Shown here piece after piece: positions 1-53,647 of a DNA stretch of 53,647 nucleotides (positions are counted from its first letter, which is position 1; every line of letters begins with the position of its first letter). Position numbers and translations under genes: made by a program. The notes beneath the pieces are model-generated. The model worked only from the letters and a program-made list of their open reading frames with translations. It had not been told where the DNA came from and ran no database searches. Source of the stretch: an uncultured Chloroflexus sp. (GTDB lineage: Bacteria > Chloroflexota > Chloroflexia > Chloroflexales > Chloroflexaceae); assembly GCF_937951745.1 (NCBI RefSeq), contig NZ_CALFBQ010000083.1, forward strand, positions 1 through 53,647. The letters are read 5' to 3'.

Positions 1-299
1 AATGCATTTATGCCATAACTGTGATCATCATACCCATCGTGGTGCCGCAGGGCAGAACGTCGCACCGGTGTTGACACAGCCTTCGTCGTCTTGGGCACGG
101 AAGACACGCCTCGCGTTATTCACGCCATCGCCATAGACCTCACTCTTCGGCGCAGCATCGAGCGTCGCCATTCTAGCTGCCTCACCCATACACCGCAGCT
201 ACGTACCGAACTATAGCACGGCTTGGCGCATTAACAAAATCAATTCTAGCTGCCTCGCCCATACACCGCAGCTACGTACCGCTGAGATACGCTCGCCGC
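1..299. other. gene-free stretch at left edge
   Basis: I see no convincing coding region here: the frames are short, lack ribosome binding sites and resemble no family I know. The stretch holds a 39-bp near-identical direct repeat, listed separately, and runs into the rplS promoter. An upstream gene may end left of the window. Confidence 0.5.
170..281. repeat. 39-bp direct repeat, two copies upstream of rplS
   Basis: Copies lie at 170-208 and 243-281. They differ at one base (A or G after CTGCCTC), and their starts are 73 bp apart. The second copy ends 18 bp before the rplS -35 box. I cannot tell whether it is a regulatory site or a remnant of local duplication. Confidence 0.85.
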
Positions 300-328
300 T
301 TGCCGACATACCACGGCTATGGTATAAT
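300..328 (+). promoter_or_regulatory. sigma-70-type promoter of rplS
   Basis: The -35 TTGCCG (300-305) and -10 TATAAT (323-328) are 17 bp apart. The predicted start near 335 leaves a leader of about 120 nt before the rplS GTG codon. Confidence 0.75.
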
Positions 329-351
329 CAGTAGCGGAACAGAGCCGGTCT

Positions 352-377
352 GGCAGGCGGCAAACCATCCGCCTGCC
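352..377 (+). promoter_or_regulatory. hairpin in rplS leader
   Basis: GGCAGGCGG (352-360) and CCGCCTGCC (369-377) form a perfect 9-bp stem with an 8-nt loop. It sits early in the predicted rplS leader. No U-run follows, so it does not look like a simple terminator. A role in autogenous control by L19 is a guess. Confidence 0.5.
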
Positions 378-454
378 AAATTTGTGTGTTAGCACGCCGT
401 GCAGTCCCGCTGCCATGCGGGCGCCTGCCGGCACGATCCGAAAGGAGCGACGCC

Positions 455-820
455 GTGTCGCAGCAATTACTCGAAGAATTGGGCCGGCGCCAATACCGCA
501 CCGACATTCCCGAATTTCGCGTCGGTGACACGGTGCGCGTCGGCGTCAAAGTGGTTGAAGGCAACCGCGAACGAGTGCAAGATTTTGAGGGGGTCGTCAT
601 TCGCCGGCGCGGCGAGGGCATCAATGAGAACTTTACCGTGCGCCGGATTGCGTCACACGGGATCGGTGTCGAGCGTACCTTCCTGCTCCACGCGCCACGT
701 ATCGATTCAATCAAGGTTATTCGGCGCGGCAAGGTTCGCCGGGCCAAGCTGTACTACTTGCGCGGTCGTACCGGCAAGGCGGCCCGTATTCGCGAGCGGC
801 GAGAAACGACCCAGAACTAA
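455..820 (+). CDS. rplS: 50S ribosomal protein L19
   Basis: This 121-residue protein is a normal-length L19, which sits at the interface between the large and small ribosomal subunits. The family pattern is clear: an early RTDIPEF segment, a [23 protein letters not shown] strand region and a basic C-terminus rich in [11 protein letters not shown]. The frame is open to 386, but I place the start at the GTG at 455 because AAAGGAG (441-447) lies 7 nt upstream and the protein then begins in register with the family. The gene has its own promoter and a structured leader and ends at a palindromic terminator. In many bacteria rplS follows trmD; here nothing upstream in the window suggests that operon. 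Confidence 0.95.
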
Positions 821-840
821 GACACTTTGTGCAGCAGAAC

Positions 841-864
841 CGCAGCGGCGCATGCGCCGCTGCG
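841..864. terminator. palindromic terminator between convergent genes
   Basis: A perfect 24-bp palindrome (12-bp arms, CGCAGCGGCGCA and its complement) follows the rplS stop by 20 nt, then ATTGTTT. It lies between rplS and the oppositely directed hydrolase gene, so it could end both transcripts. The U-run is weak. Confidence 0.65.
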
Positions 865-919
865 ATTGTTTGGGCAGGAAATCTCTGGGCCGGCGGCCCA
901 CTGCCAAGAGTGGTGACGC

Positions 920-1723
920 CTATTCTTTCGTATTGGTTGCAGCCACCTGCATCACCAGCTCAACCAGCGCCAGATTAAATTCAGCCGGACGCTCGATTGC
1001 GCTGAGATGGCCGGCGCCGGGAATCACGACAAACCGGCTGCCGGCAATCGCTTCGTGCATCACCCGCGCCTCGCTCGGCGGGGTCAGCGTGTCTTCCGCA
1101 CCGACTACCACGGTCGTTGGCACGCGGATCTGGCTCAAGAGCGGCGTTGAGTCAGGGCGCGCCGCCATCGCATGCAATGCCGCAGCCACTCCCGCAGGCG
1201 GATTAGCGGCGGCAATGGCCAATAATTCGGCCCGCAGCGCCTCGCTCGCTTGCGACGCTAGCAGATTCGGCAGCAATCGTTCCGCTAACGCCGCACTACC
1301 CTCGCGCAACGCAATCTCAGCGTTAGCGGCGCGGGTCGCGCGGGTTGCATCACTATCGGCAGTCGCACGGGTATCGGCCAGCAACAAGCCACTGATCCGC
1401 TCAGACGCCCGGCGGAGCAAGGCAAACGCGATGTAGCCACCCATTGATAGCCCGCCGATGATCGCCCGTTCAATCTGTAATGCATCGAGCAAGGCAAGCA
1501 CATCATCGGCATAATCGTCAAGCGATTGCGGTAGAGGTGCGGGTGGCGAACCGCCAAACCCGCGCAGATCGGGCGCAATCATACGAAACCGATCGGTGAG
1601 CGCAGTCAATTGCGCGCGCCAGAGCGCCGCACTTAGTGGAAACGCATGCAATAACACGACCGGCTGCCCGCTCCCCACATCATCGTAGCGTATTTGCACG
1701 CCGGTAGGCAGAGTCACTTCCAT
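920..1723 (-). CDS. alpha/beta-fold hydrolase
   Basis: This 267-residue protein belongs to the alpha/beta hydrolase superfamily (Abhydrolase_1). The oxyanion-hole region reads VVLLHAFPLS (residues about 22-31), the nucleophile elbow is GGLSMGG with Ser as nucleophile, an acid follows in the GAEDTLTPP loop, and the catalytic His is in IPGAGHLSAIERP near the C-terminus. The triad is therefore complete. The fold resembles 3-oxoadipate enol-lactonases and carboxylesterases such as BioH, but the substrate cannot be read from sequence. The frame is open to 1789; I choose the ATG at 1723 because a G-run lies about 6 nt upstream and the family N-terminus starts there. A TATACT box lies at 1762-1767 on the same strand. 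The gene converges on rplS. Confidence 0.85.
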   Translation of the reverse strand: MEVTLPTGVQIRYDDVGSGQPVVLLHAFPLSAALWRAQLTALTDRFRMIAPDLRGFGGSPPAPLPQSLDDYADDVLALLDALQIERAIIGGLSMGGYIAFALLRRASERISGLLLADTRATADSDATRATRAANAEIALREGSAALAERLLPNLLASQASEALRAELLAIAAANPPAGVAAALHAMAARPDSTPLLSQIRVPTTVVVGAEDTLTPPSEARVMHEAIAGSRFVVIPGAGHLSAIERPAEFNLALVELVMQVAATNTKE

Positions 1724-1774
1724 CGCAACCCCCATCGTTTTGCGTATTGGCGAATGCGTATAGTATAACGCACA

Positions 1775-1803
1775 GTAGGGGCGCAGCATAGCTGCGCCCT
1801 TAC
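1775..1803. repeat. REP-like palindrome (GTAGGGGC family)
   Basis: The arms GTAGGGGCGCAGC (1775-1787) and GCTGCGCCCTTAC (1791-1803) pair over 13 bp with one G-T wobble and a 3-nt loop. It lies between two genes on the minus strand and may also end the DUF4388 transcript. Similar palindromes occur elsewhere in this window. Confidence 0.6.
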
Positions 1804-1827
1804 CACCCTACGCCATCTTAATTGAGA

Positions 1828-2457
1828 TCACGACCGCAAAATCGCTAATAGCCGGTCAATAGCGGGGATTGCCGGCGGTGCCGGTTGCGGTTGCGCCTCT
1901 GGCACAGGATCGTGCGGCGCCAGTGGCACTGCTTCGAGCCGCACAATCTGTTGCGCTACCAGATGGTCGATGCCTTCAACCACATCAATTGCCTGCCAGT
2001 GCAACTCAGCCGCAATCTCGCCCACTCGCTTGCGCCCATCGATCGCATCAATGAGCAGATGCTCCGTTACCTTCGCACGCTCTTTCGCCACTTCCCGCGG
2101 CATTGCCAGTACCGGCGTCAAATGTAGCGAAGCCACCTGATGCCACAGCCGGCGCCAGCGTAATGCTGTGTGCTCGGCATTGCGCAGCAACGTCTCGAGA
2201 TCGCCCCACACTGACTGCTGCTCGCTGCGCGCGCCACTTGTGACGTTGAACATCCCTTTCTGCACATTGAGCAGTATCCCAAGCGCCTCGATGCCAATCT
2301 GCCCTTCGCACTCGATATGGTAGATTTGGCCATTAAAGAGAAAGATACGACCGGATCGCTCGCCAACGATATCGAGTGATCCGGTGAGTAAGCTATAGGT
2401 CGCGAGATCGATTAGCTCGCGCAATGATACCTGCTCTAACGATCCATGCAGCGCCAT
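1828..2457 (-). CDS. DUF4388 (PATAN-type) protein
   Basis: This 209-residue protein has an N-terminal DUF4388/PATAN-like domain (residues about 1-100), recognisable from GSLEQVSLRELIDLATYSLLTGSLDIV, then a Gly-Arg-Ile-phenylalanine strand (SGRIFLFNGQIYHIE) and a later GIEALGILLNVQKGMFNV element. These domains are common in signalling proteins of gliding and multicellular bacteria, often beside response regulators; the exact role is unknown. The middle looks helical, and the C-terminus has a Pro/Ala/Gln linker before a short helix. The start is supported by AGGAGG about 8 nt upstream. It is preceded by an extended -10 box. No partner gene is adjacent. Confidence 0.8.
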   Translation of the reverse strand: MALHGSLEQVSLRELIDLATYSLLTGSLDIVGERSGRIFLFNGQIYHIECEGQIGIEALGILLNVQKGMFNVTSGARSEQQSVWGDLETLLRNAEHTALRWRRLWHQVASLHLTPVLAMPREVAKERAKVTEHLLIDAIDGRKRVGEIAAELHWQAIDVVEGIDHLVAQQIVRLEAVPLAPHDPVPEAQPQPAPPAIPAIDRLLAILRS

Positions 2458-2511
2458 TCGCGGGCCTCCTATGCAAGAGAGCGATGAGGTGAGGATGACC
2501 CTTCGTTATTG

Positions 2512-2520
2512 GTTATACCA
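2512..2520 (-). promoter_or_regulatory. extended -10 promoter of the DUF4388 gene
   Basis: Read on the minus strand, TGG precedes TATAAC (2512-2517), an extended -10. No good -35 is visible. The start would lie about 50 nt before the ATG. Confidence 0.45.
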
Positions 2521-2599
2521 TAGCGCCGCTTAGCGCACAAGATGACCCTAGTCCCGTTGTGCAATAGGCCAAACTACAACCCATCGCATGCCAAACCGG

Positions 2600-3565
2600 C
2601 TAACGGGCCGGCGACCCGGAAACGACCGGCGCATGCGGCACAGTCACTGTCGCTGGCCGCGCTAGCAACGTCGCACTGAGCAAAACCAGCGCTAACCAAG
2701 CTAGATCGGCGAAGAGCAGATGCACCAACTGCATCCACACCGGTGCTTTGAGCAGAACGTTTACCACACCAAGAAAAATTTGACCGACAAAGATGGCAGC
2801 AGTAGCCCATGCTAGCCGCCGCGTGGACGGAGCAGGATCGTAGCGCACAGCGCGCTGAGCCAAGGTAATCATTGCTAAACCCACCAGCGTGCCTAGCACC
2901 GGGTGGATAATGCGCATCCAGACGAGGGGGTGACTGTCACGGTTGATCGATTGCGATACGCCGCCGGGCAACACGCCCAACTGCAAGAGTGTATCACCCA
3001 GCGCAGTCACTGCGCCGCTTGAACCAACCAGCGCCGTGCCAATTAGCGCAGCGATCAATATGCCAAGCAACCCCCCTTTGCCGCGCAATTCAGGCGCTGG
3101 CTTACCGCTAGCGTACCATGCGGTTAATGCCATCGCGCCAATCAGCAAGAAGGTGTTAATCAGGTGCAGACCGAGTGACAGCGCCCGGGTCAGTGAGGCA
3201 TCATGTGCCACTAATTGGAAGAGCACTAATGCCGCGCCAATTAGCGCCTCTACAACCATAAAGACCATCGTGGCAATTGCCGCCCGCCGTGCCGGATGCC
3301 CGGCTGCAAACAAGCGTAAGGCCCAAACGAGCAATGCAACTGCAAGCAAGAGAGCAATTCCACTTGTAACCCGATGCGAAAACTCGATCATCTGTGCCGT
3401 GTCCGGTGCGCGTGGAATAACTTGCCCATCACACAGCGGCCAGTGATCGCCACAACCGGCGCCCGAACCAGTAGCACGCACAAATGCGCCCCACATAATC
3501 ACCAGCAGGTTGTAGCCAACATTCAGCCATGCAAAATTCACAAATGCGCGGTACCGGGAATCCAT
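2600..3565 (-). CDS. ctaA: heme A synthase (COX15/CtaA family)
   Basis: This 321-residue polytopic membrane protein oxidises the C8 methyl of heme O to give heme A for aa3-type cytochrome oxidase. Visible family marks are the first helix and loop GAFVRATGSGAGCGDHWPLC with its Cys pair, the heme-ligand motif EFSHRVTSG, and a second half with RIIHPVLGTLVGL and VHLLFADLAWL His-bearing helices, giving the two-fold symmetric eight-helix plan. Length fits the family. The frame runs open to 3619; I choose the ATG at 3565 because GGAGG lies about 9 nt upstream. No ctaB or oxidase genes are adjacent, so heme O must come from a distant gene. Heme A points to aerobic respiration. Confidence 0.93.
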   Translation of the reverse strand: MDSRYRAFVNFAWLNVGYNLLVIMWGAFVRATGSGAGCGDHWPLCDGQVIPRAPDTAQMIEFSHRVTSGIALLLAVALLVWALRLFAAGHPARRAAIATMVFMVVEALIGAALVLFQLVAHDASLTRALSLGLHLINTFLLIGAMALTAWYASGKPAPELRGKGGLLGILIAALIGTALVGSSGAVTALGDTLLQLGVLPGGVSQSINRDSHPLVWMRIIHPVLGTLVGLAMITLAQRAVRYDPAPSTRRLAWATAAIFVGQIFLGVVNVLLKAPVWMQLVHLLFADLAWLALVLLSATLLARPATVTVPHAPVVSGSPAR

Positions 3566-3671
3566 GCCATAACCTCCAGCCGCGACCGGCTGTCGCGGAT
3601 TGCAAGAATAATGTGACATTTCGCACTTTATTCTAGCATGGCCTTAACCCTCTCTGGAGTAAACCCCGTGT

Positions 3672-3677
3672 TATAAT
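3672..3677 (+). promoter_or_regulatory. -10 box upstream of the M20-like gene
   Basis: TATAAT at 3672-3677, about 30 nt before the gene, without a convincing -35. It lies between the divergent ctaA and M20-like genes. Confidence 0.4.
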
Positions 3678-3707
3678 TCGTTCACCAAATACCGATGTTG
3701 CACTACA

Positions 3708-5054
3708 ATGGGAGCAATCTGGGTGACTGTTCACGCACCGCCATCAACTGAACAGCTCGTGCATGTGCTGCACCACATTTGCCGGTTGCCATCAACGACT
3801 GGGCATATCGAAGAGTTGCGCGCTGCGGCTGAACAGATCGCGCTCTTCATTCGCATGCTCGGTATGCATGTGCGCATCGCCACGACTAGCGCGGCGCCGG
3901 TGATTATTGCCCACCGCTCTGGCCGACGCCCCCAAACGCTGTTGCTCTACCATCACTATGATACGCCGCCAACCGGCCCTTGGCGCTACTGGTCGCACGA
4001 ACCGTTCGCTATCTCCGAACGCGACGGCAAGATATTCGGGCGTGGCGTCGCCGGCGGCAAGGGAGCGCTCGCTGCCCACCTCGCCGCCTTGCAAGCGATT
4101 GTGCAACGTGAAGGCAGGTTGCCGTGCGGTGTGACTCTTGTCATCGAGGGCGCCGCCACAATTGGCAGTCCGGGATTAGCTGAAGCATTGCCAGCCCACA
4201 CCGATCTGGTGCGATGCGATGCGGTATTGGCCAGCATCGGCGATCGCGACGCGCACGGCACGCCAATCTGCACGAGCGGCAGCAAGGGCTGGCTCCGATT
4301 ACGCTTGACTGCCCGCGGCCCAGCTTATCCGTTACCCGCCGGCTTTGCCACCAGCGTCGCGAATCCGCTCTGGCGCCTGATCTGGGCGCTTGCCGCCCTG
4401 AAGGGTGATGATGAAGATGTGCGCATCGAGGGCTTCTACGATGCGGTTGAAGGCCCTTCCCGCGCTGATAATGCCGCGATTCGCCAATTACAACTGGCCG
4501 CCGCCGCGCGCCGGGAAGCATGGCAGATCGACCAGTTTTTGTTTGGAATCGACGGCGCGGCTCTCAGCCGCACAGAAGTAACACTCCCAACCTGTAATGT
4601 CAGTTCATTGACCGTTGAACCTCATAGCGACACGCCGGTCATCCCTGCCCTCGCTTCAGCCCTGCTCGATCTCCAATTAGTGCCGGGCCAGCAGCCTGAT
4701 GCTATCTATGAGTTAGTACGCCGCCATCTTGACGATAAAGGGTTTGCTGATCTCGTCCTTGAACGATTGCCCGGCGGTTATCCGCCTTGGATTACTGCCA
4801 CTGATCATCCGATCGTAAGCCGAGTCGCAGCGATCGGTGCCACTGTGTGCGAACGTCCCCTCCCAATAGTACCAGCTGGCCCCTATGTGGCGCCGCTCAG
4901 CCTGCTCACCGGCGGCCAGCCTATCCCTACCGTTAGCCTCGGCTTGACGCCGGCGATCAGTGCGCTGTTCGCCCCCGATGAGCATATCGCCCTTGCCGAT
5001 CTGAGCCGCCATAGCCAATTGTTGCTTGAGACGCTCGACCGGCTGTGGACGTAG
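3708..5054 (+). CDS. M20-family peptidase homologue, predicted inactive
   Basis: The 448-residue protein has the full length and order of M20 dipeptidases (carnosinase/PepV type). The first motif HYD (83-85) survives, but the metal-bridging Asp of GRGxxDxKG is Gly116 (GRGVAGGKG, 111-119), the catalytic/ligand Glu pair after EG is Ala150-Thr151 (EGAATIGS), the dimer-domain HSG motif reads PAG, and the final metal-ligand His before (S/A)PxE is Phe421 (LFAPDEH). The fold is kept while the di-zinc site is gone, so I infer a non-peptidase role such as binding. The ATG at 3708 has no clear ribosome site; a GTG at 3723 has GGGAG 8 nt upstream and may be the true start, which would lower these numbers by five. 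It stands alone, divergent from ctaA. Confidence 0.8.
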   Translation: MGAIWVTVHAPPSTEQLVHVLHHICRLPSTTGHIEELRAAAEQIALFIRMLGMHVRIATTSAAPVIIAHRSGRRPQTLLLYHHYDTPPTGPWRYWSHEPFAISERDGKIFGRGVAGGKGALAAHLAALQAIVQREGRLPCGVTLVIEGAATIGSPGLAEALPAHTDLVRCDAVLASIGDRDAHGTPICTSGSKGWLRLRLTARGPAYPLPAGFATSVANPLWRLIWALAALKGDDEDVRIEGFYDAVEGPSRADNAAIRQLQLAAAARREAWQIDQFLFGIDGAALSRTEVTLPTCNVSSLTVEPHSDTPVIPALASALLDLQLVPGQQPDAIYELVRRHLDDKGFADLVLERLPGGYPPWITATDHPIVSRVAAIGATVCERPLPIVPAGPYVAPLSLLTGGQPIPTVSLGLTPAISALFAPDEHIALADLSRHSQLLLETLDRLWT

Positions 5055-5123
5055 CCCCCGCGCTTGCCCACCTATTTCACAACCTTTTTCTAAATATCTC
5101 AACCAAAATGTTCGTAAATTAGC

Positions 5124-5152
5124 TTGACCTTCGGAAAAGGTTAGGATATACT
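5124..5152 (+). promoter_or_regulatory. strong promoter of the iron-type ABC operon
   Basis: The -35 TTGACC (5124-5129) and -10 TATACT (5147-5152) are 17 bp apart. The predicted start is near 5159, about 60 nt before the binding-protein GTG. Confidence 0.8.
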
Positions 5153-5175
5153 AACGTCAACCTTGCGCAAGGTTG
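5127..5175. promoter_or_regulatory. stacked palindromes over the promoter (candidate operator)
   Basis: Three inverted repeats crowd this site: ACCTT/AAGGT (5127-5131, 5137-5141), GTTAG-N6-CTAAC (5140-5155) across the -10, and a perfect 18-bp palindrome CAACCTTGCGCAAGGTTG (5158-5175) at the predicted transcription start. AAGGTT recurs 32 bp apart, about three helical turns. Placement suits repressor binding. GTTAG...CTAAC resembles the core of DtxR/IdeR-type sites, but that assignment is inference. Confidence 0.6.
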
Positions 5176-5218
5176 TGGTCGTTGTCACGAAGAATCGACG
5201 TAGTCGAGGAGAGAAACC

Positions 5219-6262
5219 GTGAATCGCTTTCTGCGCCTGTTCGCGCTGTTGACATTGGCGGCATCCACATTGGCCGCCTGTGGGAATCAAACTGTTAGCA
5301 CGCCCACCCAAGCGTCTGCACCAACTGATACGCCAGCCAAGATTGTCGTCTATTCCGGCCGCAGCGAAAGCCTCGTTGGGCCGTTCTTTGCCCAATTCAC
5401 TCAAACTACCGGCATTCAAGTTGAAGTGCGCTATGGCGATACCGCTGAGTTGGTGGCTACCATCCTCGAAGAGGGCGCCAATAGTCCCGCCGACCTCTTC
5501 TTTGCCCAAGATGCTGGCGCGCTCGGCGCGTTGGCGGCTGCCGGCATGCTGGCCCCCTTGCCTGCCGAAACGCTCAATCAGGTGGAACCGCGCTTCCGCT
5601 CGTCTGATGGCTTGTGGGTTGGCATCAGTGGCCGCGCCCGCGTAGTGGTCTACAATACCAATAAGCTGACCGAGGCCGATTTGCCGCGTTCGATCACCGG
5701 TTTTGTCGATCCGCAGTGGCGGGGTCGGGTTGGTTGGGCGCCGACTAATGGCTCGTTCCAAGCGTTTGTCACCGCGATGCGGATACAGTTGGGCGAAGAG
5801 GCGACCCGGCGGTGGCTGGAAGGGATGATCGCCAACGAGGTCAAGACCTACGAGAAGAATGCGGCAATCGTGCAAGCAGTTGCTGCTGGCGAGATTGACG
5901 TTGGCTTCGTCAATCACTACTATCTCTACCAATTGCAGAGCCAGTCGGGCAATACGTTAGCGGCAGCCAACTATTACCCCGCCGATGGCGACGTTGGCGC
6001 GTTGATCAACATTGCCGGCGTTGGCATTCTCAAGACGGCGAAGAACCCCTCGGCGGCACAGCGTCTGATTGACTACATGCTCTCAACCGAAGGTCAGCGA
6101 TACTTCTCAGAAAAGACCTTCGAGTACCCCCTAGCCGGTAATGTGCAACCTGATCCACGCCTGAAGCCGCTGTCGGAAATTCAAACACCTGCTATCGATC
6201 TTAATCAACTGCGCGATTTGCAAAGCACCTTGCAATTGCTGCGCGATGTCGGAGCGTTATAA
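5219..6262 (+). CDS. fbpA: Fe(III)-type ABC transporter substrate-binding lipoprotein
   Basis: A 347-residue extracellular binding protein of the FbpA/FutA class. A lipoprotein signal (residues 1-20) ends at the lipobox LAAC. The mature part begins with IVVYSGRSESLVGPFFAQF, the usual first strand and helix of this class, and carries GIQVEVRYGDTAELVATI, SPADLFFAQDAGAL and the C-lobe segment VNHYYLYQL, whose adjacent tyrosines match the iron-ligand Tyr pair of the family. The start is GTG with GAGGAG upstream; no ATG fits. Ferric iron is the likely ligand, by family. The gene is first in an operon with the permease, and a perfect hairpin lies between them. No ATPase gene follows. Confidence 0.9.
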   Translation: MNRFLRLFALLTLAASTLAACGNQTVSTPTQASAPTDTPAKIVVYSGRSESLVGPFFAQFTQTTGIQVEVRYGDTAELVATILEEGANSPADLFFAQDAGALGALAAAGMLAPLPAETLNQVEPRFRSSDGLWVGISGRARVVVYNTNKLTEADLPRSITGFVDPQWRGRVGWAPTNGSFQAFVTAMRIQLGEEATRRWLEGMIANEVKTYEKNAAIVQAVAAGEIDVGFVNHYYLYQLQSQSGNTLAAANYYPADGDVGALINIAGVGILKTAKNPSAAQRLIDYMLSTEGQRYFSEKTFEYPLAGNVQPDPRLKPLSEIQTPAIDLNQLRDLQSTLQLLRDVGAL

Positions 6263-6273
6263 CCGTGTGTATG

Positions 6274-6299
6274 CGCCGCGATCGTGCATGATCGCGGCG
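6274..6299 (+). promoter_or_regulatory. intercistronic hairpin after the binding-protein gene
   Basis: CGCCGCGATC (6274-6283) and GATCGCGGCG (6290-6299) form a perfect 10-bp stem with a 6-nt loop, 11 nt after the stop codon. No U-run follows. It may protect or separate the highly needed binding-protein message from the permease message. Confidence 0.65.
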
Positions 6300-6316
6300 T
6301 CCATCATTCCAAGCCT

Positions 6317-7927
6317 ATGATCCGTCGCGTCACCTTCTCTGAACTAGCCGTTGCCACTCCCCAACGCCGCGCGCGTCCGTGGGTCTTGATCGGGCTGAGT
6401 CTCGGCATTGTTGTACTCGTGTTGCTACCGATCGGCTATTTACTGGTGCGCGCCCTCGAAGCCGGGCCTGATGCATGGGCGGCCTTGCTTCGCCCCCGCA
6501 CGCTGCGGGTCGTGACGAATAGTATCGGTCTGGCCCTCGCCACGGCGCTGCTCAGCGTACTCATCGCAGCACCGTTAGCATGGCTGACAGTCTGCGTTGA
6601 TATTCCCGGTCGCCGCTTTTGGGCGATCGCGACCGCCTTGCCGCTAGCTGTGCCGTCATATATCAACGGCTTTGCGATCATTGTAGTGTTAGGGCCGGTA
6701 GGGTTGCTGCAACAGATGCTCGCGCCGTTGGGGGTTGAGCGGTTGCCGCCGGTATATGGCTTCGGCGGCGCCGTCTTGGCCCTCACCCTCAGCAGTTATC
6801 CGTATGTGTTGCTGAATACGCGCGCAGCGTTGCAACGGTGTGATCCGGCAGTGGAAGATGCTGCCCGCAGCATGGGCGATAGCCCGTGGCGCGTCTTTTG
6901 GCGCATTCTCTTGCCGCAAGTGCGCCCGGCGATTGCGATTGGCGCACTGCTGGCTGCACTCTACAGTTTGAGCGATTTCGGCGCGGTGTCACTCTTGCAG
7001 TTCGAGACCTTCACCCGTTCGATTTACGTGCAGTATCGCGGATCGTTTGATCGCAGCGGCGCCGCCCTGTTGGCCCTCGTCTTGATTGGGCTGACACTCA
7101 GCCTGATCGGGATCGAGCAGCTTATCCGTGGCCGGCCTAGCATGAGCCGTACCACCTGCGCCGTGGCTCGCCCACGCCGGCTGGCTGACATTGGGCCGTG
7201 GCGCTGGCTAGCGGCGCTATACGCCGCCTTGTTGACTTTGCTCGGCATCGGGATGCCGCTGTTGGCGCTTAGCTACTGGTTGATCCGCGGCTTGCTCAAT
7301 GGGCAGACGCTCGATGTGCTCTGGCGACCTATGGCCAATTCCCTGCTCGCTGCCGGCGGTGCAGCGGCGCTGTCGGTTGTGGCCGCCATTCCGATTGCGC
7401 TGCTGGCGGCCCGCTTTCCCTCCCGGCTGAGCCGCATCCTCGATGCCGCTGCGTACACCGGCTACGCGCTGCCCGGGATTGTCGTTGCGCTGGCGCTCGT
7501 CTTCTTCGGCGCCAACTATGCGCCGTGGCTGTACCAAACTCTGCCGATGCTGTTGTTCGGATTGGCTATCCGCTTCTTGCCGCAGGCGATCGGTAGCCTC
7601 CGTACCACATTGCAGCAGATGAACCCGCGGGTCGAAGATGCCGCCCGCTCGCTGGGTCGCTCGCCGCTTGCCGTCTTTGCCGGCGTCACCTTTCCGTTGA
7701 TGACTCCCGGCCTCCTCTCGGCAGCAGCGCTGGTCTTCCTCACCTCGATCAAGGAATTGCCGACCACGTTGCTGCTCAGCCCGACCGGCTTCCCGACCCT
7801 TGCTACAATGATCTGGAGCGCCACCAGCGAAGCGATGTTTACCCAAGCCGCGGCGCCGGCCTTGGTCTTACTGGCGGTGTCGGCAGCCGCAATGGCCATT
7901 ATGCTGTCGAACGAGCGATCGGCATAA
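6317..7927 (+). CDS. fbpB: Fe(III)-type ABC transporter permease, fused double domain
   Basis: This 536-residue membrane protein carries two BPD_transp_1 domains in one chain, as in FbpB. Each has the cytoplasmic EAA loop that contacts the ATPase: DAARSMGDSPWRVFWRILLP in the first half and DAARSLGRSPLAVFAGVTFP in the second. About twelve membrane helices are expected. The frame is open to 6284, but that start would lie in the hairpin loop; the ATG at 6317 leads into RRVTFSEL. No good ribosome binding site is visible. The operon ends here: the next gene is on the opposite strand, so the ATPase subunit must be encoded elsewhere. Confidence 0.9.
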   Translation: MIRRVTFSELAVATPQRRARPWVLIGLSLGIVVLVLLPIGYLLVRALEAGPDAWAALLRPRTLRVVTNSIGLALATALLSVLIAAPLAWLTVCVDIPGRRFWAIATALPLAVPSYINGFAIIVVLGPVGLLQQMLAPLGVERLPPVYGFGGAVLALTLSSYPYVLLNTRAALQRCDPAVEDAARSMGDSPWRVFWRILLPQVRPAIAIGALLAALYSLSDFGAVSLLQFETFTRSIYVQYRGSFDRSGAALLALVLIGLTLSLIGIEQLIRGRPSMSRTTCAVARPRRLADIGPWRWLAALYAALLTLLGIGMPLLALSYWLIRGLLNGQTLDVLWRPMANSLLAAGGAAALSVVAAIPIALLAARFPSRLSRILDAAAYTGYALPGIVVALALVFFGANYAPWLYQTLPMLLFGLAIRFLPQAIGSLRTTLQQMNPRVEDAARSLGRSPLAVFAGVTFPLMTPGLLSAAALVFLTSIKELPTTLLLSPTGFPTLATMIWSATSEAMFTQAAAPALVLLAVSAAAMAIMLSNERSA

Positions 7928-7967
7928 CCAGCGGGGCGAGAGCTGTCTCGCCCCATTACATCGCACC

Positions 7968-8303
7968 TTACCGATCGCGGTATGACGCCAGCGCCGCTTC
8001 GCGGTCGGGGTAAATCTTGAAGAGCGTATCAAAGCGGCTCTTGCGGAAGATTTCGGCGATCTGCGGTTGCAACCCGCACAAGCGCACATCCCCCCCTAAC
8101 GGTTGCACAGCGCGCAGATTGCTCAGCAGCATGCGCAACGCCAAGCTGGCGACAAAGGTCACTGCGGTCATATCGGCCAATACTTTACCGCCGTGGTTTG
8201 TAATCGCGGCCGCCAAATCTTGTTCGATCGCGGCAACGCCGGCGGCATCGAGGCGTGCTGGCAGCTCAATAATGAGCACGTCATCTACTTGCTCGGTTTT
8301 CAC
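7968..8303 (-). CDS. STAS-domain anti-sigma factor antagonist
   Basis: A 111-residue single-domain STAS protein of the SpoIIAA/RsbV type. The pattern is VDDVLIIELPARLDAAGVAAIEQDL, then VLADMTAVTFVASLALRMLL, where family members have the regulatory Ser near DSSG or ASxGL. Here the local sequence is VASLALR, with one Ser kept. Such proteins release a sigma factor or another effector when unphosphorylated. The frame is open to 8345, but I choose the GTG at 8303 because AGGGG lies upstream and a TATAAT box falls at 8360. It lies downstream of the ATPase/cNMP/PP2C gene on the same strand and probably is its substrate. Confidence 0.87.
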   Translation of the reverse strand: MKTEQVDDVLIIELPARLDAAGVAAIEQDLAAAITNHGGKVLADMTAVTFVASLALRMLLSNLRAVQPLGGDVRLCGLQPQIAEIFRKSRFDTLFKIYPDREAALASYRDR

Positions 8304-8359
8304 GCCGAAAAACCCCTTTCTAGCAGGTGATGGCCCGCTATGCAATCAAGGATGCGGTC

Positions 8360-8368
8360 ATTATAGCA
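8360..8368 (-). promoter_or_regulatory. extended -10 promoter of the STAS gene
   Basis: On the minus strand TGC precedes TATAAT (8360-8365), a consensus extended -10. It gives the STAS gene its own start, about 50 nt upstream of the GTG, separate from the upstream phosphatase gene. Confidence 0.6.
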
Positions 8369-8412
8369 CGGCTCGCTCAGGGGTTTCGGCTGCCGGCGGT
8401 AGTGGCGCGGGT

Positions 8413-10101
8413 TTACCCATCCGCCGGCAATCGCTCTACCACCAAGAGGGTGATGTCATCGGCTTGGGGCGCACCCTGCGCAAAAGCATCCACTGCCGAC
8501 ACCGTTGCTGCCACCAACTCAGCCGCCGTACCCTGCGCCTGCGCTCGCAACAACGCTTTGAGACGGTCATCGCCAAACAATTCCCCAGCCGGGTTCATAG
8601 CCTCGGTAATGCCATCGCTAAATGCAACCAACTTCTCGCCGGGAGCAATCCGCAACGCGCGCACCTCATACGTTTGCCCGGTCACGATGCCAATCGGTAG
8701 CGCGCCTTCGCTTAACTCCTCAATCACCGCGCCATCGCGCCCGATTCGCAACGGTGGATTATGGCCGGCATTGATGTACTGCATCACTCCGGTGGCCGGA
8801 TCGAGCAAGCCATAAAAGAGGGTCACAAACATCATCGATTCACCATGCTCACGGCAGATATAATCATTGGTCAGGCTTACGGCGGGCAGCAGAATCGCCG
8901 CGCTGGTATCACCATCGCCTTGGACGCTGCCGGCAGCTTGGGAAGCGGCGCGCAAGAGCGACCGGCTGAGGGCGACAAAGAGCGCAGCAGTGACGCCTTT
9001 GCCGCAGGCATCGGCGACCACCAGCCCGATCTGGCCATTGGGAAGGGTAATGGTATCAAAGAAGTCACCGCCAACCGCCTGTGCTCCCCGGCTAAATGCC
9101 GCAATGCGCCAGCCGGGTGGTTCCGGCAAGACGCGGGGTAAAAACGATTGCTGAATGCGGCGCGCAACTGCCAGCTCTTCTTCGAGCCGGTTGAGCCGGA
9201 TCAGTTCGGCTTGGGCGGCTTGCAATTGTTGATAGGCGGCCACCAGCTCGGCGTTCTTGCGTTCGAGGTCATGGATCATGCGCTGGTTGGTGTTGCGCAC
9301 CCGGCTGACGATGCTACGCAGCATTGTCATCGCCAGCTCCGGGCTGGAACCAATCAGGGTGGCAAATACCGCTTCGTTCAACGCAACTAGCCGGCTTGGC
9401 TCGATCGCACGCACTGTCGCCGAACGGGGACTGCGATCGATCAAGCTCATCTCACCGATGATCTGACCGGGGTGGAACACCTCTAGCCGCAACTCGGCGC
9501 CGTTCACGAATGTAATTACCTCGACCGCGCCGTCGAGAATGACAAAGCATTCGGCGCCGGAGTCCCCCTGATTGAACAACACGTCGCCAGCGGCCAAACG
9601 GCATTCCGCCAGCCGCGGAGCCAGCTCGGCCAGCACCGCTTCCGGCACGGCCTGAAAGATCGGCAAGGCCCGCAGCCGATCGAGCATACTCATCGCCTTC
9701 GTTACCGTCAACTCATTCCAGCCGCTGCGCGGATCGTGGTGATAGGTCAGCGTATCGGCATATTCACGGACGAAAAAGAGACCAAGCCCGCCAATCAATC
9801 GTTGATCAGCAGCCGCATGGATGTCCGGCGGCGGCGCTTCGCGCGGATCGAATGGCTGGCCACGATCACGAATGGTCACCGTAAGTACCCCTTGCTCGTA
9901 CTCGCAAGCGAGCTGGATCTGGTCACGGTTGTGATCGTGGTAGCCATACTTGACGATATTGGTAGCCACCTCTTCGATCACCAGCCGCAACAAATACCCA
10001 TAATCGGGCGGCAAACGCCAACTGGCCTCCAGCTCATCGCTGAAGGCCAAGAGAGAGGCTATAGCGTTCTGATCAGCAAAAACTGCAATCTGCCGCCGCA
10101 T
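8413..10101 (-). CDS. HATPase / cyclic-nucleotide-binding / PP2C phosphatase fusion
   Basis: This 562-residue protein joins three signalling domains. Residues about 1-135 form a serine-kinase-type HATPase_c_2 domain (RsbW-like) with RLVIEEVATNIVKYGYHD as N-box and GGLGLFFV as the later Gly-rich box. Residues about 140-265 form a cNMP-binding domain with DVLFNQGDSGAECFVILDG and IIGEMSLIDRSPRSATVRA. A coiled linker (about 270-315) leads to a SpoIIE/RsbU-type PP2C domain with AVGGDFFD, VVADACGKGVTAALF, YINAGHNPP and DGITEA metal-site motifs. It thus has both the kinase-like and the phosphatase parts that act on STAS proteins, and a STAS gene lies downstream. The ATG at 10101 is 8 nt after the HEAT-gene stop. 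Confidence 0.92.
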   Translation of the reverse strand: MRRQIAVFADQNAIASLLAFSDELEASWRLPPDYGYLLRLVIEEVATNIVKYGYHDHNRDQIQLACEYEQGVLTVTIRDRGQPFDPREAPPPDIHAAADQRLIGGLGLFFVREYADTLTYHHDPRSGWNELTVTKAMSMLDRLRALPIFQAVPEAVLAELAPRLAECRLAAGDVLFNQGDSGAECFVILDGAVEVITFVNGAELRLEVFHPGQIIGEMSLIDRSPRSATVRAIEPSRLVALNEAVFATLIGSSPELAMTMLRSIVSRVRNTNQRMIHDLERKNAELVAAYQQLQAAQAELIRLNRLEEELAVARRIQQSFLPRVLPEPPGWRIAAFSRGAQAVGGDFFDTITLPNGQIGLVVADACGKGVTAALFVALSRSLLRAASQAAGSVQGDGDTSAAILLPAVSLTNDYICREHGESMMFVTLFYGLLDPATGVMQYINAGHNPPLRIGRDGAVIEELSEGALPIGIVTGQTYEVRALRIAPGEKLVAFSDGITEAMNPAGELFGDDRLKALLRAQAQGTAAELVAATVSAVDAFAQGAPQADDITLLVVERLPADG

Positions 10102-10109
10102 GCGCCCAC

Positions 10110-11201
10110 CTACACTGCCAGCGGCTCGGTCGGATGGCGGCTCTGACCAAGCGGCAGAGTAGCCCGCAATTTGCGCAGGCGCGTGATCGCATCCACCGCC
10201 GCTTCGTGGACATTCGGATCGGTATCATCGATTGCTTGCGCCAAGGCATTGAGCACCTGAGATGTCGCTGCGGCTACGCCGAGGCGGCCCAAGGCCCGGG
10301 CAGCAGCTTCACGGGCATAGGCATCGCTATCGGCCATCATTGCCAGCAGGTGCTCGATCATCGGGCCGGTGCCGGCCAACTCACCCAATTGGCTGACTAC
10401 CAGCGCCGCCGCCGAGCGCACAAAACTGTCAGGATCGCCAAGGCACTCGATCAGATGGTCGAGCAATTGCGGCGACGCGATCCGGTCGCGCAACAAGCCC
10501 AGCGTGCGGGCGGCGGCGAAACGGGTTTCTAAATCGCAATCGTGAATGGCCAACCGGATCAACGTCTTGACCAAAGGCTGCGGCGGTGTGCCGACGATCA
10601 AACCCAGCGTGCGAGCAGCGGCAGCTCGCACATGGGAGTCGCTATCGCTTAAGCCATCGTGGAGCAGCACCAGATCGGCGGCGGTAAAATGGCCTTCGCG
10701 CACCCGCAGGCGACGAATCGCTTCGTACCGGCTCTGCCAGCCGGGATCGTGCAACTGGCGGCGCAATTGCTCAAAATCACCGTTCTCGAACGTCCCGATT
10801 TCAGCGATGAGGGTTAGGCGAAACCATTCATCCCGCGAACTATTCAGCCGCTGGCGCGCAAGGTGAATAACGTTCAGCGCCACTAAAATCTCTTCGATCG
10901 TGAGGCGCAATTCGGGGCGCGAGCGCAGTTCGCGCTCGATCAATTGCGCTAACTGGTAGCGCCAATGGCTCGCCCGCCGCACAATATGATTCGCGCCGGG
11001 ACCACGCGAAATCTCGGCCAATGCCAGCACCGCTGCTACCGGTTCGTCTTGAAAGGCTTCGAGAAAGGGTTCGAGCGAGCGTAGCGCGAGGAAACCGAGC
11101 ACTGTACTGACGCCGGCTACTTGGATCTCCTGCCGCGGGTTGCGAGCAAAGTTATTGAACCGTTCGGCTACCCGTTGCCGCCACGTCTCGCGGTCAAACA
11201 T
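10110..11201 (-). CDS. HEAT-repeat protein
   Basis: A 363-residue soluble helical protein whose C-terminal half (about 150-345) is a run of HEAT/PBS-lyase-type repeats. The unit is roughly 31-37 residues with the core pattern D.D..VR..AA..LG, seen as SDSDSHVRAAAARTLG, HDCDLETRFAAARTLG, GDPDSFVRSAAALVVS, ADSDAYAREAAARALG and DDTDPNVHEAAVDAI. The N-terminal half is also helical but without clear repeats. HEAT arrays bind other proteins or cofactors. It is the first gene of a minus-strand cassette with the phosphatase fusion 8 nt downstream, so a scaffold or regulator role is inferred. A weak TATATT box with TGC before it lies at 11260-11265. Confidence 0.88.
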   Translation of the reverse strand: MFDRETWRQRVAERFNNFARNPRQEIQVAGVSTVLGFLALRSLEPFLEAFQDEPVAAVLALAEISRGPGANHIVRRASHWRYQLAQLIERELRSRPELRLTIEEILVALNVIHLARQRLNSSRDEWFRLTLIAEIGTFENGDFEQLRRQLHDPGWQSRYEAIRRLRVREGHFTAADLVLLHDGLSDSDSHVRAAAARTLGLIVGTPPQPLVKTLIRLAIHDCDLETRFAAARTLGLLRDRIASPQLLDHLIECLGDPDSFVRSAAALVVSQLGELAGTGPMIEHLLAMMADSDAYAREAAARALGRLGVAAATSQVLNALAQAIDDTDPNVHEAAVDAITRLRKLRATLPLGQSRHPTEPLAV

Positions 11202-11392
11202 CGGTAGCTCCTTTCTCCATGCGCCATTGCAGCCAAGCTTGTGCTTCGCCTACATCTGTAATATAGCATATTGGCTATGGATTGCACAGTACTTTAGTAC
11301 TAAACCATGATTGCAGTACCATTACATACAGCACGCCGCGCGCTACGGATGTGCTAAGATAAGGCGAGAAGCATGTAGCAGCGGAAACGATC

Positions 11393-11593
11393 ATGTCTCA
11401 GACTCCCGAAGAGCCCGATGTCGCTGCCAGTGTGCGTCGTGTGCGCCGCGGCTGTATTATGATGGCGATTATTGTAATTGCGATGACGATCTTCTTGATC
11501 AGCGCCACCGGCAACCTCGCCTTTTCGTTGCTGCTGTTCATCGCCGCGGCGCTGTTCGCGCTCGCCTTCTTTGTCGTGCGTGAGGGATCGTGA
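11393..11593 (+). CDS. small two-helix membrane protein
   Basis: A 66-residue protein I do not recognise. It has a short acidic then basic N-terminus (EEPDVAASVRRVRR) and two hydrophobic helices, about residues 21-38 and 42-62, ending in REGS. The basic segment before helix 1 predicts a cytoplasmic N-terminus. GGAA precedes the ATG and a weak extended -10 (TGC TAAGAT, 11352-11360) lies upstream. Its stop shares one base with the start of the next small membrane protein, so the two are probably made together. Confidence 0.6.
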   Translation: MSQTPEEPDVAASVRRVRRGCIMMAIIVIAMTIFLISATGNLAFSLLLFIAAALFALAFFVVREGS

Positions 11594-11751
11594 TGCCAGT
11601 TCACTATCGACGCGCTCTGCTTGCCCTCCTCGGTCTGATCTGCGTGGTTATTTCGATCGTGGTTGCTTTCCTGCAACCGTTTGGGTTATGGCATTGGTTG
11701 TGGCTGGCCTTGGCTGGCCTCTGTCTGTATGGCGCACGATACGTGCCATAA
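11593..11751 (+). CDS. 52-residue two-helix membrane protein, coupled to the preceding gene
   Basis: The ATG at 11593 overlaps the TGA of the preceding gene as TGATG. The frame gives 52 residues: a basic start (MPVHYRRA), a hydrophobic helix (about 8-26), FLQPFG, then a Trp-rich hydrophobic helix (about 31-46) and a short RYVP tail. I do not recognise it. The stop-start overlap and the matching two-helix plan argue that it is real. It may form a complex with its neighbour. The liv operon promoter starts 13 bp after its stop. Confidence 0.55.
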   Translation: MPVHYRRALLALLGLICVVISIVVAFLQPFGLWHWLWLALAGLCLYGARYVP

Positions 11752-11763
11752 CCCAACTCCCAT

Positions 11764-11792
11764 TTGCGCAATTCTGCGACCTTCGTTATAAT
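11764..11792 (+). promoter_or_regulatory. promoter of the branched-chain-type ABC operon
   Basis: The -35 TTGCGC (11764-11769) and -10 TATAAT (11787-11792) are 17 bp apart. The leader to the livG ATG is about 130 nt; I see no clear structure in it. Confidence 0.7.
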
Positions 11793-11931
11793 AAACCGTA
11801 AGTATTCCCCATAGTTTGTGATACGTCATTAGTTGATCACAGCGATCGAAGTGGCGGCATTCTAGACTTCATGCGCATGATCGACTCGTGAGCGGTGCGT
11901 ACCTGTTTCGTGCATTGTCAATGAGGATCGC

Positions 11932-12741
11932 ATGACGCATCGTGATTCGGTGACACTACCAGCCCCGCAAATGGAGATCGATAACATCGGGTTGAGCTTC
12001 GGCGGGGTGCGCGCGCTGCTTTCCGTAACCTTCAATATCTATCCCGGCACCATTCAGGCCATTATCGGCCCCAACGGCGCCGGAAAGACGAGCCTCCTCA
12101 ACTGTATCAGCGGTCTTTATCGCCCCCAACAGGGCCAAATCCGCTTTGAAGGGCGCAACATTATTGGCATGCCGCCCCATCAGATCGCGCGCCTCGGCAT
12201 TGCCCGCTCGTTCCAGAATATCGAGCTCTTCCGTCACATGACGGTTGTCGACAACTTGATGCTGGGCCGTCATATCCATATGCGCAGCGGAGTCTTCAGC
12301 GGCGGGTTGTATTGGGGGCGGGCACAGCGCGAAGAGGTCGAACACCGCGCGTTTGTCGAGCAGGTGATCGATCTGCTCGAAATCCAGTCGATCCGCAAGA
12401 AGATGGTCGGCGCACTTTCGTATGGCCTGCAAAAGCGGGTGGAGTTGGGCCGTGCCCTCGCCATGAATCCACGCCTCTTACTGCTCGATGAGCCGATGGC
12501 CGGCATGAATACCGAAGAAAAAGAGGATATGGCCCGCTTTATCCTTGATATTAACGAAGAGTACGGCACAACGATTGTGCTGATCGAGCACGATATGGGA
12601 GTGGTGATGGATATTAGCGATCGGGTGGCGGTGCTCGAATTCGGCCAACTGATCGCGTATGGCACACCGGCTGAAGTGCGCAGCGATCCGAAAGTGATAG
12701 ACGCTTATCTTGGGCGTGAGCATGCGCTTCCATACACATAA
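11932..12741 (+). CDS. livG: branched-chain-type ABC transporter ATPase LivG
   Basis: A 269-residue cytoplasmic ATPase of the LivG type (HAAT family). Motifs: Walker A GPNGAGKTS, Q-loop region ARSFQNIELF, signature LSYGLQKRVELGRAL, Walker B LLLLDEPMAGM and H-loop IVLIEHDM. The long variable segment with LMLGRHIH and the C-terminal VIDAYLGRE are typical of LivG rather than LivF. It opens a six-gene operon. The second gene is an acyl-CoA synthetase, which hints that the transported substrate is a carboxylate later joined to CoA rather than an amino acid. Confidence 0.93.
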   Translation: MTHRDSVTLPAPQMEIDNIGLSFGGVRALLSVTFNIYPGTIQAIIGPNGAGKTSLLNCISGLYRPQQGQIRFEGRNIIGMPPHQIARLGIARSFQNIELFRHMTVVDNLMLGRHIHMRSGVFSGGLYWGRAQREEVEHRAFVEQVIDLLEIQSIRKKMVGALSYGLQKRVELGRALAMNPRLLLLDEPMAGMNTEEKEDMARFILDINEEYGTTIVLIEHDMGVVMDISDRVAVLEFGQLIAYGTPAEVRSDPKVIDAYLGREHALPYT

Positions 12742-12788
12742 AGAAAATATTCCGGCGCTGTCTGCCGGTCCCACAGTTGGGTGACGCA

Positions 12789-14738
12789 ATGATACAGATA
12801 CCTGAGACAACCCTGCCACGCTTGCTGTTTCAGAATGCTGAACGTTTCGGCGATAAGGTGGCGCTACGCGAGAAGGATCTTGGCATCTGGCAAACGGTGA
12901 CGTGGCGACAGTTTGCCGAGCACGTGCGCGCGTTTGCGATGGGGCTGCATGCGCTTGGCGTGCGCCGTGGCGATATCATTGCCATCATTGGCGATAACCG
13001 CCCGGAATGGCTCTACGCCGAATTTGCCGCTCAAACCATCGGCGCAATATCGATTGGCGTCTACCAAGACTCGGTGGCCGAAGAGGTGTATTACGTCGTT
13101 TCGGCGGCTGAAGCGCGGGTGATTGTGGCCGAAGACCAAGAACAGGTCGATAAGATTATCGAGATTTGGCCGCGGCTGGAAGGGGTGCTGAAAGTTATTT
13201 ATTACGAACCAAAGGGGATGCGTAATTACCGGCAACCCTACCTTGCCCATTTCCCCGATATCGAAGAACAAGGTCGCATCTACGATCGCGCCCATCCCGG
13301 CCTGTTTGAAGCCGAACTGGCCGCTGGCAAGCCCGACGATGTCGCCATCCTTTCCACCACTTCCGGCACCACCGGCAAGCCCAAGCTGGCAATGCTCACC
13401 CACCGCAATTTGATCAGCCAAGGCGCCGGCCTGCTCTCGGTCGATCCGCTCGGCCCTGACGATGAGTTTGTCAGTTTCTTGCCGCTAGCATGGGTCGGCG
13501 AGCAGATGGTGACGGTCGCCGCCGGTATGCAGTGCGGGTTTACGATCAATTTCCCCGAATCGGCTAGCACCGTGCAAGAGAATATCCGCGAGATCGGGCC
13601 GCGGGTGATGTTCTCGCCGCCCCGCATCTGGGAAAATATGCTTTCGCAGGTGCAAGTCAAAATGCAAGACTCAACCCGTTTGAAACGGGCGCTGTTTGAG
13701 TGGGCGATGAAGCAAGGCTACGAAATGGCCGATACCCGCTTTAGCGGCAAGCAGCCGAGCTTTGGGCTGCGCCTGCGTTATTGGCTAGCCCGCATCACCG
13801 TGTTCGAGATGCTCAAAGACCATCTCGGTTTGCGCTTCCTCAAACGGGCCTATACCGGCGGCGCTGCGCTCGGCCCCGATGTCTTCCGCTTTTATCACGC
13901 CATTGGTGTTAATCTCAAGCAGGTCTACGGCCAGACCGAAAGCTCTGGCTTGAGCGTGATCCACCGCGATGGCCAAATTAAGTTCCAAACGGTTGGCACG
14001 CCCCTACCCAATACTGAGATCCGGATTGCTGAGAACGGCGAGATTCTGGTGAAAAGCCCGTCGGTGTTTGTTGGCTATTACAAAAACCCGGAAGCGACTG
14101 CCGAGGCGCTGGAAGATGGCTGGCTGCATAGCGGCGATGCCGGCTATTTTGACGAGGATGGCCACTTGATCGTGATCGACCGGGCGAAAGACGTGATGAC
14201 GCTGCACGACGGCACCAAGTTCTCGCCCCAGTTTATCGAGAATAAGCTCAAGTTTAGCCCCTATATCAAGGAAGCAGTGGTGTTTGGCGGCGATTGGCCC
14301 TTTGTGACCGCAATGATCAATATTGACTTCGCCAATGTCGGCAAATGGGCCGAGAATGCGCAAATCTCGTACACTACCTACACCGATCTGGCGCAGAAGC
14401 CGCAGGTCTACGCTCTGATCCGCAAAGATGTCGAGCGGGCGAATGCTGATCTGCCGCCGGCGGCGCGCATCCGCCGCTTTTTGCTGCTCCATAAAGAGCT
14501 TGACGCCGACGATGGCGAGCTGACCCGCACCCGCAAGGTGCGCCGGCGGTTGGTGGCTCAACGCTACCAAGAGATTGTTGATGCGCTCTACGGCGACCAA
14601 GACATGCTTGAGATCGAGACGACGATTACCTATCAAGATGGGCGCACGGCTCTGATCAAGACCCGCCTGCGTATTGAGGAATTGCACGACCCGGCGGCGC
14701 CGTCACCAGCCCCGGCAGCGCGAGCCGTGGCACGTTAG
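12789..14738 (+). CDS. long-chain-type acyl-CoA synthetase (AMP-forming)
   Basis: This 649-residue ANL-family enzyme activates a carboxylic acid with ATP and CoA. The P-loop motif A3 reads STTSGTTGKPK, A5 reads YGQTESSG, the ribose-binding Asp is in HSGDAGYFDEDGHL, and the hinge region reads DRAKDVMTLHDG. Like the larger FACS subgroup it begins TLPRLLFQNAERFGDKVALREKD. The C-terminus adds a Pro/Ala tail. I choose the ATG at 12789, with GGGTGA just upstream, over a TTG at 12777. It lies 47 nt after livG and before livH, inside the transport operon. Chain length or aromatic preference cannot be read. Confidence 0.92.
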   Translation: MIQIPETTLPRLLFQNAERFGDKVALREKDLGIWQTVTWRQFAEHVRAFAMGLHALGVRRGDIIAIIGDNRPEWLYAEFAAQTIGAISIGVYQDSVAEEVYYVVSAAEARVIVAEDQEQVDKIIEIWPRLEGVLKVIYYEPKGMRNYRQPYLAHFPDIEEQGRIYDRAHPGLFEAELAAGKPDDVAILSTTSGTTGKPKLAMLTHRNLISQGAGLLSVDPLGPDDEFVSFLPLAWVGEQMVTVAAGMQCGFTINFPESASTVQENIREIGPRVMFSPPRIWENMLSQVQVKMQDSTRLKRALFEWAMKQGYEMADTRFSGKQPSFGLRLRYWLARITVFEMLKDHLGLRFLKRAYTGGAALGPDVFRFYHAIGVNLKQVYGQTESSGLSVIHRDGQIKFQTVGTPLPNTEIRIAENGEILVKSPSVFVGYYKNPEATAEALEDGWLHSGDAGYFDEDGHLIVIDRAKDVMTLHDGTKFSPQFIENKLKFSPYIKEAVVFGGDWPFVTAMINIDFANVGKWAENAQISYTTYTDLAQKPQVYALIRKDVERANADLPPAARIRRFLLLHKELDADDGELTRTRKVRRRLVAQRYQEIVDALYGDQDMLEIETTITYQDGRTALIKTRLRIEELHDPAAPSPAPAARAVAR

Positions 14739-14813
14739 AGTGCAGGATCACATTTCTAAGGCCCCATTCCATATTGGCATGCATTGTTCAATTCGGCGAC
14801 GACGGAGACGCGC

Positions 14814-15695
14814 ATGGATCGGATTATTCAACTGGCGCTGAGCGGGATTGCCAATGGCGCAATCTTTGCGTTGGTGGCGCTTGGCTTTGTCTTGATCTAC
14901 AAAAGCAGCGACGTGATCAACTTCGCCCAAGGCGAGTTGTTGCTGATCGGGGCTTACCTCACCTACACGATGGTCGAGCTGTTTGGTCTCTGGTGGCCAA
15001 TCGGCGTTGTGATAGCCGTGGTGTTAGCCGCAGCGGTCGGGGTTGTGATTGAGCAACTCGTGCTGCGACCTCTGATCGGCGAGCCGGCCATTTCGGTGAT
15101 TATGGTCACGATTGGCTTGTCATCACTCTTGCGCGCGATGGTAGGTGCGATCTGGGGGGTGACGCCACGGCCAGCGCCGCAGTTTTTGCCCACCGATACG
15201 GTGACAATCCTTGGCGCAAATGTCGGCGTTGATCGCATCTGGGCCTTTGTGTTAGCCATTGCGCTCTTTGCCCTGCTTACGCTCTTCTTCCGCTTTAGCC
15301 GGGAAGGGATCGCGATGCGCGCGGTGGCCGACGATCAACAAGCGGCGCTTAGTATGGGGATTAGCGTCAAGAAGGTATGGGCTGTAGCGTGGGCGATTGC
15401 CGCGATTACGGCGGCAGTGGGCGGCATTCTGTTGATGAGCATTTTTGGCGGCTTGTCAGGCACGATTGGCCGGGTTGGTCTGCTCGTCTTCCCCGTGGTG
15501 ATTTTGGGCGGCCTTGATAGCATTCCCGGCGCAATCATCGGCGGTCTGATCATCGGCCTGCTCCAGTCGTTCGCTGGCGGCTTGCTGCCGCCGGAATGGG
15601 GATTGGGTGAAGTCGCCCCCTTTGTCGTCCTGCTCCTGATTCTGCTGGTGCGACCATACGGTCTCTTCGGCCAACGAATTATCGAGCGCGTGTAA
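14814..15695 (+). CDS. livH: branched-chain-type ABC transporter permease LivH
   Basis: A 293-residue permease of the BPD_transp_2 family with about eight membrane helices. Family marks are GIANGAIFALVALGFVLIYKSSDVINFAQGE at the start, RPLIGEPAISVIMVTIG, the cytoplasmic loop REGIAMRAVADDQQAALSMGI and PGAIIGGLIIGLLQSF near the end. An ATG at 14784 opens the frame, but the ATG at 14814 has GGAG 7 nt upstream and matches the family N-terminus. It pairs with LivM to form the membrane channel. Confidence 0.93.
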   Translation: MDRIIQLALSGIANGAIFALVALGFVLIYKSSDVINFAQGELLLIGAYLTYTMVELFGLWWPIGVVIAVVLAAAVGVVIEQLVLRPLIGEPAISVIMVTIGLSSLLRAMVGAIWGVTPRPAPQFLPTDTVTILGANVGVDRIWAFVLAIALFALLTLFFRFSREGIAMRAVADDQQAALSMGISVKKVWAVAWAIAAITAAVGGILLMSIFGGLSGTIGRVGLLVFPVVILGGLDSIPGAIIGGLIIGLLQSFAGGLLPPEWGLGEVAPFVVLLLILLVRPYGLFGQRIIERV

Positions 15696-15728
15696 GCAGC
15701 GATTGGCGATAACAAGATTGGGTTTGCT

Positions 15729-16787
15729 ATGCAGAGCGGAACGTTTCATACCACGTATGCGAGCGATGTTCGTTTGCGCCCCTATTGGCCGCAACGCATC
15801 CGGATCGTGATCGTGCTGGCATTGGCACTGATCTTTCCGTGGTTTGCCGACCGTTACTGGCTCAATTTGGCCAACACGATCGCGATTGCTGCGATCGGCG
15901 CGATTGGCTTGAACATTCTGGTCGGCTACACCGGCCAGATTAGCATTGGTCACGGCGGCTTTCTCGCTGTTGGCGCGTATACGGCCGGGTTGATGGCGGT
16001 GAATCTTGGCACACCAATGTGGATTACGATCCCGGTGGCGAGTTTCTTTACCGCAGTCGTCGGGGCGTTTTTCGGCCTGCCATCGCTGCGGCTCAAGGGA
16101 TTGTACCTCGCCATTGCCACCCTTGCCTCGCAAGAGATCATTATTTGGGTGTTAACACACGGCAAACTGCTCGGTATTGGGGAATCGCTCTCGCTGCCGC
16201 GGGCGAGCAACAACCTGTTTGGGTTGCCGATGGAGTGGCTCGGTAATAACGACTTCGCCTTTTACTGGATCTGCCTTGTGGCGCTGATCCTGACCGTCAT
16301 CTTTGTGAGCAATCTCTTCCGCACCCGCACCGGGCGAGCCTTTGTCGCCATTCGCGACCAAGACATCGCAGCGCAGGTGATCGGGGTTGATCTCTTCCGC
16401 TACAAACTGCTCGCCTTCGCTACCTCGTCGTTCTTCGCCGGGCTGGCCGGCGCGCTCACTGCCCACTATCGCGGCGTGATTTCGTGGGAACGCTTCACGA
16501 TTGATACCAGCATTCTCTACCTTGCCATGATTATTATCGGCGGCATGGGCAGCGTCTCTGGTTCAATCTATGGCGCTGCGTTTATGACGCTGTTGCCAGC
16601 ACTACTCTCAAATCTGGCCCGCGCTCTTAGCGATGTCGTGCCTAACATTAACTCCTATCTGCCCTATATGCAGCAGGGCGCGTTTGGTCTGGCCATTATC
16701 CTCTTCCTGATCTTCGAGCCAGAAGGCATCGTGAAGATGTGGCGCAATGTCAAAGATTACTTCCGGCTGTGGCCGTTCAGTTATTGA
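15729..16787 (+). CDS. livM: branched-chain-type ABC transporter permease LivM
   Basis: A 352-residue partner of LivH. After a 20-residue polar N-terminus come about nine hydrophobic segments. Family marks: AIGLNILVGYTGQISIGHGGFLAVGAYTAG, LRLKGLYLAIATLASQEI, the cytoplasmic loop RTGRAFVAIRDQDIAAQVIGVD and YLAMIIIGGMGSVSGSIYGAAFM. The C-terminus carries FEPEGIVKMW. The gene lies 33 nt after livH and 21 nt before livK. The ribosome binding site is not obvious. Confidence 0.93.
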   Translation: MQSGTFHTTYASDVRLRPYWPQRIRIVIVLALALIFPWFADRYWLNLANTIAIAAIGAIGLNILVGYTGQISIGHGGFLAVGAYTAGLMAVNLGTPMWITIPVASFFTAVVGAFFGLPSLRLKGLYLAIATLASQEIIIWVLTHGKLLGIGESLSLPRASNNLFGLPMEWLGNNDFAFYWICLVALILTVIFVSNLFRTRTGRAFVAIRDQDIAAQVIGVDLFRYKLLAFATSSFFAGLAGALTAHYRGVISWERFTIDTSILYLAMIIIGGMGSVSGSIYGAAFMTLLPALLSNLARALSDVVPNINSYLPYMQQGAFGLAIILFLIFEPEGIVKMWRNVKDYFRLWPFSY

Positions 16788-16808
16788 AGCGTCTAGAAGG
16801 AGGATGGC

Positions 16809-18029
16809 ATGCACAGGAGGAGATGGACGTTCGGGTGGTTGGTGACGCTAGTCCTTTTTGCCACGTTGCTGGCCGCTTGTGGTGGTGGCGGCGGTACGGG
16901 CGGCGGCACCGGCGGCGGTGGAACGACTACGGAACCGATCAGGGTGGGAGCGATCTTTGACTTGACCGGCGCGACGGCTGACGTAGGTACGCCTTATGCA
17001 CGAGGACAGATTGCCTTTATTGATTGGAAGAATGAGCAGGGCGGCATCAACGGGCGGCGGTTGCAGTTGTTCAGCGAAGACTATGCCTATCAGGTTCCGC
17101 GCGCGGAAGAGCTGTACACTAAGTTCGTAACCCAAGACAAGGTGCTGGTCTTCTCGGGCTGGGGCACCGGCGATACCGAGGCGTTGCGGCCCAAGATCAC
17201 CGAAGATAAGATTCCGTTCATCTCGGCCTCGTACTCGGCAGCGTTGGCCAATCCGGCCGAAACACCCTACAACTTCCTTGTCGCGCCGACCTACTCGGAT
17301 CAGTTGATCATCGCCATGAAGTGGGCGATCGAAGATTGGAAGGCCAAAGGCAATAGCGGGCTGCCGAAGTTTGGCTACTTGATCAACGATAGCCCCTTTG
17401 GCCGCTCTCCACTGGCCGACGGCACCGCCTTCGCCACCTCGCAAGGCATCGAGACACCGCTCGAAGTGCCCTCGCCACGCGGCGCAACTGATCTGACCCC
17501 GCAGTTGACCCAGCTCCGCGATTATGGCGCGAACTACATCTTCTTGCAGAACGTGTCGAGCCCGGCAGCGCTGGCGATCAAGAATGCAAAGAGCCTTGGC
17601 TACAACGTCCAGTTCGTCTGCTTGAACTGGTGCGCCAACGAGATCTTGATCAAGCTGGCCGGCACTGATGCCGAGGGTGTGGTCGGCGCCGTGCCGTTCA
17701 ACCACGAGTCGGAGGGCGGCAAGATCGCGCTTGAATTCGCGAAGGCGAAGAATATTGATTACGGCGGTGCTGATAGTACCTTCGTACAAGGCTGGACGGC
17801 GATGTCGATTTTGATTGCCGGGATCGAGAAGACATTGGCTGACGGCAAGGAGCTGACCGGCGAAAATATTAAGAACACGCTGGAAACGATGGGTGCAATC
17901 GATACCAAAGGTGTCACACTACCAGTGCAGTTCAGCTCTACCGATCATGCTGGCGCTAAGTCGCTGAAGATGTTCCGGGTCGAGAACGGCAAATGGGTGC
18001 CGATTACCGACTTCATTAGCGCGCGGTAG
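16809..18029 (+). CDS. livK: branched-chain-type ABC transporter substrate-binding lipoprotein LivK
   Basis: A 406-residue extracellular binding protein (Peripla_BP_6). The signal peptide ends at LAAC (Cys about residue 24), followed by a Gly/Thr-rich linker. The domain begins IRVGAIFDLTGATADVG and has QGGINGRRLQLFSED, KVLVFSGWGTGDTEAL, IPFISASYSA and the mid segment TDLTPQLTQLRDYGANYIFLQ. Similar proteins bind branched-chain amino acids, amides or aromatic and short acids. With an acyl-CoA synthetase in the operon, an organic acid is the better guess. AAGGAGG lies just upstream. A perfect hairpin follows the gene. Confidence 0.93.
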   Translation: MHRRRWTFGWLVTLVLFATLLAACGGGGGTGGGTGGGGTTTEPIRVGAIFDLTGATADVGTPYARGQIAFIDWKNEQGGINGRRLQLFSEDYAYQVPRAEELYTKFVTQDKVLVFSGWGTGDTEALRPKITEDKIPFISASYSAALANPAETPYNFLVAPTYSDQLIIAMKWAIEDWKAKGNSGLPKFGYLINDSPFGRSPLADGTAFATSQGIETPLEVPSPRGATDLTPQLTQLRDYGANYIFLQNVSSPAALAIKNAKSLGYNVQFVCLNWCANEILIKLAGTDAEGVVGAVPFNHESEGGKIALEFAKAKNIDYGGADSTFVQGWTAMSILIAGIEKTLADGKELTGENIKNTLETMGAIDTKGVTLPVQFSSTDHAGAKSLKMFRVENGKWVPITDFISAR

Positions 18030-18048
18030 TAAATCATACTGTGTTAGA

Positions 18049-18077
18049 GTAGGGTCAGGTCTTCAACCTGACCCTAC
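18049..18077 (+). promoter_or_regulatory. perfect hairpin between livK and livF
   Basis: GTAGGGTCAGGT (18049-18060) and its exact complement (18066-18077) form a 12-bp stem with loop CTTCA. No U-run follows. It begins 20 nt after the livK stop and ends 10 nt before the livF start. It also fits the GTAGGG palindrome family seen elsewhere here. Confidence 0.7.
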
Positions 18078-18087
18078 ACGATCGCCT

Positions 18088-18879
18088 ATGCTCTCACTCA
18101 ATAATATCGAAGTCATCTATAACGATGTCGTGCTGGTGCTTAAGGGCCTTTCGCTCGAAGTGCCGGAGGGCCGTATCGTCGCGTTGCTCGGTTCAAACGG
18201 CGCTGGTAAGAGCACGACCCTCAAAGCGATTTCGGGCTTGCTCAAGCCAGAAAACGGTGAAGTGACCGATGGCGAAATTCTGTTTCAAGGGCAGCCGATT
18301 CACAAGAAAGACGCCGCCGAGATTGTGCGTATGGGTATCTTTCAGGTGATGGAAGGGCGGCGCGTCTTCGAGCACCTCACCGTAGAAGAGAATTTGCGCG
18401 CTGGCGCGTACACTCAGCCAATACGCCGGTTTAGCGAGGATCTGGCGCTGGTCTATAACTATTTTCCCCGTCTCAAAGAGCGGCGCAATCAAGTAGCCGG
18501 CTTTCTCAGCGGCGGCGAACAGCAGATGCTGGCGATCGGGCGCGCCTTAATGGCCCATCCTAAATTAATTATGCTCGATGAACCATCGTTGGGGTTGGCC
18601 CCGCTGCTGGTGGCCGAGATTTTTGAGATTATCCGCCGGATTAATCGCGAACAGGGAACAACCATTTTGCTGGTTGAGCAAAATGCGCGCCTTGCGTTAG
18701 ATTCGGCGCACCACGCTTACATTATGGAAAATGGCCGGATTGTGCTCGATGGATCGCCAGCGGATTTGAAAGATAATGCTGACGTGCGCGAGTTTTATCT
18801 TGGCCTTAACGAGATTGGCAGCCGCAAGAGTTATCGCGACGTGAAGCATTACAAGCGCCGCAAACGCTGGCTGTCGTGA
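18088..18879 (+). CDS. livF: branched-chain-type ABC transporter ATPase LivF
   Basis: A 263-residue ATPase, second of the pair. Motifs: Walker A GSNGAGKST, Q-loop FQVMEGRRVF (the EGRR run is typical of LivF), signature LSGGEQQMLAIGRAL, Walker B LIMLDEPSLGL and H-loop ILLVEQNARLAL. The C-terminus has a basic extension (KSYRDVKHYKRRKRW) longer than in usual LivF. Start ATG at 18088 has no strong ribosome site and lies just past the hairpin. It closes the operon. Confidence 0.93.
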   Translation: MLSLNNIEVIYNDVVLVLKGLSLEVPEGRIVALLGSNGAGKSTTLKAISGLLKPENGEVTDGEILFQGQPIHKKDAAEIVRMGIFQVMEGRRVFEHLTVEENLRAGAYTQPIRRFSEDLALVYNYFPRLKERRNQVAGFLSGGEQQMLAIGRALMAHPKLIMLDEPSLGLAPLLVAEIFEIIRRINREQGTTILLVEQNARLALDSAHHAYIMENGRIVLDGSPADLKDNADVREFYLGLNEIGSRKSYRDVKHYKRRKRWLS

Positions 18880-18931
18880 CACGGTACGCAATACGCACTC
18901 GCTCCTCTCCCCGATGGGTCGTATCCCACTC

Positions 18932-19077
18932 CAACCCTCCCCCTCTGGGGGAGGGAGTTGTAGGTTGCTCACGCCGCAGACACCGAGAGCGCGGAGCTTG
19001 CTCCGATTCCAAGCCCCGTGGCATCTTCTGCGCCTTGGCGTTCACCCCCGTGGTGTCCTCTGCGCCTTGGCGTTGAC
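18932..19077. repeat. C-rich hairpin plus 32-bp tandem repeat
   Basis: In the gap after livF, CCCTCCCCC (18935-18943) and GGGGGAGGG (18947-18955) form a perfect 9-bp hairpin flanked by CAAC/GTTG. Then a 32-bp unit occurs twice head to tail (19014-19045 and 19046-19077) with four mismatches; its core is TCTGCGCCTTGGCGTT. Related words appear reversed near 33360. These look like dispersed intergenic repeats. The rest of 18880-19248 shows only the next promoter. Confidence 0.6.
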
Positions 19078-19081
19078 GAAG

Positions 19082-19110
19082 TTGGTTGTTGGGTGAGAAT
19101 GCGGTACAAT
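19082..19110 (+). promoter_or_regulatory. possible promoter of the PaaK-like gene
   Basis: A -35 TTGGTT (19082-19087) and -10 TACAAT (19105-19110) lie 17 bp apart. The fit is moderate. The leader to the ATG at 19249 would be about 130 nt. Confidence 0.4.
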
Positions 19111-19248
19111 GCTGACTACCAATCACCCTTACGAGCGGGCAAGGATAGCGCATATTGCGGTTCGCAGGCCAATGACGCCGCAACGCTGCGCGAGCGCCGG
19201 AAGACCGTTGCGCCCGCGCGTCGTTGTCTGAAGCACGAGGTGACGGAG

Positions 19249-20469
19249 ATGGACATGCAAGCCTTTTACGCCGGTTTTGATCAGCGCGTGCGCGAGATTG
19301 TTGCGTTTGGCTACGAGCATTCGCCAGCGTTTCGCCAACGGATGGAAGCTGCTGGACTGACGCCGGCTGATATTCAGACCACCGCTGACCTGAGCCGGTT
19401 GCCGATTTTGCGCAAAGAGCAGTTGGTTGAGCTGCAACGGCAAGGGCCGCAGTTGGGCGGGATGTTGACTGTGCCGCTCTCACGGCTGCGCCGTATCTTC
19501 CAATCACCCGGCCCAATTTACGATCCCGAATCCGATGAACCCGATCCATGGCGGTGGGGGCCAGCCTTCCGCGCCGCTGGCTTTGGCCCTGATGACGTGG
19601 TGATCAATTGCTTTGGCTACCACTTGACCCCCGCCGGGGTGATGTTTGAAGAGGGTGCACGCGCGGTTGGCTGCGCTGTCATCCCAGCCGGGATCGGCAA
19701 TCAAGCCCAACAGATCGAGGCCATGGCCCATCTCGGCGTCACCGCTTACGCCGGTTTGCCCAGCTATCTCAAGGCGCTGCTCGAAAAGGCAGCGGAATTG
19801 GGCCATGACCCGCGCTCGTGGCCGCTCAACAAAGCCTTTGTCGCCGCCGAGCCGCTGCCACCCTCGTTGCGTAAGCTGTTTGAAGAGCAGTACGGGATTC
19901 TGGTCTACGACGGCTATGGCACCGCCGAGACGGGCAACCTTGGTTACAACGGCCCTGAACGGCACGGCTGGCACCTGCCGGAAGATGCGCTGGTGCAGAT
20001 TTGCGATCTCAACACCGGCGAGCCAGTGCCTCCCGGCCAAACCGGAGAGGTAGTCGTGACCCTCTTCCGCCGCGACTACATCCTCATCCGCTTTGCTGTC
20101 GGCGATCTGTCGGCGCTGATGGTCTCCGATGAACCAACGGTCATTCAGACGCCGCGCTTGGTGGGTTGGCTGGGCCGCAGCGGCGAGAGTGTCAAAGTGC
20201 GCGGGTTGTTTGTCCATCCACGCCATATCGCTGAAGCGATCCGGCGGCTCGAGGGGGTGCAGGCGTATCAAGCGGTAGTGGTGCGCGAACATCACCGCGA
20301 TGAATTGATCTGCCGGCTTGTGCCCGCCAGCGATGCCGATCACGCTCGCTTGCGTGACGCCGTGGCGCAGGCCTTGCACGAGGCGATCAAGCTCCATTGT
20401 AAAGTTGAAGTGGTTGCCGAGTTGCCGCCTGACGCCAAGCCGTTCGTTGATCAACGCACGTGGACGTGA
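19249..20469 (+). CDS. phenylacetate-CoA ligase-like protein (PaaK family), divergent P-loop
   Basis: A 406-residue ANL-superfamily protein closest to PaaK. It starts QAFYAGFDQRVREIVAFGYEHSPAFRQRMEAAGLTPADI, as in PaaK, and keeps A5 (YDGYGTAETGNLGYN), the VTLFRRDYILIRFAVGDLSAL segment and the C-terminal VKVRGLFVHPRHIAEAI hinge. However, where PaaK has the Ser/Thr/Gly P-loop SSGTTGKP, it reads QSPGPIYDPE (85-94). Adenylation is therefore uncertain; it may be a variant enzyme or an acyl-adenylate/CoA handler. The frame is open to 19018, but the ATG at 19249 has GAGGTGA 5 nt upstream. It follows the transport operon and may use the same substrate class. Confidence 0.82.
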   Translation: MDMQAFYAGFDQRVREIVAFGYEHSPAFRQRMEAAGLTPADIQTTADLSRLPILRKEQLVELQRQGPQLGGMLTVPLSRLRRIFQSPGPIYDPESDEPDPWRWGPAFRAAGFGPDDVVINCFGYHLTPAGVMFEEGARAVGCAVIPAGIGNQAQQIEAMAHLGVTAYAGLPSYLKALLEKAAELGHDPRSWPLNKAFVAAEPLPPSLRKLFEEQYGILVYDGYGTAETGNLGYNGPERHGWHLPEDALVQICDLNTGEPVPPGQTGEVVVTLFRRDYILIRFAVGDLSALMVSDEPTVIQTPRLVGWLGRSGESVKVRGLFVHPRHIAEAIRRLEGVQAYQAVVVREHHRDELICRLVPASDADHARLRDAVAQALHEAIKLHCKVEVVAELPPDAKPFVDQRTWT

Positions 20470-20492
20470 TCGCATTGGCTGCCTAGTCCGTT

Positions 20493-20522
20493 TGTTCTAG
20501 CAAACCGTGGTATACTAGAACA
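20493..20522. promoter_or_regulatory. uvrA extended -10 promoter with inverted-repeat operator
   Basis: TGG precedes TATACT (20511-20516), an extended -10. TGTTCTAG (20493-20500) and CTAGAACA (20515-20522) are a perfect 8-bp inverted repeat, centre to centre 22 bp, overlapping the -10. The position suits a DNA-damage repressor such as LexA, but the half-site layout is not one I can match to a known LexA box. Confidence 0.6.
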
Positions 20523-20587
20523 CAGAATTGGTAGCGTCGCCAACGGGGCGGCGCTTTCTCTTCGTTCGTATCTCAGCGGAGACGGTT

Positions 20588-23512
20588 GTGGCCAAGACGA
20601 CCATCGTGATCAAAGGCGCGCGCGAGCATAACCTCAAAGGGATTGATGTCGAGATACCGCGCGACCGGCTGGTCGTGCTGACCGGCGTGAGCGGATCGGG
20701 CAAGAGTTCGTTAGCCTTCGATACGCTCTACGCCGAAGGGCAACGGCGCTATGTTGAAAGCCTCTCGGCGTATGCGCGCCAATTCCTCGGCCAGATGGAG
20801 AAGCCGCAGGTTGATCTGATCGAAGGACTATCACCGGCAATCGCCATCGAACAGAAGAGCGCGAGCAAAAACCCACGCTCGACCGTTGGCACCGTCACCG
20901 AGATTTACGATTATCTGCGCCTGCTGTTTGCCCGCGTCGGTCACCAACACTGCCACCGCTGCGGCCAGCCTGTCGCCGCCCAATCGGCCCAACAGATGGT
21001 TGATCGGGTGTTGGCCTTACCGGCGGGCGCCCGCTTTATGGTGCTAGCGCCGGTCGTTTCTCAACGCAAAGGCGAGTACAAAGATATTTTTGCCGAAGCC
21101 AAAGCCGAAGGCTTTGCGCGGGTGCGCGTTGACGGCGAGGTTCGTTCGCTCGACGAAGAGATTAAACTCAACAAGAAGGTCAAACACTCGATCGAGGTGG
21201 TGATTGACCGGCTGACAATGCCGCACACTACCGGCAATGGCGATCTCGATAGCTTTATCACCCGCTTGACCGATAGCATCGAGACGGCGTTGCGGGTGGG
21301 GGAAGGAAAGGTGATCATTAGTCTCGCCGACGAGCCGGCTGATCCTGCTCAACCCCGCGAGTGGCTCATGAGCGAGAGCAATACCTGCCCATCGTGCGGC
21401 ATCTCATTTCCCGAACTCACCCCGCAGATGTTCTCATTCAACTCGCCGCAAGGCGCCTGCCCAACCTGTACCGGCCTCGGCGCGCGGCTTGAGGTTGACC
21501 CGGCGCTGCTGGTGCCCAACGGCGCGCTCTCGATCCACGAGGGAGCAGTGACGTACTGGGGCGAGATGCGCAAGAAGCAGGATACGTGGGCCTATAAGGC
21601 GCTGCTTGCCATTGCTGCGCACTATCAGATTGACCTCGACAAGCCGTGGGATGAATTAACCGAACACCAGCGCAATGCGATTATCTACGGCAGCGGCAGC
21701 GAACGCATCCGGTTTGTGTGGGAAAACGAGAGCGGCTCACGCGGCGAGTATTCCCGCGCGTGGGAAGGGTTGGCCAGCGAGATCCGGCGACGCTATATGC
21801 AGAGTGGCTCAGACACGATGCGCGAGTACTATACTCAGTACATGAGCGAGCAACCCTGCCCTGATTGTGAAGGGGCACGCTTGCGGCCCGAAAGCTTGGC
21901 GGTACGTGTGGCCGGACGCTCAATCCGCGATGTCACCCGCATGAATGTGGCGCAGGCGCTCGATTGGGCGCGCGAGCTGCCCAACCACCTCACCGAGACC
22001 GAGCGGGCAATTGTAGGCGATGTGCTGAAAGAGATCCGCGAACGGCTCGGTTTCCTACACAACGTTGGCCTGCACTACCTCACCCTTGATCGCGCCGCGC
22101 CGACGCTGTCCGGCGGCGAAGCGCAGCGCATCCGCCTCGCTTCGCAGATCGGGTCGGGGTTAGTCGGCGTGATGTACATCCTCGACGAGCCAAGCATCGG
22201 CTTGCACCAGCGCGACAACCGCAAGCTGCTCGATTCACTGTTGCGGCTACGCGATCTCGGCAACACGCTGATCGTCGTCGAGCACGACCTCGAAACGATG
22301 CAGGCCGCCGACTGGATTATCGACTTCGGCCCCGGCGCCGGCGTCAAAGGCGGGCAGGTAGTGACCGCCGGTACACCGGAACAAGTGGCCCAACACCCGA
22401 CCTCGCTCACTGGCCAATATCTATCGGGTCGGCTGACGATTCAGACACCCGCCACGCGCCGTCAACCTAAACAAGGTTGGCTGACGCTGGAAGGGGCGAC
22501 GCTTAACAACTTACGCGATGTCACCATCAGCTTCCCGCTCGGCTGTTTCATCGCCGTCACCGGCGTGTCTGGGTCGGGCAAATCCTCGCTGATCACCGAA
22601 ACGCTCTACCCAGCGCTAGCCAACCGGCTCAACCGTGCTCAACTCAAGCCCGGCCCCTTTCGATCGCTGCACGGTCTCGACCGGCTCGATAAGGTGATCA
22701 ACATTGACCAACAACCGATCGGGCGCACGCCACGCTCAAATCCAGCAACTTACGTCAAGCTTTTCGATCTGCTGCGCGAGCTATTCGCCGAGACGCCGGA
22801 AGCCAAATTGCGCGGCTACGGCCCCGGACGGTTTAGCTTTAACATTCGCGGCGGGCGTTGTGAAGCCTGCGAGGGCAACGGCGAAATCAAGATCGATATG
22901 CAATTCCTCGCCGATGTCTGGGTGCGCTGCGCCGAATGCAAAGGCAAACGCTACAACCGTGAGACGTTGCAGGTCAAGTATAAGGGTAAGACAATTGCCG
23001 ACGTGTTAGACATGGACGTGCAGACGGCGTTGGAGTTTTTCGCCAATGTGCCGCGGGTGCGGCGCATCTTGCAGACCCTGCACGATGTCGGTCTCGATTA
23101 CATCAAACTGGGCCAACCGGCCACCACCCTCTCTGGTGGCGAAGCGCAGCGGGTGAAACTGGCTAAGGAATTAGCCCGCGTTGCTACCGGGCGCACGATC
23201 TACATCCTCGATGAGCCAACCACTGGCCTGCATTTCGCCGACATTCAGCATCTGTTACAGGTCTTGCACCGGTTGGTTGATGCCGGCAACACCGTGGTGG
23301 TGATCGAGCACAACCTCGACGTGATCAAGACGGCTGATTACGTGATCGATATGGGGCCGGAAGGCGGCGACGGTGGCGGCGAGGTGGTTGCGCTAGGTAC
23401 GCCGGAAGAGGTTGCCCGCCATCCTACGTCGCATACCGGCAGGTTTTTGCGCGAAATCCTCGCACCGGTGGCGGCAACCGGCGGGACAGAAACGCAGGTA
23501 TACGTCGATTAG
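20588..23512 (+). CDS. uvrA: excinuclease ABC subunit A
   Basis: A 974-residue UvrA, the damage-recognition ATPase of nucleotide excision repair. It has two ABC modules: Walker [10 protein letters not shown] with Lys39 and again in the second half, signature [16 protein letters not shown] and [16 protein letters not shown], and Walker [12 protein letters not shown] and [11 protein letters not shown]. Zinc-binding Cys pairs appear as CPSCGISF...CPTC in the first half and CEACEGNG...CAECKG in the second. The frame is open to 20528, but GTG at 20588 with GGAGA 5 nt upstream gives the family start [17 protein letters not shown]. It is transcribed alone from a promoter with a palindromic operator. 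Confidence 0.97.
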
Positions 23513-23520
23513 GCAGTAAT

Positions 23521-23545
23521 GAAGACGGCCCAATGGGCCGTCTTC
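23521..23545. terminator. hairpin between convergent uvrA and pentapeptide genes
   Basis: GAAGACGGCCC (23521-23531) and GGGCCGTCTTC (23535-23545) form a perfect 11-bp stem with loop AAT, 8 nt after the uvrA stop and 7 nt from the opposing gene's stop. It likely serves both strands. U-runs are poor. Confidence 0.65.
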
Positions 23546-23552
23546 GCCACAT

Positions 23553-24491
23553 CTACATCGCTAACCCCCTCACGCCGGTCACATCGCAATCGCGCAGATC
23601 AGCCTCCGACAAATCGGCATCGGTCAGGTCGGCGTCGGCCAAGCTTGCCTCGCGCAGATTAGCGCCGCGCAGGTTAGCACCACGCAGATTGGCCCCGCTC
23701 AGATTGGCGCGCGACAGGTTAGCGCGGGTCAAGATAGCATTGCGCAGATTAGCCCCACTGAGGTAAATACCGCTCAGATTAGCCTCGCTAAAATCGGCGT
23801 TGCACAGACTCGCCTCACCCAAATTCGCTTCACTCAGATTAGCACCGATGAAGTTCGCTTCGTCAAGCGTGACTTCACGCAAGTTTGCATGCATCAGATT
23901 AGCACCCGCGAGATTGGCACCATTGAGGTTGGCGCCATTCAGGCTCACCCGAAGCAATATCGCTCCACTCAGATTTGCCCCGCTTAGATTGACCAATTGC
24001 GCCTCACGCAGTTGGGCTTCGCTGAGGTTAGCGCCAATCATGATTGTATCGCGGAGATCGGCCCCACTCAGGTTGCAAAGGCTAAGGTTAGCGCCATAGA
24101 GGTTGGCACCGCTAAAATCAGCAGCACTGAGGTTAGCCCCACGGAGATTCGCCCCAACCAGCGTGGCAAATTCAAGATTGGCCCAACTCAGATCCGCTTT
24201 GCGCAAATCGGCATCGCTGAGGTCAGCCCGCACTAGTTGCGCCCAATTCAGCTTTGCTTCACGCAGGTTGGCCCAGCTCAGATTCGCACTGCCCAACTCA
24301 CAAACGCTTAGATCGGCCCGAAACAGATTAGCGTCGGTGAGCCGGGCCCGGCTCAGTTGGGCCTCGCTCAAATTGGCGTGGCTGAGATTCGCCGCACTCA
24401 GGTTAGCGCCATTCAGATTCGCACCGACTAACCAGAGCGGGCCGGGCCGGTTGAGCAAATCGTAGATCTGATCGGGAGTCAGGTCGGCCAT
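23553..24491 (-). CDS. pentapeptide-repeat protein
   Basis: A 312-residue protein made almost wholly of pentapeptide repeats, A(N/D)LXX, from about residue 20 to the end; units such as ANLSG, ANLRE and ADLSD recur more than 50 times. Such chains fold into a right-handed quadrilateral beta helix. Residues 1-20 (ADLTPDQIYDLLNRPGPLW) form a short cap. Some relatives mimic DNA and bind gyrase, but most have no known role. At one point the register slips (REAQLVNLSGANL). The ATG at 24491 has AAGGAGG close upstream; the frame stays open to 24737 but runs into the V4R gene. It lies 19 nt after the V4R gene, so they are cotranscribed. The repeated codons also make an internally repetitive DNA stretch. 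Confidence 0.93.
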   Translation of the reverse strand: MADLTPDQIYDLLNRPGPLWLVGANLNGANLSAANLSHANLSEAQLSRARLTDANLFRADLSVCELGSANLSWANLREAKLNWAQLVRADLSDADLRKADLSWANLEFATLVGANLRGANLSAADFSGANLYGANLSLCNLSGADLRDTIMIGANLSEAQLREAQLVNLSGANLSGAILLRVSLNGANLNGANLAGANLMHANLREVTLDEANFIGANLSEANLGEASLCNADFSEANLSGIYLSGANLRNAILTRANLSRANLSGANLRGANLRGANLREASLADADLTDADLSEADLRDCDVTGVRGLAM

Positions 24492-24510
24492 ACGGCCCTC
24501 CTTATATACA

Positions 24511-25188
24511 TCAACTGACAGGCAATGATGGTACCTTAGACACGAGCCAAATTGACGCCGGCGCACCCATTGAACGACAAGCAATCTGTTCGACCGTAAA
24601 CTCACGGCCGGTCTGCCAATGTAACGCCTCTTGCAGCACACCACACTGAATGTAGCCAATCGGTTCATCGGCTTGCTTGCCGGCGGACATCGAGCAGGTA
24701 TAGTCGATATACGCCCATGCCTCGCCGCGATCCTCAATCGCCAAGCGGCGATCTTGGTTAACCGCTTGGCTCAGCCGGCGCAGACCAGCTTGCATCGCCG
24801 ACAAACCAAGCTTCACTTGGGTCGCAAACGGCAACACCTTTGAGGCGATCAAAGCTGCGGTACCGAACAACGCACTCTGGTGCTCAATCGCCAACCGCGC
24901 CGTCTGGCGGCCAATCCGCAGCACCATGCTTCGTGCCGAGCGGCCAAAGAAGTTAAGTAGTCCAGCGTTGAGTGAAGCGTAATGGTAAAAGGTCAAACCG
25001 CTGGTCGCCTTCAGTTGTTCAGGCGGATAGTTGCCGATCAATTGGCTCAACCCAGCCTGCCGCAACACAACCGCCAACCCGTTCCGCCCGATGACCTCCT
25101 CTGCCGCTAACAACGCCCACCGCATATACGCATCAACTAACAACATATCGGCGACCGGGTCATGGTCGGGGCGATCGCGGATCTCCAT
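24511..25188 (-). CDS. V4R-domain (4-vinyl reductase-like) protein
   Basis: A 225-residue soluble protein whose C-terminal part resembles the V4R domain, a small-molecule-binding fold found in BchJ-type and XylR-type proteins. The visible pattern is GYIQCGVLQEALHWQTGREFTVEQIACRSMGAPASIWLVSK, with the Cys and Gly placed as in the family; the usual second Cys near the end is replaced by Ser. The N-terminal helical half (about 20-110) resembles the non-repeat part of other V4R proteins. In phototrophs V4R proteins have been linked to bacteriochlorophyll, but binding of another hydrophobic ligand is equally possible. The ATG at 25188 has GGAGGGTG upstream. A weak extended -10 (TGG TATCCT) lies at 25229-25237. 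Confidence 0.75.
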   Translation of the reverse strand: MEIRDRPDHDPVADMLLVDAYMRWALLAAEEVIGRNGLAVVLRQAGLSQLIGNYPPEQLKATSGLTFYHYASLNAGLLNFFGRSARSMVLRIGRQTARLAIEHQSALFGTAALIASKVLPFATQVKLGLSAMQAGLRRLSQAVNQDRRLAIEDRGEAWAYIDYTCSMSAGKQADEPIGYIQCGVLQEALHWQTGREFTVEQIACRSMGAPASIWLVSKVPSLPVS

Positions 25189-25267
25189 GCCACCCTCCTC
25201 TGCGCATCCATAACCAGCGGATGAGCGCAGGATACCATAATAAACGCAAAGCGGAGACAAATTGTAA

Positions 25268-25289
25268 GGGCAACGCCAATGCGTCGCCC
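25268..25289. repeat. REP-like palindrome downstream of potD
   Basis: GGGCAACGC (25268-25276) and GCGTCGCCC (25281-25289) pair over 9 bp with one A-C mismatch and loop CAAT. It lies between the potD stop and the V4R gene start and may also end the pot transcript. It belongs to the GTAGGGGC-like set. Confidence 0.5.
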
Positions 25290-25338
25290 CAATCATTGCT
25301 CCCATATCGTAACGCGCGGCGTCGCCCAACGGCCTCCG

Positions 25339-26490
25339 CTAGCGGCCCTTAATCTCCGTCCATAGATCATCGAAAGCGGTAGTGCCTTCGTTGCGCACCG
25401 CCCACTCAAGCCGCTTATACATCTCTTCGTCAGGTGCGAAACCCTGCGCGTACAGCTCGCGAATCTCGGGCGACAGCAGCTCTAAGGCATCTTTATTCGG
25501 TGTCAAATAGCCGACATATTCGGTAATCTGAGCCGCAATCGCTGGTCGCAGGAGGAAGTTCATAAACACGTGCGCAGTGTAGGCATTCGGCGAATCTTTC
25601 AGGATCACCATATTATCCATCCAGATCATCCCGCCCTCTTTCGGAATCACGAAGGCGATATTAGGATTGCCGCTAAACTCATCGCCTAAGCCATTGCGGG
25701 CCTGCATCGCCGAACCGCTCCACGAATGCGCCAGCACATACTCTTCGCTAGCCAGCTTGCGGTTCACATCCGAGCTGTTGTACGCGGCCAGATACGGCTT
25801 CTGCGCCAGCAGAATCTCTTTCACCCGCGCGAGTGCCGCCGGATCGGTCGAATTGAGCGATTGACCGATGTAGCGTAATGCAGCGCCCGGTGTCTCACGT
25901 GAATCGTCAAGCATACTAAATTTGCCGGCGAATTGAGAGACTTGGCTCGGCTCTAAAATTGCAGCCCAGCTATCGATTCCATTAGGGAAGAATTTGGTGT
26001 TGTAGGCAATGCCAGTAATGCCGTACATGTACGGAATTGAATACATGTTGCCTTTATCGAAATACTGATCGAGCAAGTTAGGATCGAGATGGACTATATT
26101 GGGCAACAACGCCTTATCAATGGGTGCAGCCAACCCTTCAGCAATCATGATCTGCACTGCATAATCAGATGGTACGACAATATCGTAGCCCGAATTACCG
26201 GCGCGCACCTTAGCCAGCATGTCTTCATTGCTGTCATAGGTATCAACCACCACGCGCACCCCATATTCCGCCTCAAACTGTTCGAGAACGGCTGGGTCAA
26301 TGTAATCTGACCAGTTGTAGAAGAAGAGCTGGCGCGCTAGTCGGCTGCGATCAACCCCATCACTCGGCGCCGTCACCTCACCACCGCTAGCGCCGTACTC
26401 ATTCCCCGGACTCGCCGCCGGACCGCCGCCACAGGCCGTCAAGGCCAGCGCCAGCAGCAGCGCCACCACAAGCACCCGAAGCATCTGCAT
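25339..26490 (-). CDS. potD: spermidine/putrescine-type ABC transporter binding lipoprotein
   Basis: A 383-residue extracellular binding protein of the PotD class. The signal ends at LTAC (Cys 20), then a Gly/Ser-rich linker. The domain starts LFFYNWSDYIDPAVLEQFEAEYG, the PotD hallmark, with VVDTYDSNEDMLAKVRAG, YDIVVPSDYAVQIM and YSIPYMYGITGIAYNTKFF. Polyamines are the usual ligands; the exact one is not fixed by sequence. It is the last gene of potA-potB-potC-potD. AAGGAAGGGAG lies upstream of the ATG. A palindrome follows the gene. Confidence 0.93.
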   Translation of the reverse strand: MQMLRVLVVALLLALALTACGGGPAASPGNEYGASGGEVTAPSDGVDRSRLARQLFFYNWSDYIDPAVLEQFEAEYGVRVVVDTYDSNEDMLAKVRAGNSGYDIVVPSDYAVQIMIAEGLAAPIDKALLPNIVHLDPNLLDQYFDKGNMYSIPYMYGITGIAYNTKFFPNGIDSWAAILEPSQVSQFAGKFSMLDDSRETPGAALRYIGQSLNSTDPAALARVKEILLAQKPYLAAYNSSDVNRKLASEEYVLAHSWSGSAMQARNGLGDEFSGNPNIAFVIPKEGGMIWMDNMVILKDSPNAYTAHVFMNFLLRPAIAAQITEYVGYLTPNKDALELLSPEIRELYAQGFAPDEEMYKRLEWAVRNEGTTAFDDLWTEIKGR

Positions 26491-26519
26491 CTCAGTTCTC
26501 CCTTCCTTTTGCTATGCTC

Positions 26520-27386
26520 TCATCGCCGGCGCTGTAGCACTTGCGACAGCGCAACCAGCGCCATCGACAAGATTAGCATGAGCGTTGAGATCGCGTTAAT
26601 TTCTGGCGTGATGGCACGCCGCACCCGGTTATAGACCTCCACCGGCAAGAGTGAAGTACCCGGCCCAGAGAGGAACAACGAAATGATGAAATCATCGAGC
26701 GAGAGGGTAAAGGCCAGCAGCGCGCCACCGATGATGCCGGGCAAGATGAGGGGAAAGGTGATACGCCAGAAAATATTCCAGCTGTCAGCGCCTAAATCGG
26801 CGGCGGCTTCTTCGAGCCGGCGGTCAAAATTCTTCAAACTGGTGCGTACCACCACGACCACAAACGAAATGCTAAAAGCAATATGGCCAATTGTCACCGT
26901 TGCCAGATTGCGACGCAAGACCTCGCCAGTTACCATTCTGATTACGTCGAAGATAATCGCCGAGAAAGCAAGCAGCGCCACTGCCATCACAATTTCGGGC
27001 ACCACAATCGGCAAATAGATCAATCCCTCGATTGCATTGCGCCCGCGAAAGCGATAGCGCTCCATCGCCATAGCGAGCAAGGTACCGATAATCGTTGAGA
27101 CAATCGTTGAGACAGTGGCTACCACCAGCGTGTTCCACGCTGCCCCCATCATGCGCGGGTTATTGAACAAGCGGATATACCAATCAAACGTAAAACCAGT
27201 CCACCGTACACCGAACTCGTCACGGGTAAACGAAAAGATAACGAGAATAACGATCGGTACATAGAGAAACAGGTAGACCAGAATGGAAAATACCGTGAGC
27301 GCCAGACCGCTCCACGTCAGCCGGCCCTCGCTAAAGGCACCGCGGATGCGCGCCGATGCAGTGGTGGCAGGTGCCGTCTTGATCAT
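26520..27386 (-). CDS. potC: spermidine/putrescine-type ABC transporter permease PotC
   Basis: A 288-residue permease with about six membrane helices. The EAA loop reads EEAAADLGADSWNIFWRITFPLILPGI, and FSFTRDEFGVRWTGFTFDWYIRLFNN and LSLDDFIISLF are typical PotC segments. The frame is open to 27479; the ATG at 27386 overlaps the potB stop as ATGA, which fixes the start and implies translational coupling. The protein pairs with PotB. Confidence 0.94.
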   Translation of the reverse strand: MIKTAPATTASARIRGAFSEGRLTWSGLALTVFSILVYLFLYVPIVILVIFSFTRDEFGVRWTGFTFDWYIRLFNNPRMMGAAWNTLVVATVSTIVSTIIGTLLAMAMERYRFRGRNAIEGLIYLPIVVPEIVMAVALLAFSAIIFDVIRMVTGEVLRRNLATVTIGHIAFSISFVVVVVRTSLKNFDRRLEEAAADLGADSWNIFWRITFPLILPGIIGGALLAFTLSLDDFIISLFLSGPGTSLLPVEVYNRVRRAITPEINAISTLMLILSMALVALSQVLQRRR

Positions 27387-28252
27387 CGCTCTTCCTCCGA
27401 CGTGACGCGGAAGTACATCATAATCAGCACGAGCAGCACTAACATCATCAAGACCGCCATTGCTGAACCGAGCGGCCAATTGATTGGGTTGGCGCGTAAG
27501 AAGAGACGCTGGATCAGATTGCCGAGGTAGTCCACCTTCGCCCCGCCTAACAGCTCTGATACCACAAATTGACCGAGGGTAGGAATGAAGACCAACACCG
27601 AACCAGCCACGATACCGGGCATTGTCATCGGCAACATAATGCGCAGAAACGCTTGCACCTTATTCGCCCCCAAATCGGCGGCAGCTTCCATAAGTGTGAA
27701 ATCAAACCGGTCAATGGCGGCGTAGAGCGGTAAGACCATAAACGGCAACTCGCCGTAAATGAGGCCGATCAAGGTTGCGCCTTCGGTGTTGAGCAGAGTC
27801 AGCCGGCCAATGCCGATAATTTCAAGGAAGCTGTTAATGATGCCGTTGTTGGCGAGAATAATCTGCCACGCATAAATCCGCACTAAGAAATTAGTCCAAA
27901 ATGGAATAAGGATCAGCATAAGCAACGGCATGCGCCATTGCTGCGGGCTGCGAGCAATAAATACCGCCAGCGGATACCCGATCAACAAACAGATCACCGT
28001 CGTCAACACACTCGTCCAGATTGAGCGCCAATAAGCGTTAACGTACAAGCTCTGGGTAAAGATGGTGATATAGTTATTCAGCGTCGGCTCGTAGACCACC
28101 CGGCCCAGCGCGTCATTGGTCATGAAGCTGTAGAGAAAGATAATGACCAGCGGCAGGGCAAAAAAGAGCAGCAGCCAGAGCAGGCCGGGGGTGAGTAGCA
28201 GCGCCAGCCGGATGCGGTCGCGGCGCTGTTGCTGTTGTTGGATCGTCGCCAT
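27383..28252 (-). CDS. potB: spermidine/putrescine-type ABC transporter permease PotB
   Basis: A 289-residue permease with about six membrane helices. After a Gln-rich N-terminus (TIQQQQQRRDR) come LLLTPGLLWLLLFFALPLVIIFLYSF, IPFWTNFLVRIYAW and the EAA loop MEAAADLGANKVQAFLRIMLPMTMPGI. I choose ATG at 28252, with AAGGAGG upstream, over the preceding in-frame GTG. It lies 10 nt after potA and overlaps potC by four bases. Confidence 0.94.
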   Translation of the reverse strand: MATIQQQQQRRDRIRLALLLTPGLLWLLLFFALPLVIIFLYSFMTNDALGRVVYEPTLNNYITIFTQSLYVNAYWRSIWTSVLTTVICLLIGYPLAVFIARSPQQWRMPLLMLILIPFWTNFLVRIYAWQIILANNGIINSFLEIIGIGRLTLLNTEGATLIGLIYGELPFMVLPLYAAIDRFDFTLMEAAADLGANKVQAFLRIMLPMTMPGIVAGSVLVFIPTLGQFVVSELLGGAKVDYLGNLIQRLFLRANPINWPLGSAMAVLMMLVLLVLIMMYFRVTSEEER

Positions 28253-28262
28253 CACCCCCTCC

Positions 28263-29360
28263 TTACTCGCTCAGCACGAGCGCATTGTCGGGCGGGCAGA
28301 CGATTACCGCCGCTTCACCCGGTTGCCAATACTCATCACGATCGAGTGTTGAACGGGTATTTTGTTCCCAGATATCGATAGTACGCTGGTCGTTGATTCG
28401 TACCGTAATGCGGGTATCACTTCCGATATAATTGACTGTCATCACGGTACCGGCCAGCCCGTTCGGAGGCAATTCACCGTTGGGTGCGAGCAGCCGTACC
28501 TTTTCTGGACGAATCGAATAGGTGACTGCGGTGCCATCACTGAGTGGACGCGCGGCCAAGCCGCGGAGGCGCAACCCTTCCGGCGTTTCGAGCACGGTGT
28601 AGTTGCCATCACGCCCAATTACAACGCCGTCAATAAAGTTGGTTTCACCGATAAAGTCGGCCACAAAGCGGCAATTGGGCCGTTCGTAGATCTCGGTGGG
28701 CGTGCCGACTTGTAGCAGCTTCCCCTTATTCATGACCGCAATTCGATCAGACATCGTCAGCGCCTCTTCCTGATCGTGGGTCACGAAGACAAAGGTAATG
28801 CCGACACGAGCCTGCAAACTCTTCAGTTCGAGTTGCATCTCTTTGCGCAGCTTTTGGTCAAGCGCGCCCAGCGGCTCATCCAGCAACAGCACTTCAGGAT
28901 GGTTCACCAGCGCGCGCGCTAGCGCTACCCGCTGCTGCTGCCCGCCGGAGAGCTGGCGGGGACGCCGATCTTCCAATCCGCTTAAGCGCACCAATTCGAG
29001 CGCCTCTTTCACTTGGCGGGCAATCTCGGCTTTCGGTGTCTTGCGCATCTCAAGGCCGAAGGCCACGTTTTGGGCCACCGTCATGTGGGGAAAGAGGGCA
29101 TACGATTGAAACACGGTATTCACCGGGCGCAGATGGGGCGGGGTAATACCCATCTCACGGCCATGGATGAGAATGCTGCCCGCAGTGGGCAGCTCGAAGC
29201 CGGCGATCATGCGCAACGTTGAAGTCTTGCCGCAACCGCTCGGCCCCAACAATGAGAAAAATTCACCGTCACGGATCTGGAGATTGACGTGATCGACCGC
29301 AACCACGTCGCCAAACCGCTTGACGACATCGCAGAGTTCAATCGCGATCGAGTCGCTCAC
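28263..29360 (-). CDS. potA: spermidine/putrescine-type ABC transporter ATPase PotA
   Basis: A 365-residue ATPase. Motifs: Walker A GPSGCGKTS, Q-loop VFQSYALFPHMTV, signature LSGGQQQRVALARAL, Walker B VLLLDEPLGALD and H-loop FVFVTHDQEEAL. The C-terminal TOBE-type domain includes FIGETNFIDGVV, SIRPEKVRLL and a VNYIGSDTRITVRI strand, as expected for PotA. The frame is open to 29390; I choose GTG at 29360 because GGAGGAG lies 7 nt upstream. First gene of the pot operon; an extended -10 lies about 165 nt upstream. Confidence 0.94.
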   Translation of the reverse strand: MSDSIAIELCDVVKRFGDVVAVDHVNLQIRDGEFFSLLGPSGCGKTSTLRMIAGFELPTAGSILIHGREMGITPPHLRPVNTVFQSYALFPHMTVAQNVAFGLEMRKTPKAEIARQVKEALELVRLSGLEDRRPRQLSGGQQQRVALARALVNHPEVLLLDEPLGALDQKLRKEMQLELKSLQARVGITFVFVTHDQEEALTMSDRIAVMNKGKLLQVGTPTEIYERPNCRFVADFIGETNFIDGVVIGRDGNYTVLETPEGLRLRGLAARPLSDGTAVTYSIRPEKVRLLAPNGELPPNGLAGTVMTVNYIGSDTRITVRINDQRTIDIWEQNTRSTLDRDEYWQPGEAAVIVCPPDNALVLSE

Positions 29361-29524
29361 CTGAACACTCCTCCTAACAGGTTGGCTCACTAGTGATGAG
29401 TAGCGACCAGCGAGAGGCTGATTAAGCCAGCCGTCTCGCGTCGCAACGCTTCAACCAAACAAGGTCAAGAGAAGTCATTGGCATCGTGGCCTGTAGACAT
29501 CACACTGTGCATTAATTTAGCAGT

Positions 29525-29533
29525 AGTATACCA
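29525..29533 (-). promoter_or_regulatory. extended -10 promoter of the pot operon
   Basis: On the minus strand TGG precedes TATACT (29525-29530), the same nine bases as at uvrA. No good -35 is visible. The leader to potA is about 158 nt. Confidence 0.5.
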
Positions 29534-29624
29534 TAATCCTTTCGCGGAATATTGTGGGGAAAGGCACGGAGAATGAGGGAAATGTAGAATTATCAGCCAT
29601 CTGCTAAACGCAGCGAGTCGATGC

Positions 29625-29760
29625 GGTAGAGGCGGGTTTGAAACCTGCCTACCACACCATGATGTATGGGCACGCGGCTGTATGCCCCACCATCCCTCTT
29701 TCCTCCCCCTCAACCTGCATCCCCCCCACCCCCAGCCCCGCCCCGCTGGGGAGAGGGGTC
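29625..29760. repeat. cluster of intergenic palindromes
   Basis: Three elements sit together in the gene-free stretch upstream of potA. A long imperfect hairpin spans 29625-29653 (GGTAGAGGCGGGTTT against AAACCTGCCTACC). A GGGCA/TGCCC repeat with a 10-nt loop spans 29668-29687. A C-rich hairpin CCCCAGC/GCTGGGG spans 29730-29751 and is followed by GAGAGGGG. I see no supported gene in 29534-30031. Confidence 0.6.
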
Positions 29761-30031
29761 GGCACCCACCCTTCCCTTACCTAAGCAGTCAGCGAGCCTA
29801 TTGCAACCGGGCGCGCAGGTGGCTTGCCTACTATCACCTTCCGTGCGCACGAGAGCGCGATAGACGCGCAAGCGACTCGCCTGCAACAGTCATACAAGAG
29901 AGGAACGGAATGAAACATTCACTGGTGGATTTGGTACGAATACTGGTATAAGATTGGCCGATACTTTCGGTCAACGATGCACTTATCCATATCAGAAAAT
30001 ATCGCGTACAGTACTATGTACGATGCCTAAC

Positions 30032-30682
30032 TCAACACGTTTCTAGACGAGTAACCCACTGATTGAAGTGTGGACAGCGCGATCGGATGATGTCCAAGCC
30101 GATAGCCTCAGCAATTTTCACTCCACCGAGTGGCTTCCGGTAATCGGGCTTACTGCGCAAAATACGAGCTGCCGGATGGGTTTCACTACCATCATTTATC
30201 TCTTCCGGTGTCGAAAATTGTTCGATTTGACCAAACGGTTGTTGAGAAGATAGCCGTAACTGTTCAATCAGGATGTTCGATGCGGAAAACAACAGTTCTT
30301 CAAACTCATGCAATAGCAAAAAAGGCAAAAATCTTTGATTATTAATGTTATTAGCAAACTCCTGCTCAAGTCTATTTACCCGACGAGATGGATTCACACC
30401 TTGCAAGCTAGTTTTACCGGGAAGGTCAGCGGGTAAACCGTAGTTATCGAACATTGTAGTTACACAGACTGCGCCGCTATCATGCAGTAAATGGATAATA
30501 TTCTGACGAATTTTGTCGTAAGATGTAATTCCGCCTCGATATTATTGGGCCGAAGAGACGCGTTTAGTCACTAGTAGGATTGGCGTAACCCATCGCCCAC
30601 ACGTAGCCAAATGCGGATTTAAGACAAGGGTTACAAACGTTTCTTCCGTTTGACCCTCGCACACGATCAAGATCCGCTTCAT
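30032..30682 (-). pseudogene. DUF4276 protein, broken by an in-frame stop
   Basis: Read from the ATG at 30682, the frame gives 216 residues of a DUF4276 protein, which starts KRILIVCEGQTEETFVT and carries FDNYGLPADLPGK, LPFLLLHEFEELLF, EEINDGSETHPAARIL and AEAIGLDIIRSRCPHFNQW. Codon 47 is TAA (30542-30544), just before YRGGITSY. There is no frameshift; all family landmarks lie in one frame. Its ATG overlaps the upstream ATPase stop as ATGA, the classic coupled arrangement of this pair. The early TAA should abolish the protein unless translation restarts; an in-frame ATG at 30454 would give only the C-terminal 140 residues. Such ATPase/partner pairs often act in phage defence; for this pair that is inference. 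Confidence 0.88.
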
Positions 30683-31791
30683 CGTCGTGGCCTGCCTCCA
30701 AGCACGTTCTGTTCCCATCGTTCACCTAGTGCATAGCCGGTCAGCCAATGCTCGATCGCGTCTCTCTTAAGACGCCGCACGGTAGAACCTCCTTCGTGCC
30801 GATCAAGCACCAGAATATCTTCTGGGGCAAATTGATTGACCAGTGTCACCGATTGAGTAGCGAGGATTACTTGCCGCTTTGTCGCTACTGTTTGCGCAAA
30901 CTCGGCTAGTACGGTGATAGCATACGGATGCAGACCTCATTCTGGTTCATCAATAATCATCGTGGCCGGTAGATACGCTGCCGGTTGGAGGAACAGGGTT
31001 GCCGAGCAGATAAACCGTAGGGTACCGCCAGACAACGCATCGGGACCAACACTACCATCCGCACCATGCTCACGCCACTCGAGCATGAGGTGATCAGGCT
31101 GACGTGGTTGCGGTTCGAGCACAAAATCGCCAAAGAACGGTGCAACAAGGCGGACGGTTTCGACAATGGCCCGGTATGCATCCGGGTGCCCCTCGCGTAA
31201 ATGCCAGAGGAAGGCCGCCAGATTGACCGCATCGGCATGCAAAAAGCGATGATCGCGGAGCGAGCACGGTTGCTTAACCCGCGCTGAGGCACCAGTATCG
31301 TGAACGTGGTAGCGCCGCCACGAGATCATAGCCCGATACACGAATCTATCAATCGTACCCTTTTTGGATGCCCATTGCGGCACCAGCGACTCAAGGCGCA
31401 ACTGCTGGGACACGCGATGTCGGAGGGGATGGGGATACGTCTGGTCGTGAAAAAAGGTCGCCTCGCAAGCCAGCCATAGCTCATGACGCACGGGTACCAA
31501 CTCACACCGATATCCATTCGCTCGCGGCTGCTAGGTATCGTTCCACCACAACGCTACCACCCTCCGCTCGGTTGTTTTGCGACCATAGTGCCAGATACGG
31601 TCAGCGCCACCGGCGCGAGCGACATACAGTTCCTTTATCATCTGATTGAGCATGGTAAACAGCGCGATCAGATGTGATTTGCCCGCGCCGTTCGCGCCGA
31701 TCAAGACGTTCATTGGTCGTACATCTAGATCAAGTTCGCGAAAGGTGGTGTACCCTTCGAGTTTGATGCGTCCCAGCATCCGATCGGTCAT
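30679..31791 (-). pseudogene. AAA (AAA_21-type) ATPase, broken by two in-frame stops
   Basis: One continuous frame from the ATG at 31791 encodes 370 residues of a RecF/SMC-like AAA_21 ATPase, interrupted by TAG at codon 87 (31531-31533) and TGA at codon 285 (30937-30939). The N-terminus has RIKLEGYTTFRELDLDVRP and Walker A GANGAGKSH; the middle has DAVNLAAFLWHLRE and VAPFFGDFVLEP; the signature is LSGGTLRF; and Walker B reads IIDEPE, then the TGA, then GLHPYAI, where relatives have a Leu. The tail ATQSVTLVNQFAPEDILVLDR completes the family. No indels are present, so decay looks recent. It is the upstream partner of the DUF4276 pseudogene. A weak extended -10 lies near 31834. Confidence 0.9.
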
Positions 31792-31833
31792 AGGCAACCG
31801 GCGTTCTCACTGCTGAACCAGCACGGTAGGAGC

Positions 31834-31842
31834 ATAATACCA
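31834..31842 (-). promoter_or_regulatory. possible extended -10 of the ATPase pseudogene
   Basis: On the minus strand TGG precedes TATTAT (31834-31839), about 43 nt before the ATG. The promoter may still work although the genes are broken. Nothing else is seen in 31798-32020. Confidence 0.35.
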
Positions 31843-32020
31843 TGATAACGATCTCCATCTATTATCGGTGATATTCCGAGGCCCATCGGACGTTCCTCAG
31901 GTCTTGCCTTTCGAGCATTCATGGCAACATCCCCCCTCAAACGAGCAGGCATCCAATCACACAGTGCCTCTGTTCGGGTTGACACTGAGCTGTATCGGCA
32001 GTGCATGTCACTGCTCACCC

Positions 32021-33202
32021 TCAGCGAATCAGCCACAACTCTTCTTGCGGCGAACCAATCCACTCGCAGCCTTCAGGCGTTACCAGTATCTCTTCCTCAA
32101 GCGAAATGTAGCCGTAGCGCGTGCGCACGCCGAGTTCGAGGGTCAATACCATGCCAGCATCGATCGTGCCATAGGGTTTATCGCCGTAGCGCTCCCAACG
32201 CGGGTAGAAGCCCACACCACCGTCATGCACTGCGCGCCCGACCTGATGGCCGAGCGCATGAGGGTACTCTGGGTAGCCAGCAGCCGTAATTGTCTGACGC
32301 GCAATCGCGTCGATCTCCCACCCCACCACGCCGGGCCGGATGGCCGCCGCGGCGGCGCGAATCGCCGCCTTGACCGCGTTAAAGGCATGCTGCGCTTCCG
32401 CTGGCGGTTCGTGTTCGCCGGGCCGTAGACAGTACCAGACCCGTTGGTGATCCGAGCAGTAGCCGTCGAGCTGGACGCCAAAATCCATGTGGAAGATTTC
32501 GCCCGGCCGTACAATTTCATCCGATGGGCCAGTGTGGCCCCACGGCGAGTTGGGGCCAGCGTTGAGACCGGGGCAATGAGCAGGATCCCACGCCGTGGTT
32601 GCACCGGCCAATTGGGTTTGAGCATGGACAAAGGCTGCCACCTCGCGCTCGCTGACGCCGGGACGCAGAAAGTCACCGGTGGCGGTGAAGATGCGCATAC
32701 TTAGTTCAGCGGCAGCACGCATACGTGCCACTTCCTGCGGCGTCTTGCGGCTGCGCAGTGCGGCGACAAAATGCTCCGCCGATACCAGCCGCTCACGGTA
32801 CGGAGTGCCGGCAAGGTAATCGCATAAATTCAGATACATCCCATAGGTCAAGCCATCGGCGCTGACGTCGCTCCGGCTGATGTTAATCCCGATCCGCTGC
32901 GGATCGTAGCTCTGCAACAGGCTCACCAATTCCGGGCCGATGCTTTGGGTGTAGGGTCGCACCTCGTCAAACAGACCAGTGCGGCGCACCGCTTCATCAT
33001 CACCCAAACCGGTTAACGCGATGGCTCGTCCACTGCGGGTGACTACAATCGCCGTCGTCCACGTCAACGAAAAGTGGCCGAGCAGTTTCAGGGCTGGGTC
33101 GGTGTGTTCCGCCGTCTCCCGCACCAAGATCAACCAGAGGTCAAGGTCGTGCGCATCGAGCAATTCTCCGGCTTGGTGTAACTTTTCGTGGTACAGATCC
33201 AT
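32021..33202 (-). CDS. M24-family metallopeptidase (Xaa-Pro aminopeptidase-like)
   Basis: A 393-residue pita-bread-fold peptidase with an N-terminal creatinase-like domain (about 1-150) and a C-terminal M24 catalytic domain. The metal ligands are all visible: Asp in HMDFGVQLDGYCSDHQRVW (both Asp residues), His in HALGHQVGRAVHD, Glu in LTLELGV and Glu in YISLEEEILVT. It should be active, probably on peptides with proline or a similar small substrate; members with this N-terminal domain include prolidases and creatinase-like enzymes. The ATG at 33202 has GGAG 8 nt upstream. It stands alone between the pseudogene pair and a repeat-rich gap. Confidence 0.9.
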   Translation of the reverse strand: MDLYHEKLHQAGELLDAHDLDLWLILVRETAEHTDPALKLLGHFSLTWTTAIVVTRSGRAIALTGLGDDEAVRRTGLFDEVRPYTQSIGPELVSLLQSYDPQRIGINISRSDVSADGLTYGMYLNLCDYLAGTPYRERLVSAEHFVAALRSRKTPQEVARMRAAAELSMRIFTATGDFLRPGVSEREVAAFVHAQTQLAGATTAWDPAHCPGLNAGPNSPWGHTGPSDEIVRPGEIFHMDFGVQLDGYCSDHQRVWYCLRPGEHEPPAEAQHAFNAVKAAIRAAAAAIRPGVVGWEIDAIARQTITAAGYPEYPHALGHQVGRAVHDGGVGFYPRWERYGDKPYGTIDAGMVLTLELGVRTRYGYISLEEEILVTPEGCEWIGSPQEELWLIR

Positions 33203-33339
33203 CGTGGCGCTCCATTATCAAAGTTGGCAAATCGACCATGTAGCAGCAGTGTACCAGTAGCGTAAGAGGATCGGCGGCGAGCTTGATAACCGAGAGGGGA
33301 TTGGAGATGGTGAGGGCAAACCCAAACGGCAAAGCGAGC

Positions 33340-33497
33340 CACGGCGCAGAGTGGTAAAGCGCAAAGGTGCAAAGTAACGCAGAGAGCGCAAAGGTATTTG
33401 GGATGGTGATCATCCTCTGCGCCCTCCGCGTCCTCTACGGTACTCACAATGTCCCCCCTCACCTCCAGCCCCTCTCTCACTGGCGTGGGCGAGGGGC
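33340..33497. repeat. repeat-rich gap: AGCGCAAAGGT words and C-rich hairpin
   Basis: AGCGCAAAGGT occurs at 33358-33368 and 33385-33395, among AACGCAGAGAGCGCAAAG-type words, and the reverse-sense TCTGCGCCCTCCGCG follows at 33416-33430. These match the tandem unit near 19030 in opposite orientation. Then GCCCCTC (33468-33474) pairs with GAGGGGC (33491-33497). I see no gene in 33203-33589. Confidence 0.55.
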
Positions 33498-33589
33498 GCC
33501 GCAGTGTTTCGCTCAACCGTGCCTTTCCCGCTAATCACGCGACTCCCCTGCCCCACCGTCCGGTAGGAGCGGGGGCCGGGGGGACGGGC

Positions 33590-33859
33590 CTACCGCCAGA
33601 GGCTATTCCACAAGTCTTGCAACGTCGTCTGCACGCCGGCAATTGTCTGCCGGATTGGATCGGGCGAAAGGCGGGCATCAAGCCGGGTGCGCGCATCCTC
33701 AATCACCTCGGTCAGCATTCGATGCGCTTCTTCAGCATGCAAGCGGGTAAGCAATTCGGCGTAGGCGTCGAGCAGTTGCTCGCGATCAGCCTTCGGCGTC
33801 TCTTCCAGCATATTCGCCAAAATCCGGCGCGCGCCAGTATAAAAATCTTCGATCGCCAT
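33590..33859 (-). CDS. small helical hypothetical protein
   Basis: An 89-residue protein I do not recognise. It looks all-helical and amphipathic: EDFYTGARRILANMLEETPKADREQLLDAYAELLTRL, then a second charged helix and a Trp-containing tail LQDLWNSLWR. No signal peptide, Cys or membrane segment is present. A good ribosome site AGGAGGAAG precedes the ATG. It lies 106 nt downstream of ftsK on the same strand and may be read from the same transcript. Confidence 0.7.
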   Translation of the reverse strand: MAIEDFYTGARRILANMLEETPKADREQLLDAYAELLTRLHAEEAHRMLTEVIEDARTRLDARLSPDPIRQTIAGVQTTLQDLWNSLWR

Positions 33860-33965
33860 CGCAGCTTCCTCCTAAGCGAGACGGGTGATTGATTGCCGGT
33901 TAGACGCGCCGGCAGGCCGGATCGTTGCGGCGCCACGTTCTTACGACGCGGCTATCGCCAAACCG

Positions 33966-36311
33966 TCACGGCGGCGTCCCATCGCGGCGCAGCACCTCGC
34001 GCGAACGCCCGCCATCAGGCGGGCCGACGTAGCCCTGCTGTTCGAGCAGATCGATCAATTGCTGCGCTTTGGAATAGCCGATCCGCAACCGGCGCTGCAA
34101 GAGCGAGGCTGATGCACGCTGATGTTGTGAGACGAGCGCAATCGCTTGCGGCAGCAATTCGTCTTGCTCGGCGGTCGAGAGGAACTCGGCGGGGGGTTGG
34201 AAGCTCTCACCGCTGGCGGCGGGTTGAGTCTCGCTTGCGCTCGGCTTCAGCTCCTCCAGCTTCGCCTCATCGGGCGGCGCCGCCTTGCGCCAAAAATCAA
34301 CGATCCGCTCAACCTCACGATCGGCGACGTAAGTACCCTGAATCCGCACCAGCTTCGCCGAGTCAGCCGCCATGTAGAGCATATCGCCACGGCCAAGCAG
34401 ATGTTCAGCGCCGGGAACGTCGAGAATGACCCGGCTGTCGACTTGCGAGGTCACAGCAAAGGCGATGCGCGAAGGGAAGTTTGCCTTGATCAGGCCGGTA
34501 ATCACATCAACCGACGGGCGCTGAGTGGCGATAATCAGATGAATGCCAGTGGCGCGGGCCATCTGCGCCAAACGGCAGACATACGTCTCAACTTCATCGG
34601 GAGCCATCATCATCAAATCAGCCAACTCATCGATCACGATCACAATGTAGGGCATTGGCTCAAGATCGGCCTGTTTGCGCATCAATTGGCGATAGCTATC
34701 AATGTTCCGGCATGCATGCTTGGCAAACACCTTATAGCGGCGTTCCATCTCGCGGGTCACCCACCTGAGCGTTGGTACCACCCGCTCCACCTCAGTGACG
34801 ACCGGCGACAGCAGGTGCGGAATGCGATTGTAGACAATCATCTCGACCATCTTGGGGTCGATCAAGATTAGTTTCAGCTCGTCAGGCGTATGTTTCAGCA
34901 ATAGGCCGCACAAGAACGCATTAATCGCCACCGACTTGCCCGAACCGGTGGCGCCGGCTACCAACAGGTGCGGCATCTTGGTCAAATCGGCAATCACCGG
35001 CGTGCCACTGACATCCTTACCCAGCGGCAACTTAAGCCGACCGCGGTGCAACTCATACTCCTCGCTATCGAGCACCTCGCGCAGCGAAACCGTCGAGATC
35101 GCACTGTTGGGAATCTCGATACCGACGACATTCTTACCCGGAATGGGGGCCTCGATCCGGATCGACGGTGCCGCCAGTGCGAGCGCCAGATCGCGTTCGA
35201 GCGTGGTAATCTTAGCCACCTTCACCCCAACCGCCGGCTGCAGCTCAAACTGGGTCACGGCCGGGCCGGTATTGACGCCCACCACCCGCGCTTCTACTTT
35301 AAAGCTAGCCAATGTCTCCTCGATCACGCGCGCTTTGAGACGACGTTCTTCGTCGGTAATGCCGCCTTCACTCGAACGCTCGAGTAGTAGATCAAGCGAC
35401 GGTAACGGCCACGCCCGCCGCACCGGCGAAATCTCGAAGCCGTCAAGCGCCTCTTGCACCACCTCTTGCACCGGTTCCGGCTTGGCTGGCGATGTCCTCA
35501 CCGCTGGCGCGCTGGCCGGTTTCGCCGGTTCGGCAGGGGGCAGTAACTCCGGAGTAGGGAGCTTAAACAGGCTCGCCCGCGTCGGACGGGCGGCAATCGG
35601 CGTCGGCACAATATCATCGGCCTCGCCTTGGGGCGGTAGCGTAAAGATTAAATCGGCCAGCGAACGGCGCGGCATGTTGACAGGGGCAGCCGGACGGCGC
35701 GGCGCGCTCCAGAGCATGTGCCAAAAGGCAGCGGTGCGCTCGACCATCCCCAACACCAGTTCGCGCACGGTCAAATTAAAGGTCAGTAGCAAACCGGCCA
35801 ACCCCAACGCCAAAATCACCACTACCGCCGCGATCCGGCCAATGGCAAACTGCAACGCCTCGAGCAGCCAATACCCAATCAAGCCGCCGCCCTCATTAAA
35901 GCGATCGGCGATCAGAATATCATGCACCGGCACTTCGAGCAGACCAAGCATTGCTAACAGCACCAGTATGGTGCCCAACACATTGGCCCCGCTCAGGCTA
36001 GCATCACTCATCCGCTCTTGCCAGAGGATGGCGATCCCGATTAAAAAGAGGGTGAGCGGCACAAAGAAAACTCCGGCGCCGAACAACGAGCGCACACCGT
36101 TGAGGTACAGGCTGCCCACCCCGCCGGCTTCACCGGTGAACACAAAAATAATTGTAACGACAGCGATCAGGATCAGACCCAGCGCAAACAGCTCACGCTG
36201 ATGTTCGGGGCGCAACGAGATGGCCCAGCTCGCCCTCGCACCGCTCTTGCGGCTGCGGCTGCCTGTAGCGCGCCGCTTGCCGGTTGATTTGTTGCCGCTG
36301 CGTGAAGCCAT
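33966..36311 (-). CDS. ftsK: DNA translocase FtsK/SpoIIIE
   Basis: A 781-residue septal DNA pump that moves chromosome ends during division. A basic N-terminal tail is followed by about four or five membrane helices (about 35-220), a Pro/Ala linker (about 220-300), then the motor: alpha domain PVRRAWPLPSLDLL, EETLASFKVEARVVGVNTGPAVTQFELQP, Walker A VAGATGSGKSVAINAFL, Walker B YIVIVIDELADLMM and IHLIIATQRPSVDVITG. The gamma domain at the C-terminus (LVSQHQRASASLLQRRLRIGYSKAQQLIDLLEQQG) is the winged helix that reads KOPS-like sites. GAGGAG precedes the ATG closely. The transcript starts at an extended -10 and may include the small downstream gene. Confidence 0.96.
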   Translation of the reverse strand: MASRSGNKSTGKRRATGSRSRKSGARASWAISLRPEHQRELFALGLILIAVVTIIFVFTGEAGGVGSLYLNGVRSLFGAGVFFVPLTLFLIGIAILWQERMSDASLSGANVLGTILVLLAMLGLLEVPVHDILIADRFNEGGGLIGYWLLEALQFAIGRIAAVVVILALGLAGLLLTFNLTVRELVLGMVERTAAFWHMLWSAPRRPAAPVNMPRRSLADLIFTLPPQGEADDIVPTPIAARPTRASLFKLPTPELLPPAEPAKPASAPAVRTSPAKPEPVQEVVQEALDGFEISPVRRAWPLPSLDLLLERSSEGGITDEERRLKARVIEETLASFKVEARVVGVNTGPAVTQFELQPAVGVKVAKITTLERDLALALAAPSIRIEAPIPGKNVVGIEIPNSAISTVSLREVLDSEEYELHRGRLKLPLGKDVSGTPVIADLTKMPHLLVAGATGSGKSVAINAFLCGLLLKHTPDELKLILIDPKMVEMIVYNRIPHLLSPVVTEVERVVPTLRWVTREMERRYKVFAKHACRNIDSYRQLMRKQADLEPMPYIVIVIDELADLMMMAPDEVETYVCRLAQMARATGIHLIIATQRPSVDVITGLIKANFPSRIAFAVTSQVDSRVILDVPGAEHLLGRGDMLYMAADSAKLVRIQGTYVADREVERIVDFWRKAAPPDEAKLEELKPSASETQPAASGESFQPPAEFLSTAEQDELLPQAIALVSQHQRASASLLQRRLRIGYSKAQQLIDLLEQQGYVGPPDGGRSREVLRRDGTPP

Positions 36312-36349
36312 TGCTCCTCAGTTCCCCAACACCTATGATCTACCATTCG

Positions 36350-36358
36350 ATTATAGCA
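36350..36358 (-). promoter_or_regulatory. extended -10 promoter of ftsK
   Basis: On the minus strand TGC precedes TATAAT (36350-36355), about 40 nt before the ATG; no clear -35. It is divergent from the greA promoter. Confidence 0.55.
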
Positions 36359-36393
36359 TATCTGTGCGAGTATTCCATGATATGCAAACCGTC

Positions 36394-36422
36394 TTTACAA
36401 ATTGCGCGCAACCACATATAAT
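36394..36422 (+). promoter_or_regulatory. greA promoter with internal palindromes
   Basis: The -35 TTTACA (36394-36399) and -10 TATAAT (36417-36422) are 17 bp apart. A perfect palindrome TTGCGCGCAA (36402-36411) fills the spacer, and CCACA/TGTGG (36412-36427) brackets the -10. The gene start is about 130 nt downstream. Confidence 0.7.
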
Positions 36423-36555
36423 TGTGGCAAGGTATGGGGTAGGCTGCGAAAGCACTCCCAGCCACGACTGAGAGATATGCTCTCAGTTATTCTTTTTATA
36501 TTGAGATTCCCCGTCCGCCCGGCTGTGCGGAATGGGCAGTGTAGAGGCAGTAGTG

Positions 36556-37029
36556 ATGACAGACAAGCCGACGTACCTGACTCGCGAAGGTCGCGCCCGC
36601 CTTGAAGCGGAGCTTGAGTACCTAATGACTGTGGAACGCAAGCAGATCGCTGAGCGGATTGCCGCGGCCAAAGAATTGGGCGACATCTCTGAGAGCGGCG
36701 AATACGAAGACGCGAAGAAAGCGCAAGCCTTGCTCGAAGGTCGAATTCGCGAACTTAAGCACCTACTCTCGCGCGCTGAATTGATCGATGAAGATCAGGT
36801 GAGCAACGGCGAGGTGCGGGTCGGCTCGTCCGTAACCGTCCGGTTTGAAGACGACGGCTCGGAAGAGACGTGGACGATTGTCGGCAGCGCCGAAGCCAAC
36901 CCGCGCCAAGGCCGCATCTCGAACGAGTCGCCGCTCGGCGCTGCGCTGCTTGGCAAGCGCGCCCGCAATAAGGTGACGGTGCATACTCCTTCTGGCGTGA
37001 TGAAATTGACGATCCTTAAGGTGCGTTAG
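36556..37029 (+). CDS. greA: transcription elongation factor GreA
   Basis: A 157-residue GreA, which rescues backtracked RNA polymerase by stimulating transcript cleavage. The coiled-coil N-domain (about 5-80) begins YLTREGRARLEAELEYL, and its tip reads GDISESGEYEDAKKAQ, keeping the functional Asp and Glu of GD(L/I)SE. The C-domain has VRVGSSVTVRFEDDGSEETWTIVG and ISNESPLGAALLGKRARNKV. The frame is open from 36532; I choose the ATG at 36556, with AGAGG upstream. It has a strong promoter and a strong terminator, so it is probably a single-gene unit. Confidence 0.96.
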   Translation: MTDKPTYLTREGRARLEAELEYLMTVERKQIAERIAAAKELGDISESGEYEDAKKAQALLEGRIRELKHLLSRAELIDEDQVSNGEVRVGSSVTVRFEDDGSEETWTIVGSAEANPRQGRISNESPLGAALLGKRARNKVTVHTPSGVMKLTILKVR

Positions 37030-37050
37030 CAGCCATTGTACGCCGGCTGG

Positions 37051-37084
37051 GCACGGGCGAGGCATGCCTCGCCCGTGCTGTTTT
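37051..37084 (+). terminator. intrinsic terminator of greA
   Basis: A perfect 28-bp palindrome (37051-37078; arms GCACGGGCGAGGC and complement around AT) starts 21 nt after the greA stop and is followed by TGTTTT. This is the best intrinsic terminator in the window. Confidence 0.85.
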
Positions 37085-37088
37085 CCGG

Positions 37089-37094
37089 TATAAT
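37089..37094 (+). promoter_or_regulatory. -10 box upstream of lysS
   Basis: TATAAT lies just after the greA terminator and about 60 nt before the lysS ATG. No convincing -35 is visible. Confidence 0.5.
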
Positions 37095-37154
37095 GGGGAG
37101 AGGAGCGCCGGTGCTGGCGGAATGCGCCGGTAAAATGGTATCGATTCTTTCAGT

Positions 37155-38627
37155 ATGGAATTAAACGACTTACAAGCCCAACGCGCCGCCAAGCTTGAAC
37201 AGTTGCGCGCCGCCGGAATTGATCCCTTTCCGCCCCGCTGCTACCGCAGCCATACCATTGGCGCTGCATTGGCTGCGTTTGATGAATTGGCCGCTGCCGA
37301 AACGGTGATTACTCTCGCCGGGCGCATCATCGGCGCGCGACGAGTCATGGGAAAGATCGCTTTTGCCCATATTGAAGATGGGAGTGGCGAAATCCAACTC
37401 TGGCTCAGCCGGGCTGACATCGGCGATGAGTGGTTCGAGCGGTTTCGCGATCAGCTCGACACGTTTGATATTATCCAAGCGACTGGCACGCTCCGCCGCA
37501 CGAAAACCGGCGAGCGATCGCTGTTTGTGCGTGAGTTGGCGGTTCTGGCAAAGACGATTAACCCGCCACCGGAAAAGTGGGCCGGTCTGCAAGATGTGGA
37601 AGAGCGCCATCGTCAACGCTACCTTGACCTGATTGTGAATCGTGAGCGGCGCGATATTTTTCGCGCCCGCGCCTGCATAATCAGTACGATGCGCCGTGTG
37701 CTTGACGAACGCGGCTTTCTTGAAGTAGAGACGCCGGTCTTGCAGCCGCTCTATGGCGGCGCTGCCGCGCGTCCGTTTGTTACCTATCACAATGCGCTCG
37801 GCCAGAATCTCTATCTGCGCATCGCGACTGAGCTCTATCTCAAGCGGTTGATTGTCGGCGGCTTCCCCGGCGTCTACGAGATCGGCAAAAACTTCCGCAA
37901 CGAGGGGGTTGATCGCTCGCACAACCCCGAGTTTACGATGATGGAGTGCTATCAGGCGTATGCCGATTATCACGCTATGATGGCGCTGGTCGAAGAGATG
38001 CTGGATGAGATTTGCTATGCGGTGCATGGTACGACCACGATCACCTATCAGGGCCGCGAGCTTGAGTTTCGCCCGCCGTGGCCACGCCTTGCAATGGCTG
38101 ATGCGATCGCCGAACGCACCGGGATCGATATTACTCAGCATCCGGATCTGGCCTCGCTGCACGCGGCAATCGCTGATCGCGGCTTGCGCGTGGATCGCAA
38201 GGCATCGTGGGCTAAGCAGGTTGATGAACTCTTCTCTGAATTCGTTCAACCCCATCTCTTCCAACCCACGTTTATCATTGACTATCCGGTGGCGATGTCA
38301 CCGCTGGCCAAGCGCATTCCCGGCCGGCCCGATTTCACCGAACGGTTTGAAGCCTTTATCGCCGGGATGGAGATCGGCAACGCCTTCACCGAGCTGAACG
38401 ATCCGTTTGATCAGGAAGAACGCTTCCGCGAGCAGTTGCGCGCTTTCGCCGCCGGCGATGAAGAGGCGCACCAGATGGACGAAGACTTTATCAATGCGCT
38501 GCGCTATGGCATGCCCCCCACCGGCGGCCTTGGCATCGGGATTGACCGGCTGGTGATGGTGCTGACTGACCAGCCGACGATTCGTGAAGTGATCCTTTTC
38601 CCGCATTTGCGGGAACGATCCGATTGA
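37155..38627 (+). CDS. lysS: lysyl-tRNA synthetase, class II
   Basis: A 490-residue class II LysRS. The OB-fold anticodon domain (about 50-140) has [30 protein letters not shown]. Motif 1 lies around [21 protein letters not shown], motif 2 is [29 protein letters not shown] and motif 3 is [13 protein letters not shown]. The segment [20 protein letters not shown] is standard. All catalytic motifs are intact. The start ATG fits the family; no strong ribosome site is seen. It is followed by a small AbrB-like gene after 41 nt. Confidence 0.97.
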
Positions 38628-38668
38628 GTGAGCGGTGCTGGCAAACCGTAACCGGAAAGGAGGCGCGT

Positions 38669-38884
38669 ATGCCCCGCTCGTTTACGGTCGAGCGTGAGAG
38701 TTTGCCGGCGGTAGTGCAACGCTGGATCGAGGCGATTGGCCTCGGCGAAGAAGAGGTGATCGAATTGGTCTTTACCGAACGCGAGTTGCTGATCCGCCGG
38801 CCTATGAGTCCACATTTGCGCGCTTGGGCCGAGGCGGTGTGCGATCAGTACGATCGGGCCTTCCGGCAGATTGTCGGTATCTGA
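38669..38884 (+). CDS. small AbrB/MazE-like protein, possible antitoxin
   Basis: A 71-residue protein resembling SpoVT-AbrB-type antitoxin N-domains: WIEAIGLGEEEVIELVFTERELLIRRP has the W...LGL..GD.VEL....LLIR pattern. The C-terminal part is an amphipathic helix (LRAWAEAVCDQYDRAFRQIV). AAAGGAGG lies 6 nt before the ATG; the frame is open to 38624 but that region is not needed. It precedes a Doc-like gene by 90 bp, a usual antitoxin-toxin order. The match is to a short motif, so the call is moderate. Confidence 0.65.
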   Translation: MPRSFTVERESLPAVVQRWIEAIGLGEEEVIELVFTERELLIRRPMSPHLRAWAEAVCDQYDRAFRQIVGI

Positions 38885-38974
38885 GGGTGTAGCGATTGAT
38901 GCGGCAGAACGGCATCATTGCGCCGGGCCAGTTTGGATCGGCGCTAGCCGCGTCAATCAGCGCAGGACGATGGG

Positions 38975-39415
38975 ATGAGCGCTATGTTGGACGAAGAAGC
39001 GACCCCGATCGTCTATCTTACTCAAGACGATGTGCTCGATTTACATACCTTTGTGATCGAGCGATATGGCGGTTTGCTCGGTATCAAAAGCCAAGATCGG
39101 TTGCAGATGGTGTTGCATGCGCCGCGTCAGATCCTCTTTGGGGCGGAACTCTACCCCGATCTGTGCAGTAAGGCCGCAGTGCTCACCTTTATGCTTGTGA
39201 AGCACCATCCGTTCAATTCGGCCAATGAAGCGACAGCCTTTGTCAGTTTGTTGCGCTTCCTCGCCCTGAATGGCGCGAGTTTGCGGCCCGAAGTCGGGCC
39301 TGATGAGATTGGCTGGGTGTTCCACGCGTTGAGTCACGGTGATATGGATCGGGAAGAGCTTGAGCGCTGGCTGCGCGAGAATGTGGAATGTTGCCATGAC
39401 GCGGGTGCTGATTAA
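38975..39415 (+). CDS. Doc-like (Fic-fold) protein with degenerate active motif
   Basis: A 146-residue protein with the Doc-family layout: YLTQDDVLDLHTFVIERYGGLLGIKSQDRLQMVL, ELYPDLCSKAAVLTFMLVKHHPF and LLRFLALNGASLRP. Doc toxins phosphorylate EF-Tu using a HxFxxANKR motif. Here the motif reads HPFNSANEAT (His78 to Thr87): His, Phe, Ala and Asn remain, but the Asp is Ser82, the Lys is Glu85 and the Arg is Ala86. Catalysis is therefore doubtful. The AbrB-like gene upstream would be its antitoxin. Start is ATG 38975; an in-frame ATG at 38984 is possible. It overlaps the SDR gene by 20 nt. Confidence 0.82.
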   Translation: MSAMLDEEATPIVYLTQDDVLDLHTFVIERYGGLLGIKSQDRLQMVLHAPRQILFGAELYPDLCSKAAVLTFMLVKHHPFNSANEATAFVSLLRFLALNGASLRPEVGPDEIGWVFHALSHGDMDREELERWLRENVECCHDAGAD

Positions 39416-40364
39416 TGGCTCGACTGGAATGTTATGCGTGCGGGCAGCGCAATTGCTGAGCCAGCAGCATGAGGTGATTGTGCTGGGCCGACGACCGCCC
39501 GAAGGGCCTATCGGGCACGCCGATTGGCTTGTGGCCCGCCTTGATCGCAAGCAGATGCTCGAATTGCTGCGCACTGAGCACATTGAGACCGTGATCCATC
39601 TTGATCTGCTCGGTTTTGATGGGCCATTGCCCGATCACGAGACGACCGTGCAGCAGAATGTGATCGGGACAATGGAGCTGCTTGGCGCTTGCCGGGCAGG
39701 AGGGGTGCGCCATGTTATTGTGCGCAGCCACGGCTGGATCTATGGCGCTAGCCCGCTCAATCCGCTCTTGATCACCGAAGAACGCCCCATCAAGACGATC
39801 CATAGCCGTGGTCTGTTGCGCACCCTCGGCGAAGTCGAGCAAGTCGTGGCCGATTTTGCCGCGCGCCATCCTCAGATAACGGTGACAGTGTTACGCTATG
39901 CGCCGTTGCTAAGCCAAGATGGCCCAGTGATGAAGTATCTGCGCTCGCCATCACCCCAGTTGCTGTTTGGCTTCGATCCCATGATCCAGTTGCTGCACGT
40001 CGATGATGCCGCTTACGCCATGGTCGCCGCTGTGAACCAACCGGTCGGGGGGGCGTTTAATCTCGCGCCTGAACAGCCAATGCCGCTGAGCCAAGTGATC
40101 CGGCGGTTAGGGAAGCAACCAACAGCGACCATAGGACCGCTGTTCGATAATCAACCGCCGCCGGGCTGGCCATTTGAGGTTGACTACTTGCGCTACCACT
40201 GCACTATCGATCCGCAACGCGCTTGCCGTCAGTTGGGATGGGCGGCGAAGTATGATATGGTAACCGCGCTTGACACCCTCAAGCCGCTGTCACCGGAAGA
40301 AGAATACGCCGCAGCTTCGCGCGCGTTGAACGAGTTTCTCAACCGCAGGAGACGGGTAGAATGA
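39396..40364 (+). CDS. NAD-dependent epimerase/dehydratase-like (extended SDR) protein
   Basis: A 322-residue Rossmann-fold protein of the extended SDR class. It begins TRVLINGSTGMLCVRAAQLL, where the usual GxTGxxG has its last Gly replaced by Cys. It keeps an Asp-bearing strand VIHLDLLGF and NVIGTMELLGACRAGGVRHVIVRS. The YxxxK catalytic pair expected near GASPLNPLLITEERPIKTIHSRGLLRTLGEVE is not visible, so dehydrogenase activity is doubtful. The ATG at 39396 lies inside the end of the Doc-like gene, and its stop overlaps the acyltransferase ATG as ATGA, so the last two genes are coupled. It may sense or bind NAD(P). Confidence 0.78.
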   Translation: MTRVLINGSTGMLCVRAAQLLSQQHEVIVLGRRPPEGPIGHADWLVARLDRKQMLELLRTEHIETVIHLDLLGFDGPLPDHETTVQQNVIGTMELLGACRAGGVRHVIVRSHGWIYGASPLNPLLITEERPIKTIHSRGLLRTLGEVEQVVADFAARHPQITVTVLRYAPLLSQDGPVMKYLRSPSPQLLFGFDPMIQLLHVDDAAYAMVAAVNQPVGGAFNLAPEQPMPLSQVIRRLGKQPTATIGPLFDNQPPPGWPFEVDYLRYHCTIDPQRACRQLGWAAKYDMVTALDTLKPLSPEEEYAAASRALNEFLNRRRRVE

Positions 40365-41683
40365 ACGACGAGCCGGTTACTCCGCCAACCAGCGATCCGG
40401 GAGAGCCACGCCGTCCCCGCCGGGGCCGCGCGCGATCGGTGGCGGTTGAGATGGAAATCGAGACACCGCCACCCACCGGCACTCCGCCTGAGCACGCAGC
40501 GTCCACCGATCCGGTCGAAACGCCACCCATCAGCGCTCCGCATGAGCATGCAACTCCCGCCGATCCGGTTGATCCGGCACCAACGGCGATCGGATGGGAT
40601 GAGTCGACCTCCTCACGCCGTTCGGCTGAACAGTTATTTGAGGTCGAGATTGATATTCGCCAGCAGAGCGAACAGCAATCCGGCTCGCAAGCCGCCCTTG
40701 GCAATTTCGCCGCCGGCGTGGTACGGTTGATTGGCGAGAATCTCCAGCGCATGACCAATGAACAGGTCGAGCGGGTCAATAGTCTGTTACAGGGGGTTGA
40801 CCTGCGCGATTACCTCGATCCCGATTTTTGGAAGGGGATCGGGATGGTGCTGCGGTATCAGATTGACGAACAGATCAACTTTATTCAGCGCCGGCAGCGG
40901 GGCGAGTACACAACCGATCCCTTCGGCATGGATCGCGAGATTATCGAGATCGCTCGGCCATTTCTCTCGTTTATGTACCATACGTGGTGGCGGGTACAGG
41001 CCAGCGGGCTGGAGCATGTGCCGGCTGCAGGTCGGGCGTTGTTGGTCGCTAACCACAGCGGCGTATTGCCGTGGGATGGAGCGATGATCGCGACCGCTGT
41101 CGTTTATGACCATCCAGCCCAAAACGAGCGAATTGTGCGCTCGCTCCACCTGCACTGGTTCACGACCCTGCCAGTGATTGCGCCAACGCTCGCCGCATTA
41201 GGTCAAGTACCCGGCATTCCAGAAAATGCCATTCGCCTACTCGAGCACGATGAGCTGGTATGTGTCTTTCCCGAAGGGTTAAAGGGGGTAGGTAAGCTCT
41301 TCAAAGATCGCTACAAGCTGGCCCGCTTTGGCCGCGGCGGCTTTGTGCAAGCCGCGCTCCGCACCCAAGCGCCGATTGTGCCGGTCGCCGTAGTCGGCGC
41401 AGAAGAGATCTATCCGATGTTTGCCAATGCCGAAGGGATCGCCAAACTGCTCGGTTTCCCCTACTTTCCGCTCACCCCATTCTTTCCGTGGTTCGGCTTG
41501 CTGGGCGTCATTCCGCTGCCAACGCGCTGGTCGATTACCTTCTGCCCGCCGATCGATACAACCAGCTACGGCCCCGATGCTGCCAATGATCCGATCACAG
41601 TGCTGGAACTGTCGGAACAGGTGCGCGAGACGATTCAAAATACTATCAATCAGAAATTAGCCGAGCGGACGTCGGTGTTCTAA
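40361..41683 (+). CDS. PlsC-like lysophospholipid acyltransferase with disordered N-terminus
   Basis: A 440-residue protein. Residues 1-90 are Pro/Glu/Arg-rich and likely disordered, with a loose internal repeat (PPEHAASTDPVETPP / PHEHATPADPVDPAP). A helical region follows (about 100-185), then the acyltransferase domain: block I NHSGVLPWDG, block III FPEGLKGVGK and PIVPVAVVGAEEIYP. The His to Asp spacing (HSGVLPWD) is longer than the HX4D of PlsC but typical for this bacterial subgroup. It probably acylates a lipid intermediate at the membrane. It is coupled to the SDR gene by an ATGA overlap. Confidence 0.88.
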   Translation: MNDEPVTPPTSDPGEPRRPRRGRARSVAVEMEIETPPPTGTPPEHAASTDPVETPPISAPHEHATPADPVDPAPTAIGWDESTSSRRSAEQLFEVEIDIRQQSEQQSGSQAALGNFAAGVVRLIGENLQRMTNEQVERVNSLLQGVDLRDYLDPDFWKGIGMVLRYQIDEQINFIQRRQRGEYTTDPFGMDREIIEIARPFLSFMYHTWWRVQASGLEHVPAAGRALLVANHSGVLPWDGAMIATAVVYDHPAQNERIVRSLHLHWFTTLPVIAPTLAALGQVPGIPENAIRLLEHDELVCVFPEGLKGVGKLFKDRYKLARFGRGGFVQAALRTQAPIVPVAVVGAEEIYPMFANAEGIAKLLGFPYFPLTPFFPWFGLLGVIPLPTRWSITFCPPIDTTSYGPDAANDPITVLELSEQVRETIQNTINQKLAERTSVF

Positions 41684-41741
41684 TGCGGTTTGACGAGGCA
41701 GCGGCGCCCGGTATGGATGCCACCCATATTTGCAAGCCGAT

Positions 41742-42479
41742 TTACGCTTCTGGTTCACCCGGCTGAATGTTTTGCGGCGTCTCGATCCAGCCGCGGCGCA
41801 GGGCGAAGATCACCGCCTGCGTGCGGTCATTGAGCGACAATTTGCGCAAAATCGACGAAATATGATTCTTGACCGTCTGGGTGCTAATGCCTAATTCATC
41901 GGCAATCGCCTTGTTGCTGCTGCCGGCAGCAATGCGCTCCAGCACCTCGATCTCGCGTTCGCTTAGCGGCGTAAAAATTTGCAAGCCAAGATCTTCGGCA
42001 ACCATCTGCACTTCGGGCAGACTGCGAAACTGCGAGAGGATCCGGCTAGCGACACGCGGCTCTTCGGTTAAGACATCATTAATCACATACTCGCCGCGCG
42101 CCACACGCCGCAGGATATCGGCCAAAGCGGCCGGCTTGATATCTTTCGAGCGGTAAGCGGCAGCGCCGGCGCGCAAAGCGTTAAACGCCGCTTCATCGCT
42201 CTCGTGCATGCTCAGCATCACGACGGCAATACTAGCGTACTGACGGCGCACCTGCCGGGTCAATTCCAAACCGCTCATGCCCGGCAGATTGAGATCGACC
42301 AGCATTACATTTGGTTCGAGATTGGGGTCAACTTGCGCCAGCCAGCGCAACGCCTCTTCACCATTACCCGCTTCACCTACAATCTGGATGCCCGGTTCGT
42401 GGGATAACGCCCAGCGCACCCCCTGTCGGAACAGCGGATGGTCATCCACGATCAACAATTTTACGGTTGGGTTGGCCAT
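41742..42479 (-). CDS. NarL/LuxR-family response regulator
   Basis: A 245-residue two-component regulator. The receiver domain has VDDHPLFRQGVRWAL, the phospho-acceptor Asp62 in VMLVDLNLPGMSG, Ser in VVMLSMHESD and Lys in YRSKDIKP. The C-terminal LuxR helix-turn-helix reads LSEREIEVLERIAAGSSNKAIADELGISTQTVKNHISSILRKL. The linker between them is longer than usual. The ATG at 42479 with AAAGGAAC upstream lies inside the end of maf (19-nt overlap), so translation is probably coupled. No histidine kinase gene is nearby. Confidence 0.93.
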   Translation of the reverse strand: MANPTVKLLIVDDHPLFRQGVRWALSHEPGIQIVGEAGNGEEALRWLAQVDPNLEPNVMLVDLNLPGMSGLELTRQVRRQYASIAVVMLSMHESDEAAFNALRAGAAAYRSKDIKPAALADILRRVARGEYVINDVLTEEPRVASRILSQFRSLPEVQMVAEDLGLQIFTPLSEREIEVLERIAAGSSNKAIADELGISTQTVKNHISSILRKLSLNDRTQAVIFALRRGWIETPQNIQPGEPEA

Positions 42480-43198
42480 GGCGCCGGTTCCTTTCCCTGA
42501 CTGCGCAGCCATCTGAGATATGCTTCAACCGGCTCAACGGGCACTTCCATCCCGGCAGCGCGGAGCAGGCGCGCCACTGCCGGCAGCGGTAATCCTACCA
42601 CATTGGTATAGCTGCCTTCAATTGAGTCAATCAATGCCGCGCCACCGCTTTGTAAACCATAACCGCCAGCTTTATCCAGTGACTCGCCGAGGGCTACGTA
42701 GGCAGTGATCTCGTCATCATTCAGCGCGCGGAAACGCACCCGACTGGCAACAAGGTCAAACAAGATCTGCCGCCCAGCATACACCACCCCGCTACAATCG
42801 GCTGCTTGGGGCAACAAGAGGCACAAACCGGTCAGAACCGTGTGCGCGCGCCCGGCCAAGCGCCGGATCATTGCACAGGCATGGTCTTCGTCACGCGGTT
42901 TGCCCAACACCATCCCGTCAATCACCACTTCGGTATCGGCCGCCAGCACGATCGCATCAGGATGACGCCGGCCAATATCAGCCGCTTTGCGCCAAGCAAC
43001 GAGTGTGGGATGCGCATCGATTGGCAAGAGTTCCGGCAACGGCGGCAAAGCCGCCACTAGATCAGCCGGTGCCGGCGCAGGATGATCTTCAGCCGGGCTA
43101 GCAAGACACGTATATTCCACGCCAAGGTAGGCGAGCAACTCGCGCCGGCGGGGTGAGGCAGAAGCAAGAATGAGCGGGTGAGACGACGAGGCGGGCAT
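42461..43198 (-). CDS. maf: Maf-family nucleotide pyrophosphatase
   Basis: A 245-residue Maf/YhdE-type protein that hydrolyses non-canonical or excess nucleoside triphosphates. Family marks: LILASASPRRRELL, LAADTEVVIDGMVLGKP, RLAGRAHTVLTGLCLL and GESLDKAGGYGLQSGGAALIDSIEGSYTNVVGLPL. It is longer than most Maf proteins (190-210) because of a Pro/Ala-rich insert near 45-75 (HPAPAPADLVAALPPLPELLP) and a C-terminal extension. The frame is open to 43321; I choose the ATG at 43198, near AGGATTGG. It is the first gene of a two-gene unit with the LuxR-type regulator. Confidence 0.93.
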   Translation of the reverse strand: MPASSSHPLILASASPRRRELLAYLGVEYTCLASPAEDHPAPAPADLVAALPPLPELLPIDAHPTLVAWRKAADIGRRHPDAIVLAADTEVVIDGMVLGKPRDEDHACAMIRRLAGRAHTVLTGLCLLLPQAADCSGVVYAGRQILFDLVASRVRFRALNDDEITAYVALGESLDKAGGYGLQSGGAALIDSIEGSYTNVVGLPLPAVARLLRAAGMEVPVEPVEAYLRWLRSQGKEPAPWPTQP

Positions 43199-43240
43199 AC
43201 CAATCCTGATATCGCTATCCTTCGAGCCGTCAGCGCCTCG

Positions 43241-43269
43241 ATCATAACATGGCCAGCGGTGTCGCGCAA
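43241..43269 (-). promoter_or_regulatory. promoter of the maf operon
   Basis: On the minus strand the -35 TTGCGC (43264-43269) and -10 TATGAT (43241-43246) are 17 bp apart, with TGT before the -10. The -35 matches that of the liv operon. It is divergent from the peptide-transport promoter. Confidence 0.6.
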
Positions 43270-43334
43270 GATTGCGCGAAAGAAGAGCATGCACTAGCGC
43301 CGTTCGTTGGTTGGTTACCAATTCGTTGATAAAG

Positions 43335-43363
43335 TTGACAGTCGCTTACAGAACCGTTATAAT
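43335..43363 (+). promoter_or_regulatory. consensus promoter of the peptide ABC operon
   Basis: A full consensus: -35 TTGACA (43335-43340), 17-bp spacer, -10 TATAAT (43358-43363). The start is near 43370, so the leader to the binding-protein ATG is about 270 nt. This should be among the strongest promoters here. Confidence 0.85.
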
Positions 43364-43519
43364 CCCGCCTAACGATGTACAGTTTCTTACCAACACCTGT
43401 CGATCGTCGCCGCACCTCGCCTCATGCTATTCTGGTCCACGTATGCTGGCTTACATAGCCTTCGCTCGTACATCAGCCGCGGGCTGATATGATTATCGGA
43501 CAAATGGCGTGGAGGATGG

Positions 43520-43533
43520 AGAAAGGAGGTGAT
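43520..43533 (+). promoter_or_regulatory. 14-nt perfect anti-16S (Shine-Dalgarno) match in leader
   Basis: AGAAAGGAGGTGAT is an exact complement of the usual bacterial 16S rRNA 3' end. It lies 107 nt upstream of the binding-protein ATG, so it does not serve that gene directly. It overlaps the first ATG of a short reading frame. Confidence 0.7.
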
Positions 43534-43624
43534 GCGGCGAAGAATGAACGCAATGGCGCGGCCGTTCGATAGCGATGCTTGGCAAGAGATTGGAAATCGT
43601 TCGTTCCGTTGCCCTCAGATTTAA
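43532..43624 (+). CDS. possible 30-codon leader peptide
   Basis: The frame from ATG 43532 gives 30 residues (start MRRRMNAMARPF, end SFRCPQI) and stops at TAA 43622-43624, whose last two bases start the AAGGAGG (43623-43629) of the binding-protein gene. The 14-nt 16S complement lies just before it, but the spacing to ATG 43532 is only about 2 nt; in-frame ATGs at 43544 and 43553 are alternatives. Such a layout could couple leader translation to that of the large gene. No family resemblance is seen, so it may be non-coding. Confidence 0.4.
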   Translation: MRRRMNAMARPFDSDAWQEIGNRSFRCPQI

Positions 43625-43639
43625 GGAGGACACAGACAG

Positions 43640-45574
43640 ATGGCTAGCTTTACCAAGCGAATCGTTGCCGTCGCGATGGTGATGGCGATGATAATTCCGA
43701 TGCTAGCGGCTTGTGGCGGCACTGCCCAGCCGCAGGTCATCCGCGAGACGGTGGTAGTCTTGCAGACGGCCGAGCCGGTGCGCGAGACAGTCCGTGAGAC
43801 GGTCGTCGTGACCGAGGAGGTCAAGGCTGAGCAGTACACCACCCCGCACCCGATTCTGAGCGATGTGCGCGTGCGACAGGCGATTGCCTACTGCACCAAT
43901 CGCCCCGAGCTGATTCAGTCGGTTTATCCTTACCTGACGCCCGAGCAGCAGCAGGAGCTGTTGATGGACACCTTCCTGCCGAAGGCACACTGGGCGGCGG
44001 CGAAGGAGAACATCACGGTCTACCCGTTTGACCCCGACAAAGGCAAGGCCCTGCTCGAGGAAGCCGGCTGGACGGGCAGCCCGATCCGCACCAATGCTAA
44101 CGGCGAACCGCTGGCATTGAGCTTCACCACCACCAATGCCCAATTCCGCCAGACGTGGTCGGCTGTCTTCATTCGCCAGATGGCGGCGTGTGGTATTCAG
44201 GTTATTCCAACCTACGCTCCAGCCTCGTGGTGGTTCGGCAGCAGCACCGGCCTACGCCGCCGCGACTTTGAGCTAGGCGCCTTCGCGTGGGTTGGTCAAG
44301 CCGATCCGGGTGGTCAGACACTGTACTCTTGCAACCAGATTCCGCTGGCTTCTAATAACTGGAACGGCCAGAACTACATGGGCTGGTGCAATGAGCGGGC
44401 AAGCCGTGCGATTATCGCCGCGAACAACACGCTCGACCGCGCCGAGCGCATCCGCCAGTACGCAATCGTGCAAGAAGAGTTCACCAAAGACATGGTGAGC
44501 CTGCCGCTCTTCAACCGGCTTGAGGCGTATGCCGCCAGCAAACGGCTGGTGAACTTCAAGCCGAATCCGACCGAGTACTACACTGCCAATGCTGATGAGT
44601 GGGAGCTGTCTGATGGCGGCGACACCATTGTGCTCGGCTTCACCCAAGAGCCGCAGACGATGTGGAGCTTGATCGAGAGCGCAGCGGTGCAGCGTGTCGC
44701 GGTGAACCTGCTTGGCGTGCCGTCGACCACCTCTTACGATTATGACTACCAGCCGGTGGGTCTCGATGGTCTCTCGACGATCGAGAACGGCCGCGCTACT
44801 AACGTCGATGTCGAAGTCAAAGAGGGTGATATTGTCTGGACGACCGATGGTGAAGCGAAGCCGTTGGCGCCCGGCATTGAGATCACGACTGCCGATGGCG
44901 AGACGATCACGTATCAGGGCGGCACGGTCAAGATGAAGCAATTGACCGTCACTGACAAGTGGATTTCGGGCATCACGTGGGAAGACGGTGAGCCGCTCAA
45001 GAAAGCTGACTTCGAACTTGCCTACAAGATCAACTGTGATCCGAAGTCGGGTGCTACGTCGCTGACCTTCTGCGAGTCGATCGCTAAGGTTGACTTCATC
45101 AGCGACACCGAGTACACCGTCACCTTCCACCCCGGTGTGCAGTGGCCGACCTACTTCACCGGTTCGTTGGGCTACTACCCGTCGCATCAGGTGTTGAGTG
45201 ACGGCCGCAAGCTGGCAGATGTGCCGGCGGAAGAGTGGCAGACCCTGCCCGAGATTATCGAGCGCCCGCTAAGCACTGGCCCCTATGTCCTCAAGGAGTG
45301 GGCCAAGGGCCAGAGCATGACGTTTGAGGCCAACCCCAATTACTACAAGGGCGAGGTCAAGATCAAGCGGGTGATCATCAAGTTCATCGCCGATACTAAT
45401 CAGGCGGTGGCCCAGTTGCTGACCGGCGAAGTTGACGTGCTAGGCAGCGAGACGTTAGGTGCCGGCGCTGAAGTGCAGACCGTGATCGAGGCCGGTAACC
45501 GCGGCGAGATCCAAGCCTTCGTGGTGCCCAGCCCGACGTGGGAGCACATCGACATGAACCTCTTCACCAAGTAA
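43640..45574 (+). CDS. peptide ABC transporter binding lipoprotein, circularly permuted
   Basis: A 644-residue SBP_bac_5 lipoprotein. The signal ends at LAAC (Cys25), followed by a linker with repeated RETVVV/RETVRETVVV (33-57). Residues about 70-322 begin PHPILSDVRVRQAIAYCTNR and run through LLEEAGWTG, FRQTWSAVFIRQMAACGIQV and MVSLPLFNRLEAYAAS; in ordinary family members this is the second half. Residues about 328-644 begin DTIVLGFTQEPQTMWSLIE and include DYDYQPVGLDGLSTIENG, WEDGEPLKKADFELAY, STGPYVLKEWAKGQSM and AQLLTGEVDVLGSE, ending HIDMNLFTK; this is normally the first half. The halves are therefore swapped, as in a circular permutation. AAGGAGG precedes the ATG. First gene of a complete peptide-import operon. 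The ligand is unknown, by family a peptide. Confidence 0.88.
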   Translation: MASFTKRIVAVAMVMAMIIPMLAACGGTAQPQVIRETVVVLQTAEPVRETVRETVVVTEEVKAEQYTTPHPILSDVRVRQAIAYCTNRPELIQSVYPYLTPEQQQELLMDTFLPKAHWAAAKENITVYPFDPDKGKALLEEAGWTGSPIRTNANGEPLALSFTTTNAQFRQTWSAVFIRQMAACGIQVIPTYAPASWWFGSSTGLRRRDFELGAFAWVGQADPGGQTLYSCNQIPLASNNWNGQNYMGWCNERASRAIIAANNTLDRAERIRQYAIVQEEFTKDMVSLPLFNRLEAYAASKRLVNFKPNPTEYYTANADEWELSDGGDTIVLGFTQEPQTMWSLIESAAVQRVAVNLLGVPSTTSYDYDYQPVGLDGLSTIENGRATNVDVEVKEGDIVWTTDGEAKPLAPGIEITTADGETITYQGGTVKMKQLTVTDKWISGITWEDGEPLKKADFELAYKINCDPKSGATSLTFCESIAKVDFISDTEYTVTFHPGVQWPTYFTGSLGYYPSHQVLSDGRKLADVPAEEWQTLPEIIERPLSTGPYVLKEWAKGQSMTFEANPNYYKGEVKIKRVIIKFIADTNQAVAQLLTGEVDVLGSETLGAGAEVQTVIEAGNRGEIQAFVVPSPTWEHIDMNLFTK

Positions 45575-45600
45575 GCGATTGAATTGGCCGGTAACCGGCA

Positions 45601-45630
45601 CGGCGATGGGCAGATCGTTGCCCATCGCCG
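45601..45630 (+). promoter_or_regulatory. hairpin after the peptide-binding gene
   Basis: CGGCGATGGGCA (45601-45612) and its exact complement (45619-45630) form a 12-bp stem with loop GATCGT, 26 nt after the stop. A smaller GCCGG/CCGGC hairpin (45587-45599) precedes it. No U-run follows. It probably sets the binding-protein message apart from the permease genes. Confidence 0.65.
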
Positions 45631-45746
45631 CGCCTGCTCTATGGGTGAACACAACGGCGCAATGCGACTAACGAGAGCTGCTTGACAATCGTGACCTCGC
45701 GCAGCCGGCCACGATCGATCGTTCCCCAACGTTCAGGAGTATTACT

Positions 45747-46940
45747 ATGGCAGGTTATCTTGCCCGCCGCTTTATGCAAATGTTCTTGGTGGCACTAGTA
45801 GCGGCAATTTGCGCCTATGGCATGTTGTATTTGGTGCCCGGCGGGCCGATTGATCAATTGCTGGCCGAACGACAAAATGCCGGGCCAAATCGAATTACAG
45901 AAGCAGATATTCGCCGCGTGCGCGAGCGATTTGAATTGGATATCTATTTGCCCTTCCGTTTTACTCGTTGGCTTATCGGCTGGCCAGCGGGGCCACTGCC
46001 CGGCGGTATTGGAGCCAATTGGCAGATTGGGTGTGCTGTGCCCGGCCAAGTGCGTCTGCGTTACCCGGATGGACGGGTGGAGGTACGCGAAGAGGGGTGT
46101 GAGGTGCCGGTAACGATGGCTGACCTTGAAGGGCGCAAGGTGAGTCGTGGGATCGTCTTTGGTGATTTTGGTACATCGCAGGTTATGCTGCGCGGACGGC
46201 CGGTTGCGGATCTGATTATGACCCGTTTGCCCTATACGCTTTACCTGATGGGGGCATCGATCTTGCTCTCGATCCTCATTGCGGTACCGATTGGCGTTTA
46301 CTCAGCGGTACGCCAATACTCGCGCTTTGACTATGTGATGACGACACTGGCCTTCATTGGCGCATCACTTCCAAGCTTTGTGTTTGGCATCTTCGCGATC
46401 TTGCTCTTCTCGGTGTTAGCTAAGAACGCTGGATTGCCCTACCTCCCCCCCGGTGATGCAGTAGGAGTACGTGATTATACAATCCCGCTGATCGGCACTG
46501 TGCAAGCCGGATCATTTCTTGATCGATTTTTACGCTTCCTGATGCCGTGTGGCGTATTAACCTTTATCAATATCGCCGGCTGGAGCCGCTTCGTGCGTGG
46601 GAGTATGCTTGAGGTGCTGAGCCTCGATTATGTGCGCACGGCAAGGGCGAAAGGCGTTGCTGAGCGGGTGGTGATTCTGAAGCACGCCCTGCGCAATTCA
46701 CTCATCCCGTTTGTCACCTTGTTGGCCGGCATTCTGGTTGCGCTCTTCAGCGGTGCGCTGATCACCGAGACCGTATTTAACTGGCCGGGAATTGGGCGCC
46801 TGTTTATCGATGCCCTTGGCCGCAATGATTATAATGTGGTGATGGCGTTGTTGATCATCAACGTCGTTTTGTTGTTGATTGGCATTTTGATCACCGACAT
46901 CTTGTATACGGTGGTCGATCCGCGCATTCGCTTGACCTAA
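45747..46940 (+). CDS. dppB: peptide ABC transporter permease (DppB type)
   Basis: A 397-residue permease. It opens GYLARRFMQMFLVALVAAICAYGMLYLVPGGPID, as in DppB. Between the first and second membrane helices lies an extracytoplasmic insert of about 75 residues (about 75-150) with two Cys residues. The remaining helices include YTLYLMGASILLSILIAVPIGVYSA, the EAA loop DYVRTARAKGVAERVVILKHALRNSLIP and ALITETVFNWPGIGRLF. AGGAG precedes the ATG. Second gene of the operon. Confidence 0.94.
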   Translation: MAGYLARRFMQMFLVALVAAICAYGMLYLVPGGPIDQLLAERQNAGPNRITEADIRRVRERFELDIYLPFRFTRWLIGWPAGPLPGGIGANWQIGCAVPGQVRLRYPDGRVEVREEGCEVPVTMADLEGRKVSRGIVFGDFGTSQVMLRGRPVADLIMTRLPYTLYLMGASILLSILIAVPIGVYSAVRQYSRFDYVMTTLAFIGASLPSFVFGIFAILLFSVLAKNAGLPYLPPGDAVGVRDYTIPLIGTVQAGSFLDRFLRFLMPCGVLTFINIAGWSRFVRGSMLEVLSLDYVRTARAKGVAERVVILKHALRNSLIPFVTLLAGILVALFSGALITETVFNWPGIGRLFIDALGRNDYNVVMALLIINVVLLLIGILITDILYTVVDPRIRLT

Positions 46941-46995
46941 TGATGTTTTGCCGGCGCTATCGCCGGTAATCAAGACGTTCACGAGGAGAAGTTGC

Positions 46996-47988
46996 ATGGC
47001 CACTAGCACGACTGCCGTGCCACTTGAAGAGGCTGCACCCCGACGATCGGAAGGGCAGTGGGCAATTGTCTTCCGGCGCTTTCGCCGCCACCGGCTAGCG
47101 ATGTTTTGTGTCGGGTTGCTTGCCGTTTTACTGTTGCTATCGGCGGCAGCTCCATTGATTGCGCCTTACGAGCGTGATGAGCCAAATCTTACCGGGCGCT
47201 TTCTCACACCGATGGGCCGCGATGCCGATGACGGTTTGCATATTCTCGGCACCGATCACCTTGGTCGCGATTATGCCACTCGTTTACTATACGCTTCGCG
47301 CGTGTCACTCGGTACAGCGTTTACCGCAACGCTCATTGCCTCAACAATTGGCATTTTGTTGGGAATGCTAGCCGGATATTTTGGCGGCTGGGTTGATACG
47401 ATTATCAGTCGCTTTCTAGAAATTGTTGCTACATTTCCGACACTCTTACTACTACTCATTTTGTCGTCTATTTTGGTACAAAATATCAATGCAGTCCCAC
47501 TACCAGCGGGGGGGGCCTCGTTCCTTGCTTTTCTCTTCGCAGTGTCAGAACGTGAGGCGCGCATTATTTTCGCCGTGATTCTGGTGCTCGCCTTTTTTGG
47601 TTGGACCGGCACGGCCCGGCTAATGCGCGGCATGGTGCTCTCGGTGCGCGAGAATGTCTACATCGAGTCGGCCCGCGCTCTCGGCGCGAGCAATGCGCGC
47701 ATTCTATTTCGCCATGTCTTCCCCAATGCCCTACCGCCAATGATCGTCGATTTTACCCTCGGCGTGAACGGCACGCTGGTCGCCGAGTCGGCGCTAAGCT
47801 TCCTTGGCTTCGGCATTCAAGACCCAACGCCAACGTGGGGCAATATGTTGGACTATGCCCAAAGCTATATGTTCCAGTACCCGTGGATGCCGCTCATTCC
47901 GGCGATGCCGATCTTGATCGCATCGATTGCGATTAACTATATTGGTGATGGTCTGCGTGACGCGCTCGATCCGCGCCAGCGCGGCTAA
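46996..47988 (+). CDS. dppC: peptide ABC transporter permease (DppC type)
   Basis: A 330-residue permease. A polar N-terminus (OppC_N-type) with QWAIVFRRFRRHRLAMFCVG is followed by HILGTDHLGRDYATRLLYASRVSLGTA, six membrane segments in all, the EAA loop ESARALGASNARILFRHVFPNALPP and ESALSFLGFGIQDPTPTWGNML. A loop near 175-195 (NAVPLPAGGASFLAFL) is longer than in most. The ATG at 46996 has GAGGAGA 7 nt upstream; the frame is open to 46948. It pairs with DppB. Confidence 0.94.
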   Translation: MATSTTAVPLEEAAPRRSEGQWAIVFRRFRRHRLAMFCVGLLAVLLLLSAAAPLIAPYERDEPNLTGRFLTPMGRDADDGLHILGTDHLGRDYATRLLYASRVSLGTAFTATLIASTIGILLGMLAGYFGGWVDTIISRFLEIVATFPTLLLLLILSSILVQNINAVPLPAGGASFLAFLFAVSEREARIIFAVILVLAFFGWTGTARLMRGMVLSVRENVYIESARALGASNARILFRHVFPNALPPMIVDFTLGVNGTLVAESALSFLGFGIQDPTPTWGNMLDYAQSYMFQYPWMPLIPAMPILIASIAINYIGDGLRDALDPRQRG

Positions 47989-48025
47989 GCAACGGGCACG
48001 CCCAAGATAATGATACGGAGTACCT

Positions 48026-49042
48026 GTGGCAACCGAGTCTCGTGTTGTAGCGGGCGCAGCGCGCCCAACCGGCCGGCGTGGCGCTGAACTGCTGCGCGTG
48101 GAAGGTTTGAAAACCTATTTCTTTACCGAAGATGGCATCGTGCAAGCGGTCGATGGGGTAGATTTTACCTTGCGCCGCGGCGAAACCCTCGGCATCGTCG
48201 GTGAGTCGGGGTCAGGAAAGAGCGTGACCTCGCTTTCGATTATGCGCTTAGTAAGCCCGCCCGGCCGGATTGTCGAAGGCAAGATTATCTTCGACGGAGT
48301 TAATCTGCTCGACCTTGACTCCGAAGAGATGCGCAAGATCCGCGGCGACCGGATTGCAATGATTTTCCAGCAGCCGACCACAGCGCTCAATCCGGTCTTC
48401 CGGGTGGGTGACCAGATTATCGAGACACTCGAAATCCATCAGGGTCTCAAGGGCGAAGAGGCGCAAAAACGCTGTATCGAGCTGCTGTCGATGGTGGGGT
48501 TACCCGACCCGCAGCGACGGATGCGCCAGTATCCTCATGAGCTATCGGGTGGGCAATGCCAGCGCGTGATGATCGCGATGGCCCTAGCCTGCAACCCTGA
48601 ATTACTGATCGCTGACGAGCCGACCACCGCGCTTGATGTGACGATTCAGGCCCAGATCCTTGACCTGATGCGCGAACTGCGCGAGAAGATCGAGACGGCG
48701 ATTATGCTGATTACGCACGATATGGGCGTGATCGCCGAGATGGCCGATAGTGTGGTGGTAATGTACGCTGGGCAAGTGGTTGAATACGCTGATGTGCAGT
48801 CGCTGTTTAGCGATCCCAAGCACCCCTACACCCGCGGCCTGCTCAACTCGATGCCGATACTTGGCGATGAACGCGAGGAGTTGGAGGTCATTCCCGGTAC
48901 GGTGCCGAGCTTGATCAATCCGCCTAAAGGGTGCCGTTTCGCATCGCGGTGCAGCAAACGGTTTGAGAAATGCGACCAGCCGCCGCCGATGATCGAGCTA
49001 GGCGCAAACCGGCGCGTGCGGTGCTGGCTGTATAAAGATTGA
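48026..49042 (+). CDS. dppD: peptide ABC transporter ATPase (DppD type)
   Basis: A 338-residue ATPase. After about 20 polar residues come Walker [11 protein letters not shown]-loop [14 protein letters not shown], signature [15 protein letters not shown], Walker [14 protein letters not shown] and H-loop [12 protein letters not shown]. The C-terminal oligopeptide domain has the Cys-rich pattern [15 protein letters not shown] with one more Cys near the end, as in DppD-type iron-sulfur-binding subunits. The start is GTG with GGAG upstream. It forms a heterodimer with the DppF-type protein. Confidence 0.94.
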
Positions 49043-49099
49043 CGCCAAGACGCCGTCCAGCACAACGTCTTGGTTATGACGATACGATGGAGCGAGACC

Positions 49100-50098
<999 letters not shown>

Positions 50099-50175
50099 AG
50101 GGTAGCGACAGGTCAGAGCACAATGTCAGGAACGACGCAGTGAGTCACTCTCACCCAACGCATGGAGTGATCACG

Positions 50176-51402
50176 ATGATCCGCATGCTCCATCTCGCCG
50201 ATCTGCACCTCGGCGTCGAAAACTACGGCGCACTTGATCCGCGCCGCGGGCTGCACTCGCGCCTAATCGACTATCTCGACCGGCTTGATGAAGCGATAAG
50301 TATAGGCCTCGATCACCAGATCGATCTCTGCCTCATTGCGGGAGATATCTACAAAAACCGCACCCCCAACCCGACAGTCCAACGCGAATTTGCCACCCGC
50401 ATCCGGCGATTGCGCGAGGCAGGTGTCGCGGTGGTCATTCTCACCGGTAACCATGATATTTCGCCAGCGCAAGGCAAAGCGCACTCGGTCGAGATCTTTG
50501 CCACGCTGGCGCTCGACGGGGTGACGGTAGCCGACCGGCTGCGCCGACACCGGATTATCACCCGCAACGGCGAGGTGCAATTGATTGCCGTGCCGTGGGT
50601 AACGCGCCAAATGTTGCTGGCCCGCGAAGAAATGGCCGGTGCGTCGTTTGCAACAATCGAGGACGAATTGAGCCGCCGGTTGGCCGATTTTATTGAGCAT
50701 GCGGTAGCTCAACGCGACCCCAACCTGCCTACCATCATTGCCTTTCACGGAACGGTGGAAGGCGCCCAGTTGGGTTCAGAACGAGCTATGCTTCTTGGCC
50801 GTGATCTAAGCCTGCCGCGCTCGGCGTTAACCCATCCCGGCGTCGATTATGTCGCGTTGGGCCATATTCACCGCCATCAAGCGTTAGGTGAACAGCCGCC
50901 GATCGTCTATCCCGGCAGTATCGAACGGATCGATTTTGGCGAGCGCGACGAACCAAAAGGCTGTGTCTTCGTGGAATTAGCGCCGGGCCAAGCGCGCTGG
51001 CGCTTTGTGCCGTTAAACGCGCGTCCGTTTGTCAGCATTGAACGTGATCTTCGTCGGAGCAGTGATCCGGCGGCAGCATTACGGACGGCGATCGAGCGTC
51101 ACGATGTGCGTGATGCGGTGGTGCGCGTCGAAGTGCAGCTTGGGCGCGAGCAGACCCCACTGCTCCGCGAAGAGCAAGTGCGGACGTGGCTCCATGAAGC
51201 CGGCGCAGCCGTAATTGCCGCCATTGTATTTGATGTGGAACGACCGGTGCGCCAACGCTTTGCCGGGGTTGCGGAAGCGTTGCGAGAGGGATTGACGCCA
51301 CGGCAAGCGCTCGAACTGTACCTCAAAAGCAAGAATACGCCGCCACAACGGATCGCGCAATTGTTGGCGGCAGCAGATGAGCTGATTGGGGAAGCCGGAT
51401 AA
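50176..51402 (+). CDS. sbcD: DNA repair exonuclease SbcD/Mre11 family
   Basis: A 408-residue Mre11-type calcineurin-like phosphoesterase. The five metal motifs are visible: DLHLG (DxH), AGDIYKN (GD), LTGNHD (GNHD), FHGTV (H) and GHIHRH (GHxH). A capping domain follows (about 260-400), with YPGSIERIDFGERDEPKG as in SbcD. It should act with SbcC on DNA ends and hairpins, but no sbcC gene follows; the next gene is convergent. The ATG at 50176 has GGAGTGA upstream. It lies 77 nt after dppF and may be read with that operon. Confidence 0.9.
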   Translation: MIRMLHLADLHLGVENYGALDPRRGLHSRLIDYLDRLDEAISIGLDHQIDLCLIAGDIYKNRTPNPTVQREFATRIRRLREAGVAVVILTGNHDISPAQGKAHSVEIFATLALDGVTVADRLRRHRIITRNGEVQLIAVPWVTRQMLLAREEMAGASFATIEDELSRRLADFIEHAVAQRDPNLPTIIAFHGTVEGAQLGSERAMLLGRDLSLPRSALTHPGVDYVALGHIHRHQALGEQPPIVYPGSIERIDFGERDEPKGCVFVELAPGQARWRFVPLNARPFVSIERDLRRSSDPAAALRTAIERHDVRDAVVRVEVQLGREQTPLLREEQVRTWLHEAGAAVIAAIVFDVERPVRQRFAGVAEALREGLTPRQALELYLKSKNTPPQRIAQLLAAADELIGEAG

Positions 51403-51429
51403 CGGCACCCGATCGCGTGGGGAAAGAGT

Positions 51430-51458
51430 GCAGGGACAACGTGCTGCGTTGTCCCTGC
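51430..51458. terminator. hairpin between convergent sbcD and accA
   Basis: GCAGGGACAACG (51430-51441) and its exact complement (51447-51458) form a 12-bp stem with loop TGCTG. It lies 27 nt after the sbcD stop and 39 nt from the accA stop. On the minus strand CTCTTT follows. It likely ends both transcripts. Confidence 0.65.
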
Positions 51459-51497
51459 CCCGATCGTTAGGCAGACGAGCCGAAGCTGTCCTCAGGG

Positions 51498-52349
51498 TCA
51501 TGATCGGCGGGCAAAGAAATCCATCTGCTGCTCTTGATACTGGCCCATTGAGCGATACTTTTGGTACCGTTCACGCAGCAGCGTATCAAGATCACGCTGC
51601 TGCAGATCGGCCAGATGGAAGCGGAGCCGCTCACCAACCGCAGCGATAGCAGCAAGACGGTCAGTATGAGCACCGCCGGGAGGTTCGGGAATCACCTCAT
51701 CGATAATGCGCAACTCGAAGAGATCGGCGGCAGTCAGCTTAAGGGCCTTGGCAGCCTCAGGCGCCTTTGCGGCATCGCGCCAGAGGATGGAAGCGGCCGC
51801 TTCGGGTGGGGCAACAGAATAGATCGAATTCTCTTGCATCAGAATGCGATCGGCGACACTGATCGCCAACGCGCCACCACTGCCGCCCTCGCCAATGACG
51901 ACGGCCACGCTCGGCACGCGCAACGTCGTCATCAGCATAATGCTTTCGGCAATCGCATTGGCTTGCCCGCGCTCTTCCGAACTCTTGGTCGGATCGGCGG
52001 CGGGGGTATCAACAAAACAAATCACCGGCAAACCAAACTTCTCAGCGTGGCGCATCAACCGCTGCGCCTTGCGGTAGCCTTCTGGGTGAGGCATACCGAA
52101 ATTGCGCCGCATATTCTCGCGGGTATCGTTACCCTTCTGGTGGCCGATCACCATCACCGTCTGGCCGGCAAACGTTGCCATCCCGCCGACCATCGCCGGA
52201 TCATCACCGAACCGCCGATCGCCGTGCAATTCGACAAAATCCTCGCAGAGAGCAGCGATATAATCGAGGGTATGCGGACGCTGAGGATGGCGCGCCAACT
52301 GCACGCGATCCCACGGAGTCATCGTTTGTTGTGGAGGAGTCTCTTCCAT
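51498..52349 (-). CDS. accA: acetyl-CoA carboxylase carboxyltransferase subunit alpha
   Basis: A 283-residue AccA, which with AccD moves the carboxyl group from carboxybiotin to acetyl-CoA, giving malonyl-CoA. Marks: WDRVQLARHPQRPHTLDYI, ELHGDRRFGDDPAMVGG, GHQKGNDTRENMRRNFGMPHPEGYRKA, FVDTPAADPTKSSEERGQANAI and GEGGSGGALAI. It is at the short end for AccA, with a trimmed N-terminus. The ATG follows the accD stop by 18 nt. In Chloroflexus-type organisms this enzyme also feeds the 3-hydroxypropionate carbon-fixation cycle; that link is family knowledge, not shown here. Confidence 0.96.
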   Translation of the reverse strand: MEETPPQQTMTPWDRVQLARHPQRPHTLDYIAALCEDFVELHGDRRFGDDPAMVGGMATFAGQTVMVIGHQKGNDTRENMRRNFGMPHPEGYRKAQRLMRHAEKFGLPVICFVDTPAADPTKSSEERGQANAIAESIMLMTTLRVPSVAVVIGEGGSGGALAISVADRILMQENSIYSVAPPEAAASILWRDAAKAPEAAKALKLTAADLFELRIIDEVIPEPPGGAHTDRLAAIAAVGERLRFHLADLQQRDLDTLLRERYQKYRSMGQYQEQQMDFFARRS

Positions 52350-52367
52350 ACCGTGCCTCGCGTGATC

Positions 52368-53288
52368 TTACATAATCGGCTGCGGGAGAGTAGCGCGGCG
52401 CGCCGCGAGCTGATCGGTCCTAGCTGCCGGAGCTGGCCGCTGTTGGTAGAGCTTAAGCAGGCGAGCCAGCATATCGCGCATCTCACTGCGCGGCACCACC
52501 ATATCAATCATCCCGTGTTCGAGCATAAACTCAGCCGTCTGGAAACCAGCAGGCAACTTCTGGCGCATAATCTGCTCGATCAGGCGTTTGCCAGCAAAAC
52601 CGATATTAGCGCCCGGTTCAGCGATAATAACATCGGCCACCGACGGATAGGAAGCGGTCACACCACCGTAGCATGGGTCAACCAACAGAGCGATATGAGG
52701 TTGGCCGGCAGCCGCCAAGCGGGTCAACGCCATCGTCACCTTAGCCATCTGCATCAAGCCGATCACACCCTCTTGCTGGCGCGCGCCGCCTGACGTATTA
52801 ATCGTCAACAACGGCACCCCCAGCTCAGCGGCGCGCTCGGCGGCGCGGGCCATCTTCTCGCCGTAGACGCTGCCCATCGACGCTCCCATAAACGAGAAAT
52901 CACCTACGGCGACACACAGTTGCACACCACTGATCGCACCGACACCAGAAATCACGGCATCAGCCATACCAGTACGTTGCTGGGCTTTGGCCAATTTGGC
53001 GGCATAGCTTTCATCAGCAGCGACAAAACCGAGCGGGTCGGTCGGCAACAGGTTGGCATCCATCTCGCGAAACGATCCGACATCGAGCAGACCGAGCCAC
53101 TCGTGGGCGCTGAGGCGCATATGATGACCGCACTTCGGGCAGACTTTGAGATTGTCGTTGAGCTGTTTCTTGTAAATCAGCTCGCGACATTCGCTGCACT
53201 TTACCCACAGATCGTCCGGGATTTGGGCATTGTCTTGATCATCGGGCCCGGTAAACCCTTTTCGGCTGAGGCGGAAGAACTCTTTCAC
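52368..53288 (-). CDS. accD: acetyl-CoA carboxylase carboxyltransferase subunit beta
   Basis: A 306-residue AccD. The N-terminal zinc ribbon has CSECRELIYKKQLNDNLKVCPKCG (four Cys), followed by the crotonase-like core with VAVGDFSFMGASMGSVYGEK, INTSGGARQQEG, YGGVTASYPSVADVIIAEPGANIGFAGKR and LPAGFQTAEFMLEHGMIDMVV. The start is GTG at 53288 with AGGGAA upstream; no ATG fits. First gene of the accD-accA pair; the biotin carrier and carboxylase genes are not here. An extended -10 lies about 75 nt upstream. Confidence 0.96.
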   Translation of the reverse strand: MKEFFRLSRKGFTGPDDQDNAQIPDDLWVKCSECRELIYKKQLNDNLKVCPKCGHHMRLSAHEWLGLLDVGSFREMDANLLPTDPLGFVAADESYAAKLAKAQQRTGMADAVISGVGAISGVQLCVAVGDFSFMGASMGSVYGEKMARAAERAAELGVPLLTINTSGGARQQEGVIGLMQMAKVTMALTRLAAAGQPHIALLVDPCYGGVTASYPSVADVIIAEPGANIGFAGKRLIEQIMRQKLPAGFQTAEFMLEHGMIDMVVPRSEMRDMLARLLKLYQQRPAPAARTDQLAARRATLPQPIM

Positions 53289-53364
53289 TGTTCCCTACGC
53301 TTTCACTTGGCGCATATGCGCGCGTCTGCTGGTGATTTTATTCACAGTGGCGTTATTGCCATAT

Positions 53365-53373
53365 ATTATAGCA
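53365..53373 (-). promoter_or_regulatory. extended -10 promoter of accD-accA
   Basis: On the minus strand TGC precedes TATAAT (53365-53370), without a clear -35. The leader to the GTG is about 70 nt. Confidence 0.55.
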
Positions 53374-53512
53374 TGAGCTGCAAAGAGGGTGTACCTGCGA
53401 GATCTCATTAACATTGCGTGATCGTACTGGACCGAAACACGAGTGAAACAAAAGCGTTTTCGCTGACTAGAAAAGCAAAAAAGGGCTACGCATCTCCGGC
53501 GACTCGAGCCGC

Positions 53513-53541
53513 TTGACAAATCGGGCAAGAGTTGCTATACT
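53513..53541 (+). promoter_or_regulatory. strong promoter at right edge
   Basis: The -35 TTGACA (53513-53518) and -10 TATACT (53536-53541) are 17 bp apart, with TGC before the -10. The start is near 53548. It drives the gene cut off at the window end. Confidence 0.85.
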
Positions 53542-53585
53542 CCCCATCGTCAATCGCATCGCGGTTGACACGGAGGACGGCCCAC

Positions 53586-53647
53586 GTGGCACGCTCCGCA
53601 CCAAATGGCCCGTCGTCATCCGGCGCAGCGCATCTTGCCTGCTCCGC
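53586..53647 (+). CDS. start of an unidentified gene, cut by the window edge
   Basis: GGAGGA lies 8 nt before a GTG at 53586. The first 20 codons read MARSAPNGPSSSGAAHLACS, a polar Ser/Ala-rich start with no recognisable domain. A near-consensus promoter lies just upstream. Too little is present to name it. Confidence 0.55.
   Translation, partial: MARSAPNGPSSSGAAHLACS

Follow-up and report, generated by a model that had tools for sequence, protein, structure and literature searches.

Analysis of the window, the whole 53,647-nucleotide stretch of DNA from an uncultured Chloroflexus sp. considered here, revealed a gene for a family 5 solute-binding lipoprotein in which the two halves of the family's domain, SBP_bac_5 (PF00496), stand in swapped order. 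This permuted form is conserved across Chloroflexota, and the best reading of the sequence comparisons is that a second, independent permutation at the same site took place in Actinomycetota. The gene is a single ORF, running from an ATG at position 43640 to the end of the stop codon at 45574, with a product of 644 amino acids. The features of the locus are listed below.

43640-45574, + strand: ORF of the permuted family 5 solute-binding lipoprotein, with PF00496 order swapped, kept across Chloroflexota
43640-43717, + strand: predicted signal peptide with lipobox LAAC and cysteine 25, from sequence reading
43718-43837, + strand: low-complexity tether, residues 27-66 (AlphaFold pLDDT below 50 at residues 1-62)
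43838-44608, + strand: usual C-terminal half, now first, residues 67-323 (profile 210-359; model 66-349 on 2d5w 311-575)
44609-44620, + strand: SDGG turn, residues 324-327, fusing the old C- and N-termini, from sequence
44621-45571, + strand: usual N-terminal half, now last, residues 328-644, ending WEHIDMNLFTK (profile 26-178; N-half model)
45747-46940, + strand: DppB-like permease, 397 amino acids (PF00528)
45975-46199, + strand: 75-residue DppB segment, residues 77-151, with a two-cysteine insertion near the scoop motif
46948-47988, + strand: DppC-like permease (PF00528, PF12911)
48026-49042, + strand: DppD-like ATPase (PF00005, PF08352)
49070-50098, + strand: DppF-like ATPase (PF00005, PF08352)

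Regarding the order of the halves, the sequence-only reading had proposed an SBP_bac_5 lipoprotein with swapped halves, and this was borne out when the halves were aligned to the profile separately: residues 70-322 matched profile positions 210-359 (67.6 bits, E 1.4e-18), while the best stretch within residues 328-644 matched positions 26-178 (100.1 bits, E 1.9e-28). The boundaries that it had drawn were correct to within a few residues. The whole protein scored 165.6 bits against SBP_bac_5 in two swapped stretches, exceeding the Pfam gathering score of 32.4, and this family was its sole Pfam match at E ≤ 0.01; as positions 210-359 lie ahead of 26-178 instead of following the normal N-to-C order, the protein is classed as a permuted variant. 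The same swap was seen with phmmer against PDB entry 2d5w (query 424-642 on chain 72-311, query 73-309 on chain 322-566). Twelve NCBIfam models matched at E ≤ 1, none of them at its curated cutoff; the best, Opp4A, gave 127.2 bits (cutoff 650), with query 63-321 on profile 304-554 as its best stretch, and the DppA model NF043070 gave 52.1 bits, below its cutoff of 1005. Each half is thus present once, in swapped order, and unpermuted homologs exist, as in a circular permutation. The cut falls in the short segment leading from the strand WEHLxFN to the helix LxDxRVRQA. The SDGG turn, previously suggested to join the old ends, corresponds to a gap of 3-4 residues between the half models in all 85 distinct permuted ORFs from Chloroflexota loci that retain the start of the C half, and 79 of these 85 relatives carry a simple lipobox pattern; lipidation at C25 is predicted. 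Cysteines 85, 184, 231, 250, 466, and 478 are invariant in 44 aligned permuted proteins, and up to three disulfides may be possible.

Structure prediction, likewise proposed in that earlier reading, gave a confident model (pLDDT 87.2, pTM 0.80, residues 1-62 below 50) from an AlphaFold input that included 43 permuted relatives of 49-96% identity. A Foldseek search of the whole model against the PDB returned 172 chains at E ≤ 0.001, the best 50 of which carried titles of extracellular binding proteins of this kind, with query TM values of 0.21-0.31, low values that are expected if a sequential aligner can pair only one half. With VIA-align, model residues 66-349 were placed on 2d5w 311-575 (Z 25.4, rmsd 2.0, 227 residues). 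Since the structure search with the whole model gave half-chain matches, a separate prediction of the N half was made (pLDDT 91.3) and used as the query; it matched 2d5w over the chain range 1-478 (Z 21.2, rmsd 2.7, 276 residues) and 1xoc over residues 18-317 (Z 21.0, rmsd 3.0, 251 residues). The end strand at 624-639 was formed in the whole model and not in the N half alone, in which residues 633-644 (whole-protein numbering) had a pLDDT below 50; loss of this strand without the C half would fit packing across the cut. In these models each half has the fold of the matching part of solved cluster C members, found in the region expected, and the whole two-lobe arrangement is predicted at an AlphaFold pTM of 0.80, the aligners used being sequential.

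A search of Chloroflexota, also suggested at the outset, yielded both relatives of the same order and unpermuted relatives. Among 100 genomes of relatives (the source genome included), at least 54 had a single match that began within residues 1-68 and ended within 641-644, and among the matches listed G001, G004, G014, and G015 had the permuted protein in pieces. A scan of 400 genomes of the phylum, scoring three candidates per genome, found at least 41 with a one-piece match covering at least 600 of 639 positions, which among the matches listed belonged to the families coded f1, f4, f16, f32, f48, and f86; G004 and G330 gave two-piece matches. Phyla beyond Chloroflexota and Actinomycetota were reached only through a short-peptide scan of species genomes, which returned 59 loci, 57 of them titled as Chloroflexota groups. 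Another, L095, is an actinobacterium with normal order, and L083 (JAAUTF010000054.1), titled Candidatus Gracilibacteria, has a 69% identical permuted gene with a score exactly equal to that of L032, which comes from a Chloroflexus-family genome, G023; the title of L083 is probably wrong. A tally of ORFs over the window and the first 145 loci gave 125 permuted, 24 normal, and 12 with a match to one half only, overlapping loci being counted more than once.

The genes dppB, dppC, dppD, and dppF, which the sequence-only reading had described as an intact operon, are all present in the window with matching Pfam domains. Operon counts were made over 54 permuted loci (L037-L094), of which 53 have at least 1.3 kb downstream; dppB directly follows the permuted gene in 49 of these 53 (exceptions L070, L092, L076, and L081), and BCDF is complete at 35 of the 42 permuted loci with at least 4.8 kb downstream. 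An ordinary family 5 gene lies immediately upstream of the permuted gene in L051, L093, L126, and L129, and downstream of BCDF in L127, L128, and L130. Two Chloroflexus genomes have a second permuted paralog (L076:4755-7220 and L081:4611-7193) whose long frames are not tandem duplicates; they consist of the permuted protein and about 155 extra C-terminal residues, ending LYLPIINR and LYLPLLHR, respectively. Among the ORFs compared these extensions had a low-E-value match to each other only, and a Pfam scan of the L076 extension detected no family. The lipobox pattern is absent from the permuted proteins of L076 and L142, and the L076/L081 paralog may have a different mode of anchoring or display.

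Regarding the ancestral order, separate trees of the N half and the C half were built from 34 permuted and 22 normal sequences, a selection that skipped permuted ones with an N-half score below 200. The permuted sequences formed one clade in both (95/99 in the N-half tree, 99/99 in the C-half tree). Genome G063 has an unpermuted relative (L191:6604-8550) with 43 and 52% identity over the two halves, its gene being followed by genes for B and C (each 42% identical) and for DppD and DppF (72 and 76% identical to the proteins of the window). In a joint tree of 19 permuted and 21 normal sequences, from which the long-branch sequences L143_norm, L095, L004, and L007 were omitted, the G063 protein was the sister of the permuted clade (99/95) and the next branch was the unpermuted L192 (100/99). 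With an unpermuted sister in a similar operon and L192 next, normal order is ancestral, and by these trees the Chloroflexota permutation arose once, on the branch after the split from G063. The route was probably an in-frame tandem duplication with subsequent loss of the outer halves; no fused tandem-duplicate intermediate was seen among the loci analyzed. A 958-residue frame just downstream of the permuted gene at L143 (5604-8477) was considered as such an intermediate and rejected, as by Pfam it combines a Phosphonate-bd domain (87-314) with a normal-order SBP_bac_5 domain (440-843) and so carries two binding proteins per chain.

A second permuted family was detected, confined to one class among the Actinomycetota genomes with permuted frames. 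A profile search of 100 genomes found at least three with swapped order in one frame (G545, G523, and G499, with proteins of 600, 587, and 568 residues). These proteins are cut at the same place, homology starting just before N[IV]R[KQ]AI and the chain ending in LWEHLAxxxKP plus two or so residues, where the unpermuted L169 reads WEHLAFNQKDAGSPLRDINVRKAI. The simple lipobox pattern was found in 7 of 15 distinct actinobacterial permuted proteins. Of 40 genomes from the class to which G545 belongs, 24 carry a permuted frame of nearly full length. Among 296 Actinomycetota genomes, 31 had a match at E ≤ 1e-40, comprising 17 with near-full-length permuted frames, G568 with the protein in pieces (all 18 also within the 40-genome class set), and 13 with the halves as separate matches. 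Normal order was called for the eight of these 13 in which both halves were among the matches listed (G552, G500, G463, G472, G478, G512, G528, and G535), G598, G607, G617, G646, and G676 lying outside this call. The actinobacterial permuted gene adjoins an F gene, the operon order being C-D-F or B-C-D-F; at L176 the operon that holds the permuted gene begins with an ordinary family 5 gene. L169, found in G552, a genome of the G545 class, is the group's unpermuted sister (97/91); against a profile of the three permuted proteins its halves scored 160.5 and 191.6 bits, compared with at most 78.5 and 57.6 bits for Chloroflexota permuted sequences. In L146, L147, and L148 a conserved FFxxKxxQKxxN precedes the C half and resembles the segment of L169 around the cut; this stretch may have been left over from the overlap of tandemly duplicated copies.

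Three other accounts of these data have to be weighed. The window is one whole contig (C83) of a 4.25 Mb genome, whose draft state, in 94 contigs, would suit an assembly chimera, a pseudogene or a recent accidental fusion in the source strain. Such an artefact is ruled out, and its probability is negligible, by the same one-piece order in at least 54 of the 100 relatives' genomes, including the single-contig genomes G002, G006, and G046, by the 85 permuted ORFs, and by an open frame in which differences from four orthologs are commonest at the third position of codons (in the comparison with L037, for instance, 22, 10, and 161 at the three positions). The C half of one family 5 gene might instead have been fused to the N half of another, an account that gains from the missing duplicated intermediate and from unpermuted sampling that is not dense in the half-by-half tests, and that is nevertheless very improbable given that the permuted sequences form a single clade in the tree of either half and that in the joint tree their sister is the G063 protein, which resembles both halves. 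One ancient permutation common to Chloroflexota and Actinomycetota, by descent or transfer, would explain the shared cut site and the similar operons, and forcing the permuted groups into one clade was not rejected by the C half alone (p-AU 0.155). Both halves together did reject it (p-AU 0.00022, a test made without the four long-branch sequences named above), as did a repeat with 40 chosen sequences, in which that drawn from L143_norm was also missing (p-AU 0.00028, lnL difference 117.7), and each group has its own unpermuted sister (L191a, 100/96; L169, 97/91). A single origin is accordingly judged unlikely, and two independent permutations at one site are the best reading, held with the caution that long branches and the unusual letter composition of the actinobacterial sequences urge for this rejection.

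The DppB that adjoins the Chloroflexota permuted gene carries an insertion of roughly 40-60 residues with two cysteines. In 78 distinct DppBs beside a permuted gene, the compared segment measures 69-82 residues in 77 and 174 in one, and the two-cysteine pattern is found in 72, the other six having GC plus another C. The segment has 15-48 residues in 14 of 15 DppBs unlinked to a permuted gene and 73 in one (L134:33-1220, beside an unpermuted relative), where a loop in the same place has unrelated sequence, so that the DppB loop seems prone to grow. The long segments of L088 (76) and L086 (78) belong to split or truncated permuted loci, and a DppB lacking the first helix was excluded from this set. 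In a set of 13 DppB loci (E ≤ 1e-50) from 24 genomes picked because no full permuted match was seen in them, 12 have 16-36 residues and L178 has 75, at a locus with only about 120 bases upstream, a stretch too short to show its binding protein. With 31 residues in G063, these lengths by group indicate that the insertion and the Chloroflexota permutation arose on one branch. The segment begins about nine residues past the part aligned to E. coli DppB residues 32-62. Those E. coli residues form the scoop region, which occupies the interlobe cleft of DppA (PMC12136057). Insertion and permutation may be functionally coupled. The insertion was rejected as a requirement of permuted proteins, since actinobacterial permuted operons examined are without it: 14 actinobacterial DppBs, six from genomes with a permuted gene, have segments of 15-16 residues.

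The Chloroflexus protein is very probably a tethered, circularly permuted cluster C family 5 binding protein of an ABC importer, of the peptide type. Its two lobes would close on an oligopeptide or related ligand in the manner of a Venus flytrap, and the closed protein would deliver the ligand to DppBCDF. Domain III of DppA, which we take to span about 260-478, would place the cut at one of the two lobe crossings, so that each lobe would be one continuous stretch with a single covalent crossing left, and the lipid tether would enter near the hinge. Regarding specificity, the residues that form salt bridges with the dipeptide in DppA, R383 and D436 (PMC12136057), are absent from the six Chloroflexota and three actinobacterial permuted proteins aligned, and also from the unpermuted relatives aligned, so DppA-type dipeptide specificity is not supported.

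Whether the new topology was selected can be argued in two ways. Neutral drift of topology with no change in working, the DppB insertion being an unrelated change on the same branch, has about an even chance of being correct: the insertion is not needed, as actinobacterial permuted operons do without it, and an operon inherited as a block, with one event of each kind on one branch, would explain the co-occurrence. It has to accommodate a site that was apparently cut twice, with both forms widely kept, and the presence of an ordinary family 5 gene next to its permuted counterpart in L051, L093, L126, L129, and L176, points that fall short of proving an advantage. More tentatively, and on present evidence with rather less chance of being right, a cut at the lobe crossing could have been selected at least twice because it brings the tether to the hinge, leaves a single lobe link and alters docking or release, the two-cysteine loop of Chloroflexota DppB being an answering change by which receptor and permease were rewired together.

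Among known systems, the Thermus oligopeptide-binding protein 2d5w, AppA (1xoc), DppA, OppA, and NikA are homologous to both halves by sequence and predicted structure, and the lipobox and dppBCDF operon are alike in cluster C binding proteins and the Chloroflexus protein; it differs from cluster C members in its swapped halves, its fused old termini and its new termini between WEHLxFN and LxDxRVRQA. Compared with E. coli DppABCDF (PMC12136057), gene order A-B-C-D-F is the same and the scoop-aligned region is present in the window DppB, whereas E. coli DppA is unpermuted, its R383 and D436 are not conserved in the Chloroflexus permuted protein, and the DppB segment measures 16 residues in E. 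coli against 75 in the window. The only natural permutation of an ABC binding protein recognized among the titles and abstract beginnings listed by searches of open-access full texts is that of TpMglB-2 (Tp0684) of Treponema pallidum, a tethered protein termed 'Type Ic / Cluster Bc', whose relatives share its topology; its authors suggested that anchoring might explain why it is permuted (PMC4990184). On that account TpMglB-2 is a glucose-binding member of cluster B, of another family and with another cut, while the Chloroflexus protein belongs to SBP_bac_5. The TpMglB-2 permutation also adds a fourth lobe crossing, where the Chloroflexus one would remove one of two by the domain boundaries assumed here. 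The sequence-only reading knew of no permuted family 5 member, and likewise no permuted family 5 or cluster C member was found in the open-access full texts searched, subscription papers and preprints being outside this scope.

What is new here is thus a cluster C protein that appears to have been permuted twice, independently and at the same site, this repeated origin being the strongest point. As both permuted groups have unpermuted sisters, topology and function can be compared inside matched operons, and the cut site marks a place where these binding proteins tolerate cutting, which is useful for sensors. The family makes testable how tether position and the number of lobe connections bear on delivery to the permease, and provides a natural experiment in the rearrangement of transport proteins.
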